Below are positions 1 through 36,037 of a stretch of 36,037 nucleotides of DNA, in pieces. The position numbers were made by a program, and so were the translations under genes. The notes under the pieces were generated by a model, which was not told where the DNA came from, ran no database searches, and saw nothing but the letters and a program-made list of their open reading frames with translations. How positions within the stretch are numbered: the stretch's first letter is position 1; every line of letters starts with the position of its first letter. This DNA comes from a virus, in IMG/VR virus record IMGVR_UViG_3300031963_000469, positions 1 through 36,037 of that record, one strand, 5' to 3'.

Positions 1-45
1 AGTACACCAGTACCGGGTTTTCTATCTTGATAGTCACTCATGTTT
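1..45. repeat. Direct terminal repeat, left copy (circle junction)
   Basis: The first 45 bases are identical to the last 45 (35993-36037). The repeat covers the end of the helix-turn-helix frame and the start codon of the SSB-like gene, so coding continues smoothly across the junction. A short exact overlap like this usually marks a circularly closed assembly, not a biological terminal repeat, which in podoviruses is typically longer. Confidence 0.9.
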
Positions 46-265
46 TACCTTTCGTATATGAATATCGTGCAAACTCTTTATTACCAATTCGCACTGACTG
101 CGTAATGATGTTATGCCCGTCTTTCCTAAGATCATCAATCCGTGCTGCCAGCCGAAGCACACCATACAATCTCAGGGAATCCAAGGCCGTAATGCTTTGT
201 CCAGCCTGCAAGTGTTCAAGCACCATTTGGTTTTGAGACTTGCTGCCAGACTTGGCTGGCGTTAC
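38..265 (-). CDS. Helix-turn-helix domain in the -1 frame behind the annealing protein (frameshift extension)
   Basis: This frame encodes a helix-turn-helix domain resembling HTH_39 (PF14090), with the typical pattern G-Q-S-I-T, then LRLAARI, then DLRKDGH. The only ATG is at 226, which has no Shine-Dalgarno sequence and lies inside the domain: the preceding residues KSQNQ look like part of its first helix. No ATG, GTG or TTG occurs between the upstream in-frame TGA and position 226. The frame is -1 relative to the annealing gene and is entered exactly at an A AAA AAG heptamer. I infer that it is made as a C-terminal extension giving a protein of about 360 residues. Its TGA stop overlaps the ATG of the SSB-like gene (ATGA) across the circle junction. 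A separate 62-residue protein from ATG 226 is the alternative. Confidence 0.75.
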   Translation of the reverse strand, partial: VTPAKSGSKSQNQMVLEHLQAGQSITALDSLRLYGVLRLAARIDDLRKDGHNIITQSVRIGNKEFARYSYTKGKT

Positions 266-274
266 CCCTTTTTT
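245..274 (-). promoter_or_regulatory. Candidate -1 programmed ribosomal frameshift site
   Basis: On the minus strand the heptamer A AAA AAG occupies 274-268 in the zero frame of the annealing gene, followed by GGG and the TAA stop at 264-262. Seven bases downstream is a perfect 5-bp hairpin, GCCAG (260-256) with CTGGC (249-245) and a 6-base loop. A slippery heptamer, a spacer of 5-9 bases, a hairpin and a nearby zero-frame stop are the known parts of dnaX-type -1 frameshifting. An AAGGTG sequence lies upstream but is farther away than the usual stimulatory Shine-Dalgarno position. Confidence 0.7.
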
Positions 275-1119
275 ATTGCTTCATCCAATTGCTCTTTCAC
301 CTTCTTGACACCACGCACCCATACTTCGTGCAGTAGTTCGTTCTCAGCCTCAATCATGCCAAGCACAAAGTCATTAGCACCTTCCAAGGCTGTAATCTTT
401 GACAGCTTCTCAGCCGCATTCATCTTGGCATTGGCAGCAATACGCTCCACCATTTCAATGTAACCGTTGACAAACTCTTCATCATTGGCAAAACGCTCAT
501 GTTCTTTGAAGGTGTCACCAGAAGGCACAAGGAAGGCTACACCACCCTTCTTGACAGGCTTGGGAGGCTCTTGAACCTGTACTGGCTCGACCTTTTCAGT
601 CACCACCAGCGGCTCGACTCTCGCTTCCGGGATGGTTTCAACTTCAGTCTCGTCAAGCATTCCGAGTCCACAATGTGCAAGAACCGACCGCCGTATCGCT
701 TTCGTAGTTGCTTTAAGGATGGCATTAGCCAATCTTTCGCCGACAAGGTTCCCAACATCCACTGCGCCTTGATTTTCTGAAACTCTTCCGTCAGCGCCTG
801 TGCATCGGACGGAGACAAGGTAAATTCCATCCACACGTTCCCGATGCGTAATCTGAGTGGAAAGTTTATGTAAGGCGCACAACTGTTGCGTAGCGCTTGC
901 ATTTGCGTAGAGGATTTGTTTTCCATTTAAGGTAAGCAAGTCAAAGGGTTTAGCAGCAGGATCAAGACCGACTTGTTTGCAGCGGTACAGATAGTATTGC
1001 TTCTTCTGATCCTCATTCAAACCAGACAAGTCACCCCGCAACACAATGGATGATTGGATAGCAGGATCAAGGGTTGCGACTGCCGACGAATCGCCTGACA
1101 TATTGACTACGTTACTCAT
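262..1119 (-). CDS. Single-strand DNA annealing recombinase (RecT/ERF-like)
   Basis: The protein has 285 residues. Residues 36-160 resemble phage single-strand annealing proteins: a YLYRCKQVGLDP-like start, NGKQILYA near 65-72, a GR...GAV strand near 111-120, and the helix NAILKATTKAIRR (132-144) followed by a GLGMLDE segment (151-157). Such proteins coat and anneal single strands left by a partner exonuclease, and the YqaJ-type nuclease gene lies just upstream in the operon. The C-terminal third is a Pro/Lys linker and a charged helical region. The ATG at 1119 has a GAGGG Shine-Dalgarno site and overlaps the upstream gene by 8 bases. The 3' end carries the slippery heptamer described separately. 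The exact subfamily (RecT, ERF or another) cannot be fixed by eye. Confidence 0.8.
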   Translation of the reverse strand: MSNVVNMSGDSSAVATLDPAIQSSIVLRGDLSGLNEDQKKQYYLYRCKQVGLDPAAKPFDLLTLNGKQILYANASATQQLCALHKLSTQITHRERVDGIYLVSVRCTGADGRVSENQGAVDVGNLVGERLANAILKATTKAIRRSVLAHCGLGMLDETEVETIPEARVEPLVVTEKVEPVQVQEPPKPVKKGGVAFLVPSGDTFKEHERFANDEEFVNGYIEMVERIAANAKMNAAEKLSKITALEGANDFVLGMIEAENELLHEVWVRGVKKVKEQLDEAIKKG

Positions 1120-1312
1120 GGTTTTCCCTCGCTTTCATCATTTCATCTGCATATTCATAGGCTGCAAGAACAACATCCTCTTTATCATCTAATGCTCTAT
1201 CAGGATTCCATAACAAGGCTTGCATAGCTTTAGCCGCAAAGTAATCACGCAAGTCCATGCCATCTGTACCTGCGCCCGTGTATGGAAATGCTTTCATGAT
1301 GTTGTCATTCAT
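1112..1312 (-). CDS. Small conserved phage protein between exonuclease and annealing genes
   Basis: This 66-residue acidic protein contains a GMDLRDYFAAKAMQALL segment and a C-terminal AYEYADEMMKARE helix. I recognise this as a recurrent small phage protein of unknown function. Its ATG at 1312 has GAGGAC upstream. Its stop overlaps the annealing gene start, so the two are probably translationally coupled. A role in the recombination module is only inferred from position. Confidence 0.75.
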   Translation of the reverse strand: MNDNIMKAFPYTGAGTDGMDLRDYFAAKAMQALLWNPDRALDDKEDVVLAAYEYADEMMKARENHE

Positions 1313-1319
1313 AATGTCC

Positions 1320-2213
1320 TCACTTCAATAGAAAGCGACGAGCGCCGGGTTGCTCCACCACAAACTTGTCATACATATCAGGCATGGCATTGCGGAACAG
1401 GTCTTTAGAAAAGGATTTAGTGGCTTTGCTGGCCTTCCAAGTGGCGAGTATCTTTCCGTCATAGGTTGCCAGTTGGGAGGACTCCATCATGTAGCCTTGA
1501 ATCTTGGCAGTCAGCGCGTCCTCTTGCGCTTCCAAGGCTTTCCTCTGCGTCTTGATAACTGACAGCATCTCGCAGGCTTGCTCAAGATCAGAGTTAGCAA
1601 CCAGACTGCTGCCGTTGTCTTGCTTGTACACAATCTTGGCAGCGTCACCCATTGTTTCAGGGTCAAAGTTCCTAGCCTTGATCCTGCCCCAAAACTGTGC
1701 CATTTCTCTGGCGTGCATATCCCATTGTTCAGCAGAGAAGGCAAGCGGATAATGGGTAATCTCTTGCCCACCAAAGCAGACCACTAAGATTACGTTGGGG
1801 ATACGATGAACGAGCGACTCATGCAAGCATTGAACGCGATAGCCTACGTCAATATCTGTGCTGCCATCGTCACCATACTTCTTACGTTGGTGGATGCCTA
1901 GGTTCTTGACCTCATAGAGTGTCTGCCCATCTTCGGATATGTAATCAAAGTGGGAAGCTAGGAAGCTGTGCTGTGGATGGTAGAGCGAGTAGTCTGCATC
2001 TTTGAAATTGATGCGTTTCCTTCTGGCAAACTCTTTCATAATGGGTTCTTGCATCACCAGACCCATTTGTACTGCTTCCACATCAGACAGATCGTCTAAT
2101 GGTTTAGCGCCGACCTTCTCGGCATAGACTTCGCCGCCTCGTCCTTCGACAAAACGACGAGCGTCATTCGACCACAGTGCGCTGTTACGCACTTCGGGTG
2201 AAAAGTCACTCAT
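1320..2213 (-). CDS. YqaJ/lambda-exonuclease-type recombination nuclease
   Basis: The protein has 297 residues. The first two thirds match the YqaJ viral recombinase/lambda exonuclease fold: a helix glutamate near E56 (GLVMQEP), then D90 in SHFDY, and E101-x-K103 in YEVKN, together the PD-(D/E)xK active site. Q112-Q129-type residues of YqaJ helices follow (GYRVQCLHE). It would digest one strand of linear DNA to expose single strands for the annealing protein encoded two genes downstream. The C-terminal third has a coiled segment (KTQRKALEAQEDALTAKI). The start at 2213 has the variant Shine-Dalgarno GAGGGGCTGAT. Confidence 0.88.
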   Translation of the reverse strand: MSDFSPEVRNSALWSNDARRFVEGRGGEVYAEKVGAKPLDDLSDVEAVQMGLVMQEPIMKEFARRKRINFKDADYSLYHPQHSFLASHFDYISEDGQTLYEVKNLGIHQRKKYGDDGSTDIDVGYRVQCLHESLVHRIPNVILVVCFGGQEITHYPLAFSAEQWDMHAREMAQFWGRIKARNFDPETMGDAAKIVYKQDNGSSLVANSDLEQACEMLSVIKTQRKALEAQEDALTAKIQGYMMESSQLATYDGKILATWKASKATKSFSKDLFRNAMPDMYDKFVVEQPGARRFLLK

Positions 2214-2228
2214 ATCAGCCCCTCATAG

Positions 2229-2453
2229 TTAGGTTTCGGATTCTTTGGCTATCTGACGTTTACGCCAGACTGTTTCAGAAAGTGTATCGCCAAAGTCATA
2301 CACTTCTACAACGTCAAATCTTACATAAGTACGGTAGTTCTTGATAATTGATCGCACCAATTCTCGACCTTCACATAGATAGGCTTCGTCTATGGAATCG
2401 CCTAGGTCAGCGGCAGTAGCTTGGATAATCTTGTCTATCAGATCGTCAGTCAT
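2229..2453 (-). CDS. Hypothetical acidic protein
   Basis: This 74-residue protein begins with MTDDLIDKI and ends in a basic stretch (WRKRQIAK). I recognise no domain. The ATG at 2453 overlaps the 3' end of the small membrane-protein gene by 8 bases, which fits the tightly packed operon; a TTG two codons earlier is possible. It directly precedes the recombination nuclease. Function unknown. Confidence 0.65.
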   Translation of the reverse strand: MTDDLIDKIIQATAADLGDSIDEAYLCEGRELVRSIIKNYRTYVRFDVVEVYDFGDTLSETVWRKRQIAKESET

Positions 2454-2556
2454 TTTCAAAAGTAGATGCCAAAAAGAGGATCAAGGCTACCACTCCTACC
2501 AAACAACCTGCACCGACTAAGGCAACGCCCATGAAGATCAAGATACTGGCTGTCAT
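2446..2556 (-). CDS. 36-residue single-span membrane peptide
   Basis: ATG at 2556 overlaps the previous stop as ATGA, and the reading frame runs 36 codons. After MTAS almost the whole peptide is one hydrophobic helix (about residues 5-30, rich in Gly, Val, Leu and Ile) before the STFEND tail. Both ends overlap neighbouring genes in the style of this operon, which is the main support for it being real. Function unknown. Confidence 0.6.
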   Translation of the reverse strand: MTASILIFMGVALVGAGCLVGVVALILFLASTFEND

Positions 2557-2720
2557 CGTTTCTGATCCCTTTCCCACAGGTCAACGTCTGGCTTAGCTAA
2601 GCGTTCTTGCAAGGCTTCTACGGCCTTCGTGACCACCTTGCGCTCATCCTCTGACCCAATGCAGTCATAGGCGGTAATCAGAGCGTGTAAGGCTTGGATT
2701 AGCAGATCATCGTCAGTCAT
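2553..2720 (-). CDS. Hypothetical 55-residue helical protein
   Basis: ATG at 2720 overlaps the preceding gene's TGA (ATGA) and the stop overlaps the next ATG in the same way. The translated protein is acidic at the N-terminus (MTDDDLL) and continues as predicted helices (ALHALITAYDCIG, then KAVEALQERLAK). It resembles no domain I can name. The two coupling overlaps support translation. Confidence 0.65.
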   Translation of the reverse strand: MTDDDLLIQALHALITAYDCIGSEDERKVVTKAVEALQERLAKPDVDLWERDQKR

Positions 2721-2953
2721 GGCGCACCTCTCTCTCGGATAGCAAAAGCAACGTCAAAGCATCCGTTTCGCCATGTTTTGTTCATGTTTCCGTCTATGTT
2801 GCCCATATCTTCAGCTACCTTTGCACACATTTCACGCTCCGCTGCTGCGACTAGGTTTGCAAAGCGTTCTAGAAATTCTGATATGCCTTCAGCTCTTTCA
2901 AGCCAACCGATGCCAGCCTCCCGCGCCATGCGGATAATGTCTTCCTTATTCAT
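2717..2953 (-). CDS. Conserved small phage protein (MNKEDIIRMAREAG family)
   Basis: The 78-residue protein starts MNKEDIIRMAREAG and continues with a FLERFANLVAAAEREMCAKV helix and a C-terminal AIRERG. This pattern recurs in many phages of Proteobacteria and has no assigned function, to my knowledge. The ATG at 2953 has GAGGAAA upstream and was preferred over an upstream extension. ATGA overlaps join it to both neighbours. Confidence 0.78.
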   Translation of the reverse strand: MNKEDIIRMAREAGIGWLERAEGISEFLERFANLVAAAEREMCAKVAEDMGNIDGNMNKTWRNGCFDVAFAIRERGAP

Positions 2954-3144
2954 AGTTTCCTCTGGCAAGTGAAGGCTTGGATGTCCACTCGGAAGGCCGC
3001 AGCAAACCTGCAATCAGCGGCTATTCTGCTTTCAGTTTGAGCAACTCCAGCGTAGTAAGCAAAGGCAGCAATGGCAAAGGTAATCGCAGACTTAGCCCAC
3101 CATTCATTGATTACCTGCACCATCTTGCGCCCCATTTGCGTCAT
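2950..3144 (-). CDS. Small single-span membrane protein
   Basis: About 64 residues, with a hydrophobic helix (SAITFAIAAFAYYAGVAQTE, around residues 16-36) and a soluble C-terminal part with two cysteines. I recognise the layout from other phage operons, where it is unannotated. The ATG at 3144 is chosen because it follows the upstream stop; its Shine-Dalgarno site is weak, and ATG 3129 (MVQVINEWW) is an alternative. A spanin or holin role is not supported. Confidence 0.6.
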   Translation of the reverse strand: MTQMGRKMVQVINEWWAKSAITFAIAAFAYYAGVAQTESRIAADCRFAAAFRVDIQAFTCQRKL

Positions 3145-3154
3145 CAGAGCGCGT

Positions 3155-3430
3155 TCAGAAGGGGCAATCACGCATGGCCTCTTCAAACTCTTGACGTTTC
3201 TTCTCGCGTGTAACCTGCGTATCTTCATTCAGTACCCAATGTCTGCCCTTGTCACCGCAGTCCTTGTCACTGTGGCTAGTACGTTGCACAAAGGCTAATG
3301 GATAGATTTCAGTGCCATGTACTAGGTCTAAGCTAGTGACAGAAGGATTCAGACAACGATCCCGTTGCCCGTGTGGTGTGCCAAAGAAAACACAATCAAC
3401 ACATAGTTTGATGTCTTTTAAGTAAGTCAT
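3155..3430 (-). CDS. Cys-rich (probable zinc-binding) conserved phage protein
   Basis: The 91-residue protein has a C-x2-C pair near the start (LCVDCVFF), then RDRC, KDCGDKG and DCPF. The spacing suggests a structural metal site. The pattern resembles small phage proteins with a CxxCxFF start and a CGxxGxxF motif, function unknown. The ATG at 3430 has an extended Shine-Dalgarno, AGGGGCTGATCC, which complements much of the 16S rRNA 3' end. Confidence 0.72.
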   Translation of the reverse strand: MTYLKDIKLCVDCVFFGTPHGQRDRCLNPSVTSLDLVHGTEIYPLAFVQRTSHSDKDCGDKGRHWVLNEDTQVTREKKRQEFEEAMRDCPF

Positions 3431-3449
3431 GGATCAGCCCCTATATCAA

Positions 3450-3635
3450 TCAAGCATCAAGTTCTATCAACTGGAAACGTCTTTCGCGCAAGCGTAAGAC
3501 AGAAGCGGAGAGATGACGGACAGACTCTTTAGCACGTTCCAAAGCAGCTTGAGCATTAGCTTCCTGCTGCCTGATACGGTCTATTAGGTCTGTGTCGAAA
3601 CGAGGATCAAGATGATCCTGAAGGGTAGTAGTCAT
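3450..3635 (-). CDS. Small coiled-coil protein, first gene of the recombination operon
   Basis: About 61 residues, mostly one charged helix (RIRQQEANAQAALERAKESV and on), likely a coiled coil. The ATG at 3635 has TGAGGTG upstream. It is the gene nearest the origin and sits just downstream of the TTGACA promoter at 3685-3713. It may bind the origin or act as a regulator, but the sequence does not show this. Confidence 0.65.
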   Translation of the reverse strand: MTTTLQDHLDPRFDTDLIDRIRQQEANAQAALERAKESVRHLSASVLRLRERRFQLIELDA

Positions 3636-3684
3636 AGACACCTCACAAGTTAGGAAACGGATAGTTGTGCATCAGCACAGGCGC

Positions 3685-3713
3685 ACACTAATACACACAA
3701 TAAACACTGTCAA
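3685..3713 (-). promoter_or_regulatory. Candidate sigma70 promoter of the leftward recombination operon
   Basis: On the minus strand a perfect -35 TTGACA (3713-3708) is followed after 17 bases by TAGTGT (3690-3685), a weak -10. It lies between the origin inverted repeat and the first gene of the operon. Confidence 0.5.
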
Positions 3714-3719
3714 CAACTA

Positions 3720-3736
3720 TTTTGAGAGATAGATTT
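3720..3736. repeat. Origin inverted repeat, left arm
   Basis: The 17-base sequence TTTTGAGAGATAGATTT is repeated in exact reverse complement at 3965-3981. The two arms bracket the DnaA-box-like sites and the main iteron block. Confidence 0.85.
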
Positions 3737-3751
3737 GTGACAAGAAAATAC

Positions 3752-3783
3752 GGTGGATAACTCTGTGGATAGTCTGTGGATAA
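3752..3783 (-). promoter_or_regulatory. Cluster of three DnaA-box-like sites
   Basis: GGTGGATAA (3752-3760), TGTGGATAG (3764-3772) and TGTGGATAA (3775-3783) are spaced 11-12 bases apart in the same direction. The third is an exact DnaA box (TTATCCACA on the minus strand) and the others differ from it by one base. Confidence 0.75.
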
Positions 3784-3824
3784 CTGTAGTGTTATTTTGT
3801 AAAGCGGGAGAACACATATATACA

Positions 3825-3943
3825 TATAGCTATAGGGTTCATATAGCTTTAGTAAACGTATAGATATAGGGTTCTTATAGCTATAGGGTTCGTATAGATA
3901 TAGTTGTGCTATAGCTATAGGGGTGCTATAGCTATAGGATCAT
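3825..3943. repeat. Seven tandem 17-bp iterons
   Basis: Units begin at 3825, 3842, 3859, 3876, 3893, 3910 and 3927. The consensus is TATAGCTATAGGGTTCG; some units have A for C at position 6, and the 3842, 3893, 3910 and 3927 copies diverge at their 3' ends. The first part is itself palindromic (CTATAGCTATAG). The exact 17-base register over 119 bases argues for protein binding, not for simple AT richness. Confidence 0.9.
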
Positions 3944-3964
3944 CGGGGTAAACGTATATGAAAA

Positions 3965-3981
3965 AAATCTATCTCTCAAAA
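3965..3981. repeat. Origin inverted repeat, right arm
   Basis: AAATCTATCTCTCAAAA is the exact reverse complement of 3720-3736. It follows a run of seven A residues and closes the core origin region. Confidence 0.85.
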
Positions 3982-4002
3982 CATATAGGAAAAGGTATTT
4001 AC

Positions 4003-4053
4003 TAAGACTATACGGTTACTATAGCTATAGGGTTCGTATAGCTATAGGGAAAA
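4003..4053. repeat. Second iteron block (three 17-bp units)
   Basis: Units begin at 4003 (degenerate, 11 of 17 matches), 4020 and 4037, again exactly 17 bases apart. The 4020 copy matches the consensus TATAGCTATAGGGTTCG fully. The block lies outside the inverted repeat, like a separate incompatibility or handcuffing block in iteron plasmids. Confidence 0.8.
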
Positions 4054-4217
4054 GTTCGGACACACAATGCGAAACATGCGCGGATCATTTCCGATTTTTT
4101 TGGCAGATTCAAATGTCAAGAGAATAGACCGCCAAGACTTGCCAACCTGACTACAAACTGATTTTGCATACTGGATTTTTGAAAAGCGGATTGGCGGCAA
4201 GCGGCAAGAATCAATTC

Positions 4218-4245
4218 TGAGGGCATTTTGAGGGCTTCTGAGGGC
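4218..4245. repeat. Three helically phased TGAGGGC repeats
   Basis: TGAGGGC occurs at 4218, 4229 and 4239, about one helical turn apart, with similar flanks (CTGAGGGCTTC). The repeats lie on the right side of the origin region, before the terminator. Between 4054 and 4217 I see only short GGCAAG and TTGGCGG segments and no gene. Confidence 0.6.
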
Positions 4246-4280
4246 TTCAAAAGTTTAGGGAATAGTAGGATGAGGGTACA

Positions 4281-4306
4281 AAAGAAAAAGCCCCTAAAAG
4301 GGGCTT
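4281..4306 (-). terminator. Rho-independent terminator of the ArdC operon
   Basis: On the minus strand AAGCCCC (4306-4300) pairs with GGGGCTT (4294-4288) around a 5-base loop and runs into a T-rich tract (CTTTTTCTTTT). It lies about 20 bases after the stop of the last gene of the operon and shields the origin from readthrough. Confidence 0.85.
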
Positions 4307-4327
4307 AGATTTTGAGTTGCTGAAAGT

Positions 4328-4519
4328 TTAATCAATCCAAAAGGCGCTTTCCGTTTGTTTATCCGTTGGATTGTTCAAAGCATACCATTCTAGATTGCCG
4401 TATTTTTTGTTTCGCTTGCAAATATCGTAGAGAATAACCGACTGATGATGCGGCGATACAAATTTTACAACTTGACCCTCAAATTGTGGCTTTGAGTGTG
4501 CGTTTGTGCCGTTTTTCAT
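4328..4519 (-). CDS. Hypothetical 63-residue protein
   Basis: The protein starts MKNGTNAHSKPQFEG and has a short beta-rich core (GQVVKFVSPHHQSVILYD) followed by a basic stretch and a tryptophan-containing tail. No family is recognised. ATG 4519 has the strong variant Shine-Dalgarno TTAAGGGGCTATTA. It is the last gene of the operon headed by the ArdC-like gene. Confidence 0.65.
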   Translation of the reverse strand: MKNGTNAHSKPQFEGQVVKFVSPHHQSVILYDICKRNKKYGNLEWYALNNPTDKQTESAFWID

Positions 4520-4564
4520 TAATAGCCCCTTAAGTTTACAGTGTAGATTTTTAAGTTTACATTG

Positions 4565-4690
4565 TCAGAATAGCAGCATGGCAAGGGTTAGCACTAAGTA
4601 AACCGCAAAGCAAATTACCAGTGCCATTGCATAAAAGAAAACTCCACCTTGCTCCATTTTTTCGTCGAATCGCTCACCGAGTTTTTTCAT
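4565..4690 (-). CDS. 41-residue single-span membrane peptide
   Basis: The frame runs from ATG 4690 to TGA 4565. The N-terminus is charged (MKKLGERFDEKMEQGG) and residues 17-41 are a hydrophobic helix that reaches the C-terminus. An AAGGGGATACC sequence upstream matches the Shine-Dalgarno style of its neighbours. It could be a C-tail-anchored membrane peptide; its function is unknown. Confidence 0.6.
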   Translation of the reverse strand: MKKLGERFDEKMEQGGVFFYAMALVICFAVYLVLTLAMLLF

Positions 4691-4702
4691 GGTATCCCCT
4701 TG

Positions 4703-4873
4703 TTATCTGCAATTAACTGCCACTGGTACCATCACGATATCACGATGGCCTGCTATTGTTAATCGTGCAATTAACTTTACACAGCGCCAGCGAGGTCTTA
4801 ACTTTTTGCCAAGTGGACTGCTATAGGAAACGGGAGTTTTATATTCTCGAATTTCATAAAAAATCTTTCGCAT
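4703..4873 (-). CDS. Hypothetical 56-residue basic protein
   Basis: The ATG at 4873 is preceded by TAAGGGGCCAACT, whose TAA is the stop codon of the upstream gene. The protein begins MRKIFYEIREYK, is basic and has beta-strand-like segments (CVKLIARLTIAG, DIVMVPVAV). No domain is recognised. Its place in the ArdC-headed operon is the only functional clue. Confidence 0.6.
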   Translation of the reverse strand: MRKIFYEIREYKTPVSYSSPLGKKLRPRWRCVKLIARLTIAGHRDIVMVPVAVNCR

Positions 4874-4883
4874 AGTTGGCCCC

Positions 4884-5165
4884 TTAGTCAGCAAAAGCGT
4901 CGAAAGTTACACCGGCGGGCAAGTCCTTGTTATAAAAATACAATCGCACATCATGTGTTTCCGCATACAAGTCGCACACTTCGCACACTTTGAAATCAGT
5001 GCCAGTAGGCAGTACGTCAAACGTGCCAGATAAGTGCTGCCACTGGTCAACGAATTGATCAAGCTGTTTCGCTTCGGTATCGTCAAGGCCGGTATAGTCA
5101 CCATTGATCAAAGCCGGTAGAAAATGGCCCGCTATTGCAAAATCATAGTAGTCATTGATCATCAT
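4884..5165 (-). CDS. Hypothetical acidic protein, second gene of the ArdC operon
   Basis: The 93-residue protein is strongly acidic. It contains INGDYTGLDDTEAKQLDQF, a pattern I associate with small plasmid and phage proteins (possibly DUF6926-like, not certain), and a C-x2-C pair (KVCEVCD). The start ATG 5165 (with a second ATG next to it) is chosen because AAGGGGCAA lies directly upstream. An acidic protein beside an antirestriction gene could mimic DNA, but nothing here proves that. Confidence 0.65.
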   Translation of the reverse strand: MMINDYYDFAIAGHFLPALINGDYTGLDDTEAKQLDQFVDQWQHLSGTFDVLPTGTDFKVCEVCDLYAETHDVRLYFYNKDLPAGVTFDAFAD

Positions 5166-5204
5166 TTGCCCCTTAGTAGTTAGGAATTGACGCAAAACGC
5201 GCCC

Positions 5205-5226
5205 GTTAGCCCACTGAAGGGCTAAC
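5205..5226. promoter_or_regulatory. Perfect 8-bp hairpin between the first two ArdC-operon genes
   Basis: GTTAGCCC (5205-5212) and GGGCTAAC (5219-5226) form a perfect stem with a 6-base loop just after the ArdC-like gene. On the minus strand it is followed by GGGCGCGTTTTG, a poor U tract, so it may attenuate or process the transcript and is unlikely to terminate it fully. Confidence 0.5.
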
Positions 5227-5235
5227 AGTCGGGTT

Positions 5236-6126
5236 TTAGGCCGCTAGTGCTTCGCTGATTTCACCGTGTTCATCAGCACTGGTAGCTGTCAGATAGTCCA
5301 TTGCTTGCTGTGCTTTTGCACTTGCTGAGAGAATGAATTTTTTATCATTCCGCAAGGCTTGTAACCAATTGCCAATATATCCGGCATGCCGCAAATCCCC
5401 GTCGATACCGCATTTTGCGCAAAGCATGGCAGCACCTAATTCTGCTACTAACTCCTCGAAAGCATAATTCTCGCTTCCGAATCGTGCAGGCGTTATACGT
5501 TTCAATCTGGAATCGTGGCCTGAAGCATGCACTGATTCGTGTAGCAGAGTAGCGTAATAGTTCTCTCTGGAATCAAATGCTGCCATCGGTGGCATCACAA
5601 TTGCATCGGTACTAGGTCTAAAGTAAGCGCTGTCACCGGCATGCGTTAATCCACCGGCTAGATTCAATCGGGAAACAATGTCATCAGCGGCAGAGCAAGC
5701 ATTCCAGTCAACGCTTGGCGGCTCTGGAATTGTTGGCAAGGTTAAACCTTCGCATTGTTCAATGTTGAAAACAAAATAATGTTTGATGAAAGCATACGCA
5801 CTGGTAATTGATTCACCCTTATCGCCGATTGTTTCTTTCCGATGCACATTCCAGTAAACAACGGGAATACCTTTTTGCTCAGCCTTCACACTGCCGCCAA
5901 GCATTTGCGCTTGTTTGAAGGTTACAAAGTACGGCATGGCAAAAGGCTGCATACCAAGCCAAAAGTGATTGATCCCGCGATAAACAGTGCCAGAAGCCGG
6001 ATTGAATGGCATGCCTTCGCCTGGTAAACCCTTCAATGTTCGCCAAGGCTTTACCCATGGTGTCGCCCCTTTTTCCAATTCGGAAATGATTCTGTCAGTG
6101 ATTAATTGTGCAATATCGGTTTTCAT
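5236..6126 (-). CDS. ardC: ArdC-like antirestriction protein (ssDNA-binding domain plus zinc metallopeptidase)
   Basis: The 296-residue protein starts like ArdC (DUF1738-type) proteins: a Leu-rich helix with IISELEKGATPWVKPW, then the NPASGTVYRGIN segment typical of the N-terminal single-strand-binding domain. The C-terminal half is a zincin-like peptidase with HESVHASGH (about residue 193 onward) and a downstream EELVAELGAAML helix holding the third ligand. Plasmid ArdC proteins protect incoming DNA from restriction enzymes. The start has the AAGGGGCTACAA Shine-Dalgarno and a TATAAT promoter upstream. The first gene of a five-gene leftward operon, it is probably expressed soon after DNA entry. 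A role in replication, through ssDNA binding, is an alternative. Confidence 0.88.
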   Translation of the reverse strand: MKTDIAQLITDRIISELEKGATPWVKPWRTLKGLPGEGMPFNPASGTVYRGINHFWLGMQPFAMPYFVTFKQAQMLGGSVKAEQKGIPVVYWNVHRKETIGDKGESITSAYAFIKHYFVFNIEQCEGLTLPTIPEPPSVDWNACSAADDIVSRLNLAGGLTHAGDSAYFRPSTDAIVMPPMAAFDSRENYYATLLHESVHASGHDSRLKRITPARFGSENYAFEELVAELGAAMLCAKCGIDGDLRHAGYIGNWLQALRNDKKFILSASAKAQQAMDYLTATSADEHGEISEALAA

Positions 6127-6173
6127 TTGTAGCCCCTTAGAGTGTTAGGAATAGTGCTAGTGCACTGGTACTA

Positions 6174-6201
6174 ATTATAGTGAGTGTGCATATTAACTCA
6201 A
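6174..6201 (-). promoter_or_regulatory. Sigma70 promoter of the leftward ArdC operon
   Basis: On the minus strand a perfect -10 TATAAT (6179-6174) lies 16 bases from TTGAGT (6201-6196), a 4/6 match to -35. It points at the ArdC gene. An inverted repeat AGTGC-TAGT-GCACT at 6152-6165 lies just downstream and could be an operator. Confidence 0.65.
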
Positions 6202-6560
6202 GGGGTATCTATATATATATAGGCATATATTTTTATATCGGTTTGTATGTAGGGATATATGTAATCTATTAGGGATTGTCGAATGGGTAATAACGCATAT
6301 ATTGTCAATTCTCGCGCCCCTGTAGATTTAACAATTGGTATAGGGACATTGTCACAGGGGCAATATTGTCTATTGCATAAGTGCAAAATGGTTAATCAAT
6401 GCCAAGTGGATAACATGGGCTGATGACAAAAGGGTAAGGTCATTATTTGCTTGGCAAGGTTATCAATTGGCTATGCTTGTCGCATTGGCAATGGGTTGTC
6501 AATCGGACATCGGGTTGTCGTTTTTATATGGTTATCGAATTGGACACGACCCCTTGGAGT
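6202..6560. other. AT-rich intergenic control region with repeated ATTGTC motifs
   Basis: I see no convincing gene here. The left part is a TATATA-rich tract. ATTGTC occurs at 6275, 6301, 6348 and 6365, with GTTGTC at 6495 and 6514. A 7-bp inverted repeat, CCCCTGT (6317-6323) and ACAGGGG (6354-6360), lies among them, and one near-match to a DnaA box is at 6405-6413. These features suggest protein binding sites but no specific regulator. Confidence 0.45.
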
Positions 6561-6631
6561 TGCGCGCCCTATTCCCTTCCCCGCCCCAAGGAAAAATTGA
6601 TTTCCTGTATGCTTGGATTGCGTAGGTGCTG

Positions 6632-6742
6632 TAGAAGGTTTTTGACGATTTCCTTCTAACCCGGCTGTACCTATGCTGTCGGTGCTTTGATGAATGTGAG
6701 ACGTCGAGGATAGACGCCGACTGACAGCCCGGAAAGACGGGC
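6632..6742. ncRNA. Candidate structured RNA (strand undecided)
   Basis: Several perfect helices are packed into 111 bases. TAGAAGG (6632-6638) pairs with CCTTCTA (6652-6658). A nested arm follows: GGCTGT (6663-6668) with ACAGCC (6724-6729), GTCGG (6678-6682) with CCGAC (6717-6721), and CGTC (6702-6705) with GACG (6713-6716). A further helix, GCCCG (6727-6731) with CGGGC (6738-6742), overlaps ACAGCC, so the two are mutually exclusive. The segment is GC-richer than the AT-rich stretch to its left and has no clear gene. It could be a small RNA or a switch-like leader. No promoter or U tract fixes the strand. Confidence 0.45.
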
Positions 6743-6755
6743 ATCCTTCCTTAAT

Positions 6756-6791
6756 GTGTGCATTCGCACACCTACTTAATTGTGCTATAGT
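6756..6791 (+). promoter_or_regulatory. Rightward promoter with palindromic operator over the -35
   Basis: TTCGCA (6763-6768, 4/6 match to -35) and TATAGT (6786-6791) are 17 bases apart and point at the rightward operon. A perfect palindrome, GTGTGC-ATTC-GCACAC (6756-6771), covers the -35, a typical repressor site. The small helix-turn-helix gene at 7043 is a natural candidate repressor. Confidence 0.6.
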
Positions 6792-6792
6792 G

Positions 6793-6820
6793 TTCACACC
6801 TTAGATTGTGGAGGTGTGAA
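6793..6820 (+). promoter_or_regulatory. Inverted repeat over the transcription start and ribosome site
   Basis: TTCACACC (6793-6800) and GGTGTGAA (6813-6820) are perfect 8-bp arms with a 12-base spacer. The right arm contains the Shine-Dalgarno GAGGTG and reaches the A of the start codon. The expected transcript start lies inside the left arm, so an operator is more likely than an RNA hairpin. Confidence 0.5.
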
Positions 6821-7032
6821 TGTACGAAATAACAAACTCAGTGCCGATGCCGGAAGGAAAGGTGCGGCACAGTTACCCGTATGAGGATTTGCAGGTGGGT
6901 GAGAGTTTCCATGTGCCGGGTGGGAATATGAATGTCTTGTGTAATTACAACCGGATTAGGGGGAAGCGCTTGGACAGGAAGTTTGTGTGCAGGCGTGAGG
7001 GGGATGGTATTCGGGTCTGGCGTATTGATTAA
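6820..7032 (+). CDS. Small conserved phage protein, first gene of the rightward operon
   Basis: The 70-residue basic protein reads MYEITNSVPMPEGKVR, then PYEDLQVGESFHVPGG, and ends in a GDGIRVWRID strand. This small beta-rich family is common in phages of Proteobacteria and has no assigned function, to my knowledge. The start codon is fixed by the Shine-Dalgarno GGAGGTG inside the inverted repeat. As the first rightward gene it is likely expressed early. Confidence 0.75.
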   Translation: MYEITNSVPMPEGKVRHSYPYEDLQVGESFHVPGGNMNVLCNYNRIRGKRLDRKFVCRREGDGIRVWRID

Positions 7033-7042
7033 GGAGAGGGCT

Positions 7043-7297
7043 ATGAAGGAGATGGTGCCGGTGGAGAGTGTTCGGTTAAAGAAGGCGCACCCCGTGTTGG
7101 ATTATTTGAAAGAGAAGCGGTTGGTGAAGAATGATCGGGATTTAGCGCGGGTATTGGATGTGAACCCGCCGCTTTTGTCGAAGATTAGGAATGGGTATTT
7201 GAAGTTTGGTGCCGGAATGATCTTGGCAGTGCATGAGGAGTTTGACATCCCGATTAAAGAGATTAAGGCAATGCTGGCAGCGGTGGAGGAGAAGTGA
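7043..7297 (+). CDS. Small Cro/CI-like helix-turn-helix protein
   Basis: The 84-residue protein contains a helix-turn-helix of XRE/Cro type: DRDLARVLDVNPPLLSKIRNG around residues 31-51, followed by helices (MILAVHEEFDIPIKEIKAML). The ATG at 7043 is chosen over an upstream extension because AAGGAG lies just before it. It may repress the promoter at 6756-6791, whose palindromes are suitable targets. That target is inferred from proximity only. Confidence 0.7.
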   Translation: MKEMVPVESVRLKKAHPVLDYLKEKRLVKNDRDLARVLDVNPPLLSKIRNGYLKFGAGMILAVHEEFDIPIKEIKAMLAAVEEK

Positions 7298-7512
7298 TGG
7301 AAGAGCAACAAGTTAATGGGTTTGATTCATCGGTAGCCGCGCAGGATGCCAAGCTGGTGTACATGGAGCGCGTGTACAAGATGACGCACAGTGAGCTGTT
7401 CCATGAGCTGATGCGGGTGCATACCGAGTCGGCAAAGATGATTATGGAGTTGCAGTCCGAGTTGGAGAGGGTTGCGGCTGGCAACCAAGATGATGTCAAT
7501 GAGCAATCCTAA
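7297..7512 (+). CDS. Hypothetical helical protein
   Basis: About 71 residues, acidic, with a long helix (SELFHELMRVHTESAKMIME onward) that may form a coiled coil. Its ATG overlaps the stop of the helix-turn-helix gene (TGATG), and its 3' end overlaps the next gene by 14 bases. No domain is recognised. Confidence 0.65.
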   Translation: MEEQQVNGFDSSVAAQDAKLVYMERVYKMTHSELFHELMRVHTESAKMIMELQSELERVAAGNQDDVNEQS

Positions 7513-7711
7513 GCCTGTTGACGTTAAGAAGTTGGGAAAGGAGTTGGCGAAGTTTGCGATGGATGGGGGTGATAGCTATTGCTGGCAGTGCATGACGTTG
7601 TGGAAGAAGGCGTCACCGGAGGAGCAGAACTACGCACTGTACAAAGAGGCATTAAAAATACTTTATAAGACAGAGATAGGACAACAATATGCCCGGTTCA
7701 AAGACGTTTGA
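7499..7711 (+). CDS. Hypothetical 70-residue protein
   Basis: The protein starts MSNPKPVDVKKLGKELAK and contains SYCWQCMTLWKKA with a C-x2-C pair, then a helical region. The ATG at 7499 lies inside the end of the preceding gene, and the 3' end overlaps the DUF5672 gene by 23 bases. No known domain is recognised. Coupling suggests expression with its neighbours. Confidence 0.6.
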   Translation: MSNPKPVDVKKLGKELAKFAMDGGDSYCWQCMTLWKKASPEEQNYALYKEALKILYKTEIGQQYARFKDV

Positions 7712-8489
7712 GAATGTGACCGTGGTTGCCATTTATGGCGACGGTCGTGGCGGCACAGCGATTCCCGCAATACGAAGAACAGTAGCAGCACTGCCCGGCT
7801 CCAAGCCTTTGCTGATAACCAACGTCGAGATTGATACGACGTACATGGTGCAGAAACTTATCCAAGCGCCACTGGACTACCAAGGCTATAGCGAGTTCGT
7901 CATGTATAGCCTGCATAACTACATTGATACGGAGTACGCCTTAATCGTGCAGCACGATGGATGGGCGTTGAACGCTGAGAACTGGCGGGATGAATGGTTA
8001 GAGTATGACTATGTGGGTGGGCCAACTCATGCGGCCTTACTGCCTAATGGCGAATACCGACTTCAATACGCATGGCATGGCATGGATAACCCCATCGTCG
8101 TGCAAAACGGTGGCTTTAGTTTGAGAAGCAAACGCTTCTTGGAAGCTCCCTCCAAGTACGGGATCATGCGCCGCCAAATGCCTGACCCCACCATGATGAA
8201 TGAAGACATCCAACTGACCTGTATCCAGCGTCGTTTCATGGAACGCTTGGGGATGAAGTTTGCGCCAGTAGAGTCTGCGAAGTATTTTTCGTTTGAACAC
8301 TTGGGGCCAATGCACGATGGCATGGATATGACCAAGGTGTTTGGACACCACAGCCGGTTTAGACAACTGCTATCCAACGGTGAGATGCTCTGGAAGCTCA
8401 CCAAAGAGCAAATGCGGGAAGTGTACGGAGAGCCACAAGTGTACGACTTGTTTGCCAAACACTACGGGTACACCATCCATGCAGTTTGA
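7689..8489 (+). CDS. DUF5672 protein (putative glycosyltransferase-like)
   Basis: The 266-residue protein has the DUF5672 signatures: a short Rossmann-like start (TVVAIYGDG), a LHNYIDTEYALIVQHDGW segment near residues 75-100, EYDYVGGP, and the GGFSLRSKRFL motif. Proteins of this family lie in sugar-modification clusters and are thought to be glycosyltransferase-like; QHDG sits where other enzymes have a metal-binding DxD. In this genome it directly precedes the terminase gene and overlaps it by 11 bases. It may glycosylate host surface polysaccharide, a virion protein or phage DNA; the sequence does not say which. Confidence 0.82.
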   Translation: MPGSKTFENVTVVAIYGDGRGGTAIPAIRRTVAALPGSKPLLITNVEIDTTYMVQKLIQAPLDYQGYSEFVMYSLHNYIDTEYALIVQHDGWALNAENWRDEWLEYDYVGGPTHAALLPNGEYRLQYAWHGMDNPIVVQNGGFSLRSKRFLEAPSKYGIMRRQMPDPTMMNEDIQLTCIQRRFMERLGMKFAPVESAKYFSFEHLGPMHDGMDMTKVFGHHSRFRQLLSNGEMLWKLTKEQMREVYGEPQVYDLFAKHYGYTIHAV

Positions 8490-10236
8490 TCGCAAGGGTT
8501 TCTACCGCTTCTGTAGCCAGCTACGGATTGAGTCCAAAGAACAAGGGATGATCACACTCGGTGATCAGCTACTTGGCACACAGACCTATGTGATGGACGA
8601 GGTAGCCAGAGGGCTGCAAGATGACATCCACTTCTTTGTGGTGTTGAAAGGACGGCAGCTTGGAATTACTACTATTTCTCTGGCGCTTGATCTTTACTGG
8701 CACTTCATCCACCCCGGTATGCAGGGAACGCTGACAACTGATACCGAAGAAAACCGGGAACAGTTCAGAAGTACGTTAGCCATGTACATGGATGGCCTCC
8801 CAAAGCAGTACAAGATTCCGCTGATGAGTCACAACCGCAATCAGTTGGTGCTGCAAAACCGAAGCCGCATGTTTTATCAGGTGGCAGGTACTCGCGCCAA
8901 AGGTGGATTGGGTCGAGGCAAGGGCATTACCTTCTTGCATGGCACGGAAACGTCTTCATGGGGCGACGAAGAAGGCTTAGCGTCGCTTTTGGCATCCTTG
9001 GCTGAAACCAACCCGCTGCGTTACTACATGTTTGAGAGTACGGCGCGAGGCTTCAACATGTTTCACGACATGTGGACAACTGCCAAACGAGCGAGAACAC
9101 AGAAGGCCATTTTCTGTGGCTGGTGGCGTAACCAACTCTATACCGCTGATCCCAAGTCGGATGTGTACAAGACCTATTGGGATGGCAAGCTGTCGCCTGA
9201 AGAGAAGGAGTGGACGAAGGACATCAGGAAGATGTACAACTTCGAGGTCAACTCTCGGCAGATTGCATGGTGGCGCTGGAAGCTGCATGAAGGTTTGAAG
9301 GACGATGGCCTCATGTATCAGGAATTCCCACCCACAGAGGACTACGCCTTTGTGATGACGGGAAGTAGCTTCTTCTCTACCGCCCGTTGTACCGATGCAA
9401 TGAAGGAAGCTAAGCGATCACCCTTCATTCCTTACCGCTTTAGCATGGGTGCTAACTTCCAAGACACGACGTTAATCCAAAGTACCGAGCGATTAGCGAC
9501 GTTAAAGATTTGGGAAGAGCCAGTCGCCAGCGCGTATTACGTCATTGGCGCTGATCCGGCGTATGGTTCGTCGGATTGGGCAGACCGATTTTGCATTCAG
9601 GTATACCGCTGCTATGCCGATGGCATGGATCAGGTGGCAGAATTTGCCACTTCTGAGCTAAACACCTTTCAGTTTGCGTGGGTGATCTGCTATTTGGCAG
9701 GCGCTTACGGCAATTCGCTGCTGAACTTGGAGGTCAACGGCCCCGGTCAGGCCGTGATTAACGAGATGCGGAACCTAAGAAGGCAGGCCATGTCACTGCC
9801 AGCCTCAGAAGCACGGCATTTGAATGACGTTTTAGGCAACATGCAGCACTATCTGTGGCGCAGGAACGATAGTTTTGGCATATCAAACAGCATTGGATGG
9901 GTGACAACCCACTCTTCCAAGGAACGAATGCTGAATTATCTGAAGGATTACTTCGAGCGCGGCATGATGAACATCTATTCTCAGGAATGTATTGATGAGA
10001 TGAAGGGCATTGTGCGGGATGGCGGCACAATTGCAGCCGCTGGCAGGTCAAAAGATGACCGTGTGATCGCGTCAGCACTGGCTGCTGCTGCATTTGCTGA
10101 GCAATTACAGCCTAGATTGATCGCAAATCGGGTAATGAGAGGCAAAAAAGAGGAAAAAACCGACGAAAATAGCCATAATGGGCAGGTACAAGTGCAAAAA
10201 CAGGTGTCAAACTACCTAAAAGCCTTGGGTTTTTGA
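8479..10236 (+). CDS. terL: Terminase large subunit
   Basis: The 585-residue protein has an N-terminal ATPase with a Walker A-like KGRQLGITT (residues 57-65), an acidic Walker B-like segment ending LHGTE (about 153-157) and a FESTARG coupling motif (185-191). A C-terminal RNase H-like nuclease has D359 in GADPAYG, E418 in NLEVNG and D526/D527 in SKDDRVIAS. It cuts concatemers and pumps DNA into the prohead. ATG 8479 is chosen because the frame upstream overlaps the DUF5672 gene. No cos site or long terminal repeat is visible, and the circular assembly fits headful packaging. Confidence 0.93.
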   Translation: MQFDRKGFYRFCSQLRIESKEQGMITLGDQLLGTQTYVMDEVARGLQDDIHFFVVLKGRQLGITTISLALDLYWHFIHPGMQGTLTTDTEENREQFRSTLAMYMDGLPKQYKIPLMSHNRNQLVLQNRSRMFYQVAGTRAKGGLGRGKGITFLHGTETSSWGDEEGLASLLASLAETNPLRYYMFESTARGFNMFHDMWTTAKRARTQKAIFCGWWRNQLYTADPKSDVYKTYWDGKLSPEEKEWTKDIRKMYNFEVNSRQIAWWRWKLHEGLKDDGLMYQEFPPTEDYAFVMTGSSFFSTARCTDAMKEAKRSPFIPYRFSMGANFQDTTLIQSTERLATLKIWEEPVASAYYVIGADPAYGSSDWADRFCIQVYRCYADGMDQVAEFATSELNTFQFAWVICYLAGAYGNSLLNLEVNGPGQAVINEMRNLRRQAMSLPASEARHLNDVLGNMQHYLWRRNDSFGISNSIGWVTTHSSKERMLNYLKDYFERGMMNIYSQECIDEMKGIVRDGGTIAAAGRSKDDRVIASALAAAAFAEQLQPRLIANRVMRGKKEEKTDENSHNGQVQVQKQVSNYLKALGF

Positions 10237-10625
10237 TGATTACGGTACTTCCAATCGCTGAAATCAAGAAAAGACTGCACAATATGCGCGAAAACAGGCG
10301 CAGAGGCTACTCAATGGCTGCTTTTGCCAAGTTAGCTGGAGTGGACTATCGGAACATGAAAAAGGCCTTTTTTGAGCAAAAAATGCCTGTTTCTGAGACT
10401 ACACAGCGCCGAATTAGCAAGGCTTTGCAGGCTTTGGAAGACGGACAGGCTGGAATGCGCATGGATATTGCCGGAAGAATGATCCTCGACTACCACCCAC
10501 CCAAGGAATTTGGCAAAACCTTGAAGCGTGGGTACACTTTGGAACTGACAAACGGTAAAATCGGCCTGTCTGTTAAACCAATTAACAAGTACGACTATAC
10601 AAAACCACCATTGTTAAAGAAGTGA
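10236..10625 (+). CDS. Putative DNA-binding protein (small terminase candidate)
   Basis: The 129-residue basic protein contains a helix-turn-helix-like region: SMAAFAKLAGVDYRNMKKAF (about residues 24-44), followed by a second helix with TQRRISKALQAL. The C-terminal half is beta-rich. The ATG overlaps the terminase stop (TGATG), so it is translated with it. DNA binding is supported by pattern only. The position suggests a small terminase or packaging regulator, but the usual small subunit precedes the large one. Confidence 0.55.
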   Translation: MITVLPIAEIKKRLHNMRENRRRGYSMAAFAKLAGVDYRNMKKAFFEQKMPVSETTQRRISKALQALEDGQAGMRMDIAGRMILDYHPPKEFGKTLKRGYTLELTNGKIGLSVKPINKYDYTKPPLLKK

Positions 10626-10633
10626 GGGGCTAG

Positions 10634-11050
10634 ATGGCTGTATTACACGACTACAAGTGTCCGGTACATGGATTCTTTGAAGGGTTTGAGGCAAAGTGTC
10701 CGGCAGGGTGTGATGATGTGCAAATGGTATTCTTGCAGCCGGTCGGCATGAAGAGCGATGCGACCCGTCACAATGACAAAACGCTAAATCAGCTTGCATT
10801 GGATTTCAATATGAGCGATATTAAATCAACAAGAGAGGGTGAAGCGCAACCGCCGCGCTATGCCAAGCCAAATAATCCGTTCGCACCCCGGTGGGGATCG
10901 CCTGCGGAGTTGGGCGGCTACAACTTGAATTCGATTGCTGGCGAATCCGTATCAGGTGTTCGGGCGGTGAAGGAATCTGGCGCTAATCTTAGCGGCCCTA
11001 AGATTGGCTCTTATTATGCTGATCACGAAAACTTGACGATACAGAAATGA
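10634..11050 (+). CDS. Hypothetical protein with N-terminal zinc-ribbon-like motif
   Basis: The 138-residue protein starts with KCPVHGFFEGFEAKCPAGC, a CxxHG...CxxxC arrangement like a short zinc knuckle. A disordered-looking middle and a Gly/Asn-rich end follow. It lies between the terminase genes and the portal, and its stop overlaps the portal start. Similar small zinc-knuckle proteins lie next to portal genes in related phages as I recall, with no known role. Confidence 0.7.
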   Translation: MAVLHDYKCPVHGFFEGFEAKCPAGCDDVQMVFLQPVGMKSDATRHNDKTLNQLALDFNMSDIKSTREGEAQPPRYAKPNNPFAPRWGSPAELGGYNLNSIAGESVSGVRAVKESGANLSGPKIGSYYADHENLTIQK

Positions 11051-12693
11051 GAATTCCTGAGAGTCCTGTCGATAGACAAGCGTTCTATGTGGACATCATG
11101 CAAAAGTGCTTGGTGTCACAAGGTGAGCGTCAAGCGCAATACTCCACCCTGCGCTCTTACTATCTCTTCGGTGCAGACCAGAACTCTCCACCCGCACACT
11201 TCAACAAAATCTATCCGCACATTGATCAACTGTCTGCCTTCATGTACTCGGCAGATAGTACGCGCTTCTCTATCAAGATGGGCGCATCAGTGCCAGAGGT
11301 TTTTAAGAAGAAGGTTCCTGCACTTACTTCCGCACTGCATGACTACTGGATGGCAAGTAATGCTGATCAGGTCTTTGGTGCCGCATTAAATTGGTCGTTC
11401 TGCTACAACTCCACCTTTGTCAAACTGATCTGGCGTAATGGCATCCACCCGTACATGGTGGAACCAAGCGTCTTCGGTGTGCTGCGTGAAGACACACCGT
11501 ACACAGACCGCCAAGAGGCAATGGTGCAAGAGTTCTACATGACTAAATCAGAACTCTACTCGCGCCTGTACTCGCATGAGAAACGTGATGAGATTCTAAG
11601 TCGCATTGCGTTGGCTGAACAACAAACCAAGAAGTATCCAGAAGGCGTTGAGCGCCTTGTTACGTCTGCCGTTGATCCTACGATCTACGGTAATGTGCAG
11701 ATGAACTTGGCTGGCAACATGACGTACACACCGCAGATTGCGGAACCAACCGTCAAGATGCGTGAGCTGTGGCTATTTGATGATCACATCAATGATTACA
11801 TTTGCGTCACCATTGCTGATCCAGACATCGTTATTTACGACAGAGCATCAAAGAGTCTGTTCTTGGAAGGTGAACAGCCCTTCATTCAGATTTGCCCGTC
11901 ACCGCAATACGATTACTACTATGGTCAGTCTGAGGTGCAGCGTCTTGTGTTTCTGCAAGAGATGCGTAACAAGCGCACCGGACAGATACTTGAGTTGCTC
12001 GACAAGCAAGTCAATCCTCCCAAGGCATTTATTGGCTTCCAAGGTATCTTGGATGAAAAGATGTTTGCGCTTAATCGTGCCAACGGCATGGTGGCGTCCG
12101 ATATGCCTAACGCCAAGGTAGAAGAATTTACGCCAAACATTCCGAACGACTTGTTCCGCGAGCTTGGTGAGATTGACGCCATGTTTGCTGAAGCCTCTGG
12201 CATTACCAGTGTGCTGTCAGGTCGAGGTGAAACCGGCGTTCGTAGCCAAGGCCATGCGTCGCAACTGGCGCGACTCGGCTCCTCCCGTGCCAAGAAACGT
12301 GCCTTGACCATCGAAGACAGCCTTGAAAAGATGGCAACCATGTACTTGAAAATGATGATGGTGTATGACGATACCAAGTACAAAGATGAGGATGGTAACG
12401 AGTTCATAGCCGCACAGTTTACTAATGACTTTGTTGTGAAAGTGGATGCGCATAGCAATAGTCCAATTTTCATGGAAGATGCGCGAGATTTGGCATTCAG
12501 CCTGTACAATGCTGGCGCAATCAGTAAGTCGGCATTGCTGGAGATGGTTGAGCCACCGATGAAGGATCGCTTGGTCGAAGAGGTCAAAGCGATTGAAGCG
12601 GCGGCAGCGATGCAGCAAATGATGCAAGCACAGAAAGCACCGCAGGCAGCAGAAGCGCAACCTGAACAACCACCATTGAGGGCCGTGCAATGA
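11047..12693 (+). CDS. Portal (head-tail connector) protein
   Basis: The 548-residue protein has portal-like features: a helical N-terminus with YSTLRSYYLFGADQN, the segment HFNKIYPHIDQLSAFMYS typical of podovirus portals, a central beta-rich wing and stem, and a long helical C-terminus with a FTPNIPNDLFRELGEIDAMF crown-like helix. The last 35 residues are Gln/Ala-rich. Portals form the 12-subunit ring through which DNA is packaged. It follows the terminase and precedes the scaffold and capsid genes, the usual order. Confidence 0.88.
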   Translation: MRIPESPVDRQAFYVDIMQKCLVSQGERQAQYSTLRSYYLFGADQNSPPAHFNKIYPHIDQLSAFMYSADSTRFSIKMGASVPEVFKKKVPALTSALHDYWMASNADQVFGAALNWSFCYNSTFVKLIWRNGIHPYMVEPSVFGVLREDTPYTDRQEAMVQEFYMTKSELYSRLYSHEKRDEILSRIALAEQQTKKYPEGVERLVTSAVDPTIYGNVQMNLAGNMTYTPQIAEPTVKMRELWLFDDHINDYICVTIADPDIVIYDRASKSLFLEGEQPFIQICPSPQYDYYYGQSEVQRLVFLQEMRNKRTGQILELLDKQVNPPKAFIGFQGILDEKMFALNRANGMVASDMPNAKVEEFTPNIPNDLFRELGEIDAMFAEASGITSVLSGRGETGVRSQGHASQLARLGSSRAKKRALTIEDSLEKMATMYLKMMMVYDDTKYKDEDGNEFIAAQFTNDFVVKVDAHSNSPIFMEDARDLAFSLYNAGAISKSALLEMVEPPMKDRLVEEVKAIEAAAAMQQMMQAQKAPQAAEAQPEQPPLRAVQ

Positions 12694-12863
12694 ACCAAAA
12701 CTCTGGCGCGATGAATTCTGGATCAATGCTGAAGTCGGGTGATCAACCGCGCATGACACAGCGCGATATTGCCTCTACCCGCCAGCCTCCGTCGATGAGT
12801 TTTAGCCGCAACGCATTTCGTGGTGCAACCCGTAATTCGCCCACCCGTACAACAGGACGATAG
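12690..12863 (+). CDS. 57-residue disordered basic protein
   Basis: The ATG overlaps the portal stop (AATGA) and the frame runs 57 codons. The protein is rich in Ser, Asn, Met, Arg and Gly and is probably disordered. Its start codon coupling to the portal and its position directly before a terminator support it. It resembles the small 61-residue protein at 13396 in composition. Function unknown. Confidence 0.6.
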   Translation: MNQNSGAMNSGSMLKSGDQPRMTQRDIASTRQPPSMSFSRNAFRGATRNSPTRTTGR

Positions 12864-12875
12864 TAAAACCATACA

Positions 12876-12900
12876 GGGCAAACATTTTGCCCCTTTTTTT
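12876..12900 (+). terminator. Rho-independent terminator after the portal genes
   Basis: GGGCAAA (12876-12882) and TTTGCCC (12886-12892) form a perfect stem followed by C and seven T residues. It separates the packaging genes from the capsid genes, which have their own promoter. Confidence 0.88.
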
Positions 12901-12902
12901 AG

Positions 12903-12932
12903 TTGACGCGATAGCTAATTTATATCTATCGT
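12903..12932 (+). promoter_or_regulatory. Candidate promoter of the capsid operon
   Basis: TTGACG (12903-12908) is followed after 18 bases by TATCGT (12927-12932), placed just behind the terminator and 22 bases before the next start codon. The same TTGAC-N18-TATC layout appears before the internal virion genes at 23423. Confidence 0.5.
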
Positions 12933-12954
12933 TCGCGCAACATAGGAGTGCCGA

Positions 12955-13386
12955 ATGGCTGTGAAACCTAAAGACATGATGGACATGCTCAAGGCTGATC
13001 AAGGCATGGACGATGAGATGGAAATGCCAACGGCTTTTGAGCAGGATGAAGCCACCGCACCTATGGCAAGTCCACTCAGCACACCAGAACCAAAGCGCGG
13101 TGAAGAAGAAGCTGCGCGTCTTAACATCATGATGGCGCTGGATATGTTGCAACAGGCAATGGGCGTCTTCCCGATGGAAACACCTGAAGGCAAAACCATT
13201 GAAAAGGTCGTTGCTGAGATTACTCGTCGCTTCGGTGAGCGCGAGGCAGACACACGCCGCCTGATGCCTTCAGAAATTATCCAAATGATTCAGTCTTTGC
13301 CGCAGGCTGGTGGCGCGACGCCGGGGCAAAGAGAAGCATTATCAGCGCCTATCGCGGGAACTACCGCACCACCTTTGCCAATGTAA
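12955..13386 (+). CDS. Hypothetical virion-assembly protein
   Basis: The 143-residue protein is acidic and Met-rich at the N-terminus (DMMDMLKADQGMDDEMEM) with helical middle segments (ARLNIMMALDMLQQAMG). Its end is rich in Pro, Ala and Gly and likely unstructured. It lies just before the scaffold and capsid genes with an AGGAG Shine-Dalgarno. A head-assembly role is inferred from position. No domain is recognised. Confidence 0.65.
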   Translation: MAVKPKDMMDMLKADQGMDDEMEMPTAFEQDEATAPMASPLSTPEPKRGEEEAARLNIMMALDMLQQAMGVFPMETPEGKTIEKVVAEITRRFGEREADTRRLMPSEIIQMIQSLPQAGGATPGQREALSAPIAGTTAPPLPM

Positions 13387-13395
13387 GGAGTAACT

Positions 13396-13581
13396 ATGGA
13401 ACTGTTTAAGCCTAAAGGCGCAATGACCGTGCGTCGCCCTACTGACAATTCGCAAATGAATGGTCAGATTTACAACACCCCACGTTTCTCGGAAATGGGT
13501 GGCCTGTCGAATGCCAGCAAAACTGGTAAGCGCAACGCCATGACCATGAGCAAGCCGGGCGACACAAAAAAGATTTACTAA
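13396..13581 (+). CDS. Small basic head-region protein
   Basis: The 61-residue protein is basic and rich in Met, Asn, Thr and Gly (for example GLSNASKTGKRNAMTMSK), probably disordered. The ATG follows TAAGGAG. It sits between a hypothetical gene and the scaffold-like gene. I recognise no family, but the composition resembles the small protein at 12690. Confidence 0.6.
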   Translation: MELFKPKGAMTVRRPTDNSQMNGQIYNTPRFSEMGGLSNASKTGKRNAMTMSKPGDTKKIY

Positions 13582-13599
13582 TTCATTAAGGGGCTAATC

Positions 13600-14127
13600 A
13601 TGAGTCTGGAAAACTACTCTTCTGAAGCAATTGCGGAGTTGGCAGCGCTCTCCGAGCGTCTGTCTTCTAATCCAAAAACTCGCAATCAGTTTCTACGTCT
13701 GGCAAAGGAAGTCAATCCTGAACTGCCTGTGCCAGAACTGGAAATGGAAGCGATGGTTAATGAACGTACTTCGGCAGCAGAAAGGCGTGTGGATGAGCTT
13801 GAAAAGCAACTCCGCGCCCGTGAAGTGCGTGAAGAACTGTCTCGTCGCCGTTCCAAGCTAAAAGAAACGGGTGTGGCACAGTCTGATGATGACGTCCTTG
13901 AAATTGAGAAATTGATGACCGAAAAAGGTATTGCAAACCATGAGACGGCTGCGGATTACTGGCGTCACATGAAGCAGTCGGCAGTACCGACACCCGGTTA
14001 TCCACAACCTGTAATGTCACGCATGGACATTAAGGGTTATATGAAGAATCCGGTGGCAGCGGCTCGTGAAAATGCGGCTGCGGCTTTGGCTGAGCTTCGC
14101 AAGAATCCCAAGCCTATCGGTTTGTAA
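13600..14127 (+). CDS. Scaffold-like protein
   Basis: The 175-residue protein is highly charged and helical, with a coiled coil around residues 53-100 (NERTSAAERRVDELEKQLRA and on) and an Ala-rich C-terminal helix. It directly precedes the major capsid gene. Short helical charged proteins in this position usually act as capsid scaffolds. The start uses AAGGGGCTAATC. A scaffold is a positional inference; no protease or cleavage site is seen. Confidence 0.65.
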   Translation: MSLENYSSEAIAELAALSERLSSNPKTRNQFLRLAKEVNPELPVPELEMEAMVNERTSAAERRVDELEKQLRAREVREELSRRRSKLKETGVAQSDDDVLEIEKLMTEKGIANHETAADYWRHMKQSAVPTPGYPQPVMSRMDIKGYMKNPVAAARENAAAALAELRKNPKPIGL

Positions 14128-14158
14128 GGGGCTATTTTTTAAACTTCGGAGGTAAATT

Positions 14159-15169
14159 ATGCCTATTGGTGGCGGCATTCTTCCGGCTTCGGGTACTAAT
14201 CAGTACAACGAGTTGACCTACGTCACTCGTCGGGCATTTATCCCGAAGTTGGTCGTGCAAATCTACAACTCGACGCCCCTGATGGCGGCACTGATTGCTA
14301 ACTCACAGACTGCCTCCGGCGGTGTGTCGTCAGTTTCGGTTCCGGTTCAGGGTTCCCAATTCGTGAATGCTCAGTGGTCGGACTATTCCGGTTCGTTCGC
14401 ACAGCCTTCCGTTCAGCAAGGTGCTTACCAAGCTGAATTTAACCTGAAGCTGCTAGTGTCTCCTGTACCGTTCCTTGGTATGGAAGGTGCAGTTCAGCAA
14501 GACTATGCAATCATTCCTCTGATCGAAGCGCGTATGAACGACGCGACCAACGTCATGATGGATTCGATGGCAACTGCGCTGTACACCAATACCACCAACA
14601 ACCAGCAATTTATCGGCCTACCGGCTGCGGTTGACGATGGTACTGGCACTGCGACCTACGGAAACATTAACCGTAGCTCAAACACTTGGTGGAAGTCGAA
14701 GCAGTATGCGGCAGGTTCGGTCAACCCAACCCGTCAGAACGTACTGCAATACATCTCCGGCACCGTGAAGAACGGCGCTGAAGTACCGACCTTTGGTGTT
14801 TGCGGCTTTGGTACTTGGACGCTGCTGGCGCAAGATTATGTAGGTCAAGAAAACTACATGATCACTCCCGGCTCCGGCTTTGATGGCGATGCCAACGGCC
14901 CACAGGCGGCTTTCCGCGCTTTGATGGTAGCCGGTGTGCCGATCTATCCAGACCCGTATTGCCCGGAAGGTACTCTTTACCTATTGAACACGAACTATCT
15001 CTCGCTCTATATCCATGAGCAGGCATCGTTCGCCTTCACTGGCTTTGAGTCCACGCTTCCGAACTTCCAGATTGGCTACGTTGGTGCAGTTCTGATGATT
15101 GCAGAACTGGTAAACACCAAGCCGAAAGCCATGACGAAGATTACGGGCTACAACTCTTTGAGCCTGTAA
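14159..15169 (+). CDS. Major capsid protein
   Basis: The 336-residue protein begins with NQYNELTYVTRRAFIPKLVVQIYNSTPLM, a start resembling HK97-fold capsid proteins of short-tailed phages, and has a beta-rich middle with QFVNAQWSDYSG. The C-terminus (IGYVGAVLMIAELVNTKPKAMTKITGYNSL) is typical of the last beta strands. It follows the scaffold-like gene and has a strong GGAGG Shine-Dalgarno, as expected for an abundant protein. Family assignment is by pattern and position. Confidence 0.85.
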   Translation: MPIGGGILPASGTNQYNELTYVTRRAFIPKLVVQIYNSTPLMAALIANSQTASGGVSSVSVPVQGSQFVNAQWSDYSGSFAQPSVQQGAYQAEFNLKLLVSPVPFLGMEGAVQQDYAIIPLIEARMNDATNVMMDSMATALYTNTTNNQQFIGLPAAVDDGTGTATYGNINRSSNTWWKSKQYAAGSVNPTRQNVLQYISGTVKNGAEVPTFGVCGFGTWTLLAQDYVGQENYMITPGSGFDGDANGPQAAFRALMVAGVPIYPDPYCPEGTLYLLNTNYLSLYIHEQASFAFTGFESTLPNFQIGYVGAVLMIAELVNTKPKAMTKITGYNSLSL

Positions 15170-15179
15170 GGAGGAAATC

Positions 15180-15503
15180 ATGTCTCTTGCTACTAATAAA
15201 ATCATTCTGGCTGGCGCTCAGAGCAATACTCCGGGTGCCTATTTCCAGACCGTTACTGTTACCGCAGTCGATTCGGGCAATGGCACTGTCATTCCGGCAG
15301 GTATCTACGTCATGTTCCCGTCGGCTAACGTCACTGTGCTGGCTTACAACGGTTCGTCTAACGCAACCGTTATGGCATCTAACACAGGTGGCGTAGTGAT
15401 TTCGGATGGTGTCAACGTGTATGCCAAGAATTCTTCTGGCAATGCAACGGTGACGCTGTTGGATATCAACGGCGGTCAGGCTGCTGGCGAAACCTACGCA
15501 TAA
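15180..15503 (+). CDS. Putative capsid decoration protein
   Basis: The 107-residue protein is a small beta-sandwich-like chain, rich in Val, Thr, Asn and Gly with no charged helices. The Shine-Dalgarno AAGGAGG lies just before the ATG at 15180. Position directly after the major capsid gene and the composition suggest a head decoration protein. No domain is recognised. Confidence 0.65.
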   Translation: MSLATNKIILAGAQSNTPGAYFQTVTVTAVDSGNGTVIPAGIYVMFPSANVTVLAYNGSSNATVMASNTGGVVISDGVNVYAKNSSGNATVTLLDINGGQAAGETYA

Positions 15504-15512
15504 GGGGGAGCT

Positions 15513-15914
15513 ATGGACGCAAATGCAGTCGGTCGGTCGTATCCAGACTCGTTTGGCAACTATCGTTTGGCAGAGCAGACAGGTGTAAGCCTAGCTGCTA
15601 CCGGCGATGTCACGACTCTGGTTGCGCAAGCCGCAACGAAGTACATTGTGCGTCGGATAGTTCTGTCTAACTTCAGTGGTAATGCAAGTGGTGCCAATGT
15701 GGGTGTCTTCACCGCCGCAAGCGGTGGAGGCACTGCTATTGCTGCGGATCAGGCTTTGAGTGCTGCAACTGGCTCTACAAAGTTTGATGATCTGACATTG
15801 GCTTCTGCTGCTAATACTGACGTTCAAACTGCCCGAGTGCTGTATGTCAACTGTTCGGTCAACGCCGCAGTTACTTGCGATGTTGCCCTTTATGGAGATA
15901 TTGTCTCGCTATGA
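15513..15914 (+). CDS. Hypothetical virion beta protein
   Basis: The 133-residue protein has alternating beta strands (KYIVRRIVLSNFSGNASG, VGVFTAASGGG) and very few charged residues. It could be another decoration or head-completion protein. Its stop overlaps the next gene's ATG (ATGA). No family recognised. Confidence 0.65.
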   Translation: MDANAVGRSYPDSFGNYRLAEQTGVSLAATGDVTTLVAQAATKYIVRRIVLSNFSGNASGANVGVFTAASGGGTAIAADQALSAATGSTKFDDLTLASAANTDVQTARVLYVNCSVNAAVTCDVALYGDIVSL

Positions 15915-16252
15915 CCACGATCTTTGTTCGCAATAATGGTTCTGATAAGTTTTCCGATGGCTTGGATGGTACGGTGTACCACTTTGAGCCGGGGAAAGAA
16001 GTCGAGATTCCAGAAATTGCAGCAAAGCATATCTTTGGTTATGGCGATGATGATAAAGAGCCGTATCTAGTTAGGCTTGGATGGATGAAGATGAGTAACC
16101 AGTTTGATGCAGCAATGCAAAAGCTGGCTGAATTTTCATTTTCTAAAGAGTCTTCTAAAACCGTCCACTTGTCAGCCCCAGTGGTGGAACGAGTAGCCGC
16201 CCCAATGCCCAAAGCAAAGGGTGCGGCGAAAGTTGCAAACTTTAATGCTTAA
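15911..16252 (+). CDS. Hypothetical head-tail region protein
   Basis: The 113-residue protein starts MTTIFVRNNGSDKFSDG and has a beta-rich domain up to about residue 60 (GTVYHFEPGKEVEIPEIAAKHIFGYGDD). A Lys/Ala-rich basic tail follows. ATG 15911 is chosen because it is coupled to the previous stop. It lies between capsid and adaptor genes and may be a head-completion factor. Confidence 0.65.
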   Translation: MTTIFVRNNGSDKFSDGLDGTVYHFEPGKEVEIPEIAAKHIFGYGDDDKEPYLVRLGWMKMSNQFDAAMQKLAEFSFSKESSKTVHLSAPVVERVAAPMPKAKGAAKVANFNA

Positions 16253-16254
16253 TC

Positions 16255-16893
16255 ATGGCAGATACGCTGTCTGGCTACATTACTCAGACCCGGCGTTTAT
16301 TACATGACGTTAATGCTAATTTCTGGACGAATGCAGAATTAACGGACTACATAAACGATGGGCGCAACACCCTTGTCCGAGACACAGGGTGCAATCGTGT
16401 TTTGCAAAACCACACCGCGCCGTATAACGTCGAAACCATCGACTTTGCAGACTTACCCGAAGGCAACAATACTGTTGATGTGCTGAATGTAATCCTCTAT
16501 TGGGGGAACTCGCGCATTCCGCTGTATTACCTGCCTTGGACAGACTTCAACGCACAGTTGCGTTACTGGCAAAACTACAATGGACGTCCGGTAGGGTTTT
16601 CCATGTACGGGCCTAAGAAGATTTTTATTGGCCCAAAGCCCGATCAAGCCTACCAAATGGAGATTGACACGGTAGTGTTGGTTGACCCTATGGTCAATGG
16701 CGCTGATGTAGAAACATTGCCTACCCCATTCACAGAAGCTGTACCGTTTTACGCTGCTTACATTGCTAAATACCAAGAGCAATCCTATGGTGAGGCAGAG
16801 ATATTTAAGCAAGAGTACAGCAAGCATGTGATGGAAGCCCTGAATACGACCTTTACCCGCAGATTACCTACACCTTACACAGCGGGGTACTAA
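16255..16893 (+). CDS. Head-tail adaptor protein
   Basis: The 212-residue protein begins with LSGYITQTRRLLHDVNANFWTNAELTDYINDGRNTL, the helical pattern seen in phage adaptor proteins that sit below the portal, and has a beta-rich centre. The C-terminal helices (AAYIAKYQEQSYGEAEIFK) are also typical. It is expected to extend the portal ring and dock the tail hub. It lies directly between the head genes and the large hub gene, which supports the assignment. Confidence 0.8.
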   Translation: MADTLSGYITQTRRLLHDVNANFWTNAELTDYINDGRNTLVRDTGCNRVLQNHTAPYNVETIDFADLPEGNNTVDVLNVILYWGNSRIPLYYLPWTDFNAQLRYWQNYNGRPVGFSMYGPKKIFIGPKPDQAYQMEIDTVVLVDPMVNGADVETLPTPFTEAVPFYAAYIAKYQEQSYGEAEIFKQEYSKHVMEALNTTFTRRLPTPYTAGY

Positions 16894-16894
16894 C

Positions 16895-18625
16895 ATGGCT
16901 GCGGCAGAGCAAAAGAAAAGTTATGCCGTAGTTAAGGACTTCAAAGGCGTAAACACCAAGAACAACCGCACTGTCATTAGCGACGGTGAGTTTAGCTGGC
17001 TAGAAAACATCCAGCCGGTTGGCTATGGCAACCTGAAGATCGTTCCCGGCAACCAGCAACTTGCGAATGTTGCATTTGCTGCCAACGTAACCTTCATGGG
17101 ATCGGTCAATATCAACAATAATGAATACGTCATGGCGTTCCAGAATGACGGTTCAGCGCAGTACGTCAACATTACAACTGGCGCTCAAGGCAACATTGCA
17201 GCCGCCAACACGTTCTCAAATAGCAACGTCATGATCACTCAGTGGCGTAATGAACGTGCGTTGATTATTGATCCGGTCAAAGGTTACAAAACTTGGGATG
17301 GCGCTAACCTAACTTCTATTGGTAGCGTCAACACCGTCACTATCAACAACAGGGGTAGTGGTTATCTAACGTCTAACACGACGGTGACGTTTAGCGCACC
17401 CAATGAGGCAAGTGGCGTTCAAGCAACAGGTAGAGTGACGGTAGTTGCCAATGCGGTATCTGAAGTAATTGTGACGCAACCCGGCACAGGTTATACCTCA
17501 CCGCCGACGGTAACGATTTCAGGTGCTGGCACAAATGCCAACGTAACTTGCACTATTCTTAACCAGAGTGGCGCAGACATTGCGACGTTCTCAGGCCGCA
17601 CTTGGATTGCTCAAGACCGTACCGTGTTTTATACGGCAGCAGATACCTATAACGACTTCATCAATCTAAGCGCCGGGTTTATCACGATATCTGATTCAAC
17701 CCTGCGCACTACGATTACCCGTATTCTGTCTGCTAACAACTTCCTGTACATTTTTGGCGAAGACAGCATTAACGTCTTCTCCGATGTGCGAGTAGATGCC
17801 ACAACAGGCGTTTCTCTTTTTACAAACACTAACGTATCTGCGTCGGTAGGTTCAGCGTTAAAACACGCTATCTTCCCGTATTTCCGTTCTGTGTTATTTA
17901 TGAATGAGTATGGCATTTATGCGCTGGTCGGCGCGACTACCACCAAGATCAGTGATCCGCTGGATGGTGTGTTTACAGGGATTAACTTTGCTACAGAGAT
18001 AACAGGCGGTCAGTGCTTAATTAACAACATTTTGTGTGCTGTTTTTAATTTTAAGTACAACGATAGCGGTACGGAGCGTTGGATACAGGCGGCGTTCTTT
18101 GAGCGTAAATGGTTTTTTACCAATCAGCTCGACAATTGTTTTTATGTAGTGCCAGCGTTTAAGGATGGTTTTATCAATCTATATGGCACAACAGGGCAGA
18201 ATCTTTATCAGTTCTACGAAGATGCCGCCAATCCAGTAGATATGCAATTGGAAACAGCCTTGCTGCCGATGGGTGATCCAATTCGAGATAAGCAGGCACT
18301 GAAAATTGGCATTGAGGCAACGCTTGGAAATGCGCCAATTATCTTTGTAGCTTATGTGGATTCTGAGAATCAGCAGTCGCCTGCAATTGACTTTACGAAT
18401 GCGGTCAATTGGACGAATAATGTAGGCACAGTAATCTCTTGGAGCAACAATTCCAGTAATGTTGTTGGATGGGGAAGTGCTACAAGCTCTGGTGCTGGTT
18501 ACTATTTATATAAGAGTGATGCCAAAATGTTTGGCAAGTACCTTGGCATAACATTAACAGGAAGTGTGACGCCATTCACTATAAATGGTTTTGAGTTTGA
18601 ACATGAATTGAGAGCGAGGTTCTAA
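16895..18625 (+). CDS. Tail hub/DNA-stabilisation-like protein with GSGY repeats
   Basis: The 576-residue protein resembles large beta-propeller-like hub proteins (P22 gp10-like, DNA-stabilising): an opening FKGVNTKNNRTVISDGEFSWLENIQPV and many short beta strands. Around residues 155-220 it carries two repeats of the GSGY...TVTFS / GTGYTSPPTVTISG type, seen in other phage structural proteins, as an apparent insert. It follows the adaptor gene, the expected location. The assignment is by position and pattern. Confidence 0.72.
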   Translation: MAAAEQKKSYAVVKDFKGVNTKNNRTVISDGEFSWLENIQPVGYGNLKIVPGNQQLANVAFAANVTFMGSVNINNNEYVMAFQNDGSAQYVNITTGAQGNIAAANTFSNSNVMITQWRNERALIIDPVKGYKTWDGANLTSIGSVNTVTINNRGSGYLTSNTTVTFSAPNEASGVQATGRVTVVANAVSEVIVTQPGTGYTSPPTVTISGAGTNANVTCTILNQSGADIATFSGRTWIAQDRTVFYTAADTYNDFINLSAGFITISDSTLRTTITRILSANNFLYIFGEDSINVFSDVRVDATTGVSLFTNTNVSASVGSALKHAIFPYFRSVLFMNEYGIYALVGATTTKISDPLDGVFTGINFATEITGGQCLINNILCAVFNFKYNDSGTERWIQAAFFERKWFFTNQLDNCFYVVPAFKDGFINLYGTTGQNLYQFYEDAANPVDMQLETALLPMGDPIRDKQALKIGIEATLGNAPIIFVAYVDSENQQSPAIDFTNAVNWTNNVGTVISWSNNSSNVVGWGSATSSGAGYYLYKSDAKMFGKYLGITLTGSVTPFTINGFEFEHELRARF

Positions 18626-19348
18626 ATGCCAGTACCTAATACATTTGCTAATGCGACAGCAACGATTCCTTTATCGCAACTGGACGCAAACTTTGCCACA
18701 ACAATCACGCTTGGCAATACGGCTATTCAGCTTGGCAACACAGTAACCACGCTGAATAACATGACGATGGCGAACGTGACCATCAGCAGCACAGCCAGCC
18801 CGTTTCCAAACAACTACCTAGCCAATAGCAATGTCATTGTCGGGAATACGACAATAACACTTGGTTCGACGGTAACAAGTGTTGGAGACTTGACACTTAC
18901 TAACGTAACCATTAGCAGTGGCACTATTACGGCAAACGGCACGTTTAATGGCGCCGTTGCCAATGCCACCATATCTAACACCACAGTTTCCAACGCATCG
19001 GTCAATAGTGCTAATGTGGTTGGTTACATGGGTATTCCACAGAATAGCCAGAATGGTAACTACAACGTTGTATTGGGTGATGCTGGTAAACATATTTACC
19101 ATCCGACAGGTCAGGCTGCGGCAACGTACACGTTCCCGGCTAACTCGAATGTCTCTTTTACGGTGGGTTCGGCAGTCACGATCATCAATGGTTCCGCAAA
19201 TAACGTCACCATTTCGTTGACTAGCGATACTCTTTACTTGTCATCCAACGGTGCTACTGGCAGCAGAACGCTTACTCAATGGGGTGTGGCAACTGCGGTC
19301 AAGATTGACAACGCCGTATGGGTTATTTCGGGATCGAATATCACATGA
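18626..19348 (+). CDS. Asn/Thr-rich tail fibre protein
   Basis: The 240-residue protein is rich in Asn, Thr, Val and Ser and very poor in charged residues. Its first 110 residues hold two copies of a repeat with LGNT..LG.TVT followed by NVTISS, which suggests a repetitive fibre shaft. The rest is beta-rich. The stop overlaps the next gene (ATGA). It probably forms part of the tail fibre complex. Confidence 0.72.
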   Translation: MPVPNTFANATATIPLSQLDANFATTITLGNTAIQLGNTVTTLNNMTMANVTISSTASPFPNNYLANSNVIVGNTTITLGSTVTSVGDLTLTNVTISSGTITANGTFNGAVANATISNTTVSNASVNSANVVGYMGIPQNSQNGNYNVVLGDAGKHIYHPTGQAAATYTFPANSNVSFTVGSAVTIINGSANNVTISLTSDTLYLSSNGATGSRTLTQWGVATAVKIDNAVWVISGSNIT

Positions 19349-20217
19349 CAGGCATACTTCAAGCGCTATTAGGGTCGGTCAGCACGGCTGTTGCTGGTAT
19401 TTCTGTTGAATATCTTGTTGTCGCTGGCGGCGGTGGCGGCGCGGCTTATTCCGCAGGTGGTGGCGCAGGAGGAATGCGCACTGGCACTTTAAGTGTTTCA
19501 AAGGATGTTGCCACGACAGTTACTGTTGGTGGCGGTGGAGCTGGAACTGGCGGCGGCGGCCCCAATGCAACCAATGGCAGCAATTCTGTTTTTGGTTCTA
19601 TTACGTCGGACGGTGGTGGCGGCGGTGGTGCGTTTGGTAACAATATTGGCAATAACGGAGGCTCTGGCGGCGGCAACGGAAAAAATGCAGCAACCACGAG
19701 GTCGTCAGGAACATCTGGGCAAGGCAATGCTGGTGGTTTAGGAAGTAACACAACACCAAACGAAGCTGCTGGTGGTGGTGGTGGTGCTGGCGCTCAAGGT
19801 GGTGATGGTGTGGCTGGCGCTACTGGTATTGGCGGGTCTGGTGGTAACGGCCTTGCGTCAAGCATCACCGGAAGCAGCGTGACGTATGCGGGTGGTGGTG
19901 GCGGCGGGTGTAATCTTGGTTCACCCACTGCTGCCCCCGGCGGCACAGGTGGCGGTGGCAACGGTAGTCGGAATGCTGGAACCCCCGGAGGCACTGGCTC
20001 TGCAAATACTGGTGGCGGCGGTGGCGGTGGTTCTCCTGATTCTGCTGGTAGCGCAGGGGGCAATGGAGGCTCCGGCATTGTCGTTATCAAGTATCTCAAG
20101 TCTGGCAACAAAGCAGCCACAGGTTTTTCTGGATTGACCTACACAGACATTTCAGACGCCTCTAATTTTATTTATCGGTTTACCGCTGGAACCGGAACCA
20201 TCACGCTACCAAGTTGA
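19345..20217 (+). CDS. Glycine-rich tail adhesin
   Basis: The 290-residue protein opens with ISVEYLVVAGGGGGAAYSAGG and contains many runs of Gly-Gly-Gly with alternating small residues, ending in GGSGIVVIKYL. This is the glycine-rich domain type (Gly_rich_2-like, PF21722). In S16-type phages, polyglycine II sandwiches form host-binding tips. ATG 19345 is coupled to the previous stop. It is a strong candidate receptor-binding protein. The region is low in complexity, so sequence errors would be easy to miss. Confidence 0.75.
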   Translation: MTGILQALLGSVSTAVAGISVEYLVVAGGGGGAAYSAGGGAGGMRTGTLSVSKDVATTVTVGGGGAGTGGGGPNATNGSNSVFGSITSDGGGGGGAFGNNIGNNGGSGGGNGKNAATTRSSGTSGQGNAGGLGSNTTPNEAAGGGGGAGAQGGDGVAGATGIGGSGGNGLASSITGSSVTYAGGGGGGCNLGSPTAAPGGTGGGGNGSRNAGTPGGTGSANTGGGGGGGSPDSAGSAGGNGGSGIVVIKYLKSGNKAATGFSGLTYTDISDASNFIYRFTAGTGTITLPS

Positions 20218-20225
20218 GGACACGA

Positions 20226-20585
20226 ATGGCTCACTTTGCACAATTAGATGAAAACAACGTAGTGGTGCAAGTCATTGCTGTTGGTGACGAGTACGAACAA
20301 ACAGGCGAACAGCTCTATGCAGAAATAGCTGGCGGCGTTTGGAAACGCACCAGCTATAACACATCAGGTGGTGTGCATATGGGTGGCGGCACGCCATTCC
20401 GCAAAAACTATGCTGGCGTTGGCTTTACCTACGATGAGCAACGCGACGCATTTATCCCGCCACAACCGTTTGCAAGTTGGGTTCTTGATGAGCAATCCTG
20501 CCAATGGAAAGCACCTATTGACCAGCCGGTTGATTGGCAAAATTATGTATGGAATGAAACAACCCAAACTTGGGTGAACGCATGA
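20226..20585 (+). CDS. Conserved tail-region protein (MAHFAQLDENN family)
   Basis: The 119-residue protein starts MAHFAQLDENNVVVQVI and contains GVGFTYDEQRDAFIPPQP, ending in a YVWNETTQTWVNA tail. This family is common in aquatic phages, including cyanophage-like ones, and is thought to be virion-associated; its function is not known to me. ATG 20226 is chosen over an upstream extension as the family usually starts MAHF. The stop is coupled to the next gene. Confidence 0.8.
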   Translation: MAHFAQLDENNVVVQVIAVGDEYEQTGEQLYAEIAGGVWKRTSYNTSGGVHMGGGTPFRKNYAGVGFTYDEQRDAFIPPQPFASWVLDEQSCQWKAPIDQPVDWQNYVWNETTQTWVNA

Positions 20586-21184
20586 ATGTTCATCACCTTT
20601 TCCCAACACCTGTTGGGATGTTTGACTTACACCGTCCACTAGCCGACGATGAGTTGTTTTTTGTTAAAAGTCAGGAAACTAGGCCGAACGATGGCAACAC
20701 CACTAGCGTAAATCATTTTGTTCTGCGTGATCCTGTAATGACCTCTTTGCGAGAGTGGGTTGAAGATAAGGTAACTGAATACTTTAAGGCTACGAGCAAT
20801 CCTAAACATGACGTTGCGCTACGGATTACTCAAAGCTGGTTCAATTATTCAGAGCAAGGGCAATGGCATCACAGACACGCGCATCCAAATTCGTTTGTGT
20901 CTGGTGTGTTTTATCTAAACACCAATCCTGATGACAAAATTTTCTTTTATCGTTCTGGCTGGCAGCAAATTAAGTTTCCACCAAATGAATGGAACTTGTA
21001 CAACTCGGATTCTTGGTGGTTTGAGGCTATTACTGGAAGGTTAATTTTGTTTCCATCGTCGCTTGAGCATAACGTGCCGACAGTACAGGGCGAGGATGTC
21101 AGAATAAGTATGTCGTTCAACACGTTCCCTGTCGGCGTGGTGGGCGATGAGATGCAATTAACCGGATTGACGCTGGAGGTTTAA
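20582..21184 (+). CDS. Putative 2-oxoglutarate/Fe(II)-dependent oxygenase
   Basis: The 200-residue protein matches the 2OG-Fe(II) oxygenase family found in phages (TIGR02466/PF13759-like). It begins HLFPTPVGMFDL, has H99-x-H101 before NSFVSGVFYLN, H163 in SSLEHNVP and R174 in DVRISMSFNTF, the likely iron and 2OG ligands. It would hydroxylate a substrate, perhaps a tail or host protein. Its place among tail fibre genes is typical. The substrate is unknown. Confidence 0.82.
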   Translation: MNVHHLFPTPVGMFDLHRPLADDELFFVKSQETRPNDGNTTSVNHFVLRDPVMTSLREWVEDKVTEYFKATSNPKHDVALRITQSWFNYSEQGQWHHRHAHPNSFVSGVFYLNTNPDDKIFFYRSGWQQIKFPPNEWNLYNSDSWWFEAITGRLILFPSSLEHNVPTVQGEDVRISMSFNTFPVGVVGDEMQLTGLTLEV

Positions 21185-21514
21185 ATGGGTCTTAATGCTT
21201 TTACCAAAACAGGCAATACGGTTGCTTTTACAGCAAATACGACTGCGCCAACGCCTGTTCAGTGTGCTTCTACTACACTTGGTGGTAATCAGTATCGTGT
21301 CATCAATGCTGGTACTGGCATGGTGTTTCTTGGCTATGGAAGTACAGCGGGTGAAGCTAGTAACAATGCTTCAGTAGTAACTAGCAGCCACGCAACTTTC
21401 CCATTGTTGCCAAGCACTGATGAAATTTTGACATTTGTGCCAAACGCTTTTTTTACTGGCGTAACTGTCAGTGGCACTGCGGCTGTGTATATTACTCCGG
21501 GCGATGGCCTGTAA
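21185..21514 (+). CDS. Virion beta protein, paralogue of the gene at 31233
   Basis: The 109-residue protein is beta-rich with few charges. It aligns with the product of 31233-31580: NQYRVIN...VFLGYGSTA against NQYLVFN...VFVAYGQTA, and the identical-type ends YITPGDGL and YITPGEGL. It starts with a GGAGG Shine-Dalgarno. Position after the oxygenase and before the long fibre gene suggests a virion or fibre-associated role. No family name is available to me. Confidence 0.7.
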   Translation: MGLNAFTKTGNTVAFTANTTAPTPVQCASTTLGGNQYRVINAGTGMVFLGYGSTAGEASNNASVVTSSHATFPLLPSTDEILTFVPNAFFTGVTVSGTAAVYITPGDGL

Positions 21515-21523
21515 GGAGCAATC

Positions 21524-22741
21524 ATGCTTAAGGTAGCTGGTGGGGGCATATCTGGTTCGTTAAACTACCAAGGCACTTGGAATGCTAATTCCAACTCGCC
21601 TATGCTTGCTTCTGGCGTGGGTGTTAAAGGCTATTACTACGTTGTTAGCACGGCTGGCACAACCAATCTGGATGGCATTACTGATTGGCAAATAGGTGAT
21701 TGGGCAGTCTTTAACGGCACTGCTTGGCAAAAAGTTGACAACTCTGATGCTGTTGTTTCCGTCAATGGTCAAACCGGCGTTGTTGTCCTTAATGCGGCAA
21801 ATGTAGGCGCTACACCCAATACGGCTTTTGTTTTGGCTACCGGCCTACTAAGTGGCGGTGGTCAGCTTACCGGCAACGTCACGGTTGATTTAACCTCCGT
21901 GCCAATTGCTAACGTACCGGGTGGAGTTGCTAATACAGTCACAATTTTTGCTGGCACTGGCTTGGCTGGCGGTGGCAACTTAGCCAGCAATGTCACGATT
22001 GACATGGCAAACACGGCAGTTGCGCCCGGTAGTTATGGCACAGCATCGTCTGTCGGTCAGTTTACGGTTGATCAGCAAGGCAGACTAAGCAGCGCAGCCA
22101 ATGTTGATATCAATATTGCTGTTGCTAATGTGTCTGGTGCGGTAGCAAACACCACCACAATTACAGCAGGAACAGGTTTAAACGGTGGTGGAAACCTTGC
22201 AAGTAATGTCACCATCAATCTTGCTAATACAACAGTCGCGGCAGGTACTTATGGCAGCAATACTCAAGTTGCTCAAATTACCATTGATGCACAAGGTCGC
22301 GTTACTAGCGCATCCAATGTTGCTATTACTGGCGGTGGCGGCGGTGGCGGTGGCAATGTAGTTACTGCTATTGCTACCATTACCAGTGGCACAGAAATTG
22401 GCTGGTCAAACAATAGTGCAGCCATACTGTCTTGGGAAAATAACAGCAGCCAGATTATTGCTTGGGCAAATGCACAATATGCAGTCAGCGCAAACAATGC
22501 AACGATATTGATCAATCATCCTTCTGCGCCATTCGGTGTTGTTTTGCCTACTGCTGCGTCACTTACAGGCCAACAGTATAAAATTAAGAAAATTGACAGT
22601 TCGGCAAATGCTGTGACGGTCAGTACAACTTCTTCGCAGACAATTGACAACGCGCTGACGTATCCGTTGTCAAGTCAGTATCAAAGCGTCACGCTTCAGT
22701 CGGATGGTTCAAATTGGTGGATAACAGCAAAAGTCACATAA
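21524..22741 (+). CDS. Repetitive tail fibre protein
   Basis: The 405-residue protein starts with a beta-rich head, then VVSVNGQTGVVVLNAANVG, a motif common in phage fibre proteins. Residues about 100-270 hold three copies of a repeat built on AGTGLxGGGNLASNVTI followed by GSYG/GTYG and xQxTIDAQGRVTSA. A short Gly-rich run and a beta domain follow. It is the longest fibre-like gene in the window. A host-binding role is likely, but the tip is unrecognised. Confidence 0.78.
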   Translation: MLKVAGGGISGSLNYQGTWNANSNSPMLASGVGVKGYYYVVSTAGTTNLDGITDWQIGDWAVFNGTAWQKVDNSDAVVSVNGQTGVVVLNAANVGATPNTAFVLATGLLSGGGQLTGNVTVDLTSVPIANVPGGVANTVTIFAGTGLAGGGNLASNVTIDMANTAVAPGSYGTASSVGQFTVDQQGRLSSAANVDINIAVANVSGAVANTTTITAGTGLNGGGNLASNVTINLANTTVAAGTYGSNTQVAQITIDAQGRVTSASNVAITGGGGGGGGNVVTAIATITSGTEIGWSNNSAAILSWENNSSQIIAWANAQYAVSANNATILINHPSAPFGVVLPTAASLTGQQYKIKKIDSSANAVTVSTTSSQTIDNALTYPLSSQYQSVTLQSDGSNWWITAKVT

Positions 22742-22759
22742 AAGTTACGGAGTCTGAGA

Positions 22760-22981
22760 GTGGAACCGCAATTCCTGATCAACATTCTTTTTGCAGCCGC
22801 AGGAGCCGCTTTTGGGTGGATACTGAACAGTATCTCTCGCTCAATCGTCAGGATAGAGGACAGAATTTCCGAGATGCCAATGACCTATGTCAACCGTGAT
22901 GACTACCGGGCTGACATTGGTGACATTAAGAACATGCTAGGCAAAATCTTTGATCGCTTAGAAAAAAAGGCTGATAGATGA
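22760..22981 (+). CDS. Small membrane-anchored protein with a C-terminal coil
   Basis: The 73-residue protein starts at a GTG with ACGGAG upstream. Residues 6-22 are hydrophobic (INILFAAAGAAFGWILN), then a TYVNRDDYRADIGDIKNMLGKIFD coil and a Lys-rich tail. The pattern recurs in phages just after tail genes, function unknown. Its stop overlaps the next start codon. Confidence 0.72.
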   Translation: MEPQFLINILFAAAGAAFGWILNSISRSIVRIEDRISEMPMTYVNRDDYRADIGDIKNMLGKIFDRLEKKADR

Positions 22982-23325
22982 GCCTGAACATGGACGCACT
23001 GGCTACCCCGATCTTTGGGGAGCCTGATAGCCTCCGTGATTTCCTGTTTGAAAACGGCATCCAGCATCAAGTCTTTTGGGAAAGGCTAACTGACGCTGGT
23101 TTCTATGTGCCGCGCTACCCCATTATTGACGCTGATCCGCAGGACTTAGATGATTGGTTGCTAATTCATCAACAAGAGCATCAGCGTTATGCCGCCATCC
23201 TTTCCCTAAACGATCCATTTAACCTGCTGGACTTGGACTTTAACCAAGAAGATGACTTTTACGATTGGGTAAATAGTCATTTGCTAATACATGAGCAGAT
23301 TGCCAGATCACTCGGCGTGACGTAA
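22978..23325 (+). CDS. Hypothetical protein with an internal repeat
   Basis: The 115-residue acidic protein has two similar segments, DLDDWLLIHQQEHQRYAAIL and DFYDWVNSHLLIHEQIARSLG, each with a D..DW...H..H/E pattern. They look like a duplicated two-helix unit, possibly a metal or partner binding site. It is coupled to the preceding membrane-anchored gene. A virion assembly role is a guess. Confidence 0.65.
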   Translation: MSLNMDALATPIFGEPDSLRDFLFENGIQHQVFWERLTDAGFYVPRYPIIDADPQDLDDWLLIHQQEHQRYAAILSLNDPFNLLDLDFNQEDDFYDWVNSHLLIHEQIARSLGVT

Positions 23326-23332
23326 TTTTGAC

Positions 23333-23413
23333 CTGTCGAATAACCGACAGTCTAATGGCTATTTGGCAACAAAAAAGATGGGGTAAATCGCGTGTTGGGC
23401 TTGCTTAAAGCCC
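23333..23413 (+). promoter_or_regulatory. Two hairpins in the intergenic region before the internal virion genes
   Basis: CTGTCG (23333-23338) pairs with CGACAG (23345-23350), and GGGCTT (23397-23402) pairs with AAGCCC (23408-23413). The second is followed by TGCTTTTGC, a weak U tract. They may be partial terminators before the next promoter. Confidence 0.45.
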
Positions 23414-23422
23414 TGCTTTTGC

Positions 23423-23452
23423 TTGACAATTTGGCTTATCGTGTTGTATCCG
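23423..23452 (+). promoter_or_regulatory. Candidate promoter of the internal virion genes
   Basis: A perfect -35 TTGACA (23423-23428) is followed after 18 bases by TATCCG (23447-23452). The layout matches the capsid-operon promoter at 12903. It sits about 23 bases before the next start codon. Confidence 0.5.
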
Positions 23453-23474
23453 GCTTTTATTTGGGAACGGCAAA

Positions 23475-25214
23475 ATGGCAATTACCACCTATGATCAGGC
23501 AATAGCATTTGCAAATAGCGCAGAAGGTCGGGCTATGCCCGGTTTGTGGTGGATTGTTGATGATCTCAAATATTACAAAACAACAAAAACTATTCGAGAA
23601 AAAAGTAGGCAAAAATTTTTAAATCCTTTAATTAAACAAGTTAATAACGCTCAACAAAATCCTATTGAATTTGTTAAAAACAGTCTAAGCAGAGAAATTG
23701 GTAATTATTTAAGCAGTTACAGAACTGTTCAACTCGACCCTCACCCACAGCAAAAAGCGCGATTAGAAACTTGGAAGTCAAGCCTTAATAAATCTGTAAA
23801 TTTTTTGGTGCAAAACAATGTGCCAGCAACAGAAATACAGACAATTTTTACGACTGCGGAAGGAAATTATAAAAATGCAGTGTTGCGTGACGTTCAAATG
23901 CAAAGTCAAAAGAACTTTTTTGACAGAATCTTGGATGTTACTGACGCTTTAATTGTTGGTGGTTTGACAGGTGGTCTTGGTTTGTCTCCGGTTAATGCCG
24001 CCGCATTAAGTAGCGCACTTGCGGTTGCTAATGGTGCTGATGTTGAAACAGCACTAAAAGCTGGTCTTGCTGGGTTGGGGGCAGGTCAGGTTGGACAATA
24101 CTTACAAACTGTCAATGCAATTTCTGGCAATGAGATTGTTAATTCAGCCGTAACCAATGCTGCTAGGCAGGCTACGGCAGCGACCATCATGGGGCAAGAT
24201 GTTAAAACCGCTGCAATGGCGGGTTTAGCTGGTGGTTTGATTGGTGGCGGTTTGTTAAGAGCCACAGATAATGTAGCAATCTCCCGTGCTGCGGGTGAAT
24301 ACACGCAAGCTATGGCTTCTGGCATGTCTCCTGCCGCTGCAATGGTTCAGGCTTTGTCTGGATTTGCAGAAGAAGAGATGGTTGATGCAAAGACAAAGAT
24401 TGAGCAAGAAGCAGAAATGCAGCGCACTGTTGCAAAAGCGCCACCTGCTACGGTTGAAGATCAGATTGTTGAAGCGTTTTCTCAGCCCAAGTCTCCCGGC
24501 GTTGGCACTCAAATTGGCGAACCAACCGCTGAGCTTTCTGGTGGCATTCAATTTGGCAGCAGAGCTGATGCTGTTGGCACTGACATTGTTCCTGATGATA
24601 GGTTGCCATCGACGCCAGCCAAACCCGTTGCTATTGATGGCAATACTTTGCCAGAAGTTGTTGTTACTCCAGAGCCAGAAGCTACTACTGAACAACCCAA
24701 ACGCTATGATGTTCGTACTGGCAAGCTAATTACAACAAGAATACCAACGACCACAACAACACAAAATCAACCAACGCCACCGCCAGAAAAACTTACTGGC
24801 GCTGAGTTAATTGAGCAAGCTCAATCTCCTCAAGACACTTCGACATTGCCTGAAGTCACCGTTGAAGCTGAAGCTGGAGGAGAAGGTAAAGAGCCAGTAA
24901 CCACTCGTTTACCAACTGCAAAGGGTGAAGGAGAAGGTGAGGCAACAGTTTCCGAGGTTGCGCCAGAAGAAGTAACTGATGATGAGATTTTGGCGGCAAT
25001 TGATGAGGCGCGTGATCCACTTATTTTAAGTTTGTTGGGTGGTAGGGCAGGTCGTACTCCACCGCCACCTAGCTCAATTAGCGCCCGTGCTGTTGGCACA
25101 AGTCCGACAGCGGCGATTGTGGGTGATAAAGAACCTTTGTTTGGTGGCGAAGAAGATACTCAACAAGATGTATGGAACACCCGTTCCCTGCGTCTTAGAA
25201 AGGCACTAGGTTAA
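23475..25214 (+). CDS. Putative internal virion/ejection protein 1
   Basis: The 579-residue protein has a charged helical N-terminal third (about 1-155). A Gly/Ala-rich hydrophobic middle follows (about 160-260, such as LIVGGLTGGLGLSPVNAAAL and GLAGGLIGGGLL), and the Pro/Glu/Thr-rich second half is probably disordered. Hydrophobic Gly/Ala helices fit a protein that inserts in the host envelope during ejection. The first part is more AT-rich than its neighbours. No enzyme motif is seen. It is the first of four large genes that resemble an ejection-protein set. Confidence 0.6.
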   Translation: MAITTYDQAIAFANSAEGRAMPGLWWIVDDLKYYKTTKTIREKSRQKFLNPLIKQVNNAQQNPIEFVKNSLSREIGNYLSSYRTVQLDPHPQQKARLETWKSSLNKSVNFLVQNNVPATEIQTIFTTAEGNYKNAVLRDVQMQSQKNFFDRILDVTDALIVGGLTGGLGLSPVNAAALSSALAVANGADVETALKAGLAGLGAGQVGQYLQTVNAISGNEIVNSAVTNAARQATAATIMGQDVKTAAMAGLAGGLIGGGLLRATDNVAISRAAGEYTQAMASGMSPAAAMVQALSGFAEEEMVDAKTKIEQEAEMQRTVAKAPPATVEDQIVEAFSQPKSPGVGTQIGEPTAELSGGIQFGSRADAVGTDIVPDDRLPSTPAKPVAIDGNTLPEVVVTPEPEATTEQPKRYDVRTGKLITTRIPTTTTTQNQPTPPPEKLTGAELIEQAQSPQDTSTLPEVTVEAEAGGEGKEPVTTRLPTAKGEGEGEATVSEVAPEEVTDDEILAAIDEARDPLILSLLGGRAGRTPPPPSSISARAVGTSPTAAIVGDKEPLFGGEEDTQQDVWNTRSLRLRKALG

Positions 25215-25218
25215 TCCA

Positions 25219-26475
25219 ATGAAAACACTAGAAATGATGTTAGGCGGCAATGGTATGGGCGATGCTCGTTCTATGGCTGAGATGCTGCGTCGCATGGGTC
25301 GGCGTGGCGATACGATGCTTGCACACATTACGCCTGAAGAGGCAGACATGTTGGTGCAAATGGGTGGATCAGGAACAACTAACCCGGATACGGGATTGCC
25401 TGAGTTTGCGCCCCGTCGCTCATCTTTTGATGACTTTGACAACTACACGCCTCGGGTAACTAGTCAGCCAGCAGGTGCAACATTTGATGCACCAAATTTT
25501 GAGTTGGATACAAATTACACGCCGCGTCGTGTTTCTGGCGTTGATGTGCCAACAGATTTTGGTTTTGAATCGTTGCCATATCAAGCTGCTGGCAATCAAT
25601 ATGATTTGATGCAGTATGGTCGTACACCCAACGTGCAGACGGGTGGCTTTGAGCCATCAGCTACTGATAGAGTTAATTTGATGGGTTATGGTACTGGCGT
25701 TCCCAATGTTAGAACAGGTGGCCTTACCCCTGAACCAATGGATGTGACCAGTGACTTTGGCGTGTATGGCGTTCGCCCCGGCAGCGTTGGACTAAGACCG
25801 CCTACTGGTCAAGTTGCCGGTATAAGCGCTAGAGCATTGCAGCAAGCGCAAGAACCTTACTTCACCAGTCTTTCTCAGTTAAGACCATTAGAAGACAGAA
25901 CTGCTGCCGCACCACAGCAGGAAGCTGGTTTTGCTCAGCGCACAGAACGTGGTCTGCAAGAGTTACAGGATGTGCTAAACCGTTATCCAAACCTAACACG
26001 GGCAGGCGCGGCTGGCGCAAGCATTCTTGCTCAAATGCTAATGTATAACCAAGCAAGCAAAGAAATGCAACGTGGCGTTGAGGAATCTCGTCGTGCTGCG
26101 CAACCATTCCGTGCAGCGCAAGCTGAAGCAATGGGTCGTGCAACAGGAGAAGGTTTAACGCCAGAACAACAGCAAGAGTTAGAGATTGAGCAAGCCCGTG
26201 CGCGTCAAGGTCTGACTGAGCGCAACCTGCAAACAGGCTCTGCTGCGGCTGGTGTATTAGCTGCACAGCAAAGTCGTGCGCGTAGTTTAGCCCGTAAGAG
26301 TAGCTTTGATGAAGCATTGCGTCTTGCTAACATTGCAGATCAGTATGACCGTCGTGCTTTGGAGTTGGAGTTGCAACGTGATCAGCAGCTTGGACAACTC
26401 TTTGCTGGCATCCTAGGTCGTGAAGCACAACAGGCGCTTCGCACCCAAGTGCCTGTAACTGAAACGGGAAGATAA
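25219..26475 (+). CDS. Putative internal virion protein 2 with short repeats
   Basis: The 418-residue protein has a low-complexity first half with repeats: YTPRVTSQ and YTPRRVSG, then two copies of YG...PNVxTGG.xP. The second half is a charged Gln/Arg/Ala-rich helical region (about 240-410), typical of internal virion proteins. No enzyme domain is seen. The gene lies four bases after the previous one. Confidence 0.6.
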   Translation: MKTLEMMLGGNGMGDARSMAEMLRRMGRRGDTMLAHITPEEADMLVQMGGSGTTNPDTGLPEFAPRRSSFDDFDNYTPRVTSQPAGATFDAPNFELDTNYTPRRVSGVDVPTDFGFESLPYQAAGNQYDLMQYGRTPNVQTGGFEPSATDRVNLMGYGTGVPNVRTGGLTPEPMDVTSDFGVYGVRPGSVGLRPPTGQVAGISARALQQAQEPYFTSLSQLRPLEDRTAAAPQQEAGFAQRTERGLQELQDVLNRYPNLTRAGAAGASILAQMLMYNQASKEMQRGVEESRRAAQPFRAAQAEAMGRATGEGLTPEQQQELEIEQARARQGLTERNLQTGSAAAGVLAAQQSRARSLARKSSFDEALRLANIADQYDRRALELELQRDQQLGQLFAGILGREAQQALRTQVPVTETGR

Positions 26476-26477
26476 CT

Positions 26478-27872
26478 ATGGCAACTGATACGCTTAGCCA
26501 AGCATTAGGCACAACGCCATCCTTAGTTCGTGGCTTTGGCGCAAAGACAGGCATGAAAGAACGTGCCGAGTTTGGTCGCAAAAACATTGCTGAGACTTTT
26601 GAGAAAGGCGCTGAAGCTGAAGCCGAAGCTGCTAAAACTCAGTTTGACATTCAACAAAGTGAGATTGGCAGAACAGCACAAGCTGAGCGCGAGTTAGCAA
26701 CTGAGTCTGCCCGTGAAGCCCAAGCCTTAGAGCAAGGCACTGAAGGCTACAAAGAGTTTGAGATTCCGCAGATCAAAGCCTCTGACTATGCGGCTAATGC
26801 CTCTTTGCGCCTGCTGTCTTCCCTGCTGCTAGGCGGTGTAGGTGGTGCTTCTGGTAGAGCGCAGTTAATGGCAATCAAGGAAATGCAAGATGCTGAAGAC
26901 AAAAATCAGCGTCAGACCTTTGCTGCTGCTAAGTTAAAGTTTGATGAGGCTGATAAGAAACGCAAAGACAGCAACGACATGTTGAAACAGCGGTTTGATC
27001 GAATGCTTAACCTGCTGTCTAAGAATCGTAATGCTGCCTTGGTGGAAGCTAAGCTGATTGAGGGCAAGATGGGTGATGGCTTAATTGCTGCCCAACTGCG
27101 CAAAGGAAACTATCAGAAAGCCTATGAGCTATTTTCAAAAGCTATTGAGTCGCAAGACAAGGCTGATGCTGAGTTAGCTAAACAGCAAGCAATTTTTGCT
27201 CAGAAGGTTGCGTTGAAGCAAACGCCGGGTGCTGGCGGTGGCAAGGGTGGCGGCAAAGTAAAAATTAGTGATATTCCATCCGATATGCGAGCCGATCTTA
27301 AAAAGGCTGGCGATGCGGTTTACAACTTAAACAACATTACATCTACGCTGTCAAATGAGCATTTGATGATTGCGCCTTCTGCCAGTGTTGCTGATGCAAT
27401 TCTTTTGGCAATTGAGCGTGGCGGTGATGTTGCAAAACTCGCAAAAAATCTTACAGGCAAAGATATTAAACCTGAAACCGTAAACTGGTGGAAGAGCTAT
27501 CGAGAGTACATTTCTAAGGTTCGTAATCAACTTTATGGCGCAACGCTTACATCTAACGAACAAGCTGATTTTGAGCGTTTTATTGTAACGCCAGCAACTG
27601 ATAGACAAACCGCTTTGGAGTATTTTGAAAATCAAAAGAGAACGCTGAGAAATGCAGTTGAAAGAAAAGTTAAAGAAACTCAAGCGGCATTAGAGGCAGA
27701 AACAGCGGAAGATTTGGTGCGGGGTGTTGCAGGCATAACATCGTCTCCTCAAGCGGCGGGTGGGCCAAGAGTGCCAACCATTAACACTCCGGCAGAATAT
27801 GATGCACTGCCTCCGGGTGCTGAATACATTGATGCACAAACCAATAAGCGCGGCAGAAAACCACAGAGGTAA
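26478..27872 (+). CDS. Putative internal virion protein 3
   Basis: The 464-residue protein is mostly charged helix, with Glu/Ala-rich coiled segments near the N-terminus (about 15-95) and a basic Lys/Arg-rich stretch around 150-190. A short Gly/Lys linker (GGGKGGGK) separates it from a globular C-terminal half. It lies three bases after the previous gene. Together with its neighbours it would suit an ejectosome component. No domain is recognised. Confidence 0.6.
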   Translation: MATDTLSQALGTTPSLVRGFGAKTGMKERAEFGRKNIAETFEKGAEAEAEAAKTQFDIQQSEIGRTAQAERELATESAREAQALEQGTEGYKEFEIPQIKASDYAANASLRLLSSLLLGGVGGASGRAQLMAIKEMQDAEDKNQRQTFAAAKLKFDEADKKRKDSNDMLKQRFDRMLNLLSKNRNAALVEAKLIEGKMGDGLIAAQLRKGNYQKAYELFSKAIESQDKADAELAKQQAIFAQKVALKQTPGAGGGKGGGKVKISDIPSDMRADLKKAGDAVYNLNNITSTLSNEHLMIAPSASVADAILLAIERGGDVAKLAKNLTGKDIKPETVNWWKSYREYISKVRNQLYGATLTSNEQADFERFIVTPATDRQTALEYFENQKRTLRNAVERKVKETQAALEAETAEDLVRGVAGITSSPQAAGGPRVPTINTPAEYDALPPGAEYIDAQTNKRGRKPQR

Positions 27873-27874
27873 TC

Positions 27875-30238
27875 ATGGCTAAAGATCGTTTTGGTGGTGA
27901 AGCTGTAGCAGAAAGCCAGACTGATCGGTTTGGCGGCAGCTTGGTTGAGCAGATTCCCGGCGCTTCTGAACAAGAGAAACGTGCTGCTGCTGCTATTCCA
28001 GAGTCAGAGCGCATTCGCACCAAGTCACCCTTTGAAACTGGCTTAGAAGCTGTTGGCGCTATACCTGTGTTGGCTGGTACATCAAGACTGTTGCAGCTTG
28101 GTACGGCTGGTGGTCGTTTAGCACCCTATGGCGCAAGGTTCGCAGAGACTTTTATTCCTCGCACTGGTACTGAGTTAGCCAAAGTGTCTGGTTTAACTGC
28201 TGCGGGTGGCGCTGCTGGACAGGCGGCAGAGAATCTTTTGCCTGCTGATGCAAGTCCAACCACACGATTTTTAGTCGGAACTGGCGCTGGCATGGGTACT
28301 GAGCTTGGCTTGCGCAGTCTTGCTACGGCTGGAAGAGCCTTTCGTCCATTGCTACCCGGCGGTACTGAACGTGCTGCCGAACGTGTAGTTCGTCAAATGA
28401 CGCCAGAACAAATCTCTTCCTTGCCACAAACCGTAGAGTCCAAGACTGCAATGGTTCGAGCTGCGCAAGAAAGGCTGCGTGGCAAGCCTATTGATCAGCC
28501 ATTGGATGCGGCAGACGTAGCAACATTGCTAGGTGCTGAATCTACTGCAATCAAACAGCGTGGTGGCAGACTTGGTGAGCAACTGGCTGCTGGCACGGAA
28601 CAGCGTTTGGCTGCGATTAGTCAGCCTCGCACAATGGAAGCTGTGGGTGCTGATGCCCGTAAGCTGGCAGCAGACAGGCTTAAGGTATTGCGAGATCAGC
28701 GTGAGGCGGCTACTACTGCTAACAAGCAGGACATGCTGAACGAAGCGCGTACTAAGGAACTTGCAGGCCAAGGCGTCGAAGGAACTCGCGCTTACAAAAA
28801 TTTAGATCAAGCATTAACTGCATTTGAACGTGATCCAGTAACAGGCCGTGAGCGCATTACTGGGAAAACAAAAGATCAATTTAATGAAGTTAGGCGTGAA
28901 GCATTAGGGATTACCTATGATGCTATGACAGGCCAAACTTTCAAAGCAAAGGTTGGATTTGAGCGTCTTGAACAATTACGTCGTAAATTAGGTGATCGTG
29001 CTGCTGGCTTGCCCGATGTTGGCTTTGACGCAATTGGTCAGCAAGATGCCAAAGAGTTAAAGAAACTTGTTGAAAACATTATGTCTGAGTTTACTGGTCA
29101 GAAGTTCAACAAGTATTTGAAAGACTATGAGCGTCTAAGTCAGCCTATCAATCAATTTGCTACAGATGTTGGCGTTGCTTTAACAGCGCCAAGCCCTAAA
29201 GTTCGAGGCGATATGGTTGCGCAGGCATCAACCTTGCCTAAGAAAATCTTCAGCACACCAGAAAACATTGATAACTTTACAGCATTGGTGGGTGGCGATA
29301 AGGCGGCAGTTGAAGGTTTAGCGCGTAACTATGCCAGCGCAGAGTTAGCTGAGAAGTCACCACAACAGATTCGCACTTGGCTAAAGACTAACAATGAGTG
29401 GTTGTCTCGCTTTCCACAGCTAAAGCAAGACTTTACTGACTACGCTACCAAGCTAGAACAGACAGGCCGTGTCACGAAGAAGCTGGAAACCAGAACCACT
29501 GAACGCGCTGAAGCGCTGAACCTTGGTCGCACTCAGACTGAGCAGGCTGATAACTTTAAGCGCTTGATCATGAGTCCTACGAACGCTAATGAGTTGACTG
29601 CTGCGGCTAGAGTGCTTGGCAAGACACCTGACGGTGCTAACGCATTCAAGTCGAGTGTGCGTGACTTGATTGGCACCCTGCCTCCCGGACAGATTACCAC
29701 TGCCTACCGTGATCGCATCAAGCCAGCTATGCAGGCAAGTGGCTTGTATCGTCCTGATGAGATCAAGTTTGTGGATGATGCTATTGCCGATATTGCAAAC
29801 ATCCAGAATGCAATCAGCCGTGCATCACAGAACATTGGCAGAACTCCCGGCGTTGAGTCTTCTGCACAAGAACTAACCCGCCTGATTAACAATGAGATGT
29901 CGCAGGTTAAGAAGGGTGGCGCTGTGGCTGGCTTGTATGCTGCTGGCCTAGCTGCCCTTGGCTCCCGCTTTGGTGTGCCTTTAGAGGTAGGCGCAACCAC
30001 TGGCGCAGTAGGTGGCTTTGGTGCTGCAATGGCATTAGATCGGTACAGAAACTATGTGGCGAACATCCGTTCAGCAGTCAGTGACATCGTGACTGATCCG
30101 GTAAGGCTGCAACAGGTATTGAAGTCGCCGCCTGAGAAGCGGCAAGGCGTTATTGCCAGCATGATTCGTCAAACTATTGGTACGCAAATAGGTGCGGAAG
30201 CGCCAGAAAGGATGGAAAATGCCCCTAATGAAAGGTAA
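27875..30238 (+). CDS. Large internal virion protein 4
   Basis: The 787-residue protein is the largest in the window. It has a hydrophobic N-terminal region (about 48-115, Gly/Ala/Leu-rich), a long helical middle, and a hydrophobic Gly/Ala segment at about 680-725 (VAGLYAAGLAALGSRFGVPL and on). These suit a P22 gp16- or T7 gp16-like ejection protein that inserts in the envelope. I see no lytic transglycosylase motif. Its end overlaps the next gene by 20 bases. Confidence 0.6.
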   Translation: MAKDRFGGEAVAESQTDRFGGSLVEQIPGASEQEKRAAAAIPESERIRTKSPFETGLEAVGAIPVLAGTSRLLQLGTAGGRLAPYGARFAETFIPRTGTELAKVSGLTAAGGAAGQAAENLLPADASPTTRFLVGTGAGMGTELGLRSLATAGRAFRPLLPGGTERAAERVVRQMTPEQISSLPQTVESKTAMVRAAQERLRGKPIDQPLDAADVATLLGAESTAIKQRGGRLGEQLAAGTEQRLAAISQPRTMEAVGADARKLAADRLKVLRDQREAATTANKQDMLNEARTKELAGQGVEGTRAYKNLDQALTAFERDPVTGRERITGKTKDQFNEVRREALGITYDAMTGQTFKAKVGFERLEQLRRKLGDRAAGLPDVGFDAIGQQDAKELKKLVENIMSEFTGQKFNKYLKDYERLSQPINQFATDVGVALTAPSPKVRGDMVAQASTLPKKIFSTPENIDNFTALVGGDKAAVEGLARNYASAELAEKSPQQIRTWLKTNNEWLSRFPQLKQDFTDYATKLEQTGRVTKKLETRTTERAEALNLGRTQTEQADNFKRLIMSPTNANELTAAARVLGKTPDGANAFKSSVRDLIGTLPPGQITTAYRDRIKPAMQASGLYRPDEIKFVDDAIADIANIQNAISRASQNIGRTPGVESSAQELTRLINNEMSQVKKGGAVAGLYAAGLAALGSRFGVPLEVGATTGAVGGFGAAMALDRYRNYVANIRSAVSDIVTDPVRLQQVLKSPPEKRQGVIASMIRQTIGTQIGAEAPERMENAPNER

Positions 30239-30410
30239 GAGTGCCAAGACAATTAGCAAGAACATTGGCGAAATGGTGCGCAGCTTTAAGGAATCCGGCA
30301 AGATTGGTACGAGTAAGCCTTCGAGTGTGCGTAAAGCTGTCAAACAGGCTGCGGCGATTGCTTACTCAAAAGCTGGCAAGTCGCGTATGAAGCGAGGGTC
30401 AAAGCGATGA
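30219..30410 (+). CDS. Small basic DUF6496-like protein
   Basis: The 63-residue protein is strongly basic, with a SKNIGEMVRSFKESGKIG start and the RKAVKQAAAIAYSKAG motif, close to DUF6496. Family function is unknown; the basic composition suggests nucleic-acid contact. The ATG lies inside the end of the preceding gene and the stop overlaps the next start (ATGA). Confidence 0.75.
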   Translation: MPLMKGKSAKTISKNIGEMVRSFKESGKIGTSKPSSVRKAVKQAAAIAYSKAGKSRMKRGSKR

Positions 30411-30580
30411 TTTATGACAATGGCAGCAACAGCGACAAAATGAACAATAGCGTCGAAGAGTTGCGTAAGTTGAAAGAAACGGCAAAGCAACAAGCCGAGA
30501 AGCGCGGGGATACCATGCTGATTGGAACCCGTATTACGATGATGCGTTCAAAGCGTGATGGGAGAAAGCTAGAACGATGA
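30407..30580 (+). CDS. Hypothetical 57-residue protein
   Basis: ATG at 30407 overlaps the previous stop and TGA at 30578-30580 overlaps the next ATG. The protein begins MIYDNGSNSDKMNNSV, has a charged helix and ends with basic residues (TMMRSKRDGRKLER). No family is recognised; the coupling overlaps on both sides support it. Confidence 0.65.
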   Translation: MIYDNGSNSDKMNNSVEELRKLKETAKQQAEKRGDTMLIGTRITMMRSKRDGRKLER

Positions 30581-30783
30581 AGAAAGCAAAGGGGCTGAAT
30601 CCTGAACTTGAGCAGGCTATTTATGATTTACTCAAGGCAACAATGAATGACTCTACCGCATCACTAACTGACAAAACGAAAGTGCTTGACCGGGTTCTCA
30701 AGCTAGAACAGATCAAGCAAAAGATCAGCGATGACGAGTGGGGCAAAGGGTTTTTTCACCAAGACGATGAGGGAGAAGAGTGA
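30577..30783 (+). CDS. Hypothetical small helical protein
   Basis: The 68-residue protein starts MKKAKGLNPELEQAIYDLLKATM and has a TDKTKVLDRVLKLEQIKQK helix before an acidic end. Similar short proteins in phages are sometimes called terminase-associated, but nothing here proves that. It is coupled to both neighbours. Confidence 0.65.
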   Translation: MKKAKGLNPELEQAIYDLLKATMNDSTASLTDKTKVLDRVLKLEQIKQKISDDEWGKGFFHQDDEGEE

Positions 30784-30995
30784 TGGTTGACGGGGCTGCG
30801 ATTAAGATTATCAACATGGCAATGGACATACTGTCTCATAGAGCGTTGACGTTCCTTGCTTTGTTTTTCTGCTTTGTGTTGGCTTGCTGGACGATGGTGG
30901 TGCCAACATGGGAACGAATGGCGATGGCAGGCTTCTTTGCCGTTTTCATTTATTTGCCGTGCATTTTCAAGGAAAGGACTTCAAATGAAACTTAG
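30783..30995 (+). CDS. Small two-span membrane protein (holin candidate)
   Basis: The 70-residue protein has two hydrophobic helices (about residues 22-41 and 48-62) with a short loop containing PTWERM and a charged end. A small two-span protein near the endolysin is a candidate holin. ATG 30783 overlaps the previous stop. Other membrane proteins lie closer to the endolysin, so its role is undecided. Confidence 0.65.
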   Translation: MVDGAAIKIINMAMDILSHRALTFLALFFCFVLACWTMVVPTWERMAMAGFFAVFIYLPCIFKERTSNET

Positions 30996-31233
30996 CATCA
31001 ACAAAACCAGCATGACTGTCATGGAAAAGAATGGTAGCAACGGTGAGTATGACCGTGGCAGCGCAGGCGAGGCTTATCGTTCTGCATCCGTTGCTGATAC
31101 CTATGGCATGGGTAAGCCTACTCGCACCAATCCTATGGGCTTCATGGGTATGCAGTGCTTCTCTGGCTCACCAGATCAGCGTAAGTCACCGACTTCCAAG
31201 CCCGGTAATGCCGGAGGAAAGGACATTATCTAA
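30985..31233 (+). CDS. Hypothetical 82-residue protein
   Basis: The protein starts MKLSINKTSMTVMEKNGSNG and continues with an RSASVADTYGMGKPTRTNPMGF stretch. It is rich in Gly, Ser and Met, probably flexible. The ATG at 30985 follows an AAGGAAAGGA Shine-Dalgarno and lies inside the end of the previous gene. The stop overlaps the next ATG. No family is recognised. Confidence 0.62.
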   Translation: MKLSINKTSMTVMEKNGSNGEYDRGSAGEAYRSASVADTYGMGKPTRTNPMGFMGMQCFSGSPDQRKSPTSKPGNAGGKDII

Positions 31234-31580
31234 TGGCTAACAATATTGCCTTTCAGCCGATGGGCAACTGTGTAGTTGCGGTTGCCCAATCTTCTAATAC
31301 TCAAGGAAATGTTGTTTCTATTACGGCTGTTAGTCCGGTAAACCAATACTTAGTGTTCAACACAAGTAAAGACTATCCTGTGTTTGTTGCTTATGGACAG
31401 ACTGCAAATATTACGGCAAGCATTCCAACCTCTGCTGGCGCACCGGTAGTTGCGATTCCTCCATATACGGAAAAGGTTTTTACGGGGCCACAGGTAAGCT
31501 CAACTAAAACAGTTTACGTTCGCATTATTGCTCCACACAACAATGCTGAGTTGTACATTACACCGGGCGAAGGATTGTGA
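31233..31580 (+). CDS. Virion beta protein, paralogue of the gene at 21185
   Basis: The 115-residue protein is beta-rich and poor in charge. It shares NQY.V.N and VF..YG.TA segments and the YITPGEGL end with the product of 21185-21514. The pair suggests a duplicated virion component. This copy lies far from the other, just before the lysis genes. Its ATG overlaps the previous stop. Confidence 0.7.
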   Translation: MANNIAFQPMGNCVVAVAQSSNTQGNVVSITAVSPVNQYLVFNTSKDYPVFVAYGQTANITASIPTSAGAPVVAIPPYTEKVFTGPQVSSTKTVYVRIIAPHNNAELYITPGEGL

Positions 31581-31582
31581 TT

Positions 31583-31993
31583 ATGGACGCCGATCTACAA
31601 AAGATGAAGATGCAGGCTGATGTTGAGCTTGCTAAGTTAGAAGCAACTTCCCCTGCTAAAGAGGTGGCTGGCAAGGCTATTGGTAAGTGGGGTCTTGCAG
31701 CTATCGTGTCTATTGTAGTTATTGGCGTCTTAGCTAGTCTGTGGCTAGAAGAGGGGAAGATGGCGGCAGTCATGGGCTTGCTTGGCGCTTCTCTGACCGC
31801 CTTGATTCAAATGCTTAACGGCATTGCAGGCTCAGCAACGAAGCAAGAGAAGCCTGAGTTTGAAGTCATGAAGCAACTAATTGACAAGCTAGACCGGCTG
31901 GATCGTAAAGAACCGTCTATGCAGGTTGATGTTGAAGATGGGAAAGTTACTGTTAAACGCGGTGATGATAAGGTTGTTGCGGAGGGGAAATAA
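31583..31993 (+). CDS. Membrane protein of the lysis cassette
   Basis: About 136 residues. A charged N-terminus precedes two hydrophobic segments: GLAAIVSIVVIGVLASLWLE (about 36-55) and MAAVMGLLGASLTALIQML (about 60-78). The cytoplasmic-type C-terminus is charged. ATG 31583 is preferred over GTG 31577 because GAAGGA lies 8 bases before it. It may be a holin or pair with the next gene. Confidence 0.65.
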   Translation: MDADLQKMKMQADVELAKLEATSPAKEVAGKAIGKWGLAAIVSIVVIGVLASLWLEEGKMAAVMGLLGASLTALIQMLNGIAGSATKQEKPEFEVMKQLIDKLDRLDRKEPSMQVDVEDGKVTVKRGDDKVVAEGK

Positions 31994-32487
31994 TGTTGCC
32001 ACTGCTTGCCCCAATACTTTCTCAGCTTGCCGGTGCTGGTATGCAGAAAGTGGCTGATGCTGTCATGGACAAAGGCTTAGATGTGGTGGAAGCCAAGTTA
32101 GGCGTGAAGCTAACGCCAAATGAGGATGGCGTCCTTGACCCTGCCAAGCTAGTTGAAGTCGAGACTGCTGCCATGAAACATGCTGAGTTTATGGCTGAGC
32201 TAGACCAGAAAGACAGAGACAGTGCCAGAGCAAACAGACTTGCCATTGTTACCAACAAGGATGTGCCTTGGTGGGAAAAGGCTGTAATGCCTTTCTTGGC
32301 TGTCTTTACTGTGGTGGCAACCTTTACCCTTGTGGGCATTCTCTGCTTTGTGGAGATTGCAGATTCGCAAGAGCGTATCGTGATCTTTGTCTTAGGCTTT
32401 GTGACTGCGGTAGCAGGTCAGGTGCTGAGTTTCTACTTTGGCTCCTCGCAAGGTTCTAAGGACAAGACTGACGCATTGAAGAAATGA
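31993..32487 (+). CDS. Holin-like protein (GTA 3TM holin type)
   Basis: The 164-residue protein has an amphipathic N-terminus, a central charged segment with DQKDRDSARANR, and two strong membrane helices (AVMPFLAVFTVVATFTLVGI and IVIFVLGFVTAVAGQVLSFYFG). It ends FGSSQGSKDKTDALKK. This matches the family called holin of 3TMs for gene-transfer release (PF11351). It directly precedes the endolysin gene and overlaps it by four bases, so it probably controls lysis timing. Confidence 0.82.
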   Translation: MLPLLAPILSQLAGAGMQKVADAVMDKGLDVVEAKLGVKLTPNEDGVLDPAKLVEVETAAMKHAEFMAELDQKDRDSARANRLAIVTNKDVPWWEKAVMPFLAVFTVVATFTLVGILCFVEIADSQERIVIFVLGFVTAVAGQVLSFYFGSSQGSKDKTDALKK

Positions 32488-32927
32488 AACTGTCAGAACA
32501 CTTCTCATTGGAAGAGCTGACCGTTAGCGAAACGGCAGCACGGAAGGGCTTGGATAACACGCCAGACAATGATGCTTTGTTTGACCTAAAGCGTCTGGCT
32601 GCATTCCTTGAGAGCATTCGAGAGACTGTTGATAAACCGATCAAGATTAACTCTGCTTACCGTGCGCCTGAAGTCAATGCCAGTGTGGGCGGCAGCAAGA
32701 CAAGTCAGCATTGCAAAGGGCAGGCAGCAGATATTCGGGTGGCAGGCATGACCCCGGATCAAGTGGTGCAGGCCATCATTGCCGCTAAGCTACCGTTTGA
32801 TCAGGTGATCAGAGAGTTTGATAGTTGGACGCATGTCAGCATTGCCCCCAAGGACAAGCCGCCTCGCAAGATGGCCTTGATTATTGACAAAAAAGGAACC
32901 CGTCCTTATGCCCCAAAAAAATCCTAG
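32484..32927 (+). CDS. Endolysin, M15-family peptidoglycan peptidase
   Basis: The 147-residue protein is a peptidase M15 (M15_3-type, PF08291). It has the zinc-binding motif S74-Q-H76-C-K-G-Q-A-A-D83 and a second site W115-T-H117-V. It would cleave peptide bonds in cell wall peptidoglycan. No signal peptide is visible, so export should need the holin. Its ATG overlaps the holin stop (ATGA). Confidence 0.9.
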   Translation: MKLSEHFSLEELTVSETAARKGLDNTPDNDALFDLKRLAAFLESIRETVDKPIKINSAYRAPEVNASVGGSKTSQHCKGQAADIRVAGMTPDQVVQAIIAAKLPFDQVIREFDSWTHVSIAPKDKPPRKMALIIDKKGTRPYAPKKS

Positions 32928-33171
32928 TTTGTCGATAGGGCGTGGTGAGAAGCTGCCGGTCAGCAAAGGTGCTGGCTTGACTGCAAAGGGCAGGGCTAAG
33001 TACAACCGCGAAACTGGCAGCAATCTGAAGGCACCAGCACCTAACCCTCGCACTAAGAAGGAGGCAGGCCGCAAGGCTAGTTTCTGTGCAAGGATGGCTG
33101 GCGTAGTGAGGAAAGCTAAAGGGCCAGCTAGTAGAGCAAAGGCGTCGCTACGGAGGTGGAATTGCAGATAG
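32908..33171 (+). CDS. Small basic DUF6321-like protein
   Basis: The 87-residue protein is very basic. It contains GAGLTAKGRAKYNRETGSN, PAPNPRTKKEAGRK, SFCARMAGV and KGPASRAKASLRRWNCR, the pattern of DUF6321-like proteins found in aquatic phages. It may contact nucleic acid. The ATG at 32908 lies inside the endolysin end. Function is unknown. Confidence 0.78.
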   Translation: MPQKNPSLSIGRGEKLPVSKGAGLTAKGRAKYNRETGSNLKAPAPNPRTKKEAGRKASFCARMAGVVRKAKGPASRAKASLRRWNCR

Positions 33172-33719
33172 AAGATGAAGAGGTGATGGGTGCGATGCAG
33201 GAAGATCGCACACCAGACTTTCTATCCCAAGCGCAAGAATCTTTCCCCTATCTCAAAGGGAAAGACTTGGACGTTATCTACACGCCAAAGCCGCAAGAAA
33301 GCCGGATGCTGGAGTTCTACCCGCCGGATGAGCCGGGAGCGCCAGAAGCACCACGCCCCAAGAACTTGCCAATGGGTAGAGTCGGCATTGAAGTGTTCAA
33401 TCCCAAGGTCAGACCTATCGACATACTTGGTGACTATGTGTCGCACTATGGTGTGCAGGCCGATCCAGAGCTAAAGAAGTATTACGGACAATTCCAGCAG
33501 GCGCTTGATCCAAAGTCCATGCAAGAACGGTATCGCTTCCACCAAGAAAACTTTGGGGAAACTAGACCGTATGAGCAATGGTATGAAAGCACTGGCTTAC
33601 CGGAGATATTCCGAGGCTACACCTTCAACCAGTTTGGCGACAATGCAGCAGAGATTTATACGCCTGAACAGTTAATGATTTTGGATCAGGTTAAAAAATA
33701 TCTTGGTATTACGGAATGA
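33162..33719 (+). CDS. Hypothetical protein after the lysis genes
   Basis: About 185 residues, acidic and rich in Pro, Gln and Tyr, with QAQESFPYLKGKDLDVIYTP and MGRVGIEVFNPKVRPIDI segments. The start is uncertain: TTG 33162 has GGAGG at the right distance, while GTG 33156 and ATG 33186 are alternatives. I recall similar proteins in aquatic phages, function unknown. Its stop overlaps the methyltransferase start. Confidence 0.62.
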   Translation: MQIEDEEVMGAMQEDRTPDFLSQAQESFPYLKGKDLDVIYTPKPQESRMLEFYPPDEPGAPEAPRPKNLPMGRVGIEVFNPKVRPIDILGDYVSHYGVQADPELKKYYGQFQQALDPKSMQERYRFHQENFGETRPYEQWYESTGLPEIFRGYTFNQFGDNAAEIYTPEQLMILDQVKKYLGITE

Positions 33720-34228
33720 GTCATCAAGCACAACTGGACTTTGTTGCAATAGTACGGGCTATGTATCCAGATTATTTTATTCGCAAGCAGGTGCTTGAGA
33801 TTGGTAGTCTAAACATTAACGGTTCTATCAGACCATTCTTTGAGCAATGTACCTATGTTGGGGTTGATCTTGGCGAAGGACGAGACGTTGATGTGGTGGG
33901 TAAGGGAGAAGAACTTACCTACGGTGACGATAGCTTTGACGTTGTTGCAAGTTGTGAATGTTTTGAGCATAACCCTGAGTGGGTAGCGACGCTTAATAAC
34001 ATGATCAGAATGTGCAGTGGCTTGGTATTCTTTAGCTGTGCAACTACTGGCAGGCCGGAGCATGGAACGCCACGCACTAGCCCACATGATGCGCCGTTCT
34101 GTGGTGAATACTACCGGAACTTGACGGAAGAGGATGTGCGGCAGGCAGTAGATTTATCAGTCTTCACGGACTATCAATTTCTAACTAATGATACGTCGCA
34201 CGACTTATACTTTTGGGGGATCAAATGA
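33716..34228 (+). CDS. SAM-dependent methyltransferase-like protein
   Basis: The 170-residue protein has class I methyltransferase signatures: motif I LEIGS (27-31) with a weak glycine loop, the acidic D51 after TYVGV, and DVVASCECFEH (75-85). It belongs to the Methyltransf_11 type. The substrate is unknown. Its TGA overlaps the next gene start. No target-recognition domain is seen, so DNA methylation for restriction evasion is unlikely but not excluded. Confidence 0.75.
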   Translation: MSHQAQLDFVAIVRAMYPDYFIRKQVLEIGSLNINGSIRPFFEQCTYVGVDLGEGRDVDVVGKGEELTYGDDSFDVVASCECFEHNPEWVATLNNMIRMCSGLVFFSCATTGRPEHGTPRTSPHDAPFCGEYYRNLTEEDVRQAVDLSVFTDYQFLTNDTSHDLYFWGIK

Positions 34229-34383
34229 AGACCGGACTCTATTCCAACATTGCAGCAAAGCGCAACAGAATCAAGGCTGGCAGCGGAGAGCGTATGCGTA
34301 AACCCGGAACCAAGGGTGCGCCTACTGCCGCAGCATTCAAACAGTCTGCCAAGACAGCAAAGCGCATGACCCGTAAATCTTAA
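34225..34383 (+). CDS. Small basic conserved protein
   Basis: The 52-residue protein starts MKTGLYSNIAAKRNRIKAGSG and contains KPGTKGAPTAAAFKQSAKTAK. This pattern is frequent in aquatic phages, function unknown. The ATG is coupled to the methyltransferase stop. It is the last gene before the terminator. Confidence 0.75.
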   Translation: MKTGLYSNIAAKRNRIKAGSGERMRKPGTKGAPTAAAFKQSAKTAKRMTRKS

Positions 34384-34397
34384 GTTCCCTGTGCTGT

Positions 34398-34421
34398 AGC
34401 CTAGTCTCTTCTCCCTAGGCT
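34398..34421. terminator. First hairpin of a tandem terminator region
   Basis: AGCCTAG (34398-34404) and CTAGGCT (34415-34421) form a 7-bp stem with a 10-base loop. It is followed by only TTT, so it may stabilise RNA ends and is unlikely to terminate alone. Confidence 0.55.
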
Positions 34422-34423
34422 TT

Positions 34424-34451
34424 CCCCCGCCTAATCAGCGGGGGTTTTTTT
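34424..34451 (+). terminator. Rho-independent terminator of the rightward late operon
   Basis: CCCCCGC (34424-34430) and GCGGGGG (34438-34444) form a strong stem followed by seven T residues. It lies about 40 bases after the last rightward stop codon and abuts the end of the leftward glycosyltransferase gene. Confidence 0.93.
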
Positions 34452-35184
34452 AATCACTCGACAGCAAACCACCTTCAAACAGATACGTTCCCATGTGACC
34501 TAGGTGACACCAAGGTGCTGCATGTATCTTGCCGCCAATCTTGCGCCACTGGTGACAGAAATAGTAATCCTCTGACAATAGCCGTTTGCTCTCAGGATCA
34601 ATCGGATCAAGGTAGAACCCGTAAACTTCCTCGCCAGACAGATAGTTCATATCGCTGACAAAGGTAGGCGTATGAGGTTTCAACTCATCAAACACACGGC
34701 GCTTAATCAGCATAAAGCCAGTGCCAATAGCAGATACCTCACACGGCTGATCTACTGGCACCGTAATTGATGGATCGTTAGTAAGCAAATTGACAACAAA
34801 GCTGCCAGTATGTTTCTTAAGCTGATCAACTGGCTTACCTTCAGTCACAGCTTGATGCACTGTTTGCCAATTGATTTCCTTCTTTGGATAGATTCCACCT
34901 ATTACATCAACGTCTGCTGCCAGCATTTTTAGTGCGTCCTCTGGCTTGAATGCAATGTCGGCATCAATCCAGAAAAGGTAGTCAGCATCACTCTTTAGGA
35001 ACTCATGCGCCATATTGCAACGTGCGCGTGTCACCAGTGATTCGTTAAACATCAGTGACACAGAAGTTTTGTAACCTTGATTAGACAGAACGCCAATCAG
35101 GTTCATCAATGATTGTGTGTAAACGCCAGTGCATTGCCCACCATACATAGGCGTTGCTATAAAAATATGCTTTTGGTTTTCCAT
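34450..35184 (-). CDS. Glycosyltransferase-like protein (GT-A, WIDADI motif)
   Basis: The 244-residue protein starts KHIFIATPMYGGQC and has a GT-A-type core with FWIDADI (D74-x-D76, a metal-binding DxD), GGIYPKKEINW and a later EDYYFCHQWRKIGGKI acceptor-side motif. Such genes occur in aquatic phages and could decorate a host or virion surface. It is the last leftward gene before the terminator. The start ATG 35184 has CGGAGA upstream. The substrate is unknown. Confidence 0.82.
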   Translation of the reverse strand: MENQKHIFIATPMYGGQCTGVYTQSLMNLIGVLSNQGYKTSVSLMFNESLVTRARCNMAHEFLKSDADYLFWIDADIAFKPEDALKMLAADVDVIGGIYPKKEINWQTVHQAVTEGKPVDQLKKHTGSFVVNLLTNDPSITVPVDQPCEVSAIGTGFMLIKRRVFDELKPHTPTFVSDMNYLSGEEVYGFYLDPIDPESKRLLSEDYYFCHQWRKIGGKIHAAPWCHLGHMGTYLFEGGLLSSD

Positions 35185-35200
35185 GTGATCTCCGAAAGGT

Positions 35201-35228
35201 GGGGCGTGTCGCAGTGACGCTGCGCCCC
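35201..35228. promoter_or_regulatory. GC-rich hairpin between nuclease and glycosyltransferase genes
   Basis: GGGGCG (35201-35206) and CGCCCC (35223-35228) frame an inner CGCAG/CTGCG helix that competes for the same bases. No U tract follows on either strand. It may process or attenuate the leftward transcript before the glycosyltransferase gene. Confidence 0.45.
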
Positions 35229-35238
35229 GTCAGCGCTC

Positions 35239-35598
35239 CTAACTGTCCTCTGGCGAAGACTCATCCTGCGACTGATGGGGGTTTATTTCATTGCCAAGTA
35301 GCTTGAGCAAGTCGGGCAAGTGCATTAAGGCCAGTGATTTGCCACCGTCCTCACGCATTATCACAATGGATGTTTGACCAGCTTCACAGGCTCTGTCTGC
35401 CTGCTCAATGAAATCATACACCGCAATCTTGCGCCTGCGTTTGCACTCAATCAGATAGTTGCCAAGGATTAAGTCACCCTCATCCTTCACCTGATACTGC
35501 TTCAGGTTGCGCCGGATACGAATACCAAGCACATCAAATATCTCATTGGCAACCTCACGTTCGTAGGATGCTCCCCGATTCCTTGCCAGCTTACTCAT
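35239..35598 (-). CDS. PD-(D/E)xK Holliday-junction resolvase-like nuclease
   Basis: The 119-residue protein has a nuclease active-site pattern: E15 in YEREVA, then D42 in EGDLI and E51-x-K53 in IECKRR. This resembles archaeal Hjc-type resolvases and VRR-NUC-like enzymes. It would cut branched DNA, a fitting partner for the annealing protein and exonuclease encoded upstream. It starts coupled to the Cys-rich gene (ATGA). Confidence 0.78.
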   Translation of the reverse strand: MSKLARNRGASYEREVANEIFDVLGIRIRRNLKQYQVKDEGDLILGNYLIECKRRRKIAVYDFIEQADRACEAGQTSIVIMREDGGKSLALMHLPDLLKLLGNEINPHQSQDESSPEDS

Positions 35599-35744
35599 CA
35601 GTAACAGTTGGTATTGCAGTTGTTACCGTAACAGCAGGTTGTGCAGGTTACGCACCGACCTTGATTACAGTAAGTGTTGTAAGTGCAGCTTGCCCACACC
35701 AAAGGTGCAGTCACTACCAACCACAAAGCGAATAAGTAACGCAT
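35598..35744 (-). CDS. 48-residue Cys-rich secreted peptide
   Basis: The peptide starts with a signal-like stretch MRYLFALWLVVTAPLVWAS and then a mature part of about 29 residues with eight cysteines (20, 26, 31, 34, 37, 38, 43, 47) and little else but Thr, Asn and Tyr. Four disulfides could form in the periplasm. AAGGAG lies just before ATG 35744. Its stop overlaps the resolvase-like start codon. No family is recognised. A lipoprotein is less likely, since the lipobox is poor. Confidence 0.7.
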   Translation of the reverse strand: MRYLFALWLVVTAPLVWASCTYNTYCNQGRCVTCTTCCYGNNCNTNCY

Positions 35745-35757
35745 GATCGTCTCCTTA

Positions 35758-36033
35758 TCAAAATGGAATGTCGCCATCTTCACGGCGCTTACTAGGGAAT
35801 GGATTGGCATTGCCGCTAGTGTTCTCAGCAGGTTGCCAGTTGTCTTCTTTCAGGCTGATCAACGCACCACCCTTAGTTTCTTTCGTCCACGCAGCCAGTT
35901 TGATGGTATCGCCCGGAGCATAGTGTTGCTCCACCTTTAGCTCACCACGCCAATCAGGGCTACCAGCGCTCTTCTTGTTGCGGTTGCTCAGTAGTACACC
36001 AGTACCGGGTTTTCTATCTTGATAGTCACTCAT
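35758..36033 (-). CDS. Small SSB-like protein with an SSB C-terminal tip
   Basis: The 91-residue protein starts MSDYQDRKPGTGVLL and has a beta-rich core (GELKVEQHYAPGDTIKLAAW) and a flexible region. It ends in DGDIPF, close to the DDIPF tip by which bacterial SSB recruits partner proteins. This suggests an ssDNA-binding or SSB-mimic role. The ATG, in both junction copies, overlaps the TGA of the helix-turn-helix frame (ATGA), so it follows the annealing gene on the circle. Confidence 0.65.
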   Translation of the reverse strand: MSDYQDRKPGTGVLLSNRNKKSAGSPDWRGELKVEQHYAPGDTIKLAAWTKETKGGALISLKEDNWQPAENTSGNANPFPSKRREDGDIPF

Positions 36034-36037
36034 GTTT
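35993..36037. repeat. Direct terminal repeat, right copy (circle junction)
   Basis: These 45 bases equal positions 1-45. Joining the ends restores the SSB-like gene directly after the annealing and helix-turn-helix frames, which supports a circular map. Confidence 0.9.

Follow-up and report, generated by a model that had tools for sequence, protein, structure and literature searches.

The question raised by this locus is how a phage without a recognisable initiator begins to replicate its DNA, as well-studied tailed phages mostly carry their own initiator or a whole replisome. We analysed the complete virus record (IMGVR_UViG_3300031963_000469; 36,037 bp, referred to here as the window) of a freshwater phage of about 36 kb, which a 45-bp direct repeat at the ends of the record indicates is most likely a complete circular map. 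Scanning of the early and conserved proteins against Pfam, PHROGs and NCBIfam recognised no initiator, helicase, loader, primase or polymerase, and gave no match to a Rep initiator (Rep_3, RepA, TrfA or pi). The features described below make it probable, judged from sequence, that the region at approximately 3700-4055 is the replication origin of this phage and is fired by host DnaA, which would be notable because the phage has no recognisable initiator. As small unassigned genes remain, a divergent initiator is conceivable, and a highly divergent initiator or Rep may be encoded among them. The literature that was searched, with incomplete coverage, included no paper describing this phage family or its origin, and a host search of genome contigs matched only two metagenome-assembled contigs and gave no reliable host assignment. 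The nearest named record (L200, MW202753.1) is an uncultured circular phage from Manatee Spring, whose corresponding interval lacks a DnaA-box array.

The replication-related genes that were recognised in the window, together with an antirestriction gene to the right of the region, are the following:

262-1119, minus strand: single-strand annealing protein, placed in the Rad52 superfamily by its fold (model mean pLDDT 77)
1320-2213, minus strand: RecE/YqaJ-type exonuclease (phrog_434, E 2.7e-38; PF09588)
5236-6126: ArdC-like antirestriction protein (ArdcN and MPTase-PolyVal)
35239-35598, minus strand: RusA-like/PDDEXK resolvase (phrog_244, E 7e-20)
35758-36033, minus strand: single-stranded DNA-binding protein (SSB), weak match (phrog_18154, E 1e-4)

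The exonuclease, annealing protein, SSB-like protein, RusA-like resolvase and ArdC-like protein were present in all eight compared relatives. The model of the 262-1119 product had human RAD52 (E 4e-4) and yeast Mgm101 as its best PDB matches, and this Rad52-like fold argued against the protein as a candidate initiator. Elsewhere in the window, 7689-8489 encodes a DUF5672 protein, and 34450-35184 a protein with weak similarity to glycosyltransferases (phrog_1574).

The original prediction placed three DnaA-box-like sites in the region. All three were present on the same strand, although only the third is perfect and the other two each carry one mismatch:

3752-3760, plus strand: DnaA box 1, GGTGGATAA, one mismatch relative to TGTGGATAA; perfect in nearly all relatives
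3764-3772, plus strand: DnaA box 2, TGTGGATAG, one mismatch relative to TGTGGATAA
3775-3783, plus strand: DnaA box 3, TGTGGATAA, perfect

The start-to-start spacings of the boxes are 12 and 11 bp, and the window therefore contains tandem DnaA boxes with gaps of 3 bp or less, as looked for in a DnaA-dependent, oriC-like origin. In genomes resampled by a first-order Markov model with the genome's own dinucleotide frequencies (n = 300), no same-strand triple at such spacing was seen, compared with one in the window, and same-strand pairs had a mean of 0.003, compared with two in the window, placing this arrangement far beyond chance.

Two arrays of 17-bp repeats follow the boxes:

3825-3943, plus strand: first iteron block, seven 17-bp units with the core TATAGCTATA or a near variant
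4003-4053, plus strand: second iteron block, with units at 4003 (degenerate), 4020 and 4037 (both good)

The predicted seven tandem iterons in exact register were confirmed: the units start at 3825, 3842, 3859, 3876, 3893, 3910 and 3927, with a period of exactly 17 bp, and the best tandem-repeat score was 144 in the window versus at most 76 in 100 resampled genomes. The second block had been described as three units, of which two held up well and the first proved degenerate. The unit in close relatives consists of the palindromic core TATAGCTATA and a 7-bp spacer that varies by lineage (GGGTTCG in the window; CGGTTAC or CGTTTAC elsewhere) while the core is constant, and core-to-core distances are mostly 17, 34 and 51 bp. 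With increasing distance the regular 17-bp register fades, and TATAG-rich DNA and DnaA boxes stay. Matches to the exact iteron word in IMG/VR were limited to close relatives and to single, probably chance, occurrences in L003 and L004. Single-strand folding of the region was strong (z -7.3 and -5.0), but was not counted as evidence because palindromic repeats alone yield strong folding. The palindromic core points to a dimeric binder, like lambda O, rather than to plasmid Rep monomers, whose binding sites are not known to be palindromic.

We evaluated DNA stability with nearest-neighbour calculations in 100-bp windows for eight box-bearing genomes (the window and seven relatives), and observed an unstable element beside the boxes, again as looked for in an oriC-like origin that depends on DnaA:

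3814-3913, no strand: candidate unwinding element, being the region's least stable 100 bp and overlapping the iteron array

In all eight genomes the box-adjacent unstable site ranked among the three least stable: it came first in five (G001, G004, G006, G008 and G009), shared first place in G003, and took second place in G002 and third place in the window. This element is on the 3' side of TGTGGATAA, and so appears to differ from bacterial oriC, in that the unstable side at E. coli R1 is the opposite one. Another very unstable, AT-rich intergenic stretch is found at about 6172-6271, left of the rightward operon, and also in the compared relatives. Cumulative GC skew dips near 3 kb, but skew tracks gene direction, and coding-strand skew showed no useful difference between the two sides of the region. 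As an origin test GC skew was thus confounded and not decisive, and it gave no independent support for the origin.

Relatives were collected from IMG/VR with a terminase search (best 80 of 171) and an annealing-protein search (best 80 of 237), and the interval between the exonuclease and ArdC genes was compared. A same-strand DnaA-box pair, 11-12 bp apart, was present in 24 of 28 distinct intervals (L045 and L151 being the same contig), and was kept down to about 67-74% protein identity while the flanking DNA diverges. An alignment of 16 closer relatives placed the box pair among the best conserved blocks, and in three distant relatives (L061, L069 and L150) the boxes lie to the left of a TATAG-rich stretch, with one further DnaA box to its right. 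The prediction of a compact origin-like region combining DnaA boxes and iterons was therefore supported, as a module conserved among relatives whose position ranks among the least stable in each of the eight box-bearing genomes compared for stability.

The four intervals without the box pair came from three phages (L057, L082/L158 and L159), in which the same interval encodes a DnaN-like sliding clamp (PF02767, the DNA polymerase III beta-clamp central domain; E 2.5e-7) that was in none of the box-bearing loci. A TrmB-like winged-helix gene is also located in this interval in all three (L159, L057 and L158/L082). As the box-less phages form one clade in the exonuclease tree, the apparent loss of the boxes and gain of the clamp is a single replacement, which provides one data point and no repeated correlation.

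The region had also been described as bracketed by a perfect 17-bp inverted repeat:

3720-3736, plus strand: left arm, TTTTGAGAGATAGATTT; in close relatives only, several of which have it decayed, and decayed or absent elsewhere
3965-3981, minus strand: right arm, TTTTGAGAGATAGATTT on the minus strand

The repeat itself is present, perfect and beyond chance: it exceeds every other inverted repeat of the window at ranges up to 300 bp, 60 resampled genomes gave at most 15 bp, and none of 2000 local resamples reached 17. However, the description of it as a bracket did not survive the comparison with relatives. Many relatives that retain the boxes and array lack the left arm or have it in decayed form, and the second iteron block is outside the right arm, so that nothing beyond the boxes and the first block is enclosed by the arms. 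Conservation of the right-arm core extends over the close relatives, most of the middle ones and even L082 and L159, in which boxes and array are lacking. With the right arm persisting in this way while the left arm decays, the right arm is, by its distribution, conserved in its own right, and one lineage has a second, inverted copy of it. In L159 the counterpart of this right-arm element (TTGAGAGATAGAT; 3965-3981 of the window, minus strand) overlaps the winged-helix gene at its 3' end.

Three other elements flank the region:

3685-3713, minus strand: weak promoter-like site (TTGACA, 17 bp, TAGTGT) that faces leftward, upstream of the recombination operon running in that direction
4083-4130, no strand: conserved downstream block (ATTTCCGATTTTTTT ... 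AATGTCAA), 3' of the second iteron block, seen in the alignment of relatives
4288-4306, minus strand: terminator-like hairpin that would stop leftward transcripts short of the origin

The GTCAAC part of the promoter-like site was invariant in the 16 aligned relatives; its -10 element matches at just three of six positions, and the site was absent from the promoter-scan listing. The hairpin is considered weak because one was found where 0.8 were expected. The intergenic DNA to the right of the origin also contains three tandem copies of approximately TTCTGAGGGC (4214-4248).

Several genes were considered as the source of an iteron-binding protein. The product of orf70 (35598-35810) tracks with the boxes, but is small, Cys-rich and secreted-looking; the helix-turn-helix (HTH) gene at 7037-7297 was not found in distant relatives that keep the TATAG repeats; and the HTH_39 protein encoded at 38-226 has a counterpart in the box-less G005. 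A further small HTH protein is encoded at 10233-10625. No early gene tracked convincingly with the array by presence and absence, and we are less sure of what the iterons do than of the origin function of the region.

In the model that we favour, host DnaA would bind to the tandem same-strand boxes and help to melt the adjoining AT-rich array, as the low stability of this DNA suggests. As replisome genes were not recognised in the phage, we infer that host helicase and polymerase III would be loaded next. A dimeric DNA-binding protein, of phage or host, most likely binds the 17-bp palindromic units and would assist or regulate opening. The gene content further suggests that the exonuclease, Rad52-like annealing protein, SSB and resolvase would carry out recombination-dependent replication, yielding concatemers for packaging.

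The part of this model that concerns the repeats has a competitor that we consider possible but doubtful, in which DnaA alone opens the origin and the 17-bp repeats are the unwinding element itself, kept because TATAG steps melt easily and not as protein sites. The coincidence of the array with very unstable DNA would be expected on this reading, as would the loss of the 17-bp register in distant relatives that nevertheless keep TATAG-rich DNA and DnaA boxes, and the search for a cognate protein found none. However, the exact register and strictly palindromic core in close relatives exceed what melting would need, and the published DnaA-trios are adjacent trinucleotides and not 17-bp units (PMC8287927). 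Palindromic cores would also fit a dimeric phage regulator of the leftward operon, with the repeats as its operators and the DnaA boxes as a separate matter; the region is upstream of that operon, and the HTH gene at 7037-7297 is present in the window and closer relatives. This explanation is unlikely, since that gene was not found in G004 and G006, both of which have TATAG repeats and DnaA boxes, since ten sites across about 230 bp are more than the usual number of operators, and since the conserved boxes and low stability would be left unexplained.

Two further explanations were considered. The tight arrangement of the DnaA boxes might serve to titrate host DnaA, restraining host replication instead of starting that of the phage. 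There are only three boxes, however, and they lie beside very unstable DNA and a conserved repeat array; as titration would also leave the phage without a recognisable origin, we regard this as very improbable. Tandem repeats and inverted repeats are known at packaging (pac/cos) and partition sites as well, but the gene for the large terminase subunit lies some 4 kb away, ParA/ParB-type genes were not found among the scanned proteins, and DnaA boxes are typical of neither kind of site, making it extremely improbable that the region serves either purpose. An origin fired by host DnaA remains the preferred reading of the region.

If this large freshwater phage family relies on host DnaA, acting at a conserved origin dedicated to it, it would offer a simple model of viruses that borrow a cell-cycle initiator, and phage replication would be tied to host DnaA activity, with the box-bearing clades and the clamp-bearing clade providing a natural contrast. 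Tandem DnaA boxes beside unstable repeats might also serve as a signature for locating the origins of uncultured phages. Two scans of IMG/VR with the tandem DnaA-box pattern each gave at least 120 loci, and 117 of 148 examined loci did not pass when kinship with this phage was tested by protein similarity. As these loci are mostly on unrelated contigs, DnaA boxes in phages are not rare, and the original description of iterons with DnaA boxes as unusual for such a phage was not supported. In a blastn search of named phages for distant similarity, the box array matched only three small (4.7-5.6 kb) virus records. Among the scanned loci (L202-L279 and L320-L389) are L209 and L254, in which direct repeats of another sequence, like AAGATCTAAGACT, come after the boxes. 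By size and gene layout L231 and L276 appear microvirus-like, resembling small single-stranded DNA phages. We tentatively propose, as a reading that is possible but doubtful, that this tailed-phage family uses an oriC-like origin fired by host DnaA with no phage initiator, that one clade swapped this origin for a sliding clamp and another way of starting, and that host-DnaA origins may be widespread in environmental phages, including single-stranded ones.

The resemblance of the region to bacterial oriC lies in the basal unwinding system, in which tandem DnaA boxes with gaps of 3 bp or less are located beside unstable DNA (PMC8287927); in the phage, too, tandem boxes are separated by a 3-bp gap and flanked by unstable DNA, with a 17-bp palindromic array that oriC does not have. 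DnaA-trios directly beside the boxes on the proper strand were judged by eye, the motif being too degenerate to be decisive in AT-rich DNA. Iteron plasmid origins (RK2 oriV, P1 oriR, F and pSC101) likewise have DnaA boxes on one side, direct repeats of 17-22 bp and AT-rich unwinding DNA (PMC4980987), and the iterons of RK2 are 17 bp, the same length as the phage units. The phage region accordingly has both tandem direct repeats of the size seen in iteron plasmids and DnaA boxes beside them. It differs from these plasmids in its palindromic cores, its directly abutting units and the absence of a recognised cognate Rep gene among the scanned proteins, and no plasmid with similar DNA was found in PLSDB (72,556 plasmids; blastn, words of 11). 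The original assignment to the RepA or pi type was thus not borne out, given the palindromic core and the lack of both a recognised Rep-family gene and similar plasmid DNA. The origins of lambda and Stx phages contain several iterons, each an inverted repeat (dimer-bound in lambda), with adjoining AT-rich DNA (PMC7466680), and the phage described here shares with them palindromic iterons next to AT-rich DNA and a recombination module. Whereas the lambda origin lies within the O gene and uses the O and P proteins, a helicase loader accompanying the initiator, the region here is intergenic with DnaA boxes, and the scanned proteins gave no O/P homologue. A combination of DnaA boxes and iterons is already known, and here it occurs in a phage without a recognisable initiator; by analogy its iterons appear more like the O sites of lambda than the iterons of RepA or pi plasmids.
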